A stretch of 64,000 nt of DNA from an uncultured Alphaproteobacteria bacterium. GTDB lineage: Bacteria > Pseudomonadota > Alphaproteobacteria > Paracaedibacterales > CAIULA01. Below, piece by piece: positions 1 to 64,000 of this stretch (position 1 is the stretch's first letter; each line of letters opens with the position of its first letter). The stretch is taken from the NCBI GenBank assembly GCA_903899945.1, contig CAIULA010000033.1, forward strand, positions 62,001-126,000, given 5' to 3'. The translations under genes were made by a program, and so were the position numbers. The notes beneath the pieces are model-generated. The model searched no databases. It worked only from the letters and a program-made list of their open reading frames with translations, and was not told the origin of the DNA.

Positions 1-1845
1 AGGCTCAAAAATATGTTCGATATTCTCAGCACTGATGCCATGTCCTGTGTCAATTGCTTCAATCAAAACATAATCACCGGGCGGCATTAAATCGTGCCCA
101 ACCCTATGTTGACGATGACATTGGTAATGACCCGTTCGAATAACCAACGTTCCGCCATCAGCCATAGCATCACGAGCGTTGACAGCAAGATTAATAATGA
201 CTTGCTCTAGCTGACTTGCGTCCACCTTTACGGGCCATAAATCGCGGCCATGAATCATCTGAAGTTCTATCCTAGCGCCAATCAAACGGCGCAAAAGAGC
301 GGACAATTCAGCCAATGTATCGGTTATGTTAATGACTTTTGGTTGAAGGTTTTGTTGGCGAGAAAACGCCAAAAGCTGGCGAACCAAATTAGCGGCGCGG
401 TTGGCGTTTTGCTTGATTTGGACCACATCCATATAGGATGGATCATTTGGCATATACCGTTGTAATAAAAGATCACAAAAGCCAATCATCGCCGTTAAAA
501 GATTATTAAAGTCATGGGCAATGCCGCCGGCTAATTGGCCAACGGCCTGCATTTTTTGGGACTGAATAAATTGTTGTTCGAGGCGTTTTTGTTCAGAAAT
601 ATCAATAAATTGCACCATCAAAGGCGTCGGGCCGTTAAGATTTAAAGGATTATCCATCCGGCTGATATAGGCTGTGGTATGAATTTTCCCGCCTTCAAAT
701 CGCATTTCAAAAGGAATAAGAGGACCTTTGTGCTCGCAGATTTTTTGAATTCGGGTCATGACTTCGCCGCGCGTGGAAACGTGGATTAAGTCATACAAAG
801 AATCTCCGATTTTTAAATCATGCTCATCCACAACGACGACTTCACTGATCATAGAAGCAAAGGAGGGATTAAAAGCGACTATTTTCCCGCTTTCTTCAAT
901 CATAACGGCTGGAATTGGTGCATGGGAAAAAGTGGCTTGCTTAAGGTAATCTTCGTTATCCGAGCTTTGAAGTGCCAAAGTTTCGCTATCAAGGCGACAT
1001 AAAAGAGCCGCCTGAAGTTTGCTACTCTTAATTGGCGGAAACCACAAGGCTTTAAATGAAGGGTGTCTATTGGGTTTTATAGTGACAACAGAGATTTTGT
1101 CATTTTCACCACTCAAAATATTTCCATCAATGAACTCTTTAAGCGGTTGACCCAGAGCACGTTCTTTGTCCAGAGAAATCCATTGGCTAAAGGTTGCATT
1201 GAGGCCGACCAAATGGTTGGAATGGTTAACATAAACTATGGAAAACGGGGCTTTGTCCAAAAAAGATTCTATTTGTGTATAGTTGTTCTTTAGCTGGGTA
1301 AAACCATCTAAATACTTGGTAATTTCTGTTACGGTTATCAGCAAAAGATTTTTTCCTTCAACCATTAGCGAATCTATAGGGTGTACTTGTGTGAGCCACC
1401 ACCTTTGTTGTTGGCCAAGACCATTTCCTCCGCCGATCAACAAGGCTTCACCTGGTTCATGGACCTCTACCCACTCTTTAAATGATGAAGATTCAGCTGT
1501 CGGCGTAACCCGCATCATAAATTTGCGTAAAAATTCTTTTTTGTGAGGGTAAGTGTGAGGATGTGTTGTAACAAGCGTTCTGCCGTTTTCATCGAAAGTA
1601 ACCAATTCACAAGTGCTGGAAAGAGTTGAAAGGACGGCCTTGACGGTACGCATTTCCTCTTTTAAATGTACGTATTTACTGCGCAATTGAAAGAAAACAA
1701 GGGCGCTAATGCCGATTAAAATTGTTAGTCCAATCAATCCACCCCATGCTAAAGGATGCTCAGCATGCAGTGCAATGCTGAATGAACAGGCGAACCATAT
1801 GAAGATAATAAGGCAGTAAGAAATCGTTACAGAAGTTCGTTTCAT
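1..1845 (-). CDS. cckA: CckA-type hybrid sensor histidine kinase, 3' end outside window
   Basis: The first 615 residues are present and the frame is open to the window edge, so the end of the ATPase domain and any receiver domain are missing. Residues about 8-52 hold two membrane segments. PAS-like regions follow, then a dimerisation box with phospho-acceptor His444 in [13 protein letters not shown], an N-box ([10 protein letters not shown]) and the start of the G1 box (DTGHGIS). The block [23 protein letters not shown]-like after the His box (here [17 protein letters not shown]) is characteristic of CckA, which in alphaproteobacteria feeds phosphate through ChpT to CtrA. The ATG at 1845 follows a weak AAGGTGAAT-like ribosome site. 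Another PAS hybrid kinase is possible but less likely. Confidence 0.85.
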
Positions 1846-2047
1846 AAAAAAGTTAATTCACCTTTTTTAAATGGTTCATATAATCTGATCATCAAGCCAC
1901 ATATAGCAACAAGTATATCGACCAAAGCCTCAAAATTGCAAAAAGATAAGGGGGCCTTCATCTGCCGAACTTATTCTTTGTGCTCACCTAATTATTTGAC
2001 TGAAATCTCTTTTAATAGGTACGCAATTGTAGGATCGATGAAAAGAG

Positions 2048-2062
2048 TTAAATTTTTCTTAA
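2048..2062. promoter_or_regulatory. Candidate CtrA box (TTAA-N7-TTAA) upstream of cckA
   Basis: TTAA-ATTTTTC-TTAA matches the alphaproteobacterial CtrA full-site consensus TTAA-N7-TTAA and lies about 200 bp upstream of the cckA start. A near-identical 20-bp copy lies upstream of the secreted gene starting at 4338. In AT-rich spacers such a motif can arise by chance, so the assignment rests on the shared flanks and the CckA context. Confidence 0.3.
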
Positions 2063-2098
2063 TTCTTTAGCATAAATATCAGGGGCAAAGTATTAGAA

Positions 2099-2221
2099 AA
2101 CTGGTATGCATTTAGTAAAAAAATAAGTTTTCCTGTGGCCCCGACCACAGAATCCACAATTATATCATAGCAATATATTGTGTTTTTGCACGGTTATTTC
2201 CATTTTTAATTCCAAACTCGG
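2099..2221 (-). repeat. Inverted, truncated copy of the MITE-like element at 4714-4913
   Basis: Read on the minus strand this segment aligns over about 120 bp, at roughly 80-85% identity by eye, with 4716-4840: a terminal part ending in GAATTAAAAATGGAAA, the block ATATTGCTATGATATAA, one hairpin (stem TCCTGTGG) and a T-run followed by ACTAAATGCAT. The second hairpin and far terminus are not recognisable. The rest of the 1846-2271 spacer holds no gene that I can support. Confidence 0.75.
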
Positions 2222-2271
2222 GTTATAATCACTATCTATACGGCGGCGCCACTGGCAGATGACGTTCCAAT

Positions 2272-4338
2272 TTATGTGGTGTGACCTGCTATCCATCTCT
2301 CCGCTGCTTCGTGATCAATCTTGTGATTTGCATGGATTACATATGAAAATTCTGCAACTTCTTCTGGAGAAAGAGCTATTTCTGCAACTTTTTCCAAAAG
2401 ATCATTAGTAGCTTCTGGAATGACAATGACTTTTGCTGCAAAAATTATTTTTGGAGCGTCAAGTTGATCATGATCTTTTAAAATCTGCAAGATGCCGGAG
2501 AAAACAGTTTTATCTTTTCCGTTAGGGGCAAGTGAGTGCGTTAATTCATCCCAAGCACTCAGTCCGGCAAATCTGTTTGCTAAAAGACATTTGAAATCTG
2601 AAGGCACGCCTGGATCTGCCATTAGGCTTGATAAGTCAGGTTGGCTTAACCTTTCTATATCCATTCTTAATTTTTTGTCCAGTTCTGTTTTATTAGTTTG
2701 GTTTACCCAATCTGCAGTGCTTAGACTATGTGTAGCGGACATTTGTAAAGAGTTTATTTGGACAGGATCAGCAAGAAGCTCATTAATTTTGTCTTGCGCA
2801 AGTAATTTGCAAGCGAGCGCTAAGTTACGATCCTCTATAAGACCTAATAGATCAGTCATTTGCATTCTTTGTATGCCAATTCTGAATTTTTCGGTTAGCT
2901 CGGACTCGTTAGCATGGGTTATCCAGGGTTTATTAGCAAAAGCGCCTATTTTCATTACATCTAAACAATCCATTCTCAAAAGATCGGCGAGAGTTTCGTT
3001 CTTTAAGTCATCACATTGCGTAGATAGTGTCGGATATAATCCGGGGCTGAAATTGAGTTGAAATATTGGATTGATCGACTCTAGAACTTTGCTTTTATCC
3101 GTTGCTTCATAACGGTTTAAAGCTTCACGGTAAACCGTTCTTAGGGCCTCTAAATAAAAATCATTTTGATCACTAGGCGAATAAGTGATACCTGAAATTA
3201 AAGCACTTACAATCTGCATAAGTGAAGAGGTCGGATAAGCTCTCATAAACCTTTCTAAGGCCCACAGACAAATTTCGGTTCGATGGGGATCATTATCAAT
3301 TTCTCTTTCTACCATTTTAAAAAGATGGAGAAGATCACTTGCAGATGTTAACGCTCCGCCAGTTTCTGGTAAATATTTGTTTAAAAAAGATGTCAGGACG
3401 ACTGTTGATTTAATTCCTTTTATTTCTCTGTTTTTAAGAATTCCTAAAATAGCTCTCTCAGTTTGTCCTGTTTCGACTAACAGCTGTCTTGCTAATCTGC
3501 CCGGCCTTAAGGAGTTTATTTCTTCAAGAAAGCGCTGCTTTATTGCCGGATCGCAATTTGGTAATCCTTGCAATGTGAAATAGGCAAGCGGGGTATCTCG
3601 GTAGAGCATATTCCATTCTAGAATTTCCTGGATTGCTGATGGATCATGAAAGGCCATATTGAAAGTATCAAACCGTGAAAGAGTACCATGAACGCGACGA
3701 ATCTTGTAAATTTCGGGAAGCCCTGCTGACCTTGAAAGGTCAAGATGATTCAGTGATTCTAAAAGGTATTGGGATAATTCTTCGTTCTTAGCCTTTGCCG
3801 GATCATCAATAATGACTTTTAGGCTGAAGACTTGAAGGGCGATATTCTGAACTTTCTTAACATGATCCTTGAGAGCGTCTACGCGCCCATCGTCTCTTCC
3901 GGCTCTTGCAAAGTACGTATCCTGAGGGCCAAAATAATCTTGCTCAAAATTTAATGAACTTCTTCTTAGCCGTTCAGCGTCAATTAAAGCCGGTTTAACA
4001 ATGGCTCTTTCTTGGGGGGTGAGAAGATACGATTTGTCGGGATAGTCTCTAAGAGTCTTTAATCCACCAACGCCAGCGCCACGTCCAATAACAGCAAGGA
4101 TTGCTTTGCTGTAAAGTTCAACACCTTCTTCATTATCTTGCTGCAAAAGCATTTCATGCAAATGTCTAACAAAGGTTGACGGACGACGAAGTTCTTTCGT
4201 GGGAAGTGGGGCCGTTTTTTTATAGTCTGTGTACCAACCTTTTATTGTTTTTTCAAGCGTGACAGGGTCTATGTCGCTTGCCAAAAGAATAGGAACGTTC
4301 GCAAAACAGAATAAAATAAAAAAAATTAAGAAACGCAT
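2272..4338 (-). CDS. Orphan secreted protein, 688 aa, with an internal duplication
   Basis: Family not recognised. Residues 1-20 form a Sec signal peptide (MRFLIFFILFCFANVPILLA, cleavage near LLA/SD), so the product is exported. The remainder is predicted by eye to be largely helical, with no catalytic motif seen. Residues about 472-515 and 544-588 are diverged copies of one unit: each begins with Trp, has an NxxEL-xx-K-x-R core, then I-x-R-x-x-Q/M-x-DL and ends with C-(K)-LLA. It is the first of three large secreted orphans on this strand downstream of cckA and lies between two inverted repeat copies (2099-2221 and 4714-4913). A TTAA-N7-TTAA box lies 45 bp upstream of the ATG. An effector or envelope role is possible but unproven. 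Confidence 0.8.
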   Translation of the reverse strand: MRFLIFFILFCFANVPILLASDIDPVTLEKTIKGWYTDYKKTAPLPTKELRRPSTFVRHLHEMLLQQDNEEGVELYSKAILAVIGRGAGVGGLKTLRDYPDKSYLLTPQERAIVKPALIDAERLRRSSLNFEQDYFGPQDTYFARAGRDDGRVDALKDHVKKVQNIALQVFSLKVIIDDPAKAKNEELSQYLLESLNHLDLSRSAGLPEIYKIRRVHGTLSRFDTFNMAFHDPSAIQEILEWNMLYRDTPLAYFTLQGLPNCDPAIKQRFLEEINSLRPGRLARQLLVETGQTERAILGILKNREIKGIKSTVVLTSFLNKYLPETGGALTSASDLLHLFKMVEREIDNDPHRTEICLWALERFMRAYPTSSLMQIVSALISGITYSPSDQNDFYLEALRTVYREALNRYEATDKSKVLESINPIFQLNFSPGLYPTLSTQCDDLKNETLADLLRMDCLDVMKIGAFANKPWITHANESELTEKFRIGIQRMQMTDLLGLIEDRNLALACKLLAQDKINELLADPVQINSLQMSATHSLSTADWVNQTNKTELDKKLRMDIERLSQPDLSSLMADPGVPSDFKCLLANRFAGLSAWDELTHSLAPNGKDKTVFSGILQILKDHDQLDAPKIIFAAKVIVIPEATNDLLEKVAEIALSPEEVAEFSYVIHANHKIDHEAAERWIAGHTT

Positions 4339-4382
4339 ATCTTTCCCTATGTGATTACATCATCAGAATATTTGATCAAGAG

Positions 4383-4397
4383 TTAAAATTTTCTTAA
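4383..4397. promoter_or_regulatory. Candidate CtrA box upstream of the 688-aa secreted gene
   Basis: TTAA-AATTTTC-TTAA lies 45 bp upstream of the start at 4338. With its flanks (AGAG before, TT after) it nearly repeats the box at 2048-2062 upstream of cckA. Chance similarity cannot be excluded in DNA this AT-rich. Confidence 0.3.
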
Positions 4398-4471
4398 TTG
4401 ACTAAACAATTAGGTAGTAAAAGAGTCCAAGTCCATTGTAAAGAATTAAAATTTACGGATATGGAGTAAAG

Positions 4472-4499
4472 TTAGCTTTTAAATATCATTAAAAGCTAA
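4472..4499 (-). terminator. Hairpin just downstream of the 43-aa secreted peptide gene
   Basis: TTAGCTTTTAA and TTAAAAGCTAA form a perfect 11-bp stem around a 6-nt loop, starting 7 bp after the stop codon of the small minus-strand gene at 4506-4637. The stem is AT-rich and the following T-run is short on the minus strand, so it is a weak terminator candidate, but its position fits the end of that transcript. Confidence 0.45.
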
Positions 4500-4505
4500 A
4501 AAAGA

Positions 4506-4637
4506 TTAGCCTTGTGGACGGTCAATATGAGATGTTGGAATAGTTGTGTAAGAGATCTTTTTAATATCTATTTCATCAGCAGAGAAAATTGGGAAACTGA
4601 GAAAACAAAAACAAGCTAACCAAAAGAACAAACGCAT
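4506..4637 (-). CDS. Small secreted peptide, 43 aa
   Basis: A short frame begins with ATG at 4637 and ends with TAA at 4506. Residues 1-19 are a clear signal peptide (MRLFFWLACFCFLSFPIFS, then ADEID), leaving a mature peptide of about 24 residues ending HIDRPQG. The signal peptide resembles that of the neighbouring 688-aa protein (both MR-hydrophobic-FCF-x(n)-P-I, then a D-I-D-like start), so this may be a truncated paralogue or a genuine secreted micropeptide. A hairpin immediately downstream supports a separate transcript. No function can be assigned. Confidence 0.5.
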   Translation of the reverse strand: MRLFFWLACFCFLSFPIFSADEIDIKKISYTTIPTSHIDRPQG

Positions 4638-4713
4638 ATTTATCTCTAATCAGATACAAAGATAGAATCTTTTAAGACATAATTATGCTTTGGATTTTGC
4701 TTTTTTGGAAGTA

Positions 4714-4913
4714 ACGCGAATTCGGGATTAAAAATGGAAAGAACCATGTAAAACACGATGTATTGCTATGGTATAACCATGGATCCTGTGGTCGGGGCCA
4801 CAGGAAAATTGTATTTTTTTACTAAATACATGCCAATTTTCCTATGGTCGCGCCTCGCTTGCCATAGGATCCATCTAGCAACTGATTCGTTTTTAATCCC
4901 GAGCTTGGGTAAG
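4714..4913. mobile_element. MITE-like element with terminal inverted repeats and two internal hairpins
   Basis: The left end AATTCGGGATTAAAAATGG and the right end TTTTTAATCCCGAGCTTGG are inverted copies. Inside are two hairpin units of the dispersed family in mirror orientation: ATGGATCC-stem-GGAAAATT at 4779-4810 (stem TCCTGTGG) and AATTTTCC-stem-GGATCCAT at 4835-4874 (stem TCCTATGG), with a GTATTT/AAATAC inner spacer. No coding capacity. The 2099-2221 repeat is an inverted relative, and single terminus-like sequences occur near 8268, 12263 and 60758. Probably non-autonomous; no transposase is in the window. Confidence 0.65.
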
Positions 4914-5029
4914 TAACTTTCCTAGAACCTTTGAACAAGTTTACAGACAGATAACGATCAAGATCTGCTTCTCGTCAATAGATTTCCTGCATAGCCACTA
5001 CTCGTCATTTACCCTAGGGTATATCCTTT

Positions 5030-5183
5030 AAGATTTGCCACAAGGATCACGCTATACCCCTCGTGTTTCAAATTCCGGGTTCGTTGTTTTTCGGGGTCTG
5101 CGGTACTCATGTATTTCATATACACTCCGTTCCTTGACCCTCAAACGTCTGCCGACCGGCTTTTTGAAACACCTTGGGTATAT
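5030..5183. repeat. Large imperfect palindromic repeat
   Basis: CTATACCCCTCGTGTTTCAAA near 5051 is mirrored by TTTGAAACACCTTGGGTATAT near 5163, and inner GGTACTCATGTATTTCATATAC-like arms lie between. The plus strand is open for 64 codons (5035-5229), but the composition and palindromy point to a repeat element and not a protein gene. It lies just beyond the 3' end of the 463-aa secreted gene. Its sequence differs from the double-hairpin family elsewhere in this window. Confidence 0.5.
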
Positions 5184-5214
5184 GAAGATGGGTTATGCAA
5201 GAAGAACCTTTCTA

Positions 5215-6606
5215 TTATTTGCCGTCTAGATAATCCCGTATATCCATTATTTTAGCTTGAAAATCCGCCAGTCCTTGCTGTCTTAATTTTGACTCAGCGG
5301 CCTCTTTTTCTCTTAGAAGCCTTGCAATGGTTTCTGCCGACATTCCGCCACCAACTGTTAATGCTGAAGAACCACCAGCTGCAGCTTTTTGTCTTAACGC
5401 AACGGCTGAGGAGGAGCTGGCGCTTCCATCTTCAATTGCTGCTACAGCTTCTGGTGCCGCTAAAAGATGGGCATATGTTCCATCTGCAATTTTTTTAGCG
5501 CTCGCTACATAATCAGTAATATGTTCGATTAACATATTGAGCTGTATTACGCCCCTTCTAAAGGGTTCAAACCTAGCTTGTCCCGGACTTTTCCACTTTT
5601 CTTTAATAATATCGGCTATTCTTTGCTCATCTGCGAGAAATCTTTGGGATAGGGCAAGTATATTCTGTCCATGTTCAGTTGAGTGATCTACGCTCTGAGC
5701 CATTGTCAGAAAATCATCAATGAGTTTTAAACTTTCCATTAATTTATCTTTCGCAATACAGTTTAATGTTTGCTCAACTTGAAAAAATGCCTCGCGAATC
5801 TCTGTTGTATTCACTCTTTCTACGCTAACCTCTGTTCTAAGATCTTCCGGCAACAGAACATCCCTAAGTTTGACTTCTGGCGTCAGATTAATTCTTCCAT
5901 CAATATAGGTTTGACAGTGCTCATCAAGGATTCGAAGAAGTTGCAAGATGGCAAACATGTCCTCACCCAGTGTTGCTTTTATCGTCTCACCTTCTTCCTT
6001 TATTTTTCGAATTAGCTTTGGGGCAAGTGCCAAAGCCTGATCCATAAGCGCACTTCCATCCGCTTTTACTTTTTTTACGGCTTTTGCAAGTTTGTTTAGA
6101 TCATCTTCGATCTGTCCTGTTGCGAAATCATTGAGTCCGTTATATAGTTTGGTCAAATCACGATAAGCCCAAGCAAAGTTTGTATCGGTATCTCTTTCCC
6201 TTTGTGTTCTGTGGTCCCCTGGAATCGTTCCCCTGCTTGCAGCTTCGTGCAGTCTTTGACTTCCGGTAAAAGCAGCAGAATCTGCACTTGCTTCATGGAC
6301 GGCAACACCAATTTCTGCACCTCCTGCGGCACGAAAGACGGAAATCGAATACCCTGCTCCTTCTCGGCTATGACCTATTTGAGTTCCACCAAACTCCAAA
6401 TTTTCTGTTGCCACAAGGCCCGTTGATGATGCAGGGATTGCAACAGATCGGCCCCAATCTCTTCCATCGGTTGCTCGTCCTTCATGTCGGGCGACTCCAC
6501 CTGGGTGCGCAGGGACAAGATCTCTGTCGCCAGCGAAGGAAGAATTTATATCCACCAGATAACTGCTAGACAACAAGAATGTCAGTAGCTTTACATATTT
6601 TTTCAT
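5215..6606 (-). CDS. Orphan secreted protein with helical/coiled-coil middle, 463 aa
   Basis: Family not recognised. The N-terminus is a signal peptide (MKKYVKLLTFLLSSSYLVDI, cleavage probably near SSFA/GD at residue 25). Residues about 30-130 are rich in Gly, Ala, Ser and His; about 140-380 are amphipathic helices with many K/E/L residues, consistent with coiled coil; about 385-430 are a low-complexity Ala/Ser/Gly linker; and the C-terminus is a short helix. ATG at 6606 has GGAGATTGA upstream (AAAAGGAG about 8 nt before). It lies 47 bp downstream of the 499-aa secreted gene and is probably cotranscribed with it. It could be a surface or effector protein; nothing in the sequence decides. Confidence 0.78.
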   Translation of the reverse strand: MKKYVKLLTFLLSSSYLVDINSSFAGDRDLVPAHPGGVARHEGRATDGRDWGRSVAIPASSTGLVATENLEFGGTQIGHSREGAGYSISVFRAAGGAEIGVAVHEASADSAAFTGSQRLHEAASRGTIPGDHRTQRERDTDTNFAWAYRDLTKLYNGLNDFATGQIEDDLNKLAKAVKKVKADGSALMDQALALAPKLIRKIKEEGETIKATLGEDMFAILQLLRILDEHCQTYIDGRINLTPEVKLRDVLLPEDLRTEVSVERVNTTEIREAFFQVEQTLNCIAKDKLMESLKLIDDFLTMAQSVDHSTEHGQNILALSQRFLADEQRIADIIKEKWKSPGQARFEPFRRGVIQLNMLIEHITDYVASAKKIADGTYAHLLAAPEAVAAIEDGSASSSSAVALRQKAAAGGSSALTVGGGMSAETIARLLREKEAAESKLRQQGLADFQAKIMDIRDYLDGK

Positions 6607-6653
6607 TTCAATCTCCTTTTGTTAATTTTAAAGTTTCAGTTTTTTGATCCAGA

Positions 6654-8153
6654 TTATCTCTGGAAACCTTCTAAGGTTCCATTCATTACTTTTCTAAGTT
6701 CTTCTAATATTGGCGCTGGAACCTCTATATCGTCAGAGAATGTTTGGATATAATCGTATAGTTCCCCAAGGGTAAATGGCCGGCTGATTGCCTTCGTAAA
6801 TGCTTGTATCTGGCCCAGTTGCGACGCCGTTGGGCACCAGAAATAAGAACGTTTTTCCGGTACAGTATCTAGAGTGCGAGTTACAAAAGAGTATGATTCT
6901 TCATCATCATCATCCAAGAATTTCTTTCTTGGCGACGCTAGGTTCAATGATCCGCCGGCAGATGATCCCCTTTTGGTTGGTTTGACTGTAAAAGTCAGAG
7001 AAGAAAGGTTTCTTGCGTCTTTAAGGTCTCTAATACCTGAGAAGTCTGTCGCTTGCCCCGATGGTGCTTCAACATTCCAATCAATACGCAAATCTTCTTC
7101 TGATTTATCTAGATATCGAACCCTTACATTTGTTACCCCGGAATTTTTCACGCCGGCCTGGTATTCACCATAATGAGGGCGAAGAACAGGGTCCTTGTTG
7201 TCTTCAGGTCTCATAATGACCAAAGTTCTATTCGGGGCAACTTCAGCTGTAATCGAAAAGAGTTTTTGTGGAGTTTTTGTTGGAATTTTGTGAGATCCTA
7301 GAACCATAGCCTTAGGGTATCTGGCTTCTCCTTGGTGAGCGTGAAGGGAGCTGCCCGGAATATTTTTCGTTCCAAAAATTTCTTGGACTTTGGCGGCTTT
7401 ATTCGGTTCTTCGTAATTTAGACGATCAATAACAATATCTCTCGGGCTAATGGCAGGCAAAAAGCGATCGGCATAACCCTTAATTTCGTGAAGAACAGAA
7501 TTGACATCAAGGCCAGCCAAATACCATTTCGAACGGTCTATTGATTGACGATCATAACCCGCTAACAACGCCAAAGCTGATTTTTGGAAATGTCGCTTGT
7601 TGTTTGCATCAGCTGTCGCCGCCCTGTAGAGGCGCTCAAATTCTGTGATTTTTGCAAACACATTTTCACCCAGTGAACGCCCTATGTTTAGCAATTCTTT
7701 CGCTACAGTTTCCCTTTCACTTTGACTAAGAGCGCGATTTGAAAGTTTTAACTCTCCTTTTACAATCCCTAGCATTCCCTCTCTTTGTGCGGCAGCAATA
7801 TTTCGGTATCTCTGATTTTTATCATTCGAAATCGCACGGAATGCAGGCCCCATGGTCTCAAAAATCCCAAAAGCACTTATGCCCCGCTGTGTGCTGTTTA
7901 AACGATTGTACTGTTGATTCCAATCTGAACGAAATTGACCTGGCTTTGCAAAAAAATCGGTATTAGATTTTGCACCTTGAAGGTAGGGCCGCGTCACACT
8001 AGCCGAAAAGCTTTCGCGTCCAGGGTTCCCTGATGGATTTTCAACCATTCCCTTAAGTTCATGCGTTATATCATTATCATAGTAATGACTGTTGGCCGAA
8101 TTTAAGAAAAATAATATTAAAAGAGTAAAAGAAAAATATAATAGCCTTAACAT
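6654..8153 (-). CDS. Orphan secreted protein, 499 aa
   Basis: Family not recognised. Residues 1-22 form a signal peptide (MLRLLYFSFTLLILFFLNSA, then NSH). Residues about 30-230 are charged and mostly helical. The stretch from about 240 to 350 (beginning SPRDIVIDRL and including SLHAHQGEARYPKAMVLGSHK) looks like a globular alpha/beta segment, followed by a low-complexity acidic run DDDDEE near residue 415 and a C-terminal helical tail. It stands upstream of, and in the same direction as, the 463-aa secreted gene, which suggests a two-gene unit. No catalytic motif is evident. Confidence 0.78.
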   Translation of the reverse strand: MLRLLYFSFTLLILFFLNSANSHYYDNDITHELKGMVENPSGNPGRESFSASVTRPYLQGAKSNTDFFAKPGQFRSDWNQQYNRLNSTQRGISAFGIFETMGPAFRAISNDKNQRYRNIAAAQREGMLGIVKGELKLSNRALSQSERETVAKELLNIGRSLGENVFAKITEFERLYRAATADANNKRHFQKSALALLAGYDRQSIDRSKWYLAGLDVNSVLHEIKGYADRFLPAISPRDIVIDRLNYEEPNKAAKVQEIFGTKNIPGSSLHAHQGEARYPKAMVLGSHKIPTKTPQKLFSITAEVAPNRTLVIMRPEDNKDPVLRPHYGEYQAGVKNSGVTNVRVRYLDKSEEDLRIDWNVEAPSGQATDFSGIRDLKDARNLSSLTFTVKPTKRGSSAGGSLNLASPRKKFLDDDDEESYSFVTRTLDTVPEKRSYFWCPTASQLGQIQAFTKAISRPFTLGELYDYIQTFSDDIEVPAPILEELRKVMNGTLEGFQR

Positions 8154-8265
8154 AGATCCTCTATTTCAACAATAAGCTACATATTTTATAATAGAAAAAA
8201 GATCTTAATAAAAGATTAAAATTTAGACCTTTTGAAATCAAGGACCTGATTTTCTCTAAATTCAG

Positions 8266-8289
8266 CTTTTTAACCCCGAATTCACGTTT
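8266..8289. repeat. Solo terminus-like copy of the MITE-like element
   Basis: TTTTTAACCCCGAATTCACG is the reverse complement of the left terminus of the 4714-4913 element with only two or three changes. No partner or internal hairpin is visible nearby, so it is probably a relic end. It lies 30 bp past the topA stop codon. Confidence 0.4.
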
Positions 8290-8319
8290 TTATGTTTGCT
8301 AAGAGAATGATGTAGGGTG

Positions 8320-10809
8320 TTATTGGGATACGGATTTTTCTTTTTTGGCAGTAACTTTCTTAGCCTTTGGTGCTGCTTTGGCTTTACGCGGAGCCTTTGC
8401 AGGTTGCTTAGATTTTTTCTCTATAAGTTCTTGGGCTTCCCCAGGCGTAATTTCAAGAACATTAATTGCCTTTGGAATCGAAACAAAGGTCGTTCCATGC
8501 TTAACATAGGGACCAAAACGACCAATTCCAATCACCATCGAAAGGTTTGTATCTGGATTAATTCCGATATCTTTGGGAAGCTCTTTAAGCTTAAGCGCCA
8601 TTTCCAAAGTCATATCGCTGGCTGAAAAACCATTTGGGATAGAAATACGCTTGGGTTTTGGCTTAGCGGCAGCTTTTTTCTTTGCTGGTTTTTTACCTAC
8701 TTTTTTTTCGGTTTTTTCAGATTCTTCTTCAGATGGCGGCAATGCGGCAGGTTGCTGTCCGGGTAGAGGGTCCCACTGTAAATAGGCACCATAAGGCCCT
8801 TTTCGAAGAGTGATGGCCTCATTTGTGTCTGGGTCATTTCCAATCTCTACAGGTTCACTATCGGGCCTGCTTTCGGAGGACGCATCGTTTCCTTGACCAA
8901 TCGGCCTTGTATATTTGCATTCCGGATAATTAGAGCATCCTAAAAAGGCACCAAATCGCCCTAATTTTAAGCTTACGTGCCCTTGGCTGCATAAGGGGCA
9001 AACGCGTTGTTCTTTTTGAACGCCTTGGAACAGATAACGATCAAGATCTTCTTCCAGTTTTTCAATGACCTCGGTAATACGCAAAGGTTGAGTGGCTTCG
9101 ACGGTTTCATGAAAATCCTTCCAAAAGGATTCCATGACCTGGCGCCAAGGTCTTTGACCCGAAGAAATTTCATCCAACTGTTCTTCTAAGTTGGCAGTAA
9201 AATCATATTCCACATATCGTTTGAAAAAGTGCGTTAAAAACGATGTAACCAGGCGCCCCCTATCCTCGGGGATAAATTGACGCTTTTCCAATTTCACATA
9301 ATCACGATCTTGTAAAACTTGGATAAGTGATGCATACGTGGATGGTCTTCCGATGCCCAATTCTTCAAGCTTTTTTACCAAACTTGCCTCGGTAAATCGG
9401 GGCGGTGGCTGGGTAAAATGTTGGAAAGGATCGATAGATTTTGTGCCTAAGGCTTCACCTTGATTCATGATGGGCAAAATAGATTCGCCGTCTTCTGTTT
9501 CGGACCCTTCATCTATGCCTTCTTGGTAAAGGCGTAAAAAGCCGTCAAAAACCTGGGTTGATCCGTTTGCTCGAAAGGTCGTTTCTTTTGTTTTGTCGGT
9601 AATATCAATGCTGACTTGGTCAAAAAGCGCACTTTCCATTTGCGAGGCTAAGGTTCTTTTCCAAATCAATTCATAGAGTTTCAGTTGGTTTTCGTCTAAA
9701 TACGCTGCAACTTCCTGTGGGCGTCTTGATAGCTGAGTGGGGCGAATGGCTTCGTGGGCCTCTTGAGCATTTTTGGATTTGTTTTTAAATTGCCTTGGGG
9801 CAGATGGCACATAATTCTCACCATAAGCTTTTTTAAGAAAACTTCTGGCCTCAACGATGGCTTCTTGAGCAAGTTGAACACTGTCGGTTCTCATGTAGGT
9901 AATAAGACCTGTGGTTTCACCGCCAATAGCCACACCTTCATAAAGTTTTTGCGCGACTTGCATTGTGCGGCTGGCGCTAAAGCCAAGTTTGCGCGCCGCT
10001 TCTTGCTGCAAGGTTGAGGTAATAAAAGGGGGCGCCGGGTGACGTTTTGTTTGCTTTTTCTCAATGCTATCAACAGCTAAATCATGAGAGGCAAGCTCCT
10101 TGCAGATCTTATGGGCTTTTTCAGAATTTGGAATATCAAATTTATCAAGTTTTTTTTCCTGATAATGAGTCAGGCGAGCTGTAAAATTCTCACGTTTTGC
10201 AGTTAAAAGGCTGGCTGAAATTGTCCAATATTCTTGAGTTATAAAGGCTTCAATCTCTTGTTCGCGTTCGACAATTAAGCGCAAAGCTACCGATTGCACG
10301 CGCCCAGCTGATCTTGAACCTGGAAGTTTACGCCATAAAACAGGCGATAGGGTAAAACCCACCAAATAATCAAGCGCGCGCCTGGCTAGATAAGCCTCTA
10401 CTAGCGATGAATTAACGGCACGCGGATGTTGCATGGCTTGACTAACCGCATTCTTGGTAATTTCATGAAAGACAATTCGCTGAACAGATGTGTTTTTAAG
10501 GGCCTTTCTGTCTTCGAGAGCTTGCTGAACATGCCAAGAAATGGCTTCTCCCTCACGGTCCGGGTCGGTTGCCAGATAAAGATTATCAGCGCCTTTGAGC
10601 GCAGCTACAATTTCATTGATCTGTTTTTCTCCGCGATTATCGGTTTCCCAAATCATTGAAAATTGATTATCGGGCAGAACTGAGCCATTTTTAGCGGGTA
10701 AATCACGAACGTGGCCATAGCTTGCTATTACAACATAATCGTTGCCAAGGTATTTATTAATTGTTTTGGCTTTGGCAGGTGATTCAACTACCACCACATT
10801 CTTAGTCAA
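8320..10809 (-). CDS. topA: DNA topoisomerase I (type IA)
   Basis: Relaxes negatively supercoiled DNA by single-strand passage through a 5'-phosphotyrosyl intermediate. Residues 1-120 are the Toprim domain, with Glu9 in VVVVES and the acidic motif DPDREGE at 82-88. The catalytic Tyr305 lies in GLITYMRTDS. Near residue 600 the C-terminal DNA-binding part has a four-cysteine zinc ribbon (CPLC...GCSNYPEC), then further ribbon-like repeats without cysteines, and the protein ends in a Lys/Ala/Pro-rich tail. Its 829 residues are normal for alphaproteobacteria. rnr, often next to topA in this class, is 50 kb away here. ATG at 10809 follows AGGAAAGAAC. Confidence 0.97.
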   Translation of the reverse strand: MTKNVVVVESPAKAKTINKYLGNDYVVIASYGHVRDLPAKNGSVLPDNQFSMIWETDNRGEKQINEIVAALKGADNLYLATDPDREGEAISWHVQQALEDRKALKNTSVQRIVFHEITKNAVSQAMQHPRAVNSSLVEAYLARRALDYLVGFTLSPVLWRKLPGSRSAGRVQSVALRLIVEREQEIEAFITQEYWTISASLLTAKRENFTARLTHYQEKKLDKFDIPNSEKAHKICKELASHDLAVDSIEKKQTKRHPAPPFITSTLQQEAARKLGFSASRTMQVAQKLYEGVAIGGETTGLITYMRTDSVQLAQEAIVEARSFLKKAYGENYVPSAPRQFKNKSKNAQEAHEAIRPTQLSRRPQEVAAYLDENQLKLYELIWKRTLASQMESALFDQVSIDITDKTKETTFRANGSTQVFDGFLRLYQEGIDEGSETEDGESILPIMNQGEALGTKSIDPFQHFTQPPPRFTEASLVKKLEELGIGRPSTYASLIQVLQDRDYVKLEKRQFIPEDRGRLVTSFLTHFFKRYVEYDFTANLEEQLDEISSGQRPWRQVMESFWKDFHETVEATQPLRITEVIEKLEEDLDRYLFQGVQKEQRVCPLCSQGHVSLKLGRFGAFLGCSNYPECKYTRPIGQGNDASSESRPDSEPVEIGNDPDTNEAITLRKGPYGAYLQWDPLPGQQPAALPPSEEESEKTEKKVGKKPAKKKAAAKPKPKRISIPNGFSASDMTLEMALKLKELPKDIGINPDTNLSMVIGIGRFGPYVKHGTTFVSIPKAINVLEITPGEAQELIEKKSKQPAKAPRKAKAAPKAKKVTAKKEKSVSQ

Positions 10810-10951
10810 TGTTCTTTCCTTTTTTATTCACGCTTGAATAATTTTCTTTTTATTCAACCACTGCAAGGCCCTTTTAGCAATCCCCTGTTAGAAATAGCAA
10901 GAAAAAGATTTAGTTTTTTTTAAATTTATATTAAATAGAAGCCCAAAAACC

Positions 10952-12256
10952 CTAAATCTGATCTAAAACCTCTCTTATTGAATCATAAGCATAAGCCAGT
11001 TGTTCCTCTGTTGTGCAATAAGGCGGCAGTAAATAGACAACATTTCCAAGGGGACGTATCAAAAGACCACGTTCTAAAAAGGCTTTTTTTAAGGTTGCAA
11101 CAATCGGCAGGGCATATTTTGATTCTTCGTTCCTGATGTCAAAAGCGGCAATGGTCCCCATGATTCTGGCTTTTGTAACATTTGGATGTTTTGAAAGTTC
11201 ATCCATGTGACGGCGGTGCCATGTTTCAATCTGCGCAATTTTTTGTAAAGTATTTTCTTCTTCAAATAATTCAAGGCTGGCAAGTGCTGCGGCGCATCCC
11301 AGTGGATTGGCTGTAAATGAATGGGAATGTGCAAAGGCCTTGTCAAAAGTATCGCCTAAAAAGGCTTTATAAATTGATTCCCCTGCAACGGTTACGGATA
11401 AGGGTAAAAATCCACCCGTAAGTCCTTTTGAAAGACAGATTAAATCAGGAGTAACACCTGCTTTCTGACAAGCAAAGAGAGAGCCTGTTCGACCAAAGCC
11501 AGTCATGATTTCATCAAAAATAACCAAGATCCCATAAGATTTGGCCATAGAAACCATTTTTTGTAGGAACTCAGGGCGGCACATACGCATACCGCTGGAC
11601 CCTTGTACGAGCGGTTCAATAATAAGCGATGCTGTTTGATCGCCATATTTTTCAAGATGATCATTAAGATATTTCAGGGCATGGGTTTCTTTTTGATGGG
11701 TTTCTGTATCACCGTCCCAGGTAGCAGGATAGGGCATCGTATCAACATCAAATAGAAACTCTTGAAAGGGCCCGTGAAAATGGGCAGCATTGCCTGCGGC
11801 CATAGCGCCAAAAGTGTCACCATGGTATCCGCCCTCAAAGGAAATAAAGCGTTTTCTATGGCCTTGTCCTTGGTTATGCCAATATTGATAACTGATCTTT
11901 AAAGCAACCTCGACGGCGGTGGAGCCATTATCAGAAAAGAAAACGCGCGTCAAAGGTTCAGGCAAAAGCTTTGCTAATTGCGTCGCTAACTGGATAGCCG
12001 GTTTATGCGTACAATCGGCAAAAATAACTTGCTCCAAAATTTGAGCTTGCTCAAAAATGGCCTTGGCAATTTTTGGATGCGCATGACCATGAAGATTTAC
12101 CCACCAACTGGAAACCATGTCTAAGTATTCCTTATCATTTTCGCCATAAAGAACGCTACCTTTGGCCTTTAGAATAGGTGTAACGGTGATTTCTGTTTGA
12201 GCTTGGCGAAGAGGGTGCCAAACATGGTTTGTATCATTAATAAGAAGGGAGTTCAT
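10952..12256 (-). CDS. bioA: Adenosylmethionine-8-amino-7-oxononanoate aminotransferase
   Basis: PLP-dependent transaminase making 7,8-diaminopelargonate (DAPA) from KAPA in biotin synthesis. It has class III features: NGSTAVEVALK near 110, GGYHGDTFG near 142, DEIMTGFGRTG near 248, and the Schiff-base Lys277 in LSKGLTGGF. Length 434 is typical. It is the last gene of the bioF-bioH-bioC-bioD-bioA run, 88 bp after bioD; that gap is filled by a palindromic repeat. The operon supplies biotin internally, which matters for an organism that may live inside a host cell. Confidence 0.97.
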   Translation of the reverse strand: MNSLLINDTNHVWHPLRQAQTEITVTPILKAKGSVLYGENDKEYLDMVSSWWVNLHGHAHPKIAKAIFEQAQILEQVIFADCTHKPAIQLATQLAKLLPEPLTRVFFSDNGSTAVEVALKISYQYWHNQGQGHRKRFISFEGGYHGDTFGAMAAGNAAHFHGPFQEFLFDVDTMPYPATWDGDTETHQKETHALKYLNDHLEKYGDQTASLIIEPLVQGSSGMRMCRPEFLQKMVSMAKSYGILVIFDEIMTGFGRTGSLFACQKAGVTPDLICLSKGLTGGFLPLSVTVAGESIYKAFLGDTFDKAFAHSHSFTANPLGCAAALASLELFEEENTLQKIAQIETWHRRHMDELSKHPNVTKARIMGTIAAFDIRNEESKYALPIVATLKKAFLERGLLIRPLGNVVYLLPPYCTTEEQLAYAYDSIREVLDQI

Positions 12257-12303
12257 AATGCCAATTCTAGGTTAAAAAGTTAATTAGATGATATAAAGCT
12301 TTC

Positions 12304-12405
12304 TTGGACCCTACGGGGTCAAGCAGTAGGGGAATTTTTAATTGTTACGTGTTACCCATGCCTCCTGCACCTAGCAAGTTTTCCTTCGGCTTGACCGAAG
12401 GATCC
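12304..12405. repeat. Double-hairpin palindromic repeat overlapping the end of bioD
   Basis: Two hairpins: 12304-12335 (GGACCC, stem CCCTAC, loop containing GGTCAAGC) and 12377-12405 (AGTTTTCC, stem TCCTTCGG, ending GGATCCAT). In this copy the units face outward with about 40 bp between them. The 12377-12405 hairpin lies inside the bioD reading frame. A weak element terminus (AATTCTAGGTTAAAAAG) occurs at about 12263-12279. Confidence 0.7.
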
Positions 12406-13013
12406 ATAAAAAACTCATGCAGAGAAGGTGGAAATGGAATTTGGGCTAATGTTTGTTTTGTCAAAGATGGTAAGGGTTCAATTTCAGCAAGGACTTTTGT
12501 TCGTCCAAAATGTTCGATAGCTTGTTTGTTATCAGTATTACGCGGGCCATTCATGACAACCCCCAAAACTGGAAGCGAGAGAGAACGAAGAGCCTCTAAC
12601 GTTAAGCATGTGTGATTAATCGTTCCAAGCGTACTTCGGGCAACAACTAAAGTCGACAATTTTAAATGCCCAATTAAATCAAGTATCGTGAGTGTGTCAT
12701 TCAAAGGAACCATAACACCACCTGCGCCCTCTATGATTAAAGGTTTGTCAGTTGTTGGAAGAGTTATTTTATTAAGGTCAATTTGAATGCCTTCAAGAGA
12801 GGCCGCCAAATGCGGGGATAAAGCAGCTTTTAAAGAATAAACCTCCGGGAAAATTTCAGATTCAGAGAGATCAGAGATAGTCTTTGAATCAGAGCCTTCG
12901 ATAGTTCCACTTTGAACGGGTTTCCAATAAGCCGCTTTCAGATTATGACAAAGCCAAGCAGAGATAATTGTTTTGCCGACGTTCGTATCTGTGCCTGTTA
13001 CAAAAAACTTCAT
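12345..13013 (-). CDS. bioD: Dethiobiotin synthetase with repeat-encoded C-terminal tail
   Basis: ATP-dependent carboxylation of DAPA to dethiobiotin. The P-loop GTDTNVGKT lies at residues 7-15 from the ATG at 13013, which is preferred over an upstream in-frame ATG at 13034 because it fits the family N-terminus (MKFFVTGTDTNVGKT) and sits 2 nt after the bioC stop. IIEGAGGVMVPL near residue 105 is the second family motif. The last 20 residues (from MDPSVKPKEN) are encoded by the palindromic repeat at 12304-12405, so the original stop was probably just after HEFF. The enzyme core looks complete. Confidence 0.95.
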   Translation of the reverse strand: MKFFVTGTDTNVGKTIISAWLCHNLKAAYWKPVQSGTIEGSDSKTISDLSESEIFPEVYSLKAALSPHLAASLEGIQIDLNKITLPTTDKPLIIEGAGGVMVPLNDTLTILDLIGHLKLSTLVVARSTLGTINHTCLTLEALRSLSLPVLGVVMNGPRNTDNKQAIEHFGRTKVLAEIEPLPSLTKQTLAQIPFPPSLHEFFMDPSVKPKENLLGAGGMGNT

Positions 13014-13015
13014 TA

Positions 13016-13762
13016 TTATTTTTCTAAAATACAATACGCAACCTGATAGGTTACAGAAAAGCCGCCACTCAGATAACTAATTAGAGGCCTAATATTGCCT
13101 TGGCTGTAAGTAGATTGAGGCGTTTGGGTGCCAGTATTTCTAAGTTGTTTGATAAACAAGAGCATATTTTGAAAATGCTCGACTTCTTTCTGGATTTGAA
13201 ATTGAAAATTTCTTGGCTTTAAATCTCTGCATAGCTTGTACAAAGTATCAGCAACGATAAACGGCCTGAAGCGCGCTGAGTAATTAAATTGCTTATAGAC
13301 ATCATGCAGTTCTTGAAAAGTTCCATCAACAGGAACGGTAAAAGCCAAGACATTGGTTTTTTGCCATAATTTACGAACAGAAACCTCAAAATCTTCAAAC
13401 CATTGAAATGCCATACTGGAACAAATCCAGTCAGAATTATTTTCTAATGTAGGGTTTTCTCCATCCATTACAAAAGAATGAACTTTAGGAATATTTTTAA
13501 ATTTTTCTTGGCAAGATCTTACCATTAAAGGAGCAAAATCAGTTGCATAATAAGGAACATCTTTGAACTGAGAAACGAGAGACTGCGTTAAAAAACCGGT
13601 ACCACATCCAATTTCAAGGATGGATCCAGGAGTGTTTTTCAGTTTGATTAAATCAGCGGCAAGATTGGTCGCAATATTTTTTTGGACATGAGCACAACAA
13701 TCATAAGTTAATGCTGCTTTATCAAACGCATTGATGATGTTTTGTTTAGAAGTTAAGGTCAT
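13016..13762 (-). CDS. bioC: Malonyl-ACP O-methyltransferase
   Basis: Methylates malonyl-ACP so that fatty-acid synthesis enzymes can build the pimeloyl chain. The N-terminus (INAFDKAALTYD) and the SAM-binding motif ILEIGCGTGF at about 48-57 fit BioC. A second motif, FAPLMV, lies near residue 80. Length 248 is typical. It overlaps the upstream esterase gene by 17 nt and ends 2 nt before bioD, so translation is probably coupled. Confidence 0.92.
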   Translation of the reverse strand: MTLTSKQNIINAFDKAALTYDCCAHVQKNIATNLAADLIKLKNTPGSILEIGCGTGFLTQSLVSQFKDVPYYATDFAPLMVRSCQEKFKNIPKVHSFVMDGENPTLENNSDWICSSMAFQWFEDFEVSVRKLWQKTNVLAFTVPVDGTFQELHDVYKQFNYSARFRPFIVADTLYKLCRDLKPRNFQFQIQKEVEHFQNMLLFIKQLRNTGTQTPQSTYSQGNIRPLISYLSGGFSVTYQVAYCILEK

Positions 13763-14366
13763 TGATGATCCAGTTTTTTATTTTATTAGCACACCAATCC
13801 GCGTGGGTATAGCCCATCCCGTGCCCGCCCTTTTCAAGGACTATACTAGATTCAAAATTTTCTTGGCTCAGAGCAAAAGGAACAATTAAATCATCCTTTG
13901 CAGCAAGAGAAAGAACAGTTGCATTTAACGCACGAAGCTCAGATGTAAAATCCATCTTTTTCATGAACTCAAGATCCTCAAGAAGCTGCCCTTTATTAAA
14001 ACGTATAAACGGATCCGTCAAAGGCTTTTCCAAAGCAGCTTGTTTATAAAAAGTTTCTAAGACTGCTTTTGGATCGATTTCAAACTTGGCAATCATTCTA
14101 TCCATAACCCTGATAGCAGTACCTGCTTGAGATGGGCTGTGCGCACAAAAACGAACAAACCCTGAAAGGCTGATGAATCCTTGCAGTGGCAGAGAGAGCA
14201 GACGCGAAAAACCCAAGGAATGACCAATTCCAATCCAGGTGCCGCTGCTTAAATCGGGTTTGTCTTCTAGATAGACGCACCTATAGCCGCTTAAAGCTTT
14301 TGCTAAGGGTTTAAAAAAATCCGGGCCAAAGCTCCAACCGGGCGAAAAGACGAAACCTAAAGACAT
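13746..14366 (-). CDS. BioH-like pimeloyl-ACP methyl ester esterase, short form
   Basis: A 206-residue alpha/beta hydrolase in the operon slot where a pimeloyl-ACP methyl ester carboxylesterase is needed. The triad is visible: nucleophile Ser50 in GHSLG, an Asp at 158 or 159 in AAKDDLIVP and His182 in KGGHGMG. PGWSFGPDFF near residue 9 is the oxyanion-side motif. It is about 50 residues shorter than Escherichia coli BioH (256 aa) and could equally be named BioG- or BioV-like. It overlaps bioF by 10 nt and bioC by 17 nt. Function is inferred from position and triad. Confidence 0.8.
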   Translation of the reverse strand: MSLGFVFSPGWSFGPDFFKPLAKALSGYRCVYLEDKPDLSSGTWIGIGHSLGFSRLLSLPLQGFISLSGFVRFCAHSPSQAGTAIRVMDRMIAKFEIDPKAVLETFYKQAALEKPLTDPFIRFNKGQLLEDLEFMKKMDFTSELRALNATVLSLAAKDDLIVPFALSQENFESSIVLEKGGHGMGYTHADWCANKIKNWIINDLNF

Positions 14367-15499
14367 GATTTCAACTCATTAACCAAAGTATCAATATTCT
14401 CGATTGTATGACTGTTATTAATATTAATCCTGAGTCTTGCGGTTTTGGGTGGAATGGTCGGCGGTCTGATGGCTGATACAAAAATTCTTTTTTCTTTTAA
14501 TCGCTTTTGTATGCACAGGACTTTATCTTCATTTCCAATAATTACAGGAATAATCTGCGAAGTGGAATGGCCGATTTTAAGGTTAAGCTCTTTGAGACGT
14601 TTTCTTAAATAATCAGCCATTTTAAAAATATGTATGCGTTCAGGTGTTAGTCTGGGGATTAAGTCCCATGCGGCATCACAGGCGCCTATAACCATAGGTG
14701 AGGGAGCCGTTGAATAGACGAAGCCCGAGCACTTATTGACCACATATTCTTTTAATGATTGTGAGCAGGCAATGTAGCCGCCTGAAGAGCCTAAAGCTTT
14801 GCTAAAACTGCCCATACTAAGATGGATACCATCATGAAAATCAGTCGACAAACCATAACCATTTTTCCCAAATAAACCCGTTGCGTGGGCTTCGTCCACG
14901 TACAGAAAGGCATTATGAGTTTTGGCTAAAGCTGTTATGAGGTCTAAGTTAACTACATCACCATCCATACCAAAAACGGTTTCAGTGATAATAAACTTAG
15001 GAACATCTTGGTGTGCATAAGTTTCTAAAAGAGATTTTAGATGATCCATATCCAAATGACGATAACGAAGGATTTGCGCATCAGCTAAATGACAGCCCTG
15101 GTAAAGACTGGCATGATTGGCGCGATCAAAAAATACCAGCGGTTTTGCGCCCAAAATTTTTTTATCCAAAAGAGCTTCTAGCACAGAAATATTGGCTTGA
15201 AACCCAGAATTAAATAAAAGTGCCGATTCTGTTCCTTTATCGCATGCAATCTTTTTTTCCAGGTTTAAATAAATCGATTGTTCTGTTTGCAAAAGCCTTG
15301 AAGATTTTCCGCCTACACCAAATTTCTGCGCATAATGCCCAGCGTTTTGAATAACTTTTGGATGGGTGCTTAAGGTTAGGTAATTATTAGAGGTGAAATC
15401 CAATGCAGCTTTATTTTTAAGACTGTTATTTAACTCTCTGTAAAGAGATAAATCTTTTAACTTAGAGCAAACCTTGCTATAACTTGCGAGAATTTTCAT
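14357..15499 (-). CDS. bioF: 8-amino-7-oxononanoate synthase
   Basis: PLP-dependent condensation of pimeloyl-ACP with L-alanine to KAPA. Class II aminotransferase fold with SNNYLTLSTHP near 37, DEAHATGLFG at 202-211 (Asp202 and His205 contact PLP) and the Schiff-base Lys234 in SMGSFSKALG. Length 380 is typical. It is first in the leftward biotin operon; the 40-bp gap to divergent bioB must carry both promoters. I see no BirA-type or BioR-type palindrome there. Confidence 0.96.
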   Translation of the reverse strand: MKILASYSKVCSKLKDLSLYRELNNSLKNKAALDFTSNNYLTLSTHPKVIQNAGHYAQKFGVGGKSSRLLQTEQSIYLNLEKKIACDKGTESALLFNSGFQANISVLEALLDKKILGAKPLVFFDRANHASLYQGCHLADAQILRYRHLDMDHLKSLLETYAHQDVPKFIITETVFGMDGDVVNLDLITALAKTHNAFLYVDEAHATGLFGKNGYGLSTDFHDGIHLSMGSFSKALGSSGGYIACSQSLKEYVVNKCSGFVYSTAPSPMVIGACDAAWDLIPRLTPERIHIFKMADYLRKRLKELNLKIGHSTSQIIPVIIGNEDKVLCIQKRLKEKRIFVSAIRPPTIPPKTARLRININNSHTIENIDTLVNELKSCL

Positions 15500-15539
15500 C
15501 GACTTTTTCAGTAAAGCTATTTAATGGATTAGGTAGACT

Positions 15540-16529
15540 ATGCAAGCTTGTTTAGCAACCAAAAAACAATCAAACCCTTTAGAAAATGATGTGCGCAATA
15601 ATTGGAGTCTTGAAGAAGTCAGAGAATTATTTGCTTTACCCTTTAATGATTTGTTATTTAAAGCGCATACACTTTATCGGAAATATTTTAATCCAAATGA
15701 AATTCAAGCCAGCACGATTTTAAACGTTAAAACTGGCAGTTGTCCTGAAAATTGTTCTTATTGCGGACAGTCGGCACATTTTAATACAGGACTTAAAAAA
15801 GAACCGCTTTGGGAAGTGGATGCTGTATTAGAAAAAGCCCGCCTTGCCAAGGAAACGGGCGCTAGTCGATTTTGTATCGGCGCCGCATGGCGCGGCCCAA
15901 CAGATAAAGACCTGGATAAAGTTGTTGAAATGGTTAAGGGGGTAAAGGAAATCGGGCTTGAGGCTTGTGTGACTTTAGGTCTATTAAAGGGGAATCAAGC
16001 GCAAAAATTAAAAGACGCCGGTCTTGATTTTTATAACCATAATATCGATACGTCTCCTGGGTTTTATTCAAAAATTATCACCACACGCAATTTTGATGAC
16101 CGCATGGAGACAATAGGCCACGTAAGGGAAGCAGGCCTTAAGGTTTGTTGCGGTGGAATTATAGGTCTTGGCGAAGCAGAAGATGACAGGGCGAATATGC
16201 TGCTTGTTTTGGCTAATATGCCTGTTCACCCTGAAAGCGTGCCTATCAACAGGCTTGTGCCAATTGAAGGAACCCCCTTAGAGCATGACCAGGATTCGTT
16301 GCATCCTATTGATTTTGTGAAAACGATCGCAGTTGCCCGCATCATGATGCCAAAATCGAGGGTGCGTCTTACGGGGGGTAGGCACATGTTCAGTGATGAA
16401 ATGCAAGCTTTGTGCTTTTTCGCAGGCGCTAATTCGATCCATTACGGTGAAAAATTGCTTGTAACGCCTAATTCTACGCCTGAAAAAGACAATGCGCTTT
16501 TGGCCCGTCTTGGGATAGTGGCTATGTGA
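15540..16529 (+). CDS. bioB: Biotin synthase (radical SAM)
   Basis: Inserts sulfur into dethiobiotin. The radical SAM cluster ligands Cys68, Cys72 and Cys75 are in [10 protein letters not shown], after [10 protein letters not shown]; the C-terminal [13 protein letters not shown] motif is also present. Length 329 is typical. It is transcribed away from bioF with only 40 bp between the starts. With bioF, the BioH-like esterase, bioC, bioD and bioA this gives a full route from malonyl-ACP to biotin. Confidence 0.97.
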
Positions 16530-16588
16530 TCTTTATATAAAGAAACTAAAATCTAGAAGGAAATAACAGATTTCTGAGCATTATCAAC

Positions 16589-16619
16589 TTGACAAGTTTT
16601 TATGTGTAGTCCTTATATT
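16589..16619 (+). promoter_or_regulatory. Candidate sigma-70 promoter for the 149-aa secreted gene
   Basis: TTGACA at 16589-16594 and TTATAT at 16613-16618, spacer 18 (or TATATT at 16614, spacer 19), about 30 bp before the ATG at 16650. An AAGGTGA ribosome site lies at 16638-16644. Confidence 0.5.
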
Positions 16620-16649
16620 GATTCATAAAATTGAATAAGGTGATTATAA

Positions 16650-17099
16650 ATGTTTAGAGAAATATCTATATTGATAATTCTGTTGCTATCTACAATAAAT
16701 GTAAAAGCATACGGTGCTCTTTTTGATGAAAGCTCTCAGGATCGCAATTGTCAATATTCAAGCAGGCTTGTGACAGTTAATGTGCCCGAACAGAGGTTAG
16801 AAATAGTTAATCATGCAACAGGTGAATGCCTTACAGTTCCTTCGCGTCCTGGCGAAGTTATTTTAAGAACATTGAATAATATATATAGATTTACCCAGTA
16901 TCATAACTTTGCTGGGCCTTATAATGCGATCGAAGTTTTTGCAGGTCGAGAGTTTGCCTCTATTGATTTAGGCGCTAATAGATACAGTCTAAACCAAGTT
17001 TATATCCAAGATGATATGCTTTTTCTAACGATGTTAAATGGCAATGTGTATTCCTATTCTAATCATAGATTAGAGGCCCTTGAGTCTGCTCAACCATGA
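16650..17099 (+). CDS. Small secreted protein, 149 aa, unknown
   Basis: Signal peptide at residues 1-20 (MFREISILIILLLSTINVKA), then about 128 mature residues predicted by eye to be beta-rich, with a Cys pair (about 33 and 59) that could form a disulfide in the periplasm or outside. There is no recognisable domain. It is monocistronic, with its own promoter-like sequence and a small hairpin right after the stop. It resembles the other orphan exported proteins here only in general character. Confidence 0.7.
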   Translation: MFREISILIILLLSTINVKAYGALFDESSQDRNCQYSSRLVTVNVPEQRLEIVNHATGECLTVPSRPGEVILRTLNNIYRFTQYHNFAGPYNAIEVFAGREFASIDLGANRYSLNQVYIQDDMLFLTMLNGNVYSYSNHRLEALESAQP

Positions 17100-17125
17100 A
17101 AAAAGATGCTTTTACGCATCCTTTT
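17100..17125. terminator. Short hairpin between convergent genes
   Basis: GATGC at 17105-17109 pairs with GCATC at 17116-17120, preceded by an A-run and followed by CTTTTCATTTTT. It could stop both converging transcripts. The stem is only 5 bp and it overlaps the stop codon of the alpha/beta hydrolase, so support is modest. Confidence 0.35.
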
Positions 17126-18014
17126 CATTTTTCCAAAACTTACCCAATCTGTCTGCAAGAACAGAATCATAAACTCTAGGTCTTGCGTGACCCATCCCTT
17201 CGATAATGAATTTTTCAGAATGAGGAATGGCCTTTGCTGTGGCGTGAGCATGGTCAACCGGGATGATCGGATCATTCGATCCATGAATGATTAAGGTCGG
17301 ACATTTAATTTTCTGAACTGCAAACTGGGTTGGGCCAAAACCGCTGGCCAGCGCATGGTTATGTGGTGTTTTTATGGGGACAGATGGGTTCATACGGTCA
17401 AAGGCAAGCTTTAAGATTTTTCTATGCTCTTCTTCATCAAAGGGTGCTTGATCTCCGCTAAAAATCTGAATCATTTTAAGGCTTTTGGTCATCCATACTT
17501 CTGGGTCACTAAGATCAGTCCCACTAAGCAAATTTTTAAGTTGCTCTATCGCCTCTGGCCTGGAACCGGACAAACTTAGAAAAGCGGTGCTCATTCCCAT
17601 AAAAGAATAAACCTGCGGCGTAAAGTCCATGGTTGACATGATTAAGGTTAAACTTTGAACACGGCTAGGGTGATCGATGCTTAAAATCTGGGCAATATAG
17701 CCGCCCATTGAGGTCCCAACAATATGTGTTTTTTCAAAGCCATATGAGTTCATGATTTCGATGACATCATCAGCCATATCGTTCATTTTGTAAGGGTGTT
17801 TCGTAAAATCAACATGCGTTGAAAGGCCGGTATCGCGTGAGTCAAACCGTACAATATAAAAACCTTTGTCGGCCAGAAGATTACAAAAATCAACAGACCA
17901 AGAAATTCCTTGACTGGCAGCGCCAGAAATCAGAATGACAGAGGGATCTTTTGGATCACCAAATGCTTCAGTCCAAAGCTTTATAGATTTGTTCTGTACG
18001 TACTTTTCGCTCAT
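17112..18014 (-). CDS. Alpha/beta hydrolase, 300 aa
   Basis: The fold is shown by ISGAASQG near residue 30 (oxyanion region), the nucleophile elbow GTSMGG near residue 100, an acid at HGSNDPIIP near 254 and the catalytic His in GMGHARP near 280. No signal peptide, so cytosolic. The family covers many esterases and hydrolases; the closest general type is the proline-iminopeptidase/epoxide-hydrolase-like group, and the substrate cannot be read from the sequence. Divergent from the MFS gene starting 80 bp away. Confidence 0.85.
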   Translation of the reverse strand: MSEKYVQNKSIKLWTEAFGDPKDPSVILISGAASQGISWSVDFCNLLADKGFYIVRFDSRDTGLSTHVDFTKHPYKMNDMADDVIEIMNSYGFEKTHIVGTSMGGYIAQILSIDHPSRVQSLTLIMSTMDFTPQVYSFMGMSTAFLSLSGSRPEAIEQLKNLLSGTDLSDPEVWMTKSLKMIQIFSGDQAPFDEEEHRKILKLAFDRMNPSVPIKTPHNHALASGFGPTQFAVQKIKCPTLIIHGSNDPIIPVDHAHATAKAIPHSEKFIIEGMGHARPRVYDSVLADRLGKFWKNEKDA

Positions 18015-18094
18015 TTTCTTTGCTCTTTTTGTGATTTTGCCATAGCATAGGTTAACTTATTAAGGTTAGAAAATCTTCATTTAAGGCTTTTCAC

Positions 18095-19312
18095 GTGAAA
18101 AATTTTTTCTCTATGTCGCCTAATTCTGCTGATAATCGCAGCCTTTGGGGAATAGCATGGATGAGCTTTTTCTGGAGCACGGCAACCGTTATGGTGTTTA
18201 CCCTGCTGCCGACATTTTTAACCGAGGTTCTGGGGGCATCAAAAACCAAGCTTGGTATTATTGAAGGGGTCGCTGTTTTTTTAGCATTCCTTGCCAAAGT
18301 TTTTTCAGGTGTTCTGAGCGATTATTGGAAATCACGTAAACCGCTTATTTTGGTTGGAACATTTCTAAGTATTGTTGTTAAGTCAATGTTTGCGATGGCG
18401 ACAAGCATTAGCTGGATTTTTCTAGCAAGATCAATTGATCGTTTTAGTAAGGGGGTCCGTTCAGCGCCAACGGATGCTTTGATTGCAGACCTTTCGCCTC
18501 AACATAAAGAGGGGTCAAGCTATGGAATTCGCTATACGCTTTACACTTTGGGAGCAGTATTTGGCGGCGGTATTGCTGCAGCATTAATGCATTTATCACC
18601 CCATAACTATCGTCTGGTGTTTTGGCTGTCGATTATTCCAGCGGTGATTGCTTTTCTTATTTTATATTTTGTAGTAAAGCCACCAACCGAAGAAACAGAG
18701 ATCAAACAGCGTCCATGGCATTGGAGAGACGCAAAATATTTACCGCCGATATTCTGGAAGTTATTGGGCGTTTCTTTTTTGCTTATGCTTGCCCGTTTTA
18801 GCGAAGCTTTCTTAACATTGCGCGCTAAGGACTTGGGTTGGTCAATTGAAATGTTACCTTTGTTGATGGTCGCGTATGACATTGTCAATGCGGGCATTTC
18901 TTTGCCTATCGGTAAGCTTGCAGACAAATATAACCGCCATAAAATTTTATTAAGCGGTATCCTTGTTTTGACCCTGACAAACCTTGTGATTGTTAGTGTT
19001 CATGCCCCAGCGGGCATTTTTGTAGGCATGCTGCTGGCAGGCCTTCATATGGGAATGACACAAGGATTAATTGCAGCGCTTATTGCGGAAACAACCTTGT
19101 CTCATCTTCGCGGGACGGCCTTTGCTCTTTATTATCTAACCAGTGGTACGGCGGTTTTAATTGGAAACTCGGTCGCTGGTTATTTATCGGATGTGATGGG
19201 TGGCGCTGTTGGTGCCTTTTGGGGTGGGGCCGTTTTTACTGTATTAGCGGCTACTTATTTGGTGAAAGTAGTGAAGGAATCAGCTGTTAAAGGTGTTGAA
19301 GAATCTCATTAA
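18095..19312 (+). CDS. Major facilitator superfamily transporter, 405 aa
   Basis: Twelve hydrophobic segments; a loop 2-3 motif-A-like stretch (GVLSDYWKSRKP, near 69-80) and its half-repeat (GKLADKYNRHK, near 273) mark the MFS fold. SIDRFSKGVRSAPTDALIAD near 128 is typical of a subgroup of uncharacterised MFS carriers. Translation probably starts at GTG 18095, which has TAAGG 8 nt upstream; ATG at 18113 is the alternative. Substrate unknown. Confidence 0.88.
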   Translation: MKNFFSMSPNSADNRSLWGIAWMSFFWSTATVMVFTLLPTFLTEVLGASKTKLGIIEGVAVFLAFLAKVFSGVLSDYWKSRKPLILVGTFLSIVVKSMFAMATSISWIFLARSIDRFSKGVRSAPTDALIADLSPQHKEGSSYGIRYTLYTLGAVFGGGIAAALMHLSPHNYRLVFWLSIIPAVIAFLILYFVVKPPTEETEIKQRPWHWRDAKYLPPIFWKLLGVSFLLMLARFSEAFLTLRAKDLGWSIEMLPLLMVAYDIVNAGISLPIGKLADKYNRHKILLSGILVLTLTNLVIVSVHAPAGIFVGMLLAGLHMGMTQGLIAALIAETTLSHLRGTAFALYYLTSGTAVLIGNSVAGYLSDVMGGAVGAFWGGAVFTVLAATYLVKVVKESAVKGVEESH

Positions 19313-19316
19313 AATA

Positions 19317-19345
19317 TTGACTCACTTCCCCAATTCCGTTATAAG
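19317..19345 (+). promoter_or_regulatory. Promoter of rpmB
   Basis: TTGACT (19317-19322), a 17-bp spacer and TATAAG (19340-19345), about 30 bp before the start codon at 19376, which is preceded by GGAG (19364-19367). Confidence 0.6.
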
Positions 19346-19375
19346 TAATATGCTATTTCTATATGGAGATTTACG

Positions 19376-19672
19376 ATGGCTAAGCGCTGCACAATTACAG
19401 GAAAAGGTGTTCTGACAGGTAACAACGTCAGCCACGCTAACAACAAGACTCGTCGTCGTTTCTTGCCAAATTTGCAAGAGACGTCTTTAATGAGCGAAGC
19501 TCTTGGACGAATGGTGCGTATGCGCCTGTCAACAACTGGAATCCGCACCATTGAGTTTCATGGTGGACTTGATTCATTTCTAGTCAGAACTCCTGCTGCG
19601 AAACTTGGACCAAAGGTTGCTGCTTTAAAAAAAGCTGTTATGGACCGTATCGCTGCAAAAGTTTCTGCATAG
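19376..19672 (+). CDS. rpmB: 50S ribosomal protein L28
   Basis: A 98-residue basic protein starting [20 protein letters not shown], with [13 protein letters not shown] next, which is the L28 signature. The C-terminus carries the alphaproteobacterial extension after [16 protein letters not shown] at 19376 follows TATGGAGATTTACG. Followed by an intrinsic terminator, then the queuosine genes. Confidence 0.97.
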
Positions 19673-19688
19673 CTAAACTTTTTTAAGG

Positions 19689-19717
19689 GGGCGCAGATAG
19701 TTTATCTGTGCCCTTTT
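19689..19717 (+). terminator. Intrinsic terminator after rpmB
   Basis: GGGCGCAGATA and TATCTGTGCCC form an 11-bp stem (one G-T pair) with a 3-nt loop, followed by TTTTGCTTTT. It ends 10 bp before the ATG of the transporter gene, so that gene needs read-through or a promoter within rpmB or the terminator region. Confidence 0.75.
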
Positions 19718-19727
19718 GCTTTTCTTC

Positions 19728-20486
19728 ATGGATAACTTTGTTCATTACCTAATTTTAATGCTCGAGAATTTCTCTCCGGAGATTCTTTCTCTTATAACCT
19801 TTTTGATTTGTGCGATCACAATATTGGGTATGCTCCGTTATTTCGGAGCAACAGGACTGTATGTCTATAATGCAATCGCTATTATTGTTGCTAATATACA
19901 AGTTTTGCATGCCGCTAAGTTTATTTTTTCTCCTGAACCCGTCGCTCTTGGCACAGTTGTTTTCGCAACAACTTACCTTGTCAGTGATATTTTAACCGAA
20001 CATTATGGGCCTGATACGGCAAAACACGCTTTATGGTTAAGTTTTGTCTCGCAAGTTTTAGTGACTCTTTTGATGATTTTAACCTTAGGTCACACTCCGT
20101 TATCTGAAGGAGTTAATCCTCCCGAAGTCAACGTTTTGGCAAATGCCAATTACTTAGCTATGCTTAAATTATTTACACCCACTCCCCGCTTATTATTTGC
20201 AAGTTTAATTGCCTATGTTTTAAGTCAGTTATTTGACATTTGGATTTTCCAAAAAATTCGAAATCTCAGTCATGGACGATATATTTGGCTTAGGCAGAAT
20301 GTATCGACGTTTCTTTCTGGGCTTTTGGATAGTTTCATCTTTAGTTATATAGCTTGGATCTTGTTAAGCCCTACACCGCTTCCATTTTATACTCTGATGG
20401 TCAGTTATGTCATTGGAACTTATTTATTAAGATTAATTGTCAATCTTTTAGGAACCCCTGTTATGTATGCGAGTTACCGTGTTTAA
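19728..20486 (+). CDS. yhhQ: Queuosine precursor transporter (YhhQ/DUF165 family)
   Basis: Integral membrane protein with about six hydrophobic segments. VSDILTEHYGP near residue 87 is the family hallmark, and YVLSQLFDIWIF and LRQNVSTFLSGLLDSFIF further on also match. Known members import queuosine precursors (preQ0/preQ1). The ATG at 19728 is preferred over a TTG at 19716 that lies in the rpmB terminator. The gene overlaps tgt by 20 nt, which supports the role: the imported base would be inserted by Tgt. No preQ1-type riboswitch is recognisable upstream. Confidence 0.9.
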   Translation: MDNFVHYLILMLENFSPEILSLITFLICAITILGMLRYFGATGLYVYNAIAIIVANIQVLHAAKFIFSPEPVALGTVVFATTYLVSDILTEHYGPDTAKHALWLSFVSQVLVTLLMILTLGHTPLSEGVNPPEVNVLANANYLAMLKLFTPTPRLLFASLIAYVLSQLFDIWIFQKIRNLSHGRYIWLRQNVSTFLSGLLDSFIFSYIAWILLSPTPLPFYTLMVSYVIGTYLLRLIVNLLGTPVMYASYRV

Positions 20487-21666
20487 GTTTGAATATACTG
20501 AACATTCACCAAGTCGAGCCCGCCTTGGCCTTATTACAACACCGCATGGCGTCATTGAAACGCCAGCCTTTATTTTTTGTGCGACAAAGGCAGCTATGAA
20601 GGGTTTAAGTGCTGAGGATATGAGAAGCGCCGGAACGCAAATTATTTTGTCAAATACTTACCATCTGTTGTTACAGCCAGGTCCTGAGATTGTTAAAAAA
20701 ATGGGAGGTCTTCAGAAATTCACAGGCTGGAAAGGGCCGATGCTGACCGATTCTGGTGGATTTCAGATTTTCAGCCTGGGTCATGGATCGGTTGCTGCCG
20801 AAATAAAAGGCAGACGAATGACGGGGCGTCAAAAGACCCTTTTAAAGATAACCGAAGAGGGTGCTCGTTTTAAATCCTATGTTGATGGAAGGTCATATTT
20901 ATTAACTCCAGAGGGGTCGGTTCGAATTCAGCGCGACCTGGGCGCAGATTTGATTGTGGTTTTGGATGAATGCACACCTTATCACGTTGATAAACACTAC
21001 ACAGCACAGTCTATGCAAATGAGTCATCGTTGGGCGCTTAGAAGCTTGGCTGAATTCAAGCGCGGTGATGATGGAACGCAATCACTTTATGGTATTATCC
21101 AAGGTGGTGTTTACCCAGATTTACGTAAAGAGGGGTGTGAATTTGTAAATAGTCATTCCTTTTTTGGTCATGCAGTGGGAGGATCTTTAGGCGCCAGCAA
21201 GGATCAAATGCAAGAAGTAGTCGGGATAACAGCCCATCACCTGAGCCGTGAACGTCCAATCCATCTTTTGGGTATCGGTGGCGTTAGTGATATTTTTTCA
21301 GGTGTTGAGCAGGGGATTGATACCTTTGATTGTGTGCATCCAACGCGTCTTGCAAGACATGGCGGCGCTTTGGTAAAGCCTAATACAGAGGAAGCCGGCG
21401 AAAAGGAGCATATCAACCTTAGAAACAGTCAATTCCGTTTTGATTCAGGACCGATTGAAAAGGACTGCCCTTGCCAGGCTTGCACTAATTATTCAAGGGC
21501 TTATATTCATCATCTGTTAAAGGCGCAAGAGCTGTTGGCTTATACTTTGATTTCAATCCATAATGTTAGTTTTATGAATCGTCTTATGGCAGCGATTCGA
21601 AAAGCACTTTTGGAAAACACCTGGATTCAAACAAAAAAGGAATGGTGCAGGTTGAAAGTAAATTAA
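20467..21666 (+). CDS. tgt: Queuine/preQ1 tRNA-ribosyltransferase
   Basis: Exchanges guanine-34 for a 7-deazaguanine base in GUN-anticodon tRNAs. Asp95 (LTDSGGFQ) and Asp288 (DTFDCVHPTRLARHG) are the catalytic aspartates; Cys334, Cys336 and Cys339 (CPCQAC) and a His near 365 bind zinc. Length 399 is slightly above the usual 375. The ATG at 20467 lies inside the yhhQ end, so translation is coupled. Whether the substrate is preQ1 or host queuine cannot be read directly; the transporter neighbour argues for salvage. Confidence 0.95.
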   Translation: MRVTVFKFEYTEHSPSRARLGLITTPHGVIETPAFIFCATKAAMKGLSAEDMRSAGTQIILSNTYHLLLQPGPEIVKKMGGLQKFTGWKGPMLTDSGGFQIFSLGHGSVAAEIKGRRMTGRQKTLLKITEEGARFKSYVDGRSYLLTPEGSVRIQRDLGADLIVVLDECTPYHVDKHYTAQSMQMSHRWALRSLAEFKRGDDGTQSLYGIIQGGVYPDLRKEGCEFVNSHSFFGHAVGGSLGASKDQMQEVVGITAHHLSRERPIHLLGIGGVSDIFSGVEQGIDTFDCVHPTRLARHGGALVKPNTEEAGEKEHINLRNSQFRFDSGPIEKDCPCQACTNYSRAYIHHLLKAQELLAYTLISIHNVSFMNRLMAAIRKALLENTWIQTKKEWCRLKVN

Positions 21667-21730
21667 TTTTCCAGAGTTTTGATTAAGAAGAATCCAGCTT
21701 TGTGGAATGAAGATATTGCCGTTTAGGAAA

Positions 21731-21752
21731 ATGGACCCCATGTGGGGCCCAT
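21731..21752. terminator. Hairpin between the 3' ends of tgt and the 556-aa secreted gene
   Basis: ATGGACCCCA and TGGGGCCCAT form a 10-bp arm pair with one A-C mismatch. It could end both converging transcripts, but there is no clear T-run. It also resembles a half unit (ATGGACCC...) of the dispersed hairpin family, so it may be a repeat remnant. Confidence 0.4.
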
Positions 21753-21770
21753 CTTAGTTATTTTAGAATG

Positions 21771-23441
21771 CTATTTCTTCTTTTTTGCTGATGCGGGTGG
21801 CCTTTGATATTCGTCATAGAAACCGCCCCAACCATCATCCCGCTGTGACTCTTCAAAATCATCTCCTTTTCTTTTATTCTCACTTTTTTTACCTTTTTTC
21901 TGCGTTACAGCAGCGACATCTGAAGAGGTGGCTGCAGCGCTTTCAGGTATTATCAATTTTTCAAATTCATCGCTCACAGTTTTTTTCAGCATGGGGATGT
22001 TTATATGTGGTAGTGAATCAGAATGCAGACTTATAAGTCGTTCATTAAACAGTACAAATTTTGCCATCTTCGTTTCATTTGAAGCCACAGCCGCAGGTAA
22101 CGCACCATAAGCTTTGATAACATCTTTTGAATGATCAAATGAGCTTTTAATCATAGTAGCTCCCGTTTCATTTTCTTTTTCGACCAACGGAACAGCATCC
22201 GTATAACAGGTAAGTGCCTGGGTTAAATAATCAACTGACCCTCCTAATTTAGATCTTGACCATGCTACGTCCCCTAAAAACACTTTTGTTGCAACATTGC
22301 GATAAGAAAAAAGACCCTCAAAACGATAACCGTCTATTTTCCTTAGAGTTTGTTCAGATGCTGCTAGTAGGGGATCAGCAGAGTCATCTCTTAAATATTC
22401 TCCGAAACGCAATTGCATTTTCCCTAAAACATATAATGTATGACGGAAGGTTAATTCACCTTCGGTACCGGCTGTGTCTCCTAAGCCTCCTAGGAGGTCA
22501 CTAATCTTTTCATATGCATTCTGGTCCCAGGCAAATTGTGAATGTCCTTGCCATAATTTACGAATTCTGTCGTCTTCTGCCCAAATGGATGTCGCTTTGC
22601 CTGATGAAACAAAGTCGCTTAAATGATGATAAAAAGATCCCGGGTTATTAAATAAATCAGAAATAAGGTCAGAATGGGAATGCCACGAAATTCCTAATTG
22701 TCTTAATTCTAAAAAGTTATTTAAAGCTATATAAGGGGTGCCGGCTAAAAGATGTAAAATTGTTTGCACAGAGTAAAGATTAAGTCTGGAAAATTCATCT
22801 AATGGGCCTGCGGCTTCGGCAGCATTAACTTTCTTGATGAGTGCGGCAGATAAAACTGATGCTTGATGAGGATTTCCTGCTTTTAATTGTCCCACGATGG
22901 CTAAAAGATCGTCCTTTATGTCTATGATGGGGGCAGGCTGATTGTACCATGTGTGAGCAAGCAGTTCCTCTACTGTTGGCAAAATACGACTTTTCATAAT
23001 GTCTATGTCTAAGCGAGCCATTGCCTCCACAGCATTGGAATCATCAAATTGTGATGATTGATGTCCGCTCAAAGGTATAAAACCTGCAATAGGCTGAGAT
23101 ATAAGATACTCTGCAGCAGAAACGTCCTTTTCCCCCTCTCTTGGAGGTTGCATGAGTGATGGGCGTCTGATCATTATTGAACGGCCTGGCTTAGGTTCAT
23201 CAGTTAATAGTTTGCTGCGGTTTACACTGCTTGCAGGAGCTGATACGGCTCGCCTCATAGGTATTGCTAAAACTGGGGAAGTTGTTAGGGGTTGGGATGC
23301 AGGCTCTGTTCGGGTCTTTGAAATTTTACCCCTGTCAAGAGGCGCTTCATCGGATGCATAAGTGATTGGGATGGCAGCACTTGTCGCTAGTAAGGAAAAG
23401 ATGCTGATGGTGAAGATTTTGGAATATGTTTTGGGGATCAT
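21771..23441 (-). CDS. Orphan secreted protein with Lys-rich tail, 556 aa
   Basis: Family not recognised. The start is ATG 23441, which has AAAGAGGTAACT in front and gives a clean signal peptide (residues 1-28, cleavage near TYA/SD); the frame stays open upstream to 23558 but those residues look non-coding. After a Pro/Ser-rich low-complexity region (about 30-105) come many helical segments, TPR-like by eye but without a firm repeat. The tail is basic and low-complexity (KKGKKSENKRK near residue 520; KKKK at the end) with an aromatic DDGWGGFYDEY stretch. Two TTACC-N4-GGTAA palindromes upstream match those before hipB, so it may be HipB-regulated. It could be an exported effector. Confidence 0.75.
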   Translation of the reverse strand: MIPKTYSKIFTISIFSLLATSAAIPITYASDEAPLDRGKISKTRTEPASQPLTTSPVLAIPMRRAVSAPASSVNRSKLLTDEPKPGRSIMIRRPSLMQPPREGEKDVSAAEYLISQPIAGFIPLSGHQSSQFDDSNAVEAMARLDIDIMKSRILPTVEELLAHTWYNQPAPIIDIKDDLLAIVGQLKAGNPHQASVLSAALIKKVNAAEAAGPLDEFSRLNLYSVQTILHLLAGTPYIALNNFLELRQLGISWHSHSDLISDLFNNPGSFYHHLSDFVSSGKATSIWAEDDRIRKLWQGHSQFAWDQNAYEKISDLLGGLGDTAGTEGELTFRHTLYVLGKMQLRFGEYLRDDSADPLLAASEQTLRKIDGYRFEGLFSYRNVATKVFLGDVAWSRSKLGGSVDYLTQALTCYTDAVPLVEKENETGATMIKSSFDHSKDVIKAYGALPAAVASNETKMAKFVLFNERLISLHSDSLPHINIPMLKKTVSDEFEKLIIPESAAATSSDVAAVTQKKGKKSENKRKGDDFEESQRDDGWGGFYDEYQRPPASAKKKK

Positions 23442-23613
23442 AGTTACCTCTTTATAATTTAAAGATTTAATAATAATTATTCGTAATAACACGAAAGTAT
23501 TAGGGATGCTAATAATGTGGAGAAAAATAGAAAATGGTATCAACGTGCTTTTTTGCATATTGACATTAATGTTTTTTTCTGAATGCTTTCGAGAGCTGGA
23601 TTTTGATAATTGC

Positions 23614-23676
23614 TTACCGATTGGTAATATTTAGTGATTGATGGTTTGAAGTAGGTAAAAATTTACCATTCGGTAA
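23614..23676. promoter_or_regulatory. Pair of hip-type palindromes upstream of the 556-aa secreted gene
   Basis: TTACCGATTGGTAA at 23614-23627 and TTACCATTCGGTAA at 23663-23676, start-to-start spacing 49 bp. The same motif pair with the same spacing lies in front of hipB (25211-25273), and the segment after the second palindrome (GTAAGTTTT) is shared too. Probable HipB binding sites; they lie between the hipA stop and the secreted gene. Confidence 0.55.
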
Positions 23677-23690
23677 GTTTTTTGGGGAGA

Positions 23691-24977
23691 TTATTTGTCT
23701 TTTAGCCTTTCCAAAAGGGTATCTATATTTCCTTGAATTACACCTCGTAATTTCCCAGAAAATGCTGTTTCTTCGTCACTCAAGCTATTGTATTTTTTTG
23801 ATATTTGAATAACTCTATCCATCGCTATGGAAATTAATTTGCCCATTTTCTGTGCTTCTTTCTTAAATTCAGGGAATGATAAGCCAACGGATTCACAAAA
23901 TTCTTTCCAATGTTTTGCAAATACATTCTTTTCTTCATATTCACCACCAATTTTCATAGCCATTTTTTGAGAGTGCCCTTCATAAATTTGACAACAAAGA
24001 ACATCATACAAAGGGGCAAGCTTTGGCGGTGTATGATCTCCATAAAGAATGGAAAAGTTTTTTCCATGAGCATCTGTATTACCTACAACAAAATTGAATA
24101 TGATGTATTTAGTAAAGTTAATACGATCGATTAAATTTAAAAGCTTAAAACAATCCTCTAATGAAGGACCTCCTTCGTTTTGATATTTTTGCGTTGGTAA
24201 TTTACCTAAGGCTTGGCAAAAATCTTCTTGATGGAGTCTTTTAATGTATCGTGTGCCAAAATCGCGATCATAACGTTGGACAATAACACAGGGAGTATTA
24301 CCGATTTTTCTAAATGATACGTTTGCTGCATTTAAATGGCTTGCTTGGGCAAGCGTTAAGCAGAAATATTCATTAAAAGCGCTGTTTGGAAAAGTAGCTA
24401 TTTCAGGTTTTAAAATATGAGTTGAAGGCATTCCATTTCTTGGAATTCCAATTTTTTCACTTACTGGATTTAAGGGATCTACGTAAATACCTGCTTTATT
24501 CTGTACTCCGGCAAGCGATAATCTTATATCGTCAATGCCATGAAAAAGGGGATTTGAGGTTGAAAGTTTTTTTATATAACTTTCAATTTCTTCATCAGTT
24601 TTAAAGTCAACGTCAAGCGTTTCAAATTCAACTTCACGGATGGGTTCATCAATCTCGTGAAATGAAACGGCTCCTGGGCAATCCTGACCAATGGCCTGCA
24701 GTAATCTAAAAGAATTGCGCGCACTAATCCCATGTCTTTTAGCAATAGTATCTCGCGCAGCTTCACTATCAGGCAGTAGTCCTTCAAAAAATGGTCTACA
24801 TTCCTTTTCTGAAAAAATGCGCTCATTCATTGATAAGGGCAAGGACTGGGATATGGATACTTGAGATTCTGGAAATGGCTTTAAATAATGAAAATACATT
24901 TTTCCATTACCGTCTTGCCCCAAGATGCCCATTGGTTTTCCGTGCATACGAACATTGAGAATATTATTATTGTTCAT
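23691..24977 (-). CDS. hipA: HipA-family Ser/Thr kinase toxin
   Basis: Toxin kinase of a type II toxin-antitoxin system; Escherichia coli HipA phosphorylates glutamyl-tRNA synthetase and induces dormancy. Motifs in order: the autophosphorylation loop RLSLAGVQNKAG (Ser154), THILKPE near 187, FNEYFC near 201, VQRYDRDF near 233, LHQEDFCQALG near 248, the catalytic GNTDAHGKNFS (Asp302) and APLYDVL (Asp325, metal). All key residues are present, so the kinase looks functional. Length 428 is normal. Its ATG overlaps the hipB stop by 11 nt, giving antitoxin-first coupling. Confidence 0.95.
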   Translation of the reverse strand: MNNNNILNVRMHGKPMGILGQDGNGKMYFHYLKPFPESQVSISQSLPLSMNERIFSEKECRPFFEGLLPDSEAARDTIAKRHGISARNSFRLLQAIGQDCPGAVSFHEIDEPIREVEFETLDVDFKTDEEIESYIKKLSTSNPLFHGIDDIRLSLAGVQNKAGIYVDPLNPVSEKIGIPRNGMPSTHILKPEIATFPNSAFNEYFCLTLAQASHLNAANVSFRKIGNTPCVIVQRYDRDFGTRYIKRLHQEDFCQALGKLPTQKYQNEGGPSLEDCFKLLNLIDRINFTKYIIFNFVVGNTDAHGKNFSILYGDHTPPKLAPLYDVLCCQIYEGHSQKMAMKIGGEYEEKNVFAKHWKEFCESVGLSFPEFKKEAQKMGKLISIAMDRVIQISKKYNSLSDEETAFSGKLRGVIQGNIDTLLERLKDK

Positions 24978-25194
24978 GTGAAATCACCGGTAGTTCAAGG
25001 TTAACCGTAATTCCCAACATACCAAGGATTTGAAGAACCTTGCCCAGTTGGCAAGTTTGTTTTCCTTTTTCTAAATCCACAATAAATCGTATGCCGGTTC
25101 CACAGGAAAACGCCAAGTCCCGTTGCCTAAGGCCCAAGGTTTTTCTTGCTTTTTTCACTGCTTGTCCGATTTCTTCGGGGGTAATACGATGCAT
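24967..25194 (-). CDS. hipB: HipB-like XRE-family antitoxin
   Basis: A 75-residue helix-turn-helix protein: IGQAVKKARKTLGLRQRDLA is the first half of the HTH and GIRFIVDLEKGKQTCQLGKVLQIL the rest, as in HipB. It would bind HipA and repress its own operon. The two palindromes at 25211-25273 upstream are its likely operators. The gene stands 92 bp after rbfA, a position often held by truB or rpsO in alphaproteobacteria. Confidence 0.92.
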   Translation of the reverse strand: MHRITPEEIGQAVKKARKTLGLRQRDLAFSCGTGIRFIVDLEKGKQTCQLGKVLQILGMLGITVNLELPVISHEQ

Positions 25195-25210
25195 AGAATT
25201 CTACCAATAT

Positions 25211-25273
25211 TTACCGATAGGGAAAATATGCCACGAAGTTGCCGGAAAATCAATAAAAATTACTGATCGGTAA
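25211..25273. promoter_or_regulatory. Pair of palindromic operators upstream of hipBA
   Basis: TTACCGATAGGGAA at 25211-25224 and TTACTGATCGGTAA at 25260-25273, spacing 49 bp, about 17 and 66 bp from the hipB start. With the 23614-23676 pair they define the consensus TTACC-N4-GGTAA. This is the expected location for antitoxin autoregulation. Binding is inference. Confidence 0.65.
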
Positions 25274-25286
25274 GTTTTGATCTGTC

Positions 25287-25691
25287 TTACTTCTCAATTT
25301 TCCTAAACAAATCCTCAATTTTTTTGGTAGCCTCAAAGGCTAAATCAATTTGAAAACTTAATTTCGGCACGACGCGAAGTTGCAGTTTTTGGGACAGTTC
25401 TTTTCTGAAATAGCCGGTAGAGGCTTTTAAAAAGGCAATTGTATCTTCTTGGTGTTCGCCGCCAAGGGGCATAACATAAAGAGTTGCATGTTTTAGGTCA
25501 GGCGAAACTTTTATATCAGTGATTGTAACTGTGGTTGGCAAAGCCATCAATTCACCGTCCTCGGTATAAAGAGGGGGGATATCCCCCCGCATTAACGTAG
25601 AGGACACATAAAAACGAATCTCTTGAGCTACGCGTTCTTGGCGGTGACTCGGCGCCTTACTCGGCACAAAGAGATTAAGGGATTTAACCAA
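25287..25691 (-). CDS. rbfA: Ribosome-binding factor A
   Basis: 30S maturation and cold-adaptation factor. RQERVAQEIRFYVSSTL near the N-terminus, TITDIKVSPDLKHATLYVMPLG near 55 and the C-terminal PKLSFQIDLAFEATKKIEDL are RbfA hallmarks, within a KH-like fold. Length 134. The likely start is TTG at 25691 (GGGGTATAAGC upstream); no suitable ATG lies near. Last gene of rimP-nusA-infB-rbfA, 17 bp after infB. Confidence 0.95.
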   Translation of the reverse strand: MVKSLNLFVPSKAPSHRQERVAQEIRFYVSSTLMRGDIPPLYTEDGELMALPTTVTITDIKVSPDLKHATLYVMPLGGEHQEDTIAFLKASTGYFRKELSQKLQLRVVPKLSFQIDLAFEATKKIEDLFRKIEK

Positions 25692-25708
25692 AGCTTATAC
25701 CCCAGTTC

Positions 25709-28372
25709 TTATAGTTGACGCGCGATGGATTCAAGTTCAAAACATTCAATCATGTCGCCAACGCGAATGTCATGATAGTTTTCAAATGCCATACCACATT
25801 CATAGCTTTCCTTGACTTCTTTAACTTCGTCTTTAAAACGTTTCAAAGTCTTAAGGTCGCCTTCATGGATCACCACGTTATCACGTAATAGACGCACTTT
25901 GGCTCCACGTTTGACCATGCCTTCGGTGACATAACAACCCGCAATTTTTCCAACTCGGGTAATATTGAACACGTCTCTGATCTCAGCTGTTCCTAAGAAC
26001 TTCTCACGAACTGTTGGCGCCAACATACCGCCCATGATTGCTTTCATGTCATCTAAGACATCATAAATGATGGAATAGTATCTGATTTCAACGCCATCCC
26101 GTTTAGCCATTTCACGGGCTTGTGGGTTCGCACGAACGTTAAAGCCGATGATAATTCCACCAGAAGCTCTGGCAAGGGTTACGTCACTTTCGTTGATACC
26201 ACCAACAGCGCCATGCAAGACGCGGGCTGAAACCTCGGTCGTTGCAAATTTGGAAAGACTGGATGAAATGGCTTCCAAGGATCCTTGTACGTCTGTTTTG
26301 ATAACCAACGGCAATTCGCGGGCCTCGCCGGCGGCAATTTTGGACATCATTTGTTCCATCGAACCACGGGCCGAAGCGACAGCTACGTTTTCACGTTTTC
26401 TGTGTTGACGGTACGCTGTGACTTCACGGGCTTTGTTTTCGTTTTCAACAACAAAGAATTCATCACCGGCTGATGGCATACCATTAAAGCCTAAAACTTC
26501 AACAGGCATCGCAGGCAAAACTTCTTTAACCGGCTGTCCATGGTCGTTTACAAGGGCGCGAACACGGCCCCATTCTGTACCGGCCACGAACAGATCACCA
26601 ACACGAAGTGTTCCGCGTTGGATCAATACGGTTGCAACAGTACCACGTCCTTTGTCCATTTTGGCTTCAACAACAACGCCACTAGCGGTACGATTCGGGT
26701 TGGCCTTAAGGTCCAGAACCTCGGATTGAAGCAAAATTGTTTCTTCTAATTTTTCAAGGTTCAGGCGCTGTTTTGCAGAAACCTCAACGCTCATGACTTC
26801 TCCGCCGTATTCTTCAAGCACGATACCATGTTGAAGAAGTTCGGTTCTGACTCTTTCTGCATTGGCTTCCGGCTTATCCATTTTATTAATGGCAACAACT
26901 ATAGGAACCTTAGCGGCGGTTGCGTGATTAATGGCTTCTAAGGTTTGTTCCATAATTCCATCATCAGCTGCAACAACCAACACAACAATGTCGGTTACGT
27001 TTGCGCCGCGTGCGCGCATTTCACTGAATGCCGCATGACCAGGGGTGTCGATAAAGGTGATTTTCTGACCCGACTTCATGGTTACCTGATAGGCACCAAT
27101 ATGTTGGGTAATTCCGCCTGCTTCTCCGCTTACGATATCTGTTTCTCGTAAAGCATCAAGCAATGAAGTTTTTCCGTGATCAACGTGACCCATGACGGTA
27201 ACAACCGGGGCTCTAGGACGCATATCTTCTGCTGCATCGACATCTCCGCCAAGACCCAGTTCAATATCTGAATCAGCAACACGCTTGAATTTATGACCAA
27301 AATCAGTACAAAGAAGTTCAGCTGTATCTGCATCAATCATCTGGTTAATGGTTACCATTGTCCCAAGTTTCATCAATGCTTTAATAACATCGGCCCCTCG
27401 GACAGCCATACGATTGGCAAGCTCACTCACAGAAATGGTTTCGGGAATAATGACTTCACGGACAATTTTTTGCTGTTCTTGATCATGCCCTTGCATTTTA
27501 AGCTTTTGACGAGCCCGTTTCATGGCTGCTATAGAACGAGTCCGTTCTTCTCCATCATTGTCCAAAACTTTTGTAAGAACATTCCGATGTAGCTTTCTAG
27601 GTGCTTCAACTGTTTTGCGGACGGCTCCTAATAATTTCTTAGTTTCTATGCCACCGCGAACTGCTTTCCGTTGGGCTCCTCCTTCATCCTCTATGTCAAC
27701 ACTATGATTCTTATCGTGTTTTGGTGGGGGAGTATGATGAGATTTTTGTGGAAGATCTTCAATAGGGACTTCAACAGGAATAACAGGTTTTGCCAGACTA
27801 GTCTTTGATGGCCCATAACTGGATGCTCTTAGAATAATAGGCGTAACCGATTCGTGCTGTTTCTTTTTAAAGTCCTGCTGTTTTACAGGAGCCGGTTTTG
27901 GTTTTTCAGAAGTCTGTGTAACGGAAGGCTTATCTTCTTCAGGAGGTAGGGGAGCTGTTTCTATAACCCGGGTAACTACCTCTTCTTCAATGACCTCTGG
28001 TGCTTCAACTTGCTCCAAAGGAGGAGTCGATAGTTCTTGATCGGAAGCATTTGCGTTCAATGCGTCTTGAACAGCTTTCAATCTTGTTTCAAATTCGTCG
28101 TGAGTGAGACGTTTGGAGGTCCTAGAATCAGACGACTCGCCAAAGACGGCTTGTGCTTCACTAATTGACTTATCAGCTGTTTTCTCGTTAAGAGGGATCC
28201 GTTTGCGCTTGACCTCTACCTCAACTGTTTTTGAGCGACCATGTGAAAAGCTTTGCCTAACTTGATCTTTTTCCACAACTTTCTTGAGCTCTAACTTCTT
28301 ACTTAAAGTTAAAGTCTTTTTCTGTCCATTCTCTTGGTCAGTTGGATTCTTAGGATCCGTTTTTTCCGTCAT
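25709..28372 (-). CDS. infB: Translation initiation factor IF-2
   Basis: GTPase that brings fMet-tRNA to the 30S subunit. The first 300 residues are a highly charged, repetitive N-terminal region; then IF2_N, and the G domain from about residue 390 with G1 [13 protein letters not shown]3 DTPGHAAF and G4 NKMD. Domains II, III and IV follow to [15 protein letters not shown] and a conserved end. Its 887 residues are usual for the class. 34 bp after nusA: the small ylxR gene found between them in many relatives is absent. Confidence 0.97.
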
Positions 28373-28406
28373 TCTTTCTTCTTACTTTCATGCTAAGTTA
28401 GCTAAT

Positions 28407-29948
28407 TCATGCATTTTCAGCTTCAAACCAATGTGCGCGTGCTGCCATAATGACTTTATTTGCATCTTCTAGAGATAAAGCATCTTTACCGGTGATGTCT
28501 AATAGTTCGTCACCTGATAATTCCGCTAGATCATCCAAAGTCTTAATTTTTGCCTCAAGAAGCTTTGAAAAGATAGCCGAACTTAAACCTTCTAAGGCCA
28601 ATAGATCAGCGGCCATACCGGCTTCTTTGCATTTTTTCAAAATATCTTGATCTCTTGTTTCAATATATTGACGGGCTCTGTTTTGAAGTTCTTGAGCAAT
28701 CTCGTCATCAAAGCCTTCGATGTTTGAAAATTCAGAAATATCTAGATAGGCAATTTCCTCAATTTTTGAAAATCCTTCTGCAGCTAAAAGTTGAGCGATC
28801 ATCTCATCGACGTCGAGCGCATCTATGAATAACTGGCAGCGGTTGGTGTTTTCTTCTGAGCGACGAGCAATCTCATCCGTCTCTGTCATAATATCAATGT
28901 TCCAACCGGTCAATTGTGAGGCAAGGCGCACATTTTGGCCTCTTCTGCCAATAGCAAGGCTGAGCTGATCTTCAGCAACGACCACGTCAACGCGCTTGGA
29001 TTCTTCGTCAATAACGACTTTCATGATTTCTGCCGGCGCTAATGCGTTGACAACAAAAGTCGCAGGGTTTGCGGACCAAAGGATAATGTCAACCTTTTCG
29101 CCCTGAAGTTCATTGACGACAGCTTGAACACGGGTGCCTCGCATGCCAACGCAAGCACCGACCGGATCAATACCAGGATCTTGAGTATAAACAGCGAATT
29201 TTGCACGACTGCCGGGATCTCTAGCGACAGATTTTACTTCAATAATACCATCGTAAATCTCAGGAACTTCTTGTTCGAAAAGTTTTGCCATAAATTGAGG
29301 ATGAGTTCTCGACAGCGCAACCATAGGGCCTCTGGCCTCTGGTTTTAAGTCGGCGATTAAAACGCGCACCCGATCACCAACACGAAATGTTTCGCGGGGG
29401 ATCAGATCTTCACGACGCAAAACACCTTCGCCACGGCCAATATCCAAAACCACATTGCCAAATTCTACGCGCTTAACAAGCCCGCTAATGATTTCATTAA
29501 TGCGGTCTTTAAATTCTTCAAATTGATGAAGGCGTTCTGCATCTCTGACCTTTTGAACGATAACCTGGCGAGCGCTTTGAGCAGCAACACGGCCAAATTC
29601 GATAGGCGGTAGAATTTCAGTAAGCTCATCGCCAACTTCTGCATCGGGTTCTTGCAGCTTTGCTTCCTCTAGAGAGATTTGAGTTAAGGATTCGGCAATT
29701 CCTTCGACGACAATTCTAACTCTATGGATAGAAACTTCCCCACTGTTACGATCGATTGCTGCACGAATGTCATGCTCGAATCCATATTTCGCTTTCCCTG
29801 CCTTTTGAATGGCTTGCTCCATGGCAGATAAGACTTCTTCCCTTTCAATACCTTTTTCGCGCGCAACGACTTCTGCAACCTGAAGCAATTCGTGACGCGG
29901 CTGATTAACAAGGGCTGATTCTACTGGTTTTATCTTTCTACTAGCCAA
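28407..29948 (-). CDS. nusA: Transcription elongation/antitermination factor NusA
   Basis: Binds RNA polymerase and modulates pausing and termination. The N-terminal domain ([20 protein letters not shown]) is followed by an S1 domain (residues about 140-205), KH1 and KH2 ([20 protein letters not shown] and [14 protein letters not shown]) and two C-terminal acidic helix-hairpin-helix repeats ([13 protein letters not shown]). Length 513. Translation starts at TTG 29948 with AAAGGAT 8 nt upstream; no in-frame ATG is suitable. Second gene of the operon. Confidence 0.96.
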
Positions 29949-30016
29949 GGTTCTTATCCTTTATCATTATCATGGATGGTTATAAACTTATTCTCTTTAT
30001 CGTCTTTTATAGTCGA

Positions 30017-30490
30017 TTAAAAGGTCACATGTAAACGTGCGATGCGAATATCACTATAAGGGATGTTGAAAATGGGTTGTTCATCTTTTTCTGGATTTTC
30101 TATTATTATTGTTATATCTGTTTCTGTCGCAGATTCCAACTTTCCTTGAAAGGTTTTACGATTTCTAATCGCTTGTGTTGTTTTGACAACAACGTCATTC
30201 CCTACAAATCTTTGATAGTCTTTCACTTTTACAAGAGGACGCTCTAGCCCTGGTGATGATACTTCTAATACGTAAGAACCAGTGATAGCGTTTTCCACAT
30301 CCAATTGCACTGAAATTAAACGACTGGCAGTTGCGCAATCATCTACAGTAATCGGTTGTTCATCAATTCTTTCAATCATAATCTGCAGAACTCTTCTGAT
30401 GTTTCCGCTGAGTTGAATCCGAACAACACTATACCCTTTATCTAAAAGGGATTCTGCTATAATATTCTCAATGCGTTCAATAATATCCAC
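30017..30490 (-). CDS. rimP: Ribosome maturation factor RimP
   Basis: 30S assembly factor. YVLEVSSPGLERPL near residue 77 is the RimP signature, with GYSVVRIQLSG at the N-terminus and an Sm-like C-terminal domain ending IPYSDIRIARLHVTF. Length 157. First gene of rimP-nusA-infB-rbfA, 68 bp before nusA, and divergent from tsaB. Confidence 0.95.
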   Translation of the reverse strand: MDIIERIENIIAESLLDKGYSVVRIQLSGNIRRVLQIMIERIDEQPITVDDCATASRLISVQLDVENAITGSYVLEVSSPGLERPLVKVKDYQRFVGNDVVVKTTQAIRNRKTFQGKLESATETDITIIIENPEKDEQPIFNIPYSDIRIARLHVTF

Positions 30491-30623
30491 GAAGGATCCT
30501 TTTTTCCTTTGGCAAGTATGACTTTAGTATTGTCTAAAGAAATTACATAGGCCACATTCTGTACACTGAAAATGTATGGATTTACTTATAGAAATTCAAG
30601 CTTTTTATGAAAAAATAAACATT

Positions 30624-31274
30624 ATGACGATTTTATCCTTTCACCTGCAGCAAAATCAATGCTTTGTCGCCATTGAAACAAATGGGCAAACGATAGCTCG
30701 TAGATTAACAATGCAGGCTGGAGAAACACAAGGAATGGTTTTGGTTCCTTTCATTCAAAAAGTGTGGAAGGAAGCAGATTGTTCACCCATTACGGCATTA
30801 ATTGCGCCAAGAGGCCCTGGATCTTTTACAGGCCTTAGGGTTGTTTTGGCGGCAGCACAAGGATTATCATTAGCGTTTCCAAAGGCTAAAGTGTTTGCAC
30901 CAACCCATTTTGATGTTCTGAATTTCGCCGCAAAAATGTATACAGATAAACCCTGTATCGTGTTAATTGATTCAAAAAAGGGCGATTTTTATGGACAGAT
31001 TTTTTCTCAAAACGGCGTTGAGTCTCCTCTTGAATACACAATTGATCAGGTGAAGGAACTGTTGATCAATAATCGTGAGCTAATGGTTATCTCAGATTTT
31101 GAGTCCCCTATAGATGACCTATTTCAAGAAAGATGGATTCCTTTTGATAAAAATTTAGCGGCCTGTCAGATCGAATTTTATAAAACCTGTTCTTTAAAGG
31201 AGACTTTAGAATACCGGCAACTCCACCCTTACTACCTTCATTTGCCGCACTATGTTAAAAGAAAACCAGTATAG
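30624..31274 (+). CDS. tsaB: tRNA threonylcarbamoyladenosine synthesis protein TsaB
   Basis: Partner of TsaD/TsaE in making t6A37. ASKHA-like fold with the family motif GPGSFTGLRVVLAAAQGLSL near residue 70. ATG 30624 is preferred over an upstream ATG at 30576 because TsaB proteins begin directly with the first beta-strand (here MTILSFHLQQ). The usual strand-1 Asp-Thr/Ser (DTS) is replaced by HLQ, consistent with TsaB not being catalytic. It overlaps rimI by 23 nt, a pairing common in alphaproteobacteria. Confidence 0.9.
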   Translation: MTILSFHLQQNQCFVAIETNGQTIARRLTMQAGETQGMVLVPFIQKVWKEADCSPITALIAPRGPGSFTGLRVVLAAAQGLSLAFPKAKVFAPTHFDVLNFAAKMYTDKPCIVLIDSKKGDFYGQIFSQNGVESPLEYTIDQVKELLINNRELMVISDFESPIDDLFQERWIPFDKNLAACQIEFYKTCSLKETLEYRQLHPYYLHLPHYVKRKPV

Positions 31275-31722
31275 ACTTATGCCAATTGTGGCAGAAGACG
31301 CTGAAACTTTGGCGTTAATTCATGCAGAATGTTTCTTAGGGCAGCAGATCTGGTCAAAGGATTCATTTGAGGACTTTTTCACGTCCAACAACAGTTGGGG
31401 GCGTGTTCTTGGATGGCTCGTTGTTCAGGGTGAACAGCATTTTGGTTTTATTTTGGCCAGAAGAATTGTTCAAGAATGCGAGATTTTAACTTTTGCCGTA
31501 AAACCAGACTTTCAAGGGAAAGGAATTGGCCGTTTGTTATTAAGGCGTCTTTTAGAGGAAATGGAAATCCCTATATTTTTAGAGGTTGCTACGGATAATC
31601 TTGCTGCTATCAGTCTATATGAATCAGAAGGTTTTGAAGTCCTGACTGTTCGCCGTAATTATTATGAAGCAGAACCTGGCGAAGCACGAAAAGATGCATA
31701 TTTGATGCGGTGTAGGAAATAG
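31252..31722 (+). CDS. rimI: Ribosomal-protein-alanine N-acetyltransferase (GNAT)
   Basis: GNAT fold with the acetyl-CoA pyrophosphate loop FQGKGIGRLLL near residue 85 and LEVATDNLAAISLYESEGFEVLTVRRNYY near 111, typical of RimI, which acetylates the N-terminus of ribosomal protein S18. Length 156. Its start lies within tsaB, so the two are co-translated. The exact substrate cannot be read from sequence. Confidence 0.9.
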   Translation: MLKENQYRLMPIVAEDAETLALIHAECFLGQQIWSKDSFEDFFTSNNSWGRVLGWLVVQGEQHFGFILARRIVQECEILTFAVKPDFQGKGIGRLLLRRLLEEMEIPIFLEVATDNLAAISLYESEGFEVLTVRRNYYEAEPGEARKDAYLMRCRK

Positions 31723-31852
31723 AAATTTTTAAAAGATACTTGATTTGTCTGTTTTTCTTGTGATACGGGTTATTTCAATTTTTTAATTTGAATTTACAAT
31801 TTAAATAACTATCTATTACTTAGAATAAAAAATCTTAAACTAGTGGTTGTCG

Positions 31853-32224
31853 ATGATAAGAATATTGATTCTTTGTTTGTGCTTTTTTCTAAATGCATTT
31901 GGTGCTGATCAGGAAAATATTCGACCTAACGGTGGTCGTTATTATGGGATAAAATTACCGCCTCTTGAGAAAAAGAAATCCCCCGAAGCGAATAGGACGG
32001 AAGTGCAAATCTATGAAAAAGAAGCTTCTTTATTGCCGCCTTTAAGAGATCAAGAATGCAAAACAAAAGCAGTTCTTAAGTTGCAACCACTTGTTTTAAT
32101 CAATGCCGGAGGAACGAAAGATCTAAGTGACTCTGTTGGTGATATGCTTTTACGGTCTAGATGGGCTTCTGAATTATTACCCTCTAGCGAGCTGCTAATC
32201 ATGATGCCCCTGCATTTTAATTGA
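31853..32224 (+). CDS. Small secreted protein, 123 aa, unknown
   Basis: The start is ATG 31853 (a TTG lies 6 nt upstream in frame). Residues 1-18 form a signal peptide (MIRILILCLCFFLNAFG, then AD). The mature part is basic with a single Cys and no recognised domain. It ends 12 bp before a second small secreted gene, so they are likely cotranscribed. Similar in style to the other exported orphans here, with no visible sequence match to them. Confidence 0.6.
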   Translation: MIRILILCLCFFLNAFGADQENIRPNGGRYYGIKLPPLEKKKSPEANRTEVQIYEKEASLLPPLRDQECKTKAVLKLQPLVLINAGGTKDLSDSVGDMLLRSRWASELLPSSELLIMMPLHFN

Positions 32225-32236
32225 TGAGGAATAAAA

Positions 32237-32746
32237 ATGATGAAATTAGCAATTCTTTGTTTTCTTCTTTTTTCACAATTGTATGCGATGGAGGATGAGA
32301 GTCGTCTAGACCAGTTTTCTTCATCAGGTAAGCTTTCTTCGGGAGAGTTGCATCAAAGTACCTTTCCAGATGAATCTGACTCCAAAGAAACGTCTGCGGT
32401 TGAAAAGTTTCGTAAACGCGTAACGTTTGCTGAGGGTATTGTTGAGAGAGGGCCAAGTCTAGATTTTAAACTTCGCAAGAGTGGTTTTCTTTCTAGAGAA
32501 AAGGAGATGCGTTCATTTCTAAGCACTATCCCTATTCGTTCTGATGAAAAAGTAAGAAAAGGAATAGCGGGTCGCTTTAACGCTATAGTTACCGAGTCCT
32601 CCATGAAAGTTAAAGCTAGAGCTGGAGATGAGAGAGCTGCAGAAGAAGATCTGAAAGCTATTGCTTTTTCTGATCCCGAAATTTCAATTACTTCTAATGC
32701 AGGGATAGCAGCAAGGGAGGATGAAGAAGAAGGCTGGTCTGATTAA
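32237..32746 (+). CDS. Small secreted acidic protein, 169 aa, unknown
   Basis: Signal peptide at residues 1-17 (MMKLAILCFLLFSQLYA), then a Ser/Glu-rich, probably largely disordered mature part without Cys, ending EDEEEGWSD. GAGGAATAAAA before the ATG is a good ribosome site. Second of a two-gene pair of exported orphans between rimI and rph. No domain recognised. Confidence 0.65.
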   Translation: MMKLAILCFLLFSQLYAMEDESRLDQFSSSGKLSSGELHQSTFPDESDSKETSAVEKFRKRVTFAEGIVERGPSLDFKLRKSGFLSREKEMRSFLSTIPIRSDEKVRKGIAGRFNAIVTESSMKVKARAGDERAAEEDLKAIAFSDPEISITSNAGIAAREDEEEGWSD

Positions 32747-32834
32747 GAACCTTAAAGAAATAACTTATTGCTCAGTCCTTTAAAACCCTTTACCATCAGG
32801 CCACGAAATAGTCTTAAAGGGTTTATAAAGGGTT

Positions 32835-33557
32835 ATGCCGCGTATTCAAAATCGAAAATTAGATGAATTAAGATCAGTGTTTTTAGGTCCTAGCTTTGTC
32901 AAGTATGCAGAAGGGTCTTGTTTCGTTAAATTTGGTGATACGCACGTCATTTGCGCGGCAACTATCGAAGAAAAAGTCCCTCCCTTTTTAAGAAATACAG
33001 GTTCCGGATGGATCACAGCTGAATACGGTATGTTACCACGTTCGTCCCATGAGCGCATCGAACGCGAAGCTGCCAGGGGGAAACAATCCGGCCGTACTCA
33101 AGAAATTCAACGTTTAATCGGCAGGGCTTTAAGATCTGTTGTTGATCTAAAGGCACTTGGCGAACGGCAAATCAAAATTGACTGTGACGTTTTGCAAGCC
33201 GATGGCGGCACCCGTACTGCAAGCATTACAGGGGCGTATGTGGCTTTGCATCAGGCCTTAAACAGACTTGTTGAGCAGAAAAAGCTAAAAGTATTGCCGA
33301 TCACAGATCAAATTTCTGCGGTTTCATGCGGCATTGTGGACGGTGAACCTATGCTCGATTTAAATTATCACGAAGATTCAGGCGCGCAAGTTGATGCTAA
33401 CTTTGTCATTACAGGCCAAGGTAAATTGGTCGAGGTTCAAGCAGCAGCTGAAAAAGAACCTTTTTCTGAAAATGAATTTGCTCAACTTTTGAAACTTGCA
33501 AAACAGGGAACCGAAGAATTAAATAAATTACAACGCCAAGCCTTGAAGCTGGATTGA
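32835..33557 (+). CDS. rph: Ribonuclease PH
   Basis: Phosphorolytic 3'-5' exoribonuclease trimming tRNA 3' ends. [18 protein letters not shown] near 26, [17 protein letters not shown] near 58, [15 protein letters not shown] near 87 and [19 protein letters not shown] near 114 are diagnostic. Length 240 is exact for the family. A palindromic repeat lies just downstream. Confidence 0.97.
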
Positions 33558-33598
33558 TATAGTTAGCCTCACTAACAATTTAAAGAGATAATAAATAC

Positions 33599-33658
33599 AG
33601 TCTTCCTCGTGCTTGACTCGAGGATCCATGGACCCTATGGTCAAGCCATAGGGAAACT
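33599..33658. repeat. Double-hairpin palindromic repeat, back-to-back arrangement
   Basis: The first unit runs into GAGGATCCAT (stem TCCTCG, loop with GCTTGAC), directly followed by GGACCC (stem CCCTATGG, loop TCAAG) ending in GGGAAACT. The two units are mirror images, so the whole 60 bp is a dyad of two hairpins. It lies between rph and hemE. Confidence 0.75.
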
Positions 33659-33716
33659 GGAACAAAGAGGGTAGAGTTTTTTCCCTCATGAATTTTTTAG
33701 GAGATTAGCTTATACC

Positions 33717-34748
33717 ATGGATAATCAACCCGCCCTTGTCGAAGCCTTAAGGGGTATCTCCAAGGCTCCTCCGCCGATTTGGTTGATGCGGCAAGCAGGC
33801 CGATATTTGCCTGAGTATATGGCTGAACGGCAAAAATTTCCTGATTTTATGGAGTTTTGTTTTAACAGCGACGTTGTGACCAAAGTCACTCTGCAACCTA
33901 TTGAACGGTTCGATTTTGACGCGGCTATTATCTTTAGCGATATTCTTACAATTCCTCATTTTCTGGGACAAACGGTTAAGTTTGAAAAGGGTCATGGACC
34001 CATTCTTGCAAGGGTTGAATGGGACCACTTTTTGAAAAACGGAAAAAACAAGGATTTATCACCTGAATACCAACCGCTATTTAAAGCAATTCAAGATGTG
34101 AAAAGCGCTTTGCCTTCAGGCAAGGCATTAATCGGCTTTGCGGGTTCATCTTGGACGATTGCAACTTACATGATTGGTGGTGGTAAATCCAAGGACTTTT
34201 CTGAAATTGTCAAATTTGCCGAAACGGAAACTGAAATATTTAATGAAATCTTGGATCTTTTGACGGATCAAGTCACCTGGCTACTTTTGGGGCAAATTAA
34301 GGCAGGCTGTGATGTTGTTCAGATTTTTGATTCATGGGCGGCAGCCGTTCCGGCCCAGCATCGTGAGCAGTGGTTATGGCAGCCTCTTCGAAAAATTTAT
34401 AACGCTCTAAAGGCCGTTTATCCAGAAACGCCAATTATTTATTATGGAAAGGGTGTTTCTTTGGATTATCCGAAACTGATCTCAGACCTTTCTGATTTAT
34501 GTTTTGGCTTGGATCAATCGGTAGATGTAAAATGGGCCCATAGTACCATTCAAAAGTTTGCCCCTGTACAAGGCAACTTGGATCCTGAAAAACTAGTAAC
34601 GGGTGACTTTGAAAAGGATGTCCGCGGTATTTTGGAAAACTTAAGCGCTGGGCCTTTTGTTTTTAACCTGGGTCACGGCATCTTGCCTGCAACTCCCATA
34701 CAGCATGTCCACCGGTTGATTGAGTTGATTAGAAATCAGAAATCCTAA
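33717..34748 (+). CDS. hemE: Uroporphyrinogen decarboxylase
   Basis: Converts uroporphyrinogen III to coproporphyrinogen III in heme synthesis. The N-terminal signature PIWLMRQAGRYLPEY near residue 20 carries the essential Arg residues, and SDILTIPHFLG near 74 the catalytic Asp. GFAGSSWTIATYMI near 141 and NLGHGILP near the end also fit. Length 343 is typical. A good GGAG site is at 33701. Confidence 0.97.
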   Translation: MDNQPALVEALRGISKAPPPIWLMRQAGRYLPEYMAERQKFPDFMEFCFNSDVVTKVTLQPIERFDFDAAIIFSDILTIPHFLGQTVKFEKGHGPILARVEWDHFLKNGKNKDLSPEYQPLFKAIQDVKSALPSGKALIGFAGSSWTIATYMIGGGKSKDFSEIVKFAETETEIFNEILDLLTDQVTWLLLGQIKAGCDVVQIFDSWAAAVPAQHREQWLWQPLRKIYNALKAVYPETPIIYYGKGVSLDYPKLISDLSDLCFGLDQSVDVKWAHSTIQKFAPVQGNLDPEKLVTGDFEKDVRGILENLSAGPFVFNLGHGILPATPIQHVHRLIELIRNQKS

Positions 34749-34865
34749 AATCTTGTCTGTATATTTTACCGAACTTGTGATTGTTTTTATTAACCGTTAC
34801 TAATTAAAATCCTTGTTGGTCAGTTATAACTGTCATTTATGGATAAAATTAGTTACGCTTAAAGA

Positions 34866-36266
34866 ATGAATGATGAAACCCAAGATCTTGAACAGTATAT
34901 AGACCATCCTAAGTGGTACGGTCCATCCGAAGGTGTGATGGAGCAGGTCCGTCATTCCTTATTGGTGGATGATGCCAGCGCCATTACAATTCTGATTAGG
35001 TCTCTTCATCCAGCCGATGTTGCGGTTATTATTGAAAATCTATCATCAGATGATCGAACCCGGTTTATAGAACTGGTTCATGATCAGCTTGATCCTGAAA
35101 TTTTACCAGAGATGTATGCTGATGTACGTGCTGAAATCTTAAGGCATCTTTCAGATGAAGAAATTGCTGAGGCACTTGTCCGGCTTGATAGTGATGACGC
35201 GCTTTCGGTTTTAAATGAATTGGATGAAGACCACCAAAAGATTGTTTTACAAGACCTACCAGAAGACCAGCGCCTAAAACTTGAACAAAGCTTAACCTAT
35301 CCCGAATACTCAGCGGGTCGCTTGATGCAGCGCGAGATGGTGGTGATGAGATCCAACTGGACCATTCAAAAAACAATCGATATGTTAAGGGCCCCTAAGA
35401 AAAGTCGTTTTTCATTTCCCGAAACATTCTATGAGATTTTTATAGTCAGCAAAGATTATAAGCCTGTTGGAAAAATTGCTTTAAACAGTTTGTTTAAATA
35501 TTCAGAAAACACAACGCTTCAGGAAATTATGGACAAAGACGTAAAGTCGATTCCCCTAACGATGCATCAAGAAGACGTGGGTTTTCTTTTTCGTCAATAT
35601 AGCTTTGTGACAGCGCCTGTTGTGGACTATAAGGGCCGTTTGGTTGGAATGATTACAATCGACGATGTTTTAACGGTAATGGAAGAAGAGGCTACAGAGG
35701 ATATCATGAAACTAGGCGGTGTGGGTGAATCAGACTTTCACGCTAGCACTTTGAATACGACTATTTCTAGGCTTAGGTGGCTGCTTGTTACCTTTATTGA
35801 TACGCTTTTAGCCTCTGCCGTGATTTATCAGTTTCAGGGAATCTTAGAGAAAAAAGTAGCTTTAGCCATTTTGATGCCGATTGTAGCAGCGATGGGTGGT
35901 AATGCGGGCATGCAAGGGGTAACTGTAATGGTTCGTGCGCTTGCAACCCATGAATTTAGAACCACGCGGATATGGTCAATTATTGGCAAAGAGCTAAGAG
36001 TAGGGCTGATCAATGGTCTGGTTTTTGCCAGTCTTTTGGCCAGTATCGCCAGCTTTTGGTTCCAGGATATAACTCTTGGTCTGGTTTTAGCGGCAGCTAT
36101 GGTTTTTAATATTGTGTGGGCGGCATTGGCTGGCACAGGATTACCTATCCTTCTTTATCGTTTTGGTTTTGATCCTGCGATCAGTTCAGGACCTCTTTTG
36201 ACAACCACGACAGATGTTTTGGGATTTGCTGTTTTCTTAGGTCTTGCGACACTGGTTTTGGGTTAG
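34866..36266 (+). CDS. mgtE: MgtE-type magnesium transporter
   Basis: Mg2+ channel of the inner membrane. The order is right: an N-terminal superhelical MgtE_N domain (LHPADVAVIIENLSSDDR near 46), two CBS domains (about 150-275) and five membrane segments from about residue 305, with the conserved PIVAAMGGNAGMQ in TM2 and a final GFAVFLGLATL. Length 466 is typical. It overlaps the convergent DUF952 gene by 4 nt. Confidence 0.94.
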   Translation: MNDETQDLEQYIDHPKWYGPSEGVMEQVRHSLLVDDASAITILIRSLHPADVAVIIENLSSDDRTRFIELVHDQLDPEILPEMYADVRAEILRHLSDEEIAEALVRLDSDDALSVLNELDEDHQKIVLQDLPEDQRLKLEQSLTYPEYSAGRLMQREMVVMRSNWTIQKTIDMLRAPKKSRFSFPETFYEIFIVSKDYKPVGKIALNSLFKYSENTTLQEIMDKDVKSIPLTMHQEDVGFLFRQYSFVTAPVVDYKGRLVGMITIDDVLTVMEEEATEDIMKLGGVGESDFHASTLNTTISRLRWLLVTFIDTLLASAVIYQFQGILEKKVALAILMPIVAAMGGNAGMQGVTVMVRALATHEFRTTRIWSIIGKELRVGLINGLVFASLLASIASFWFQDITLGLVLAAAMVFNIVWAALAGTGLPILLYRFGFDPAISSGPLLTTTTDVLGFAVFLGLATLVLG

Positions 36267-36574
36267 GCGATTTTTTCTTGCTTGATAACAGCATGAATTG
36301 GCAAAGGGCCGTAAATATGCGGAAAAATCTGGCCTGAACGGGGTGATTTTTCCCATTTCAGATGTTGTTTGATTACGCTTGTATCAATAGTCAAAAGGAT
36401 CACGTCGGTTTGGCCGTCAAAAAATTTATCAAGGGTGCCTTGAATTTGATCCATTGTTGAGCAATGTATATACCCATCTGCCTGGTCCAAAGCGGACCCT
36501 TTATAAATCCCTTCCTTTTTATAAGCTTCCCATTCTGCAGACAAGGCAAGTTTATAGATGGCTGGATTGTCCAT
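36263..36574 (-). CDS. DUF952 family protein
   Basis: About 103 residues. IYKLALSAEWEAYKKEGIYKGSALDQADGYIH is split here by motif: WEAYKKEGIYKGSALD, then DGYIHCSTMDQ, LLTIDT and a C-terminal FPHIYGPLP, all family marks of DUF952. ATG 36574 has GGAG 6 nt upstream; ATG 36586 is the alternative. Biochemical role unknown for the family. It follows phhA by 18 nt on the same strand. Confidence 0.82.
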   Translation of the reverse strand: MDNPAIYKLALSAEWEAYKKEGIYKGSALDQADGYIHCSTMDQIQGTLDKFFDGQTDVILLTIDTSVIKQHLKWEKSPRSGQIFPHIYGPLPIHAVIKQEKIA

Positions 36575-36591
36575 TGTTAGCTCCATAATAA

Positions 36592-37389
36592 TTATCTGTA
36601 ATGACGATCCTCAAATAGTATTTGATTCGGTTCGAAATCAATTTGATGCTTTAACAGTTCGTACGTTTTCATAAAGTCCTGAGTTGTTGTTTTTATTAAA
36701 TCATCAAAATTTGAAACTACAAAATAGATTTCTTGATAGTCATCAATTTTATAATTGGTTCGCATCACGCGCGTTGAATCAAACCACAAACGATTGGGTT
36801 TAGGCGACTCAAGACAGTATTTGGATTCGCCAGCAGACGAAGCAATGCCGGATCCATAAATGCGAAGTCCCTTTGGAGTGTTAATTAAACCAAATTCAAC
36901 AGTGTACCAATAAAGGCGAGCTAGGTAATGAAGGCTATGATTGCCCAAGGCTTTTAATCCTGCTTTGCCGTAAGCCTCCATATAGTCCGCAAAAATGGGC
37001 TGGATTAAAAGGGGTACGTGTCCATAGATATCATGAAAAATATCCGGTTCTTGCAGGTAATCCAGTTGATCCAGCTGTCTTATGAAACAGGTTGATGGAA
37101 AGCATCGGTTTGCTAATAGGGTAAAAAAGATATCATCTGGAACCAACCCCTCAACGGCGACAATTTTCCAGCCGGTGGCTTTGGTTAAAATGTCGCTGAG
37201 TTCTCTAAAATCAGGAATTTTGTCGGGTTCAATTCCTAAATGGTCTACACCATAAAGAAACTCTGGGACAGCGCGGTCTTGCAGAATATCATGTTGGCGA
37301 TGAAAAAGGGTGCTCCAAATAGCATGCTGTTCGTTGCTGTAAGAGGACCAATTTTGGTCAATAAGATGATTTTGAATTGAAGGATCCAT
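36592..37389 (-). CDS. phhA: Phenylalanine 4-monooxygenase
   Basis: Iron- and pterin-dependent hydroxylase making tyrosine from phenylalanine. The facial triad is present: His119 and His124 in DIFHDIYGHVPLL and Glu165 in YWYTVEFGL. Substrate-binding IYGSGIASSAGES near 176 also matches. Length 265 equals the bacterial single-domain type. It could supply Tyr or start its degradation; no tetrahydropterin recycling gene (phhB) is adjacent. Followed by the DUF952 gene. Confidence 0.95.
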   Translation of the reverse strand: MDPSIQNHLIDQNWSSYSNEQHAIWSTLFHRQHDILQDRAVPEFLYGVDHLGIEPDKIPDFRELSDILTKATGWKIVAVEGLVPDDIFFTLLANRCFPSTCFIRQLDQLDYLQEPDIFHDIYGHVPLLIQPIFADYMEAYGKAGLKALGNHSLHYLARLYWYTVEFGLINTPKGLRIYGSGIASSAGESKYCLESPKPNRLWFDSTRVMRTNYKIDDYQEIYFVVSNFDDLIKTTTQDFMKTYELLKHQIDFEPNQILFEDRHYR

Positions 37390-37502
37390 CTTTGTGCCTT
37401 TGCGGATATTAAAAAGTCATCTGACATTATCTATTAAAGATAGTTAAAGATGCATTAAAATGCTTGACCCTTTCAATCAAAATAGTTAGGAATAAGAGAG
37501 GG

Positions 37503-37589
37503 GCCAGCTTGGTGGAATTGGTAGACACAACAGACTTAAAATCTGTCGCCCGTAAGGGCGTGCCGGTTCGAGTCCGGCAGCCGGCACCA
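37503..37589 (+). tRNA. tRNA-Leu(UAA)
   Basis: An 87-nt class II tRNA: D-arm GTGGAATTGGTAGACAC, anticodon stem-loop ACAGA-CTTAAAA-TCTGT (anticodon TAA), long variable arm CGCCC-GTAA-GGGCG, T-arm GCCGG-TTCGAGT-CCGGC, and an encoded CCA. The acceptor GCCAGCT/AGCCGGC pairs except for A4-C69, a mismatch worth noting. Free-standing, between phhA and the SIMPL gene. Confidence 0.96.
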
Positions 37590-37722
37590 CTCGTTCAGGG
37601 TGGAAACGGCCCTTAACTTTCCTTCAAGTAAAACAGATGCGCCATTGCTTAGTTATACGGATGCCTTAGTATCTGATACGTATCAAGTATTATACCTGAG
37701 CGAGAAGAAAAACAAAGGCAGA

Positions 37723-38460
37723 TCAATGCTCCAGGCTAAACGTCACTGTGCTGACGACTCTGATTTTTTTTTCTATGCTTCTTGCTTCGCTGTAATCATG
37801 GTTGTCGCCATAGGAATCTTTTCCGCTGATGCTAAAGGCTCCTTGATTAGCGCTGCGGATGTGTCCAACATGCGCACCTGAGTCATTAGCAAACTGAAGT
37901 GCGGCTTGACGGGCGCTTTTTGTAGCTTCGGCAATCATTTGGGGGCGAAGCTCAGCAAATCTAGTGTAATAAAACTGTGGATCACCTGAAATGATAATGC
38001 CTTTTTTAATTAATTCACCCAGTTCGCCGGTTGCTTTTTTGACTAAATCGACATCTGTTGTTCGAATGGATACAAAATCACCAAGAACATAGCGGTTTTG
38101 AACGTCTTTTGGTTCGCCGTAGTCACGGGCTAGTTTGTCAGTAACGTTGGTTGTTCCTGGCTTAATTTCTTCATTTTTGAATCCTTGGGATTTTAAAAAC
38201 GCGATAATGGCTTGTTTATCTGTTGCCATTTTTTGGTCCAAAGCCACAAGATCATCTCCGCTTGTTTTGAAATGAATGTCCCACGTAGATAAATCTGCTT
38301 TGACTTCACGTTCAGATAAGCCTTTAACAACGACAGTACGATCGTGTGTTTTAAAGTGTTCAATGGCTCTTCCGATAAAATATCCTCCAAATCCCGGTCC
38401 CAAAGCTATGGCTAGTCCGCAAGTGATAATGGTGATGCTGAGGCGTGTTCTATTGTTCAT
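37723..38460 (-). CDS. SIMPL-domain (DUF541) membrane-anchored protein
   Basis: The start is taken at ATG 38460 (MNNRTRLS); an upstream in-frame ATG at 38499 would add 13 residues before the membrane segment. Residues about 6-28 are one TM helix, then the SIMPL domain: VVVKGLSEREVKADLSTWDI, LKSQGFKNEEIKPG, and AATKSARQAALQFAN near the end. The family name comes from SIMPL/IRAK1BP1; bacterial members are periplasmic or anchored, with poorly known function. Length 245. Confidence 0.85.
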   Translation of the reverse strand: MNNRTRLSITIITCGLAIALGPGFGGYFIGRAIEHFKTHDRTVVVKGLSEREVKADLSTWDIHFKTSGDDLVALDQKMATDKQAIIAFLKSQGFKNEEIKPGTTNVTDKLARDYGEPKDVQNRYVLGDFVSIRTTDVDLVKKATGELGELIKKGIIISGDPQFYYTRFAELRPQMIAEATKSARQAALQFANDSGAHVGHIRSANQGAFSISGKDSYGDNHDYSEARSIEKKIRVVSTVTFSLEH

Positions 38461-38580
38461 AAGAATATCTTTCAGATTTTTGCATTTTCTTTCCCTCATA
38501 ATATAGTGTCTCCAGGCCCATTGTGGTAAAGAGATTTTGAAAAAACTTAAAAAAGTTAATCCTAATATACAAAATAAGTG

Positions 38581-38595
38581 TTAAATATCATTTAA
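38581..38595. promoter_or_regulatory. TTAA-N7-TTAA motif upstream of the phosphomannomutase gene
   Basis: TTAA-ATATCAT-TTAA, 50 bp upstream of the GTG start at 38646. It matches the CtrA consensus in form but the surrounding DNA is very AT-rich; low confidence. Confidence 0.2.
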
Positions 38596-38645
38596 TTTAC
38601 TCTTCGTCTTTACAGAGTTGCTCTCTTAACAAAAGGAATTAAAAA

Positions 38646-40013
38646 GTGTACGCCCTGAATCCAAAAATTTTACGTGAATACGATATCCGCGGAACCTTTG
38701 GCAAAAGTTTAACCCTAGAGGATGCTGCGGCACTTGGGCGCCGTTTTGCTGAAATGATGCGTGGGCAAGGTTTTGAAAACGTGTGTGTTGGCAGAGATGG
38801 ACGGTTAAGTTCTCCTGCGCTAGCACAGGCGCTTATCAATGGCCTTATTGAAGGCGGTGTCAACGTAAAGGATATTGGTGTTGGCCCAACACCAATGGTT
38901 TATTTTGGTGTTAAGCACTTAAAAACCGATGCAGGGATTATGGTGACAGGGTCCCATAACCCGCCAGAGGATAATGGTTTTAAGATGACCCTATATACCA
39001 GACCCTTTTTTGGTTCTGATATCCAAGGTCTAAGTAAATTAAAAGGTGATGCTGCGGCGATTCCTGGCATTCTTGAAACGATCAATATCGAAGCAGTTTA
39101 TACAGAACGTCTGCTAAAAGATTACCGTCCCGGTAAAAAGCCTTTGAAACTAGCTATTGATCCAGGGAATGGAGCCGCTGGTCATATTATAGAGCTCTTA
39201 ATGCAGTCAGGAAAGTTGAATGGCAAAGTGTTTGCTGTGAACACAGCAATTGATGGAAACTTCCCGGCCCATCATCCAGACCCAACAGTACCTGAAAATT
39301 TAAAAGAGCTGACAGCACTGGTTAAAGAACAGGGCTGTGATTTGGGAATAGCCTTTGATGGGGATGCTGATCGTATTGGCGTGATTGATGGTTTGGGGCG
39401 GATCTTGTGGGGTGATCAGTTGATGATCTTATGGTCACGGGACGTTTTAAAACGCCATCCTGGTGCCACCATTATAGCTGACGTTAAGGCAAGCCAATTA
39501 TTGTTTGATGATATTACGGCCCATGGTGGCAACGCTTTAATGGCTAAAACCGGACATTCTTTGATTAAATCAAAAATTGCTGAAACCAAGGCCATGCTTG
39601 CGGGTGAAATGAGTGGCCATATCTTTTTTGCAGATATCTATTATGGTTTTGATGATGCGTTGTATGCAGCCATTCGTCTTTTGAATATTTTGCATGACAG
39701 TGATCAGTCGTTAGCTGAGATTTTTGATCAAATTCCAAAACGCGTGAATACGCCCGAAATTCGCATCGAATGTGATGATGAACAAAAGTTTGCAGTTGTT
39801 GAAAAAGTACGTGATCAACTGACTAAGAATAACATTTCTTTAAATGATGTGGACGGGGTTCGTGTAAGCAGTTCTGACGGCTGGTGGCTTTTAAGAGCAT
39901 CAAACACCCAAGCGATTTTGGTGGCCAGGTGTGAATCCGACAGCGAGGCTGGGCTTTTGAGGTTGCAAGAGCAACTAGGATCTTATCTCAAACCGTTTGG
40001 ATTAGCTATATAA
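38646..40013 (+). CDS. Phosphomannomutase/phosphoglucomutase
   Basis: Alpha-D-phosphohexomutase of the AlgC type, interconverting mannose- or glucose-6-phosphate and the 1-phosphates for LPS or exopolysaccharide sugars. LREYDIRGTFG at the N-terminus; the phosphoserine loop VTGSHNPPEDNG near 100; the metal loop DGDADRIG near 238; the sugar loop GEMSGHIFFAD near 319; the phosphate loop RASNTQAILVARCES near the end. Length 455 is typical. GTG start at 38646 with AAAAGGAATT upstream. The dual specificity is inferred. A strong terminator follows. Confidence 0.93.
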   Translation: MYALNPKILREYDIRGTFGKSLTLEDAAALGRRFAEMMRGQGFENVCVGRDGRLSSPALAQALINGLIEGGVNVKDIGVGPTPMVYFGVKHLKTDAGIMVTGSHNPPEDNGFKMTLYTRPFFGSDIQGLSKLKGDAAAIPGILETINIEAVYTERLLKDYRPGKKPLKLAIDPGNGAAGHIIELLMQSGKLNGKVFAVNTAIDGNFPAHHPDPTVPENLKELTALVKEQGCDLGIAFDGDADRIGVIDGLGRILWGDQLMILWSRDVLKRHPGATIIADVKASQLLFDDITAHGGNALMAKTGHSLIKSKIAETKAMLAGEMSGHIFFADIYYGFDDALYAAIRLLNILHDSDQSLAEIFDQIPKRVNTPEIRIECDDEQKFAVVEKVRDQLTKNNISLNDVDGVRVSSSDGWWLLRASNTQAILVARCESDSEAGLLRLQEQLGSYLKPFGLAI

Positions 40014-40025
40014 CATAAAAAAAAA

Positions 40026-40054
40026 GCCCGGGAAAATTTTCCGGGCTTTTTTTT
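40026..40054. terminator. Strong bidirectional intrinsic terminator
   Basis: GCCCGG...AAAA and TTTTCCGGGC pair in a long GC-rich stem with one bulged G, flanked by A-runs on the left and a T-run of nine on the right. It separates the mutase gene from the convergent secreted gene and serves both. Confidence 0.85.
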
Positions 40055-40075
40055 TCAGGAGGAAACCGTTTTTAT

Positions 40076-40642
40076 TTATTGTATAACGACAGCGCCGGCT
40101 GGGATTTTTGTGACTTCTTTTTCAGTGGCACAATAAGCACATCTTTCTTCTGTGCTCGTTTCGGAAATGTTTTTAACGCCTTCTTCTTCTGTTAATTTAT
40201 TGAAACTAACGGCTAACAATTCAAACTGACGCCCTGATTTATCTGTATAATATGCAGTGGCTGCTTTTTTTGTTTTCAATTGTTCTACGATTGCTTGATG
40301 AGTTTTATCGTCAGAAATGTCTGAATTAATTTCCTTAACTCCTCTGCGGGACGCAACAACAATAAGCTTTCCGTTTTGCTTTTCCACACATATGAGTGGG
40401 TTTGTTCCAAGAGCGGTTTCTACTTCAAGCTCAGTGTCATCATTTTTGTTGCTCTCAAAACCATTGATTTTATGGATAGCTTCAGATTCTCCGGCTTTAA
40501 ACAGCTCTTTTACCTTTTTCATAACTTCACTCGATTCGGCACTGGCATCAGGTGGCGTCATGGACTCAACGACTTCTGAGTATGAAGGATGAGTCTGAAT
40601 GAAAAGGCAAGAAGCAAAAAGAATTTTTGTAAATAAGCGCAT
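40076..40642 (-). CDS. Secreted protein, 188 aa, unknown
   Basis: Signal peptide at residues 1-22 (MRLFTKILFASCLFIQTHPS, cleavage near SYS/EV). The mature protein is acidic and Ser/Glu/Lys-rich, with a CAYC pair near residue 169 that could bind metal or form a disulfide. AAAGGATACTTA stands upstream of the ATG. No domain recognised. It belongs to the series of exported orphans. Confidence 0.7.
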   Translation of the reverse strand: MRLFTKILFASCLFIQTHPSYSEVVESMTPPDASAESSEVMKKVKELFKAGESEAIHKINGFESNKNDDTELEVETALGTNPLICVEKQNGKLIVVASRRGVKEINSDISDDKTHQAIVEQLKTKKAATAYYTDKSGRQFELLAVSFNKLTEEEGVKNISETSTEERCAYCATEKEVTKIPAGAVVIQ

Positions 40643-40963
40643 AACTTTAAGTATCCTTTATTTATAATATTTTTTAAAGTTTTCCATAAATTAAGAAAAA
40701 ATTCAATAGGTTTTATGCAATATTGCAATAAATCTTTTCTTTTTTTGTGTGTTTGGGCAACAAAAGTCTTATGTGATGGGGGTGGGCACGGAATTATCAA
40801 TTCCAGAAATAGGGAAAAATTTTTAGAATTTCTTAATTTTATCAAAGAGTTATTAATGGATTTTACAATTATTCGTGCGCTGAATGATCGATTATGTTAT
40901 TTCTTGCGCACATCCTGGGCTTGCGTTATTAATCGTACAGGCTAGATTAAAGTTTTAAACATC
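40643..40963. other. 321-bp spacer without a supportable gene
   Basis: AT-rich sequence between divergent genes. Short open stretches exist on both strands but have no ribosome site, no similarity I recognise and poor coding character. It presumably holds the promoters of the secreted gene (left) and the oxidoreductase gene (right), but no convincing -35/-10 pair is visible. Confidence 0.4.
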
Positions 40964-41989
40964 ATGCTGAATTTTGGAATCATCTCGACGGCTAAGATTA
41001 ATCAAGATGCTATCCTTTTGCCTGTTTCCAAACGTGATGATGTTGTTGTTAAGGCAGTCGCCTCTAGAAACTTTGGTAAAGCAAAAAGTTATGCTAATGC
41101 TTGTGGAATTTCTACTTTTTATGGAAGTTATGAGGAATTACTAGAAGATCCAGGAATTGATGCTGTTTATATATCAACACCCAATGCGTTCCACGTAACG
41201 TGGGTTAAGGAGGCCTTACTAAAGAACAAGCATGTTCTTTGTGAAAAGCCGCTTTCACCTACATATTCAGAAACTCTTGATTTAATAAAATTGGCAAAAA
41301 GCCGAGGGCTTTTGCTAATGGAAGCAATGCACTACGTGTATCACCCTGCAGTCCGTCGGCTAATAAATGAATTACAAGATGGAAAATGGGGAGAAATTGA
41401 GAGCATTGTTGCGCAATTAGGTCTCAATACTCCTCCCGACGGGGACATCAGATATCGATCTGATCTTATGGGTGGATCTTTTATGCATTTAGGTTGTTAC
41501 TGTTTGCATTTCATTCAAAATATCTTAGATGCACCGCTTAGATTAGAAGGTCTTAGTGTGGAAAGAAAAGAAGAACAGAGTGCCGATATACTATCTATCG
41601 GCAATTTAAAGTCTGAAAAAGGGTTGTCTGAGTTCTTTTTCAAAACTACTTTTAAGGATAGGCATTTAAATTCTTTTGTTAAGATTCAAGGGACAAAAGG
41701 AAACCTAAAGATCGATTCTATTTTCAATCCTGTCTGCCCAAAAGGAAAGCGTTTTATTGATGTACTTGAAACGCGTTCTGACATTTCAAACATGTCTCAA
41801 CTGCCTTCTAATACTTTTTATCAGTCATGTTATGATTTTCAATTAGAAGCTTTTATGAATTCTCTTAATAGGGGTGATTTTACCCCTCTTGTGGATAGCC
41901 GTCATGCGGCTCTTCTTGAGCAGGGACAGGCGTTAATAAAACCTTTAGCGCCATTTCCTCATAGAGAAAAACTTCTTCTAGCTTCATAA
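40964..41989 (+). CDS. Gfo/Idh/MocA family oxidoreductase
   Basis: NAD(P)-dependent oxidoreductase on sugars or related substrates. The N-terminal nucleotide-binding part starts LNFGIISTAKINQ (a variant of GxGxxG), with VYISTPNAFHVTWVKEALLKNKHVLCEKP near 72-104 giving the family EKP motif, and the C-terminal substrate domain includes HLGCYCLH near 171. Length 341 is typical. Substrate unknown. It stands next to the prophage cluster but looks like a host gene. Confidence 0.88.
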   Translation: MLNFGIISTAKINQDAILLPVSKRDDVVVKAVASRNFGKAKSYANACGISTFYGSYEELLEDPGIDAVYISTPNAFHVTWVKEALLKNKHVLCEKPLSPTYSETLDLIKLAKSRGLLLMEAMHYVYHPAVRRLINELQDGKWGEIESIVAQLGLNTPPDGDIRYRSDLMGGSFMHLGCYCLHFIQNILDAPLRLEGLSVERKEEQSADILSIGNLKSEKGLSEFFFKTTFKDRHLNSFVKIQGTKGNLKIDSIFNPVCPKGKRFIDVLETRSDISNMSQLPSNTFYQSCYDFQLEAFMNSLNRGDFTPLVDSRHAALLEQGQALIKPLAPFPHREKLLLAS

Positions 41990-42151
41990 AAACCTTATGT
42001 AAATAATTTCGATAAAATTTGATGGGCATTTTTAAAATTTGCCATCTTTCAAAAAAACCGGTTATAAAAAGATATAATAGTTAATCTATTAGATACTTTC
42101 TCCTCTCCAAAATTTGTTTTTCCGCATCAAATGCAAAAGGAACACAAAGCC

Positions 42152-43369
42152 ATGAAAAAATGGATTCGATCATTCTTGTCTGAATCATTACAGTCACCTC
42201 CACTTTTAAAAAAGGCAAGTGGTGTAGCACCCTTGATTGCCTACAATTCGGTGGGAAGGCCGCTGTGGACACCCAAACGCTATGACACGCTGACTAAAGA
42301 GGGTTACCAAAGGAACGCGATTGTTTACAGATGCGTTAATCTGATCGCCCGTGGCGTTGCTAGTGTAGCTTGGCTTTTGTATGAACAAAAGCAACACGAA
42401 AAACATGAGCTTGAAAAACATCCTGTTTTGGATTTATTAAATTGCCCAAGTCCTTTTCAGGCCGGCTCTGCTTTTATGGAATCGGTTGTTGGATATCTGC
42501 TGTTGTCTGGAAACAGTTATATAGAAGCTGTTTTGGATGAAGATAAAGTTCCAATAGAACTTCATGCTTTAAGGCCTGACCGAATGCAAGTTATCCCTGG
42601 CAAAGGAGGGATGGTAGATGCTTTTGAATATTCGGTTGGCGGACATCGAAAACAGCTTAGCGTTGATTCGCTTTCGGGAAAATCAACTGTTCTTCATTTA
42701 AAAAGTTTTCACCCCCTAAATGATTGGTACGGTATGAGCCCGCTTGAGGCAGCAGGATGCTCAATTGACCAACATAATGAAGTGGGAAGTCACAATTTAG
42801 CCTTAATGCAAAATGGCGGCAGACCCTCTGGGGCGCTTTTGATAAAGCCAGGTCCCAGTGGGCAAACCTTAACTCAAGAACAAAGGGAAACCTTGCGGCA
42901 GGATTTAAAAGACGTTTATGCAGGCACTCAAAATGCAGGCAAGATCATGGTTTTTGAGGGTGAATGCGACTGGCGAGAAATGGGCTTATCACCAAAGGAT
43001 TTAGATTTTATCGAGGGTAAAAACCTTTCAGCGCGTGAGATCGCACAGGCTTTTGGAGTGCCACCTATGCTTGTCGGTGTGCCTGGAGATGCAACCTTTT
43101 CCAATTACAAAGAGGCTAGATTTCATTTGTGGGAAGATACCATCATGCCGCTTTTGGAATTTCTGGTTGCTGAATTTAATTTGTGGCTTTTACCGTATTT
43201 TGGTGAGGATCTGTGTTTAGGATACGACGTAGATTCAATCCCGGCCTTAGCTCCGCGACGCGAAGCTGCGTGGAATAAAATCGCCAATGCTGATTTCTTA
43301 ACACTGAACGAAAAACGCCATGCTGTTGGCTACAGCCCGATTGAAGGCGGGGATGTGCTTTCTTTTTAG
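42152..43369 (+). CDS. HK97-family phage portal protein
   Basis: Portal ring through which DNA enters the capsid. IVYRCVNLIARGVASVAWLLYE near residue 52, HPVLDLLNCPSP near 90, LSGNSYIEAV near 118 and a C-terminal REIAQAFGVPPMLVG and SNYKEARFHLWEDTIMPLLE block are typical. ATG 42152 has AAAAGGAAC ahead of it; ATG 42131 lies inside that site. Length 405. First phage gene here, with no terminase before it. Confidence 0.93.
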   Translation: MKKWIRSFLSESLQSPPLLKKASGVAPLIAYNSVGRPLWTPKRYDTLTKEGYQRNAIVYRCVNLIARGVASVAWLLYEQKQHEKHELEKHPVLDLLNCPSPFQAGSAFMESVVGYLLLSGNSYIEAVLDEDKVPIELHALRPDRMQVIPGKGGMVDAFEYSVGGHRKQLSVDSLSGKSTVLHLKSFHPLNDWYGMSPLEAAGCSIDQHNEVGSHNLALMQNGGRPSGALLIKPGPSGQTLTQEQRETLRQDLKDVYAGTQNAGKIMVFEGECDWREMGLSPKDLDFIEGKNLSAREIAQAFGVPPMLVGVPGDATFSNYKEARFHLWEDTIMPLLEFLVAEFNLWLLPYFGEDLCLGYDVDSIPALAPRREAAWNKIANADFLTLNEKRHAVGYSPIEGGDVLSF

Positions 43370-43413
43370 ATCGGCGGTCTTTCTCACTTCAAAACAACCC
43401 AAAGGAGATACTC

Positions 43414-43965
43414 ATGAATCACCTATACCCAGCTTTGTGCCTAAAAAGTTGTGAAGACGATGGCACTTTTTCAGGATATGCCAGTGTTTTTAATAACATA
43501 GACCTTCAACAAGAAGCCATTGCCAAGGGTGCTTTTAGCAAAACCCTGTATAATTGGCAGAGCCAAAACAAAATGCCAAAAATGCTTTGGCAGCATGACC
43601 CAAAATCACCGATCGGTAGATGGTTGGATATTTACGAGGATCAACACGGCTTGTTTGTAAAAGGTCAATTGCTACTTGATGTCTGTCAAGGCCGTGAGGC
43701 TTATGCGCTTCTTAAAGCAGGAATTCTAGATGGTCTATCGATTGGCTTTCAAGTTGTCAAAGCGCTGCGTCAAGATAAAGGGCGCGTTCTTCAAGAGGTC
43801 GATTTGCATGAAATTTCACTTGTGACATTTGCAGCGAATCCCAAAGCAAAAATTACATCGCATAAAGACTGGCTGAATCCTTATACCGTCGTCAACAAAT
43901 TAGTGCAAAGACTGAATGATTTGCAAGGCATGATGAGTATGCAGGAATTGCTCCAATTCTCTTAA
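43414..43965 (+). CDS. HK97-family prohead maturation protease
   Basis: Cleaves the capsid delta domain. FSGYASVFNNID near residue 19, LWQHDPKSPIGRW near 58 (His of the active site), ILDGLSIGFQV near 107 (Ser) and LHEISLVTFAANPKAKI near 131 are the family motifs. Length 183. AAAGGAGATACTC before the ATG is a strong site. It lies between portal and capsid as in HK97. Confidence 0.92.
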   Translation: MNHLYPALCLKSCEDDGTFSGYASVFNNIDLQQEAIAKGAFSKTLYNWQSQNKMPKMLWQHDPKSPIGRWLDIYEDQHGLFVKGQLLLDVCQGREAYALLKAGILDGLSIGFQVVKALRQDKGRVLQEVDLHEISLVTFAANPKAKITSHKDWLNPYTVVNKLVQRLNDLQGMMSMQELLQFS

Positions 43966-44036
43966 ACATCGAGGTTAAGAGAACCTCAGAGGAAGATCAA
44001 TCAATCTTCCATTTTATCTAAAGAAAGGAAAAATTC

Positions 44037-45149
44037 ATGGAAACAATGCAAACTTTTGAAAAGGTAGATCAGGCGATCCACAATTTAGAGACGAGCTTTA
44101 AGGCTTTTCAAGAAAAACAAGACAAACGATTCCAGCAGCTTTATGCAGCGGGACAAAGGCCTTTGCTTGGAATTGATTCAAATCAAAACTGCTCTCAAAA
44201 GCAAGCTTTTATAGACTATATCACATCTGGTCAAAGCAGTTTTCAAGAAAAAGCCTTAACCAGTGTTGAGGGGCCAACAGGTGGTTTTTTAATTCCCGCC
44301 GTTGTGACAGAGCGCATTGAAACGGCTTTGAATCGGATATCCCCTTTAAGGTCTTTGGCGCGCGTTACCAATATTTCAACCGACTCACTAGAGTTACTGA
44401 TTGATAAAGGAAATGCAGATGTGGGGTGGGTCAGTGAAACGGAAGAAAGAAAAGAAACCGAAACCCCAGAGCTTACTAAAGTCCGTATTCCAGTACACCA
44501 GATTTATGCTAAGCCCAGGGCCAGTCAGAAAATCCTTGATGATGCCAGCATCGATATTGAAAATTGGCTGGTTGGAAAGGTTGCTGAAAAAATGGCAGCT
44601 GCTGAAAATGCTGCGTTTATTCACGGTGATGGTGAAAACAAGCCAACTGGCTTTTTAAATTATGAGACGGTTCCTGTTGGTGAAGGATCTTGGGGCAAAT
44701 TAGAAAGCCTGGATACGGGGATGGATGGAAAATTTAAAAATACCGATGTTTTGTTAGATACTTTAAATGCTATGAAACCACAGTATTTGCACGGAGCAGT
44801 GTGGTTCATGTCGCGAAGTGCTGTTTCAGCCCTTCGTAAACTCAAAGATGAAATGGGTGGATATTCCCTTTGGCAACCAAGCCTTGTTGCAGGCTCTCCT
44901 GACAGTCTTTTGGGTTATCCAATCGTTATTAGCGATGATATGCCTGCATTGGTTGAAGGAAAAAGCAGCAGGTCTGTGGTTTTTGCCAACTTTTACGAGG
45001 CATATCAAATCGTAGATAGAGCCTCTTTACATGTCCTAAGAGATCCTTATAGCGCAAAGCCATATGTCGAGTTTTATGTAACCAAACGTATTGGTGGTGA
45101 CGTCGTTAATTTTGATGCCATTAAGGTTATCAATTTTAAAGGAGATTAA
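44037..45149 (+). CDS. HK97-family major capsid protein
   Basis: The N-terminal 65 residues are a helical, coiled-coil delta domain, expected to be removed by the protease; the capsid fold starts near LTSVEGPTGGFLIPAVVTERI (residue about 80). ELLIDKGNADVGWVSETEERKET and the later GYPIVISDDMP and VVFANFYEAYQIVDR match the family. Length 370. AAAGGAAAAATTC precedes the ATG. An intact frame suggests the head can still be made. Confidence 0.94.
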   Translation: METMQTFEKVDQAIHNLETSFKAFQEKQDKRFQQLYAAGQRPLLGIDSNQNCSQKQAFIDYITSGQSSFQEKALTSVEGPTGGFLIPAVVTERIETALNRISPLRSLARVTNISTDSLELLIDKGNADVGWVSETEERKETETPELTKVRIPVHQIYAKPRASQKILDDASIDIENWLVGKVAEKMAAAENAAFIHGDGENKPTGFLNYETVPVGEGSWGKLESLDTGMDGKFKNTDVLLDTLNAMKPQYLHGAVWFMSRSAVSALRKLKDEMGGYSLWQPSLVAGSPDSLLGYPIVISDDMPALVEGKSSRSVVFANFYEAYQIVDRASLHVLRDPYSAKPYVEFYVTKRIGGDVVNFDAIKVINFKGD

Positions 45150-45152
45150 TTG

Positions 45153-45464
45153 ATGCCCATTCCTTCAGATTCTCTTGAGGCAGACATAGTCAGTTTAAAA
45201 GAGGTCAAGGCGCATTTGCGTCTTGATTCTCTTGATGAGGATGACTACTTAAAATATTTGATTTTGGCGGCGACTGACCACGTTGAACAATGTTTAGATA
45301 AATCTCTTAGTGATTTTGGTCCAAAATACATTCCAGCTAGTATCAAACATTCCATCTTATTGTTGATTGCGGATTTCTATGAGAACCGCACAACAACGAC
45401 AATTCAAAATCAGACCCTTTTTCAGTCATTACTGGCCCCTTATCGTGCAGTGAGGTTGTCATGA
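45153..45464 (+). CDS. Phage head-tail connector (gp6-like)
   Basis: SLKEVKAHLRLDSLDEDDYLKYLI near residue 17 and VEQCLDKSLS are the classic start of the DNA-packaging/connector adaptor family. Length 103 from ATG 45153, which has GGAG 8 nt upstream (a TTG at 45150 is less likely). It overlaps the next gene by 4 nt (ATGA). Confidence 0.85.
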   Translation: MPIPSDSLEADIVSLKEVKAHLRLDSLDEDDYLKYLILAATDHVEQCLDKSLSDFGPKYIPASIKHSILLLIADFYENRTTTTIQNQTLFQSLLAPYRAVRLS

Positions 45465-45847
45465 GTGTGACAAAAAGATCACATTCAATAGGTGATTTTC
45501 GTCATAGAATTGTCTTGCTTTATCGAAAAAATATCGAAAATATCGATGGATACATCGAGGAAGTAGATCAGGAGATCGCTTCTGTTTGGGCTAAAATTGA
45601 ACCAATCTCTGGTTTTTTAAGGGATAATCAGGACTTATGGCATAACCTAAAAACGAAAAAAATCGATGGAATGTTTAAAATAATCATGCGAAATAATGAT
45701 AACAGAATTGATAGACATGCATATCTAAACGCGCTACGCTGGAATCATAAAATTTTAGATATATTAATTCCTTTCCAGATCTATGAGAATGGAAAATGGA
45801 TAGAGGGAATAGCGGTAGAGTACAGGAAGGGGAGCGAGAATGGCTGA
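45461..45847 (+). CDS. Phage head closure protein
   Basis: A 128-residue protein with the head-tail adaptor layout: IGDFRHRIVLLYR at the start, IASVWAKIEPISG near 40 and a C-terminal beta-barrel part (HAYLNALRWNHKILDI). Similar to SPP1 gp16-type and Rhodobacter GTA adaptor genes in size and place. Coupled by overlap to both neighbours. Confidence 0.8.
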   Translation: MSVTKRSHSIGDFRHRIVLLYRKNIENIDGYIEEVDQEIASVWAKIEPISGFLRDNQDLWHNLKTKKIDGMFKIIMRNNDNRIDRHAYLNALRWNHKILDILIPFQIYENGKWIEGIAVEYRKGSENG

Positions 45848-46244
45848 TTTCGGTGTTTTAAGGGCAATGAGAGCACTTTTAGCCGACAACGCAAGTGTTA
45901 AAGAGAATGGATTTTCTGATCATATCCATTTAGCAATACCTCCGGCTGCGCAGTTTCCAATGATTCTTTTAGAATTAGAAGAAATCTGGACCTCTATGAA
46001 GTTAGGAGCTGATACAGCCAACACGCGTCTTAAATTAAAAGCTTCTATTGTTGGTCAAAATCCAACAGGTAGGGAATCCATTTCGATGGCTGATAAAATA
46101 AGACAACTTATGGATGGAAAAACTTTATCATTATTAGATGGCAAGCAAGGCATTATTAAACTTGAAAATAGTATTATTGATCTTCCTTCGGCCAAAAAAC
46201 CCAGAGTGGTTGAGCAATATTATGAAGTTTTAATAAGAGGTTAA
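45840..46244 (+). CDS. Tail completion/terminator protein (DUF3168-like)
   Basis: A 134-residue protein starting LRAMRALLADNASV, with IPPAAQFPMILLELEEIWTSM near residue 36, the pattern of the tail-completion family that caps the tail tube. Its place directly after head closure fits. Assignment is by position and pattern. Confidence 0.65.
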   Translation: MADFGVLRAMRALLADNASVKENGFSDHIHLAIPPAAQFPMILLELEEIWTSMKLGADTANTRLKLKASIVGQNPTGRESISMADKIRQLMDGKTLSLLDGKQGIIKLENSIIDLPSAKKPRVVEQYYEVLIRG

Positions 46245-46245
46245 G

Positions 46246-46422
46246 ATGAGTGAAGAAAAGAAAGAGCCCAATACTTTTTTCTTAGATAACGTTAGCAAAG
46301 AGCCCGAGCAACGTTCCTTTGATATTGAAGATAGCCTTGTCATAGAAGAGGTTTTAAAACAGCGCGCATTGGAATCGGCACGCGGACAAGTCCACGATAA
46401 GCCTAGATGGGCTGAAAGATAA
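46246..46422 (+). CDS. Small phage-cluster protein, 58 aa
   Basis: ATG 46246 follows the previous stop by 1 nt (AGAGGTTAAG upstream gives a ribosome site). It is a charged protein without Cys (MSEEKKEPNTFF at the start, HDKPRWAER at the end). Too short for a domain assignment; its place suggests a tail assembly accessory. The tight spacing supports it as real. Confidence 0.6.
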   Translation: MSEEKKEPNTFFLDNVSKEPEQRSFDIEDSLVIEEVLKQRALESARGQVHDKPRWAER

Positions 46423-46452
46423 TAATTCCCTGAACATAAAAGGAATAAAGAG

Positions 46453-46962
46453 ATGGAAACCGAACTCATTTTAAGCGTCGGTGGACTCCCGCCTTTATCA
46501 GCCCGAGGATGCAAACAAGATTTAATTCCTGTTCCCCAAGGTAATCTCAGACGAACGATTAATGGCGAGCTGGTTATGGTCGGTGGCCAAGACCTTAAAT
46601 ATAAATCCACAGTAAAATGTAATGACAAAACATCCCTTGCGACTGATGGATTATTTCCAGGGTGTGAGGTTTTGGTTGGTTGTATTCAACGTTTGTGGCA
46701 TAAAGTCAAAGAAAATCAAGACAACGCACCCATTACTTTGGAACGTTATCCCGTAAAAGGGTCAGTCGTTGCGATAGATGAAAACCAAAATGAAATCCCT
46801 GTCCGTGAAATAGAGGGAAGAAGGATCCAATTGAAAGATAGGTCACGAGCCTATTATATCAGTTACAGGCCATGGCTAAATATGCGAGCGATAACTTATT
46901 CATTAAATACAGATGAATGGGGAGTGAAAGGTGGTTGGAGTCTGGAGATGGAAGAGATTTAG
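46453..46962 (+). CDS. Phage-cluster structural protein, 169 aa, function unclear
   Basis: Starts METELILSVGGLPPLSARGC; the middle has LVMVGGQDLKYKSTVKC and YPVKGSVVAIDENQNEIPVREIEG. ATAAAGAG before the ATG. Beta-rich by eye, with three Cys. It stands where a major tail protein would be expected but I cannot match it to one. Last gene before the interrupting segment. Confidence 0.65.
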   Translation: METELILSVGGLPPLSARGCKQDLIPVPQGNLRRTINGELVMVGGQDLKYKSTVKCNDKTSLATDGLFPGCEVLVGCIQRLWHKVKENQDNAPITLERYPVKGSVVAIDENQNEIPVREIEGRRIQLKDRSRAYYISYRPWLNMRAITYSLNTDEWGVKGGWSLEMEEI

Positions 46963-47006
46963 GAGTGGGATTCTGTTGAGTTATCAACAAGAGAAAAGAG
47001 CGAAAA

Positions 47007-47040
47007 GGCGGGAGAGTTCAAAATCTAAACGACTCCCGCC
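47007..47040 (+). terminator. Hairpin at the end of the head-gene block
   Basis: GGCGGGAG and CTCCCGCC form an 8-bp GC-rich stem with an 18-nt loop, 45 bp after the 169-aa gene. The sequence after it (CTATTATAT) has no proper T-run, so termination is only possible. It also marks the left border of the non-phage insert. Confidence 0.4.
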
Positions 47041-47336
47041 CTATTATATCTAGCTTAGCAATTAATATAAGGAACCATGATTAATCTCCTTCTTGTTTGT
47101 TTAGATACATTGGCAACATAAACTATATATTTTAAATGTAAAAGAAAAAACATCATCTATGTATAGTTTTGTATTTTTTACGCAGGGTCTCTTTTTTAAA
47201 ATCATTTATTATGGGGAAATGCCAAAAACAAAAAGAGCTTAGCAAGCGCACGCATCCTAAAAATGCATAGATCTTTCGTAATAAAATGATAAAAAAACTT
47301 AATAACGCAGTGTTCAAATTTTTGCTTGTTTCCCAT

Positions 47337-47411
47337 AGTTTTCCTGAGACTTGATCGCAGGATCCATTTGAATCAAAGAATAGACCCTGTGGTCGGGGCC
47401 ACAGGGAAACT
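47337..47411. repeat. Double-hairpin palindromic repeat inside the prophage cluster
   Basis: AGTTTTCC with stem TCCTG and GGATCCAT, a 14-bp spacer, then GACCC with stem CCCTGTGG, loop TCGGG and GGGAAACT. Same mirror layout as the copy at 33599. It is the only feature I can support in the otherwise gene-free stretch 46963-47627 besides the hairpin at 47007. Confidence 0.75.
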
Positions 47412-47627
47412 GGTGCTGAGCGGTCTTTAAATAACTTGCACACTGCGTTTAATAATAAATCTTTTGTCATAAGATAACCCAAAAGCAACTGTTTTATTAT
47501 TTCAAAACAGTTGAGGGCTATCTGTCAATAACCTTTTACATCAATGAAGAATATTTTTACAACATTGATAGCTATTCATTTCATGTTGCTCTGCGAGTAA
47601 GGCGAGTGTAATTCAAATAAAACATGT

Positions 47628-47945
47628 TTATACAGTTCGTTTGTTCCTCAGCATCTTTTTCAAAGTACGGTCTACCAAAGCATTCCATACTTCAAGCTTA
47701 AGAGATATAGGCGAGGTCTTGTTTTCTTGACCAAAAACAAGATCAAGGAAATCTGTAAAGGCGCCAGACACCTCTGAGTGTTTTTTTAATATAGGTGAAA
47801 TGACTTTCTCGAGATCTTTTTTTGTTTTTGGAACATCTCTAAAAGATGGTTTCTTTTCTATAGGATAATCTAAGTCCATGCCATGCAAAGGTACATTACC
47901 TATCAATGCGATAATAAAAAAGACGAATGAAATTTTTTTTCTCAT
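47628..47945 (-). CDS. Small secreted protein, 105 aa, within the phage-cluster insert
   Basis: Signal peptide at residues 1-22 (MRKKISFVFFIIALIGNVPL, then HG). The mature part is Lys-rich and helical without Cys. No domain recognised. It is on the opposite strand to the phage genes, next to the EamA gene, so it seems to belong to the host-type insert. Confidence 0.6.
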   Translation of the reverse strand: MRKKISFVFFIIALIGNVPLHGMDLDYPIEKKPSFRDVPKTKKDLEKVISPILKKHSEVSGAFTDFLDLVFGQENKTSPISLKLEVWNALVDRTLKKMLRNKRTV

Positions 47946-48045
47946 GGTTCCTAAAAATAAAACTACCTTGTCATCAAATTAGTCAAAGGTTTTCTTTTAT
48001 ATGCTTAATGCATTGGGTGTTGAGACGTTTTTTTTGTGGGGAAGC

Positions 48046-49002
48046 CTAAGCTCTTTTTTCTTTTCTTGTTTCCATGATCGTGATGTAAAAAGTGCTTAAT
48101 GTAATAAGGGCTGCGCCACCAAAAATCCAAACGGTTGGAATTTGGCTGAATAATAGATAGCCAAAAAGAGCAGAGATAATAAATTCAACATATCTAAATG
48201 GTGCAAGGGCCGAAGCTTCTGTTGCCGAAAAGGCCCTGAACAAGCACACCTGTATCATATTGCCGCCAATTCCAAGGAGAACCAGTAAACCTAATTCGCT
48301 TAAGGTTGGCATTTCCCAAAAGAACGGCAACGGGATAAGGGCAAAAAGGGTCGTTCCCACACCAAAATAGAAAAGCATTGTCGAAGCATGTTCACCGGTC
48401 ATCTTTTTGACCATGACGTTTGAAAGGGCAAATAAGATAGCTGCTGTCATAGGAACAAAGGCGACGACTCTAAAAGCATCCGTTCCGGGGCGCAAAATAA
48501 TCATCAAACCAATAAATCCGACGATGGTGGCAATCCACCTGGGTGCATCAACTTTTTCTTTTAAAAGAATATAAGCAAGGGGCAGAAAAAATAATGGCTC
48601 ACAGAACATGATGGTCGTGTTTTCAGAAAGCGGCATAATGTTGACAGAATAGCAGCAAAGACCAAGAGCAAGTGCCCCTAAAACAGCGCGCAAGACATGC
48701 ATCATAGGGCGCTGTGTTTTGAAAAGAGTAGAGCCGCTTGAAACCATCAAGGGCAATATTGAAACCATACTAAAGAAGAAACGAAAGAAAGAAATTTCCA
48801 CCGGATGTAAGCGTTCACCCAGAAAACGCATAAGCACGTCATTGGTAACGCTGACAACCGAAATCATAACAGCCCAAAAAACGCCTTGTGAGTATCCTTT
48901 GCTAACAAACCATTTAAAAAATGGTACTGAAAGTAATGCATTGTTCATTTTATGAAACACAGAACAAGAAGCCTCTGCTCTAGAAATGGTGTTAGTACTC
49001 AT
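48046..49002 (-). CDS. EamA/DMT-family transporter, 318 aa
   Basis: Ten hydrophobic segments in two EamA repeats (the first from about residue 40, the second from about 180), with PLAYILLKEKVDAPRWIATIVGFIGLMI-type ends (PLAYILLKEKVDAPRW at repeat 1). The start is ATG 49002; a TTG 9 nt upstream is the alternative. Relatives in intracellular bacteria include SAM and metabolite exchangers, but the substrate cannot be read here. It is inserted between phage genes on the other strand. Confidence 0.88.
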   Translation of the reverse strand: MSTNTISRAEASCSVFHKMNNALLSVPFFKWFVSKGYSQGVFWAVMISVVSVTNDVLMRFLGERLHPVEISFFRFFFSMVSILPLMVSSGSTLFKTQRPMMHVLRAVLGALALGLCCYSVNIMPLSENTTIMFCEPLFFLPLAYILLKEKVDAPRWIATIVGFIGLMIILRPGTDAFRVVAFVPMTAAILFALSNVMVKKMTGEHASTMLFYFGVGTTLFALIPLPFFWEMPTLSELGLLVLLGIGGNMIQVCLFRAFSATEASALAPFRYVEFIISALFGYLLFSQIPTVWIFGGAALITLSTFYITIMETRKEKRA

Positions 49003-49090
49003 GATTTTCAAGTGAGTTTAATTTTTCTTTGGACAACTTTAGCTTCTTGCAAAGGGGATGTCGAGGTCTAAATTTAAGGACGACAAATTC

Positions 49091-49909
49091 ATGAAAACAT
49101 ATTTATTCAAAACAGATCATGACAACACTTGTCCGGTAGAGGACATTAAGATATTTAACCTTAGCATTTCTCAAAGAGAAAATGAGACTGCTTTTGCTAA
49201 GCTTGTGATGAGAAGGGATGATGTTTTATCCAAAGCTCCTTTATATGCAAGTATTGTTTTTGAAGAACAAAACGGCCAGAAGCACCTTTTGTTTAAAGGA
49301 CGTCGCATTGGTTTTCCTCGTCAAATGTCTGAACACCTTGCCGAAATCGAATACACAAGTGAACCGGACGATGCTAGCAGACAACTCAAAAGTTTGGCTG
49401 AAACTCTTAAACAGCCTTTGTTTTACGATGAATTGTTTTTAACTCCTGGTGACGAAAATCCTACAAATGTTTTAGAAGCTCGAAGTGACCTTTTTTCATG
49501 GGATCGGCGTTTTGGCAACGTAACGCTTAGCAATTTATTTGATGGCAATCGAATTTTTGATTTATCAAATGATATTTTGTCAAACAGTTTAAAATTAAGC
49601 CTTGGGGACACGCCTCTTGATTCGGTAACCGTAGAAATGAGCGCAGAATGGATTCAAAAAGCCGAAGGTCAGCTGAATCTTTTTCATCAAATTGCTAAAA
49701 GATTTCCAAAAAGAATGATCAATACGTTAACGCCAGATCAACTGGTAAAACAATGGCCAAAGGTTTTTGATAAAATAGGCCCTAGTGCTAGTTTGAAACA
49801 ATCGGGGTATCAAGTTGTCCAAAGCAAGCTGAAACCTTTCATACCACCTACAACCGGTATTTTTAGATATTTATCCAACCATAACCCCGCCGATTACAAC
49901 TTTGGTTGA
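49091..49909 (+). CDS. Phage tail/hub-like protein, N-terminal part, probably frameshifted
   Basis: ATG 49091 (MKTYLFKTD) with AAGGAC upstream. The product has no recognised domain; IKIFNLSISQRENETAFAKLVMRR near residue 16 resembles N-termini of tail hub or baseplate proteins. It ends at 49909 in a short unmatched tail (NHNPADYNFG). The next gene is open upstream in a +1 frame back to 49833 with a natural-looking continuation, so the two are probably one protein of about 560 aa broken near the T5 run at 49860-49864. Confidence 0.6.
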   Translation: MKTYLFKTDHDNTCPVEDIKIFNLSISQRENETAFAKLVMRRDDVLSKAPLYASIVFEEQNGQKHLLFKGRRIGFPRQMSEHLAEIEYTSEPDDASRQLKSLAETLKQPLFYDELFLTPGDENPTNVLEARSDLFSWDRRFGNVTLSNLFDGNRIFDLSNDILSNSLKLSLGDTPLDSVTVEMSAEWIQKAEGQLNLFHQIAKRFPKRMINTLTPDQLVKQWPKVFDKIGPSASLKQSGYQVVQSKLKPFIPPTTGIFRYLSNHNPADYNFG

Positions 49910-50783
49910 CGGGCAGCCGGAATCGATCCGATTAAAGCGGTCGTGGTTTAAAGGCGAGTTGTGGCTTTATTGGCATTATTTTCAAAAAAGGCGAGAGGTT
50001 GTGCATTTTACTTTGCACCAATCCTCTCAATTAAAAGGACATATTAGGGCAAGACAAAAAACTTTACGGCTTCAACTGCAATCTGTTGAAAACGAGCTTG
50101 TTAATTCTGCAAGCTCTAGTTTTTTCATAAGCGAGCGAGGACGCCAAACCATAATCCATGCCATAGAAATAGCAAAAGCGCATTTGGCAGGATCTAGCAG
50201 ATGTATCGAAATTGAATTCGAAGTCCCTTTGTTAAGTGCTGTTGATATAACTTTGAATGATTCCGTACATATAAAATCCGACAAAATTCCTGGCGGCGAA
50301 GTTACCGGAAAGGTTACAGAATATAATTTTTCAATAACACCTTCAGGTGCGATTGCTCGAATTCGTTTGGGAGTAGCAGCAGGAGCAAAGGAAAACTCTA
50401 TCGATCTTTTGCCCAAAGATGAAGGTTATGCCCAAGAGGATTACTGCGCTGAAAATAATCAGACTTGCTTCATGACCCCTTCAGGAATTCGCTTTAAAGC
50501 CTACCATAATCAAACCCCAAAAGAAGGTATTCTTAACCCGGATGGATTAAGACTTCATGATTTTATCAAAAGGGTGGATGTCAAAGGAGATGCTGAAAGC
50601 CAATGCCGGTATCTTTATGAAAATGGATATCCGGCACGAGAGAATACCCTTGGTTGCCTAAGTGAAATCCCCACAGTGATTGATGTTGAACTGTTGGATC
50701 TTAGGACTAAAGACAGGCTTGAACATCATATTCACCTTGATGGTCTTGGTACTTGGTCGGCGCCAAGGCAGATTGATCTTTAA
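49902..50783 (+). CDS. Phage tail/hub-like protein, C-terminal part
   Basis: The only possible start in this frame near the overlap is TTG 49902, with no ribosome site; the frame is open from 49833. RLKRSWFKGELWLYWHYFQKR near residue 10 begins a conserved-looking domain, then a DITLNDSVHIKSDKIPGGEV beta segment near 115. 293 residues as listed. Best explained as the second half of the preceding gene. No catalytic motif. Confidence 0.6.
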   Translation: MVDGQPESIRLKRSWFKGELWLYWHYFQKRREVVHFTLHQSSQLKGHIRARQKTLRLQLQSVENELVNSASSSFFISERGRQTIIHAIEIAKAHLAGSSRCIEIEFEVPLLSAVDITLNDSVHIKSDKIPGGEVTGKVTEYNFSITPSGAIARIRLGVAAGAKENSIDLLPKDEGYAQEDYCAENNQTCFMTPSGIRFKAYHNQTPKEGILNPDGLRLHDFIKRVDVKGDAESQCRYLYENGYPARENTLGCLSEIPTVIDVELLDLRTKDRLEHHIHLDGLGTWSAPRQIDL

Positions 50784-50796
50784 GATGAGGTAACCC

Positions 50797-51648
50797 ATGA
50801 ATTTTCACCATACTAGCAAAGGCATGCGTCCATTTCCTATTGGCTATTCAGCGATGAGCACCGAACGGATTAATCATGATCCGCCTTTATTTCAAATTGG
50901 AAGCGTTAAGCCTTTTTCAAATTCTGTCCCGGCTCAGGCTGTTTTACCAAAAATTCTGACCATAAAGGCCAAACTTTATCCCCTAAAAGGAGATGATAAA
51001 AGAACAGAGATTGTTATGTTCAGGCAAGGTCGGAGTTTTACCCCGTACATGCTTTACCAAAGTAAAAGCGATATGGGTGAAAACGGTCTTTATGAGGGGA
51101 TGCAGCTGCTTTTTGAGTCACTCATCGAAGGGAATTTAGGCGCAGATATTCCTGTAAATTCGGTCCTATTTGAAAAACGATTTGTAACCCAAGGGAATAT
51201 AACCCACACCATTCGTCAAGATTTGATTGATAAAAAGGTAATCACAACGCCGCCCGGTACGGAACACGGTAAACCGGTTTGGGGATTGGGGGGATATTAC
51301 AAAGACTCTTGCAGTCTCGATCAAATCGAACAAATTCTTTTTATGCCGATTATTGATGGAATCAAAACTGAGGTTTTTTTAATAAGAGCCTCTGTGTGGG
51401 CTAAAGAAGGCGCACTTTCAAACCCCCATGCAGTGCTGATGGAAGAGTTAAGTTTTTCTAACTTAGGCGGCGACATTGAAACGGGAAAAGTTGTTTTGAA
51501 TGTTAGCATTGGCGTTGATGAAAATGGCAACGGGCATTTTCAAAAATATACATCGCTTGCTTTTAAGCAAAATGATCCATCAAGTCGGTGTGTTGAAATT
51601 ACTTTTAAAAAAGGAGAAAACCATGCCCATCGTTTACCGCGAGCATAA
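50797..51648 (+). CDS. Phage-cluster structural protein, 283 aa, unknown
   Basis: GATGAGGTAACCC precedes ATG 50797. Contains IFRQ-like VMFRQGRSFTPYMLYQS near 69 and GLGGYYKDSCSLDQIEQILF near 166. No domain recognised; probably a tail or fibre-associated protein by position. It overlaps the next gene by 26 nt. Confidence 0.65.
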   Translation: MNFHHTSKGMRPFPIGYSAMSTERINHDPPLFQIGSVKPFSNSVPAQAVLPKILTIKAKLYPLKGDDKRTEIVMFRQGRSFTPYMLYQSKSDMGENGLYEGMQLLFESLIEGNLGADIPVNSVLFEKRFVTQGNITHTIRQDLIDKKVITTPPGTEHGKPVWGLGGYYKDSCSLDQIEQILFMPIIDGIKTEVFLIRASVWAKEGALSNPHAVLMEELSFSNLGGDIETGKVVLNVSIGVDENGNGHFQKYTSLAFKQNDPSSRCVEITFKKGENHAHRLPRA

Positions 51649-51994
51649 AGGGGAACCCTTAAGTATCCATGAGATGGATGGAAATTTTAAGCATCTTGAT
51701 GAACGCTTAACTGCTCTAGAGAGTGGCCCCCTTATGGCTGAAGGAATCAAAGAAATCTGCCAAGAGGGTGATCAATTGATTATCGAGGGAACCTTTGGCC
51801 GAGTATTTGGCCCTTTTGTTTTACCAAAATACCTACCCAATGTGCGGGGAGAATGGACATCAGGAATTCGCTATGCTTATGGCGATTGGGTAAATTATAA
51901 AAAGGCATTGTTTTTTTGTAAGCAGACCCATGTTGCCACAGATTTTGAAAAACAAGCAGAATACTGGCAAGTGATGATGGGCGATCATTCATAG
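51623..51994 (+). CDS. Tail-fibre-like protein with chitin-binding-like C-terminus
   Basis: AAGGAG 6 nt before ATG 51623 decides the start (the frame is open further upstream). PIVYREHKGEPLSIHEMDGN at residues 2-21 is a frequent phage fibre N-terminus. The last 45 residues, VRGEWTSGIRYAYGDWVNY then FFCKQTH and YWQVM, match the carbohydrate-binding CBM5/12-like fold seen in tail proteins. 123 residues. Probably recognises cell-surface glycans. Confidence 0.7.
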   Translation: MPIVYREHKGEPLSIHEMDGNFKHLDERLTALESGPLMAEGIKEICQEGDQLIIEGTFGRVFGPFVLPKYLPNVRGEWTSGIRYAYGDWVNYKKALFFCKQTHVATDFEKQAEYWQVMMGDHS

Positions 51995-52029
51995 TGGAAA
52001 CGACAAGCCAAGATTAAGAAAGGAAAGAA

Positions 52030-52461
52030 ATGACAATTCCAAAATATGACTTGGACATCCTTGCACGAACCCTGTATGGCGAGGGGAGAGGGGAATACAA
52101 TAAATTCGATGGCGGACTTGCTGCACTGATTGCCATTGGCAATGTGATTATGAATCGCGTTCAAATAGGCGGTTGGTTTGGCAAGACAGTTGCTGAGGTT
52201 TGTCAAAAACCGTGGCAGTTTTCTTGTTGGAATAAAAATGATCCAAATTTTAACGTGATTCAAAACGTATCCAAAGACGATCCTATCTTTAAAATCTGCC
52301 AACAGGTTGCTGCAGCAATTGCTGAACATAAATGGCCGGATTTAACCAAAGGCTGTGATCATTATTTTAGTCGCATTCTTTCAAATTCACCCAAATGGGC
52401 GCAAAACCGCGTGCCTAAATTTTGCTTAGGCCTTCATCAATTTTATCAATTAGGAGTCTAA
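52030..52461 (+). CDS. SleB-type cell-wall hydrolase (endolysin)
   Basis: Hydrolase_2 family peptidoglycan-cleaving enzyme: LARTLYGEGRGE near residue 10 supplies the catalytic Glu, then AIGNVIMNRVQ and FGKTVAEVCQKPWQFSCWN near 50-68. 143 residues, no signal peptide, so it needs the holin encoded 4 bp downstream. AAAGGAAAGAA before the ATG. Intact frame. Confidence 0.9.
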   Translation: MTIPKYDLDILARTLYGEGRGEYNKFDGGLAALIAIGNVIMNRVQIGGWFGKTVAEVCQKPWQFSCWNKNDPNFNVIQNVSKDDPIFKICQQVAAAIAEHKWPDLTKGCDHYFSRILSNSPKWAQNRVPKFCLGLHQFYQLGV

Positions 52462-52464
52462 ATT

Positions 52465-53001
52465 ATGGCTTTTCCTCTTATTACAACCGCTTTTGGTTTG
52501 GCTGAATTCGCGCCGATGATTGTTAAGTGGCTAGGCGGTAATCAAGCACAAGACGTTGCGGTCCAGGTTATTGACATCGCTAAAAAAATAACGGGCTGCA
52601 ATGATGCAAACGATCTTACCAATTCTTTTAAAGAAAACCCAAGTGCCGTCATTGAATTTCAAAAAGCGGTTTTGGAAATGGACAAAGATCTTGAGATGGC
52701 GGCCCTACAGGATCGACAAAATGCTAGAAACCGTGACATTGCCCTTGCCCAAGTGGGACATAAAAATGTGCGTGCCGATATCATGGTCGTGTCAGCGGCA
52801 ATGGGTTTGGTTATGTGTTTAGCATCTTTAGCCTTTTATTCCGAAGCTTTGCCCGGCGAGGCGGTTGGCATCATCTCAACTGTTGCGGGCATTTTTGGCG
52901 CATGTCTGAAAGACGCTTATGCCTTTGAATTTGGATCTTCGCGCGGCAGTAAGGAAAAGGATGTGGCGGTTGCTGCATTGCTGGGAAGGGGCGCTGTATA
53001 A
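52465..53001 (+). CDS. Holin of the 3TM family
   Basis: 178 residues with a weakly hydrophobic N-terminus, a helical charged middle (EMDKDLEMAALQDRQNARNRDIALAQ) and two strong membrane segments near 112-150, ending FEFGSSRGSKEKD, a hallmark of Holin_3TMs proteins. Ribosome site TAGGAG. Forms the lysis pair with the SleB enzyme. Confidence 0.85.
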   Translation: MAFPLITTAFGLAEFAPMIVKWLGGNQAQDVAVQVIDIAKKITGCNDANDLTNSFKENPSAVIEFQKAVLEMDKDLEMAALQDRQNARNRDIALAQVGHKNVRADIMVVSAAMGLVMCLASLAFYSEALPGEAVGIISTVAGIFGACLKDAYAFEFGSSRGSKEKDVAVAALLGRGAV

Positions 53002-53022
53002 ACTTCCACTTTAGAGTGTTCT

Positions 53023-53052
53023 AAATAAAGGATAAGGCACTTTCCTTTATTT
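53023..53052. terminator. Bidirectional hairpin after holin and recG
   Basis: AAATAAAGGA and TCCTTTATTT pair perfectly over 10 bp with a 10-nt loop, between the convergent ends of the phage cluster and recG. The stem is AT-rich; A/T flanks within the stem could act as the U-tract in both directions. Confidence 0.5.
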
Positions 53053-53063
53053 AACTCCCCCCA

Positions 53064-55178
53064 TCACCCCGCCCGTTTATACCTCAGCACATCATCTTTT
53101 CCAAATAATCGCAGTAATAACTGCAAGGCTTTCCCGCGTTCCGATTCCAGCAAGGGATCGCTTCTACAGATTTGTCTGGCTTCTTTGTTGGCAAGCGATA
53201 AAAAGTCAGTGTATAGCTCATAGTGATCGTTTTCCTTGTCAGAAAAATCAACGAAGCGAAAGCGCGGCAAGCCGCTTTGTTTGGTGCCCAAAATCTCTCC
53301 TGATCCGCGCAATCTTAAATCAGCCTCGGCCACAATAAATCCGTCATCGGTTGCCCGCATGGTTTCGATTCGTTTGCGGGCAATCGGGGTTAGCCCTGAA
53401 TCATAAAGCAGCAAACAGCTTGACGCCTCGCTGCCCCTACCAACACGCCCCCTTAATTGATGCAACTGCGCCAGGCCAAAGCGTTCTGCATGTTCAATCA
53501 CCATAATGGTTGCAGCCGGAACATCAACTCCAACCTCGATCACGGTAGTGGAAATCAAGATTTGCGCTTCTCCGTTACTAAACGTCTCCATCGCTTTTTC
53601 TTTATCTTGCGATTTCATTTTTCCGTGAATCAGCGCGACCTTTCCGGGAAAGACTGCGGATAAATGGCTGTATCTTTCTGTTACCGCCGAAAGATCCAGT
53701 TTTTCGGATTCCTCAACCAATGGGCAAACCCAGTAAATCTGTTGTTTGTTTTCCATAGCACGAGAAAGGGCAGAAACGACTTCATCCAGCCGTTTTAAAG
53801 ACATAGAACGCGTTACAATTGTCTGCCTGCCTGGCGGTTTTTCGCGCAAGATGGAAACATCCATATCGCCATAATTCGCTAACTGCAGGGTGCGGGGAAT
53901 GGGCGTTGCGGTCATGCTAAGGATGTGTGGGTTATTTCCTTTTGCGCACAAAGTTGCCCGTTGTTCAACGCCAAAACGGTGTTGTTCATCAACAATCGCA
54001 AGGCCTAGGTTTTTAAAGGCGACTGTGTCTTGGATAACTGCATGGGTTCCAACAAGAAACTGAATCGTGCCATTTTCAAGGTTTTCCAAAATCTTTTTTC
54101 GGGCAAGCCCTTTTTCACGGCCAGTTAAAATGTCAACATGAACACCGATTGGCTCTAACAGTTGTTTAATGGTTTTATGATGCTGACGGGCCAATATATC
54201 TGTTGGGGCTAAAATTGCGGCCTGTGCCCCAGTCTCAATGGCTTGCAATGCAGCCATGACTGCTACCAATGTTTTGCCACTGCCAACGTCGCCTTGCAAT
54301 AAGCGCAGCATTTGTAACGGTTTGCTCATATCTGCGCTGATCTCAGAGATCGCTTCAAGCTGGCTAGATGTTAAGGTAAAGGACAGACTATCAGTTAATT
54401 TTTTCCTCAAATTTTCATCACCCGGCAAAGCGGGAGAGGAGAGTTTTAAATTCTGTCTCTTTGATAAATGAAGGCTGAGTTGGTGCGCTAAGATCTCATC
54501 ATACGCTAGGCGCTGGCGGGCAGAATGGTCGCCGGTTATATCAAAATAAGTTTGCGGATGATGCGCATCGCGCACTGCTTTATCCCAAGTTGGCCAATCT
54601 TTTTCCTTTACCAAGTTCGGGTCTAGCCATTCCGGTGGGTGCGGCAGCATTCTTAAAGCATCTTTGATAACGTTTGTCACTGTGTATCGGTTAGTACCCG
54701 CTGTAAGGGGGTAAATTGCCTCGACCCCAACCCAATAGGGCAGCTCTGTCGGAGATCCGATGTGATCGGGATGCGTAATTCTCCATCCACCTTGCTTAAA
54801 GCGCGCATCATATTCCAGTTTGCCTGAGATCATCATGTCACTGCCGATCACGGCTTTTTCTTTTAAATAGTGCCTGCGGAAATTAAAAAAGACAATTTCA
54901 AGGCGTTCGCCTTTAAAATCACAAACGATGCGATAGGGACGACCAAAACGGGTGGAGGGTTCATGAAAATCAACCCTTGCGATCAAGGTGACGGTTTTCG
55001 AGACAAGCTTGTCATGCAGATGATCGATTTTTTCACGTTTCTCAATACCTGATGGCAAATGCCACAAGGCATCTAGAATACGGTCCCCCATCAGTTTTTG
55101 ATAAAATGCACGCCTTTTCCCCGAAGCGCCGCGGATGGTGCTGATATCTTTGAAAAGAGGATCAAAGTTTTTGTGCAT
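53064..55178 (-). CDS. recG: ATP-dependent DNA helicase RecG
   Basis: Reverses stalled forks and processes recombination intermediates. An N-terminal wedge/OB domain (about 50-160), then SF2 motifs: Walker A LLQGDVGSGKT near 290, ILAPTDILARQHH near 322, DEQHRFGVEQR near 390, SMTATPIPRTL near 415, and QLRGRVGRG near 570. Length 704 is typical. ATG at 55178. Confidence 0.97.
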   Translation of the reverse strand: MHKNFDPLFKDISTIRGASGKRRAFYQKLMGDRILDALWHLPSGIEKREKIDHLHDKLVSKTVTLIARVDFHEPSTRFGRPYRIVCDFKGERLEIVFFNFRRHYLKEKAVIGSDMMISGKLEYDARFKQGGWRITHPDHIGSPTELPYWVGVEAIYPLTAGTNRYTVTNVIKDALRMLPHPPEWLDPNLVKEKDWPTWDKAVRDAHHPQTYFDITGDHSARQRLAYDEILAHQLSLHLSKRQNLKLSSPALPGDENLRKKLTDSLSFTLTSSQLEAISEISADMSKPLQMLRLLQGDVGSGKTLVAVMAALQAIETGAQAAILAPTDILARQHHKTIKQLLEPIGVHVDILTGREKGLARKKILENLENGTIQFLVGTHAVIQDTVAFKNLGLAIVDEQHRFGVEQRATLCAKGNNPHILSMTATPIPRTLQLANYGDMDVSILREKPPGRQTIVTRSMSLKRLDEVVSALSRAMENKQQIYWVCPLVEESEKLDLSAVTERYSHLSAVFPGKVALIHGKMKSQDKEKAMETFSNGEAQILISTTVIEVGVDVPAATIMVIEHAERFGLAQLHQLRGRVGRGSEASSCLLLYDSGLTPIARKRIETMRATDDGFIVAEADLRLRGSGEILGTKQSGLPRFRFVDFSDKENDHYELYTDFLSLANKEARQICRSDPLLESERGKALQLLLRLFGKDDVLRYKRAG

Positions 55179-55199
55179 TCCTTAATCCTCGCATTATAA

Positions 55200-57386
55200 T
55201 CACGAACCCTTGGCAAGGCCCAAAGTTGTAGCTAAAAAGGTAAAAATATCTGCGTAATAATCGACCCTGTCTTTTAGGTCAGCTCCTGATCCATGTCCGG
55301 CATCTTTGCTTTCTATGTAATAGTTTGACGCGGATGGGTGTTGTTCCATTAAATAATGAATAATACGTCCATGCCATGGATGAACTCTTTGGTCGTTGGC
55401 TGAGTTTGTTACCAGCATGGGGGGGTATTTTTTACTCACAAAAATATTTTCAACAGGTGAATATCCTTTTAAACACTTTTCCATCTCTGCTTCTTTGGGA
55501 TCACCGAATTCAGCAATCCATGAAGGCCCTGCGCCAAATTCTGTATAACGCAACACATCAATAAAAGGAATTTCGCAGACAACAGCGCCTAAAAGTTCAG
55601 GATGCTGTGTCATAGCAACTGAAACCAAAAGACCTCCATTGCTTCCTCCTTTGATGCCTAGATGATCTGGGGAAGTAATTTTTGTGTGAATCAGGTCTTT
55701 GGCTACAGCAATAAAATCATTAAAACCAGTTTGGCGTTTTTCTTGGATTGCGGCTTGATGCCAATCGGGTCCAAATTCCCCTCCTCCCCGGATATTAGCC
55801 AGTACAAACACTCCGCCCTTTTTTAGCCATAATTCATTTATCAATCTTGAGTAATAGGGGAAGTTGATGATTTGAAACCCACCATAAGCCGTTAGCAGAG
55901 TTGGGTTTTTTCCATCCAATTTTATTCCTTTTTTATAAGCAATAAAGTAGGGGATTTTTTTTCCGTCCAAACTAGTCGCAAATCGCTGTTCAGCAACATA
56001 GTTCTGACTATCAAATTCATCGATTGGCTTTCTAATTTGCTTAAATTGCTTTTCTTTATCCCAGATATAAACGCTTGGCGGCGTTAAGATATTTTGAAAG
56101 GTCATTAATGCCTGGCTTTCCTCAGGTTCCGCCGAAAGACCTATAAGAGCTATTTCATTGGGGAGGGTAATAGGAATTAGGTCAGTCCATTTTTCCTTTT
56201 CACGGGTAAAGCTATAAAGCTTTGAATTGATATTTTTGAAAATAGATAAAAAGACAGTGTCGTTCGTACATCTTAAAAGATCAAAACTTTCATCACTTTG
56301 TGGCGTATAGACAACTTGAAGGGTTGTTTTGTCTTTATCCTCTTTTAAAAGATCACTCCAATGCATTGAAACAATAGTGCCCTTTTTGCAGTCTTTGCTA
56401 ATGTTCCAGTCGCTTTTAAGCAAAAAGAACACATGGTCTTTAAAGGTTACTTGATAACTAGCATCGGATGGCATGTGAATGAGTTTGGGCACAAAATTTG
56501 AATCCATAAGATACTTATCGGAGTTATAAAAATCTTTTGCAGCCTCTATATAGAAAAGGCAAGGGTGGATATCTTGATGAGCCAATCTTCCAAAGGAGAT
56601 AACTATATAGTCTTTAGGGATTTCAAAAACTTTTTTGGCTTTTTCAATGGGCTCCCCTCGTTTCCACAAATAAAGAGTATTTGGATAAAGGGATTCAGTT
56701 ACATCGCTTGGATTAAGAACCGGGTTGCAAAGGATAGCATTATCATCAATCCACACACCTTTTGTAAATTTTCCTGCAACCCATTCACCTTTTGCGTTTT
56801 TTGCATTAAACCCATCTTCTACAAATTGTTTCGTTTCAAGGTCCCATTCTTTAAAAACGGTTTCATCATTTCCGCCAAAGGAAAAAACGATTAAATGCTT
56901 GTTCGATTTACTTAAATTATAATTTATTTGTCTCGATACAATCTTTTTTCCTATTTTTTTAGAAAATTCATCAAAATCTATAAGATGTTCCCAAGTTGGT
57001 GAATCTTTTGCATATTCAGCCAGTGGGGTCCTGCGCCAAAGACCTTGGGGATTTTTATCATCTAGCCAAAAATTGTAGACATAGCCATTTCGGATAGAAC
57101 CCTGAATGAGTTTATTTTTGTCATAAAAAATATTTTCAATATTGGTTTTGATGCTGGCATAAACAGGTTGTTTTCTTATATAGTCTTGAGCTTTACTTGT
57201 TCTGGATTTGGCCCATTCCAAAGCTTCTTGGCCTGTTGCCTTTTCTAGAAATTTAGTTTCGGCCGGGTTGTAGGAAATTTTTGAGCAAGTCTCTTCAGTT
57301 TTTTCTAGATAAGATCTTTTTGAAATAATGACCGCTGCAACTGCCATCGCTAGCATTAAAGGAATAAGAACTATTTTTTTTGACAT
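55200..57386 (-). CDS. Prolyl-oligopeptidase-family (S9A) serine peptidase
   Basis: Residues 1-22 form an uncleaved anchor or signal segment (MSKKIVLIPLMLAMAVAAV), so the enzyme is probably periplasmic or membrane-bound, unlike classical cytosolic prolyl oligopeptidase. A beta-propeller domain (about 80-440) is followed by the hydrolase domain: catalytic Ser in KGGSNGGLL (about 568), Asp in NSANDQRVHP (about 663) and His in AGHGSGAD (about 703). 728 residues. The specificity for proline is inferred from family. It ends 21 bp before recG starts. Confidence 0.93.
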   Translation of the reverse strand: MSKKIVLIPLMLAMAVAAVIISKRSYLEKTEETCSKISYNPAETKFLEKATGQEALEWAKSRTSKAQDYIRKQPVYASIKTNIENIFYDKNKLIQGSIRNGYVYNFWLDDKNPQGLWRRTPLAEYAKDSPTWEHLIDFDEFSKKIGKKIVSRQINYNLSKSNKHLIVFSFGGNDETVFKEWDLETKQFVEDGFNAKNAKGEWVAGKFTKGVWIDDNAILCNPVLNPSDVTESLYPNTLYLWKRGEPIEKAKKVFEIPKDYIVISFGRLAHQDIHPCLFYIEAAKDFYNSDKYLMDSNFVPKLIHMPSDASYQVTFKDHVFFLLKSDWNISKDCKKGTIVSMHWSDLLKEDKDKTTLQVVYTPQSDESFDLLRCTNDTVFLSIFKNINSKLYSFTREKEKWTDLIPITLPNEIALIGLSAEPEESQALMTFQNILTPPSVYIWDKEKQFKQIRKPIDEFDSQNYVAEQRFATSLDGKKIPYFIAYKKGIKLDGKNPTLLTAYGGFQIINFPYYSRLINELWLKKGGVFVLANIRGGGEFGPDWHQAAIQEKRQTGFNDFIAVAKDLIHTKITSPDHLGIKGGSNGGLLVSVAMTQHPELLGAVVCEIPFIDVLRYTEFGAGPSWIAEFGDPKEAEMEKCLKGYSPVENIFVSKKYPPMLVTNSANDQRVHPWHGRIIHYLMEQHPSASNYYIESKDAGHGSGADLKDRVDYYADIFTFLATTLGLAKGS

Positions 57387-57468
57387 AGCTAAAGCACATT
57401 TTAGATAAGATTTTTCCTTAAGTTATTTATAAAGAAAGAGAACCATAAGAGGCAAGTAGTTACTGATA

Positions 57469-57650
57469 AGTTTTAGAACCTGCAGTCGTTGATTTGAACC
57501 TTTCCCTACGGGTTGCGCCAAAAGGGTTTTTTGCTACGTCAAAAACTTTGACCTTAGACAAATCTATGGTCTGCAGCCTTTTCCTTGCAGAAAACCCTTT
57601 TGGACAGCAACGCTGAATGACGAATTTTATGAATACAGGTTCTAAAGTTT
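57469..57650. repeat. Long imperfect palindromic element, second family
   Basis: Outer arms AGTTTTAGAACCTGC (57469) and ACAGGTTCTAAAGTTTT (57634) are inverted, as are inner arms CCAAAAGGGTTTTTTGC and GCAGAAAACCCTTTTGGA. The total of about 182 bp could fold as one long hairpin. No coding capacity. It fills the spacer between gcvPB and the S9 peptidase gene, and the gcvPB stop codon lies in its right arm. Confidence 0.65.
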
Positions 57651-59177
57651 TCTAGTCCATTTTAATATGGGTTGACGTGCTGCTTTGGTTTCATCCATGC
57701 GTTTTCTGGGGGTGCAACGAGGCGCCTCATGAAAGAGTTTTTTATTTCCTTGTTTTGCTTGAGTTGCTAAATATTTCAAGGTTCCTATAAATTGATCCAA
57801 GGTTTCCTTGCTTTCACACTCTGTTGGTTCAATCAGTAAGGCTCCTGATACCACCAATGGAAAATACATAGTCATGGGGTGAAATCCTTCATCAATCATT
57901 GCTTTTGCGAAATCAAGGGTTGTTACTTCAGTTCCTTTTAAAAAGCTATCATCGAACAGGGCTTCGTGCATACAAGGGCCTTCAAAAGAAGCTGTTAAGT
58001 CGTTTTTCAGGCAGGCAAGGACATAATTAGCATTTAAAACAGCGTCTTCGGCAACTTGTTTTAGCCCATCTTTTCCATGACTCATCATATAAGAAAGGGC
58101 GCGGGTAAACATGCCCATTTGTCCATGAAATCCTTTCAGACGTCCAATGCTCAAATCATTATTACCGGCTTGTTCTTTTAGATCAAATCCCTTATCGGTC
58201 ATAACCACATAGGGTAATGGCGTAAACGGGGCTAAGTCTTTTGAAAGGACAACAGGTCCTGCGCCGGGGCCTCCTCCTCCGTGGGGTGTTGAAAAGGTTT
58301 TATGCAGGTTAATATGCATACAATCGATGCCCAGATCGCCGGGGCGAACCTTGCCGACAATGGCGTTAAAGTTTGCGCCATCACAGTAAAAAAAGGCTCC
58401 TGCCTCGTGAACAGCTTTTGCAATTTCAATAATATCTGTTTCAAACAAACCGCAGGTATTGGGATTGGTCAGCATAATGGCTGCAACATCTGGGTTCAAT
58501 GCCTTTTTAAGGGCTGCTACATCGACACGTCCTCTATCATTAGCCGGAATTGATTGAACAGAAAATCCGCATGCGGCAGCAGTTGCCGGGTTGGTTCCGT
58601 GCGCTGATTCAGGAACAAGGACAAGGGAACGATGACCTTCCCCTCGTGCCTTTAAAGCAGCTTTGATCGCCATTAACCCACACAATTCACCATGGGCACC
58701 TGCCGCTGGTGTCATGGCAACCGCCCGCATTCCAGTTAAAGCCATTAGCCAATTGGATAACTGGTGAATAACAGCCAATGCGCCTTGTACGGTAGAAATG
58801 GGTTGAAGGGGGTGAATATCTGAGAACATTCGCGCAACCTTTTCATTCAGGCGCGGGTTATGTTTCATGGTACAGGATCCTAAAGGATAGAGACCTGCAT
58901 CAATGCTATAATTCTTTTGGCTGAGACGTGTGTAATGTCTTACAACCTGGGGTTCAGATAGCCCTGGTAAGTCTATAGACTGACGACGAAGTCCTGCTAG
59001 ATATATATCTTGAACCTCTACATCCGGCCAATCTACGCCCGTGAGACCGGGTGTATCTTGTTCGAAAATCAAAGGCTCTTCCATGAAAAGCCCTTGGTTT
59101 CCTGTAAAGGTTTGAGGGGTGGTTTCTGTAGAGAAAACATAATCTTTTGAATGAGCAATATCCTGAGAGTGGGACAT
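57642..59177 (-). CDS. gcvPB: Glycine dehydrogenase (decarboxylating), subunit 2
   Basis: PLP half of the split P-protein of the glycine cleavage system. MTPAAGAHGELCGLMAIKAA near residue 158 and the Schiff-base Lys in HINLHKTFSTPHGGGGPGAG (about 295) are diagnostic. 511 residues from ATG 59177, which has TTAAGGATTTT in front (a TTG 6 nt upstream is less likely). It follows gcvPA by 12 nt. The gcvT and gcvH partners are not in the window. The stop codon lies in the palindromic element at 57469-57650. Confidence 0.96.
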   Translation of the reverse strand: MSHSQDIAHSKDYVFSTETTPQTFTGNQGLFMEEPLIFEQDTPGLTGVDWPDVEVQDIYLAGLRRQSIDLPGLSEPQVVRHYTRLSQKNYSIDAGLYPLGSCTMKHNPRLNEKVARMFSDIHPLQPISTVQGALAVIHQLSNWLMALTGMRAVAMTPAAGAHGELCGLMAIKAALKARGEGHRSLVLVPESAHGTNPATAAACGFSVQSIPANDRGRVDVAALKKALNPDVAAIMLTNPNTCGLFETDIIEIAKAVHEAGAFFYCDGANFNAIVGKVRPGDLGIDCMHINLHKTFSTPHGGGGPGAGPVVLSKDLAPFTPLPYVVMTDKGFDLKEQAGNNDLSIGRLKGFHGQMGMFTRALSYMMSHGKDGLKQVAEDAVLNANYVLACLKNDLTASFEGPCMHEALFDDSFLKGTEVTTLDFAKAMIDEGFHPMTMYFPLVVSGALLIEPTECESKETLDQFIGTLKYLATQAKQGNKKLFHEAPRCTPRKRMDETKAARQPILKWTRKL

Positions 59178-59189
59178 AATCAAAAATCC

Positions 59190-60515
59190 TTAAGATAAAT
59201 AAGATTGAATCGCCGAACAGAGGTCAGCGATGTCTTCGTCACTGGTCAGCTCAGTCGCCGTTAAAAGAAGTTGATTCGAAAATTGCCCCGGATAAATCCT
59301 TGATAAGGGAATGCCTGCCAAAATGCCGTCTTTAGCCAATGATTCCACGAAAGGTTCAGCTGCAACGGGTAGTTCGACTGCCAGTTCGTTGAAAAAATTT
59401 TTGGTGATGACTTTTATTCCTGGGATTTTAAGGAGCTCACTTCGCAGTTTTACAGCCTGTGCGTGGTTTAATTTTGCCACCCGTTCTAACCCCACGGCGC
59501 CTAGTAAAGTTACGTGAATTGTAAATCCTAGGACGCATAATCCAGAGTTGGTGCAAATATTACTGGTCGCTTTTTCCCGCCTAATATGCTGTTCGCGTGT
59601 TGATAGGGTTAAAACCCATCCTCGTTTTCCTTCCTTGTCAACCGTTTCCCCAACAATTCGGCCTGGCATTTGTCTGATATGTTTTTCTCTGCAGGCAAAT
59701 AGACCCAAAGTTGGCCCGCCAAAATTCATGCCATTACCAAGGGATTGCCCTTCTCCGACAACGATATCTGCGCCTAATTTTCCAGGGGCTTCTAATAAAC
59801 CGAGGCTCATTATTTCTGTAACCACGACAACCAATAAAGATCCGTTGTTGTGGCAAATTTTGGCGAGTTCTCTAAAGTCATTAATTTCGCCAAAAAAATT
59901 TGGGTACTGGATGACAACACAAGCTGTATCAGGGGTAAGTTTAAAATCTGTCGTATGGGGCGAGAGGCATTCCAAAGAAAAGCCCCCAAATTTCGCATAT
60001 GTTTGAGCGGTTTCTGTGTAATGGGGGTGCACGCCTCCTGAAATAATTGATTTTTTCCGGCCCGTAATCCTTTGTGCCATCAAAATCGCTTCAACCATAG
60101 ATGTGGCGCCATCGTAAAGCGAGGCATTGGCGATATCCATGCCTGTTAATTCGGCAACCTGGGTTTGAAACTCGAATAAATACTGCAAAGTTCCCTGAGA
60201 GATTTCCGGTTGATAAGGAGTATAAGAGGTCAAAAACTCTCCTCTTTGAACTAAGTGATCAACGGCTGCCGGAATATGGTGACGATAAATGCCTCCGCCT
60301 ATAAAAAAGGGTCCATCACTTGCGCTTCGGTTTTGACCCGCAAGTTTTCTGAAATGCTGTTCAACGGACCATTCACTTTGATGGTCAGGTAGCCCTTCGA
60401 TGGATTGGTTTAAGACAGAAACGGCCACATCTTTAAACAGATCATCAACCGAAGAAACGCCAATGGTCTCAAGGATTTCTTTGCGGCGAGCAGGTGTGTG
60501 GGCTAAATAACGCAT
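59190..60515 (-). CDS. gcvPA: Glycine dehydrogenase (decarboxylating), subunit 1
   Basis: N-terminal half of the split P-protein. The start MRYLAHTPARRKEILETIG, then FIGGGIYRHHIPAAVDHL near 71, YTPYQPEISQGTLQYLFEFQTQ near 95 and NICTNSGLC near 318 are family marks. Length 441 is typical. First gene of gcvPA-gcvPB. No glycine-riboswitch-like fold was recognised in the 317-bp upstream spacer, which is occupied by a repeat. Confidence 0.96.
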   Translation of the reverse strand: MRYLAHTPARRKEILETIGVSSVDDLFKDVAVSVLNQSIEGLPDHQSEWSVEQHFRKLAGQNRSASDGPFFIGGGIYRHHIPAAVDHLVQRGEFLTSYTPYQPEISQGTLQYLFEFQTQVAELTGMDIANASLYDGATSMVEAILMAQRITGRKKSIISGGVHPHYTETAQTYAKFGGFSLECLSPHTTDFKLTPDTACVVIQYPNFFGEINDFRELAKICHNNGSLLVVVVTEIMSLGLLEAPGKLGADIVVGEGQSLGNGMNFGGPTLGLFACREKHIRQMPGRIVGETVDKEGKRGWVLTLSTREQHIRREKATSNICTNSGLCVLGFTIHVTLLGAVGLERVAKLNHAQAVKLRSELLKIPGIKVITKNFFNELAVELPVAAEPFVESLAKDGILAGIPLSRIYPGQFSNQLLLTATELTSDEDIADLCSAIQSYLS

Positions 60516-60645
60516 GGAACTTATCTTGATTGCTTGGAAATCTTAATCAATACGATAGCATTTTATAAAAAGGGCGCAAGGGGGGGAGCTGTAAAAAATT
60601 TACTTTATACGCTCAAAGAAAATCAAGATGACTGTTTCTTTCCCT

Positions 60646-60774
60646 AGTTTCCCCACGGCCCCACCGTGGGGTCCATAGCATGGATCCTCGTGTCAAGCAC
60701 GAGGAAAACTATTTAAGAGATGAAATAGAAAAAAGATATCTTCAAGTGCGTTGAGTATACAAGTTCGAGATTAA
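60646..60774. repeat. Double-hairpin palindromic repeat with an adjacent element terminus
   Basis: 60646-60710 is a complete mirror dyad: AGTTTCC (stem CCCCACGG) ending GGTCCAT, a 3-bp spacer, then ATGGATCC (stem TCCTCGTG, loop TCAAG) ending GGAAAACT. About 48 bp further, AGTTCGAGATTAAAAAG (60758-60774) resembles the terminus of the 4714-4913 element. A fragment GGTCAAGTCCTGTGAAAACT follows at 60814-60833, up to the rnr stop. The 60516-60832 spacer holds no gene. Confidence 0.72.
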
Positions 60775-60832
60775 AAAGTTAGCTGATATGTATCAAATCT
60801 CAGATAGTTTCTGGGGTCAAGTCCTGTGAAAA

Positions 60833-62920
60833 CTATTTTTTGATTGTTTGCTTTTCTTTGCGGGATTTCTCTTTTTTCTTATGGGTTGCTCGCTCTTTTT
60901 CTGATTTTTCATGATGACGGTGAGGACGATTATCCTCATGATGCTCAGGGGATTTCTTTGTATAGTTTCTTGGTTTTCTCTCCTCAACCAACGAAAAAGT
61001 AATAGAGCAAGTCACCGGATCAGAGGACGTTAAGATAACATTGATGGGTTGTCCTAGTTGATAAACTTTTTTGGTTTTTGACCCTATGTAGCGGTGATGA
61101 TGGTCATCAAAAATAAAATAGTCACCTGGTAAATGACTTTTGGCGATAAAGCCCTGAGCGCCTGTTTCAGATAATCCTACAAAAATACCAGCTGTACTAA
61201 CACCAACGATCGTCGCATCGAAATCTTTGCCAACTTGATTTTCTAAATAAGCCGCATGGAAACGATCCATAACTTCGCGTTCAGCAGATGAGGCTAGACG
61301 TTCCGTCGATGAAATGTGATCGCCAATCATTTCCAGAACCTCAAGCGGCAGAGGGTCTTGTCCATCATCACCTAAATCTAAAGCAGCTATTAAGGAACGA
61401 TGAACAACAAGATCAGCGTATCTTCGAATTGGCGAAGTGAAATGGCAGTAATGAGCAAGACTTAATCCAAAGTGCCCAATGTTGGCAGGGGCGTATTTTG
61501 CCTGAGATTGAGATCTTAAAACCAAATCATGGATAAAACGCATATGAGGAGAACCAGTAGTCGCTTTTAAGATCTGATTAAAATGAAGAGGGTTAAAAGT
61601 TTTCGTTTTCGGAATTTCGATTTTAAAGGTTTTCAAAAACATCTTAAGATTGTCAACGCGAACACTGTCGGGGGAGTCGTGAATTCTAAAAAGGGTGGGC
61701 CAATTTTTAACCAACAAAGTTTTGGCTGCAGCAACGTTGGCAGCAATCATTAATTCTTCGATTAATTGATGACTTTCTTGATGAGTGCGCAAAGCGATGC
61801 TTTTAACAGAACCATCTTCATTAAAAATGACTTGATGTTCTGGAATATTTAAATCCAAAGTTCCTCGGTTTTTTCTGGCCTTTAAAAGGGATTGATAAAC
61901 TCCGTATAGAGGTTTTAAAACATCTTCCCACAACGGCTTTGTTGTCTTATCAAAATCACCGTCAATTGCCTGTTGCACCTGATTATATGTTAACCTTGCT
62001 TTTGATCGCATAAGACCACGTTTAAAACGGTGCGATTTCATTTTACCATTCGAGCTGATGATCATTTCAACGGCAAGACATCCCCGATCCTCGTTTGGTT
62101 TTAAGGAACAAAGCCCATTAGAGAGGGCCTCGGGCAGCATAGGCACAACTTTGTCTGGAAAATAGACCGAATTGCCGCGCCGATAAGCTTCTTTGTCTAA
62201 AATATCTGATGGCCTTACGTAATAGGCAACATCAGCGATAGCAACAATGACTCGCCATCCACCTTCATTGCGGGGGTCAGCATCAGGGGCTGCCCAAACG
62301 GCATCATCGAAATCGCGGGCATCTTCGCCATCTATTGTCACCAGAGGAAGGTCTCTAAAATCTGTTCGGTTGCCAAGTGGGGGAATTTTTCCGTTATTGG
62401 CTAAATCAATAGTGTCCTGATCAAATTCAAAAGGCAATTGGTGGGCATGAATAGCCATTAAGCTAAAGATTTTTGGGTTCTCGATTGATCCTAAAACGCT
62501 TTCAATCTCAACGCCTCTTGCTCTGCTGGCATGGTATAAAACAACATCTCCATCATTCAATTTTTCAGCCGTCTCACGATTGCAAGCAACGCCAGGAAAA
62601 GGGTCTTTGCGGTGACAAGGCACAAGCTCACCACCAGAGCGGTTAGCTTTAAAAAGACCCAGGTGAAGCTCATTATGGGGCCTTGGAAGACGTTTCTTGG
62701 GCGCTGAGTTATTCGCTTCGGGCCGGCTGACTTTTTTAACAATTTTTGCACCATACCCATCGGCTTTTAAGTTTGCAAGAATATGTTTTAACTCACGGCG
62801 ACGAGCACCCTTTACCCCTAGCACCTTAGCAATCTCTTTTTTTGTTACCAGGTGATGGCTGCTTTCAATTAATTTTAAAACAGCTTCTCTAAGGTCTGTG
62901 TCAGGTTTATCTTGGACCAT
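60833..62920 (-). CDS. rnr: Ribonuclease R
   Basis: Processive 3'-5' exoribonuclease of the RNB family that degrades structured RNA. A winged-helix N-terminus (VTKKEIAKVLGVKG near 35), cold-shock domains, the RNB active-site stretch TIDGEDARDFDDAVWA near 195 (Asp residues bind Mg), HFTSPIRRYADLVVHRSL near 490, an S1 domain near 570-645 and a basic His/Lys-rich tail ending KKEKSRKEKQTIKK. 695 residues. The last bases abut a palindromic repeat. Confidence 0.96.
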   Translation of the reverse strand: MVQDKPDTDLREAVLKLIESSHHLVTKKEIAKVLGVKGARRRELKHILANLKADGYGAKIVKKVSRPEANNSAPKKRLPRPHNELHLGLFKANRSGGELVPCHRKDPFPGVACNRETAEKLNDGDVVLYHASRARGVEIESVLGSIENPKIFSLMAIHAHQLPFEFDQDTIDLANNGKIPPLGNRTDFRDLPLVTIDGEDARDFDDAVWAAPDADPRNEGGWRVIVAIADVAYYVRPSDILDKEAYRRGNSVYFPDKVVPMLPEALSNGLCSLKPNEDRGCLAVEMIISSNGKMKSHRFKRGLMRSKARLTYNQVQQAIDGDFDKTTKPLWEDVLKPLYGVYQSLLKARKNRGTLDLNIPEHQVIFNEDGSVKSIALRTHQESHQLIEELMIAANVAAAKTLLVKNWPTLFRIHDSPDSVRVDNLKMFLKTFKIEIPKTKTFNPLHFNQILKATTGSPHMRFIHDLVLRSQSQAKYAPANIGHFGLSLAHYCHFTSPIRRYADLVVHRSLIAALDLGDDGQDPLPLEVLEMIGDHISSTERLASSAEREVMDRFHAAYLENQVGKDFDATIVGVSTAGIFVGLSETGAQGFIAKSHLPGDYFIFDDHHHRYIGSKTKKVYQLGQPINVILTSSDPVTCSITFSLVEERKPRNYTKKSPEHHEDNRPHRHHEKSEKERATHKKKEKSRKEKQTIKK

Positions 62921-63104
62921 GCCAACCTTATTATGTTCTTAATTCCTCTAAGATATTCACCCTATCATAGAATCTCTTAACCAACAATTAAGATGGAGAT
63001 GCGTATTTTAATTCTAATGTATCATAATGACAAAATTACTAGACTATCTAAAGAGAATAGCTTCTACTATATTTCAGCAATAAATAGCATTTAGGGATAA
63101 AAAG

Positions 63105-63737
63105 TTGAGAAAAGTTTTTTGGGATGATCCTTACCAAAAAAGCCTTGTCACCAAAGTTGCATCCGTTTTGGATAACCGTATTGTACCAGAGGAAACGATT
63201 GTTTTTTCGTTTTCAGGCGGGCAAGAAAGTGATAAGGCAACGATCAATGGAATGCCTGTGATTGATTCTGATGTAGAAGGAAATTCTATTTACTATGAGC
63301 TTCAAGAGGGCCATGGGTTTAAATCGGGCGATACCATAACGATGGAAATTGACTGGCTTCGCCGATATAAGCTGATGCGGCTTCATTTTGCAGCTGAGTT
63401 GGTTCTGGAAATTGTAACTAGAAAATGGGGTTTTGAGAAAATCGGTGCCCATATTGCCGAAGAAAAATCCCGTATTGATTTTGTATCGGATAAAAACATC
63501 GCAGCTCTTTTCGATGAAATTTTGGCTGAATATAATGCCATCATCAAAAAAGATGCACCTATTAAGACTGGATTTTCTGATATTGAAAGTCAAAAACGTT
63601 TTTGGGAAATCGATGGTTTTTCCAAAATTCCTTGCGGAGGGACACACGTTAAATCAACAGCCGAAGTTGGATATGTCACCTTAAAAAGAAAAAATATCGG
63701 CAAATCGAAGGAAAGAATAGAAATTCATTTAGTATAG
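63105..63737 (+). CDS. AlaX-type alanyl-tRNA editing protein
   Basis: Free-standing homologue of the AlaRS editing domain, which clears mischarged tRNA-Ala. The second zinc motif is Cys177-Gly-Gly-Thr-His181 in IPCGGTHVKSTAEVG. The first, normally HxxxH, reads LHFAAEL (His94, Glu98), so the second His is replaced by Glu. 210 residues. Translation probably starts at TTG 63105 with TTAGGGATA 8 nt upstream. Catalytic ability depends on whether Glu98 can serve as a ligand. Confidence 0.8.
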   Translation: MRKVFWDDPYQKSLVTKVASVLDNRIVPEETIVFSFSGGQESDKATINGMPVIDSDVEGNSIYYELQEGHGFKSGDTITMEIDWLRRYKLMRLHFAAELVLEIVTRKWGFEKIGAHIAEEKSRIDFVSDKNIAALFDEILAEYNAIIKKDAPIKTGFSDIESQKRFWEIDGFSKIPCGGTHVKSTAEVGYVTLKRKNIGKSKERIEIHLV

Positions 63738-63796
63738 CACGAATGACATAAAGGGCCAGGTATTTTCTGTCTTGTAGAAGGGTCAGTTTTCAGCTA

Positions 63797-64000
63797 TTAA
63801 GCAACCATCTTGCTTACAGTTTTGGTTGTGCTGTGTCCTTCTTTAAGATCGACTAAAAGAACTTCACCGCCTTTGGATTGAACGATGTCAGCTCCTACAA
63901 CTCGGTCAATTGTATAATCCGCACCTTTTATTAAAACGTCAGGTAGTAATTGACTAATCAGGTTATAAGGGGTTTCTTCATCAAAAATTATCACCGTGTC
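63797..64000 (-). CDS. Heptose-1-phosphate adenylyltransferase C-terminus (HldE/RfaE2), 5' end outside window
   Basis: The last 67 residues: DTVIIFDEETPYNLISQLLPDV is split here by motif as VIIFDEETPYNLI, then LPDVLIKGADYTIDRVVGADIVQ, GGEVLLVDL and EGHSTT at the end. This is the C-terminal end of the nucleotidyltransferase that makes ADP-heptose for LPS core. Whether it is a fusion with the kinase (HldE) or a separate RfaE2 cannot be seen. The frame continues past the right edge. Confidence 0.88.
   Translation of the reverse strand, partial: DTVIIFDEETPYNLISQLLPDVLIKGADYTIDRVVGADIVQSKGGEVLLVDLKEGHSTTKTVSKMVA

Follow-up and report, generated by a model that had tools for sequence, protein, structure and literature searches.

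Within the window (the entire 64,000-nt stretch of DNA that was analysed), a two-gene hipBA module lies between rbfA and a gene for a secreted protein and is associated with two pairs of palindromes, such that the order along the minus strand is rbfA, pair B, hipB, hipA, pair A and the secreted-protein gene. hipB (24967–25194, minus strand) encodes a 75-aa Y4mF-family antitoxin with an Xre-type helix-turn-helix (HTH) domain (TIGR03070, Pfam HTH_3), which scores 76.6 bits against TIGR03070 and so exceeds the curated cut-off of 71.65. hipA (23691–24977, minus strand), located downstream with an 11 bp overlap, encodes a 428-aa kinase-family toxin with Couple_hipA and HipA_C domains. On the upstream side, hipBA has a conserved neighbour in rbfA (25287–25691, minus strand; Pfam RBFA), whose orthologue in G001, one of two sister species used for comparison (G001 and G002), is 92% identical. 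At the other end, the secreted-protein gene (21771–23441, minus strand) encodes 556 aa with an apparent signal peptide and a Lys-rich tail; this protein is confined to the genus, has no match in Pfam or NCBIfam and has a predicted structure that is largely helical and of low confidence (mean pLDDT 48), which did not suffice for a fold search. Immediately upstream of it is a block of ~160 bp (23442–23601, minus strand) that is common to both sister species and is presumed to be its promoter region.

A pattern search confirmed the palindrome starts given by an earlier, sequence-only reading of this DNA (23614, 23663, 25211 and 25260), as well as the start-to-start distance of 49 bp in both pairs; the motif that it named, TTACC-N4-GGTAA, is exact at 23614 and 23663 and carries one mismatch each at 25211 and 25260. 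Pair A consists of TTACCGATTGGTAA (23614–23627; position-specific scoring matrix (PSSM) score 14.2), adjoining the secreted-protein gene, and TTACCATTCGGTAA (23663–23676; PSSM 16.3), adjoining hipA with the hipA stop 14 bp away. Pair B consists of a putative hipB-proximal operator, TTACCGATAGGGAA (25211–25224; PSSM 19.1), 16 bp from the hipB ATG, and a putative distal operator, TTACTGATCGGTAA (25260–25273; PSSM 21.3), 13 bp from the rbfA stop; no strand is assigned to any of the four sites. These scores stand against a window background with a mean of −42.9 and a standard deviation of 11.5. Scored as pairs with the 24-position PSSM, pairs B and A, at 40.3 and 30.5, were the only ones in the window to qualify, and no third site was found by PSSM at 48–51 bp from either pair. 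GTAAGTTTT follows the second site in pairs A and B alike, as previously noted.

Across the 1.69-Mb genome, 49-bp pairs with up to three mismatches occur only as pairs A and B (reversed control pattern, 0), so that the genome-wide search proposed with the sequence-only reading returned only these two places; pairs with a degenerate motif at a 50-bp pitch were absent from the same 1.69 Mb. In 58 related genomes, the reversed control gave about ten 3-mismatch pairs in total and the real pattern two further pairs, by which measure lone 3-mismatch pairs elsewhere are noise and pairs with 0 or 2 mismatches are not.

To describe the arrangement expected before hipB, we used 80 named hipB loci (L047–L126) from many phyla, taken from a scan for HipB relatives; as the loci were picked by HTH similarity to this HipB, they stand for its subfamily and not for HipB proteins at large. 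Two to four TTMCCGNNCGGKAA palindromes at a 48–51 bp pitch precede hipB in 75/80 loci (three sites in 58/80), with spacings of 49 bp (82 times) and 50 bp (52 times), and the operator nearest hipB is often within 1–27 bp of the start codon. The operator core is conserved to about AATA-TTMCC..GGKAA-TATT. Since this core reaches into AT-rich flanks, the flanking letters shared by pairs A and B are at least partly operator context, not evidence of duplication. A scan of 908 kb with the 24-position PSSM, in which all spacings of 30–70 bp were allowed, returned 181 pairs, 180 of them at 47–51 bp (with a few pairs counted repeatedly owing to overlap between loci). Single TTACC-N4-GGTAA sites do arise by chance: the whole genome holds four exact ones, two of them in the window (0.05 expected) and the others (on C3 and C36) unpaired and near the chance count in number. 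Nevertheless, the specificity of the pair spacing, together with the lack of any further 49-bp pair with 0–3 mismatches in 1.69 Mb, leaves practically no credence for the palindromes of pairs A and B being accidental.

Pair B has TTMCCGNNCGGKAA sites at a 48–51 bp pitch before hipB, as derived from these relatives, and matches the motif, pitch and flanks of the 75/80 hipB promoters, which bears out the suggestion that one of the pairs is the hipBA operator. Furthermore, it brackets a predicted hipBA promoter (25225–25253, minus strand; TTGATT-N17-CATATT, as read from the letters) in the geometry of HipB-family promoters; TTGTTT-N17-TATAAT occupies the equivalent register in L006, a relative with a 69% identical HipB. 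Both pair B sites would be occupied by HipB dimers, probably together with HipA, and hipBA would thereby be shut off. Motif, pitch and extended flanks support the assignment of both pairs as putative HipB-type operators. In the Obscuribacterales MAG locus L076, an extra 50-bp pair (L076:1255–1318) was observed ~390 bp upstream of hipB, besides the hipB operators.

The module resembles Y4mF-family hipBA (TIGR03070/TIGR03071) in a HipB above cut-off, in operators of the same sequence and 49–50 bp pitch bracketing the hipB promoter, and in a HipA with N- and C-terminal HipA domains that is downstream of and overlaps hipB; it differs in that these relatives usually have three promoter sites rather than two, and none has a second pair after hipA (63 checked). 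E. coli hipBA likewise has several spaced palindromes, there bound by HipB for hipBA autorepression, but its four operators are TATCC-N8-GGATA (PMC3376134), and it differs in half-sites and in spacing, for which the O1O2 oligo implies a pitch of about 28 bp (PMC3376134). TATCC-N8-GGATA has no exact match in the window, where two one-mismatch sites (1.55 expected) lie outside the hipBA promoter. Legionella hipBST, with three evenly spaced inverted repeats before hipB (18-nt sites, 53-bp gaps; PMC10653801), is alike in its evenly spaced operators, and its HipB(Lp), 8ezt, is the closest solved HipB by sequence. However, hipBST is a tripartite locus, and in place of a separate hipS and a shortened HipT kinase we find two genes and a full-length HipA with its own Couple_hipA domain. 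Operator arrays and extra HipB sites are thus already known in kind; the details that are new are that one hipBA has arrays at both ends and that the pitch is fixed at 49–50 bp throughout the subfamily. Our search of the literature on Y4mF, outside which the original Shewanella HipB paper lay, found no description of 49–50 bp operator arrays.

As pair A equals pair B in site sequence and pitch, HipB should bind it too, and we hold such binding to be highly probable. The outer half-sites of pair A are perfect, and its spacer is without clear homology to that of pair B; if pair A derives from pair B, the perfect half-sites suggest that the operators are being maintained. Among 63 relatives in which hipA is followed by 400 bp or more of sequence, none has a pair near the hipA 3′ end (best score −12), and pair A is known from one genome only.

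The secreted-protein gene is present in both sister species (identities of 69% and 51%), neither of which has a hipA match or an operator pair beside this gene. Alignments upstream of the gene begin at 23601 for both sisters, which places the end of the ancestral upstream block 12 bp short of pair A. From the secreted-protein gene to rbfA, the G001 interval contains, instead of hipBA, an HNH gene and a gene for a 172-aa secreted protein. Just upstream of the 172-aa gene is a degenerate 49-bp pair (L038:8375–8437; TTAATGATCGGGAA and TTACCGTTCAGTAA) with a score of 27.5, none being seen in simulations of the same stretch; its spacer identity to pair A (11/35) and to pair B (9/35) is near chance in both cases. 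A second HipB in G001 was considered as the user of this pair and rejected, its best TIGR03070 match being below cut-off and without such operators; the only other HTH of HipB kind in G001 adjoins a nucleotidyltransferase-like ORF, and no such operators are found there. No HipB or HipA relics were found in the sister intervals, and rbfA was not found in G002, the assembly of which is only 72% complete. Upstream of the secreted-protein gene, both sisters also carry an inverted repeat of GGCGG..CCGC type (L036, L037), which the window genome lacks at this place. A comparison with relatives lacking hipBA, advised in the sequence-only reading, has thus yielded a sister whose corresponding interval holds just one operator pair, in decayed form, and turnover of hip modules in the rbfA-to-secreted-gene interval is supported. 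The simplest story is that hip modules came and went here and left arrays behind, in an order of events that we infer.

Pair A does stand upstream of the 556-aa secreted-protein gene, as first noted, being 172 bp before its ATG with no gene between, and this position raises the question of whether HipB controls that gene. HipB or HipBA at pair A would then repress the gene, or release it at high HipA, coupling growth arrest to export. The perfect arms of pair A, the shared strand order of pair and gene, and the similar position of the G001 pair upstream of another secreted-protein gene (172 aa) are in keeping with such a regulon, for which there is also precedent: a review (PMC10305079) reports repression of relA, eutH and fadH by E. 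coli HipB and binding of HigA to mvfR. Those E. coli targets are alike in being HipB sites away from the hipB promoter, but there the effect was shown by experiment, whereas binding and effect at pair A are deduced. Against a regulon, the gene and its conserved block persist in two sisters that lack both hipBA and an adjoining pair, no operator is conserved upstream of the orthologues in G001 or G002, and the genome holds no other pair and therefore no second member. Moreover, pair A is outside the conserved block, and its spacer, inspected by eye at the register of the relatives, has no hipB-like −35/−10 on the minus strand (a PSSM of the spacer was uninformative). Co-repression of the exported protein by HipB, as originally proposed, is therefore not borne out, pair A being 12 bp outside a block conserved in sisters without pair or hipBA, and we consider a regulon of this kind unlikely. 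A bolder version, in which HipBA bridges the arrays across 1.6 kb, looping the operon and making hipBA and the secreted-protein gene one switch, would couple persister entry with the release of a genus-specific exported protein; we think it quite unlikely.

The alternative offered in the sequence-only reading, that direct repeats of roughly 75 bp mark an inserted hipBA unit able to recombine out, founders on the repeats themselves, which are absent: direct matching of the two pairs extends over no more than 24 nt (83%), centred on one palindrome, and the 35-bp spacers agree at 12/35 positions directly and 15/35 inverted (shuffled mean 10.4). Homology is hence confined to the operators, and repeats bounding an excisable unit fail. 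What survives of this idea is the turnover of hip modules, which the hipBA-less sister supports, not that mechanism. Pair A was also considered as the hipB promoter copied in inverted orientation: the 15/35 inverted spacer match (P ~0.05), which begins with a local stretch of 10/12, was suggestive, but the idea was dropped. A mobile or excisable unit with the two pairs as its end repeats could still be argued from the outermost sites, which form a 27-nt inverted repeat (85% complementary), from TTTTGAT immediately outside both ends of the two-pair unit, and from the lack of hipBA in both sisters, one of which retains a single pair. Yet, beyond a few flanking bases, the homology of the pairs consists of palindromes, which by their nature yield inverted repeats; no transposase, integrase or other recombinase is encoded among the ORFs of the unit; the second pair is absent from 63 other hipBA loci; and the G001 interval differs also by its HNH and 172-aa genes and is thus not a simple empty site. 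Neither end repeats beyond the operators nor a target-site duplication with a recombinase was found at this hipBA, and we regard the excisable unit as very unlikely. Pair A may alternatively act in RNA, as a 14–15 bp stem with a long loop that, in hipA read-through RNA, stabilises or ends the hipBA message. Each of its sites is close to the reverse complement of the other, so that the RNA across it (67 nt) folds unusually well (−17 kcal/mol, z −6.9), unlike that of pair B (z −0.8) or the G001 pair (z 0.0). However, no U-run follows the stem, pair A is absent from the terminator scan output, and the same motif and pitch recur beside or upstream of hipB promoters in dozens of loci, which indicates a DNA-level signal; a role in RNA is accordingly rated as highly improbable.

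Of the accounts considered, we lean towards pair A being an additional array, either part of, or a remnant of, hip modules that have entered and left the region between rbfA and the secreted-protein gene; we judge this probable, with appreciable room for doubt. This reading draws on the position of pair A at the end of the module and outside the ancestral block, on the lack of a counterpart at the other hipBA loci checked and on the decayed orphan pair of the hipBA-less sister. If active today, pair A would serve as an auxiliary HipB site and not as a dedicated operator of the secreted-protein gene, for example by tethering repressor 1.6 kb from pair B or by blocking hipBA read-through. With its additional array behind hipA, the locus lends itself to testing directly whether HipBA forms DNA loops or acts on adjacent genes.

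The pitch rule also makes HipB sites findable in raw genomes, and orphan arrays found by it may point to hipBA modules that have been lost or have moved elsewhere. Among 385 genomes of the class, a strict search recovered pairs in seven, five of which adjoin a hipB-like gene; the remaining two, G349 and G393, are other Alphaproteobacteria with orphan pairs and no hipBA nearby. The G393 pair (L150:4863–4925) is a 49-bp pair of HipB type with no hipB within 1.5 kb. The G349 pair (L149:5170–5232), a strong 49-bp pair again with no hipB within 1.5 kb, lies ~40 bp after an AbiEii toxin gene and is followed by a convergent WYL-domain gene, with a phage-type integrase on the same stretch.
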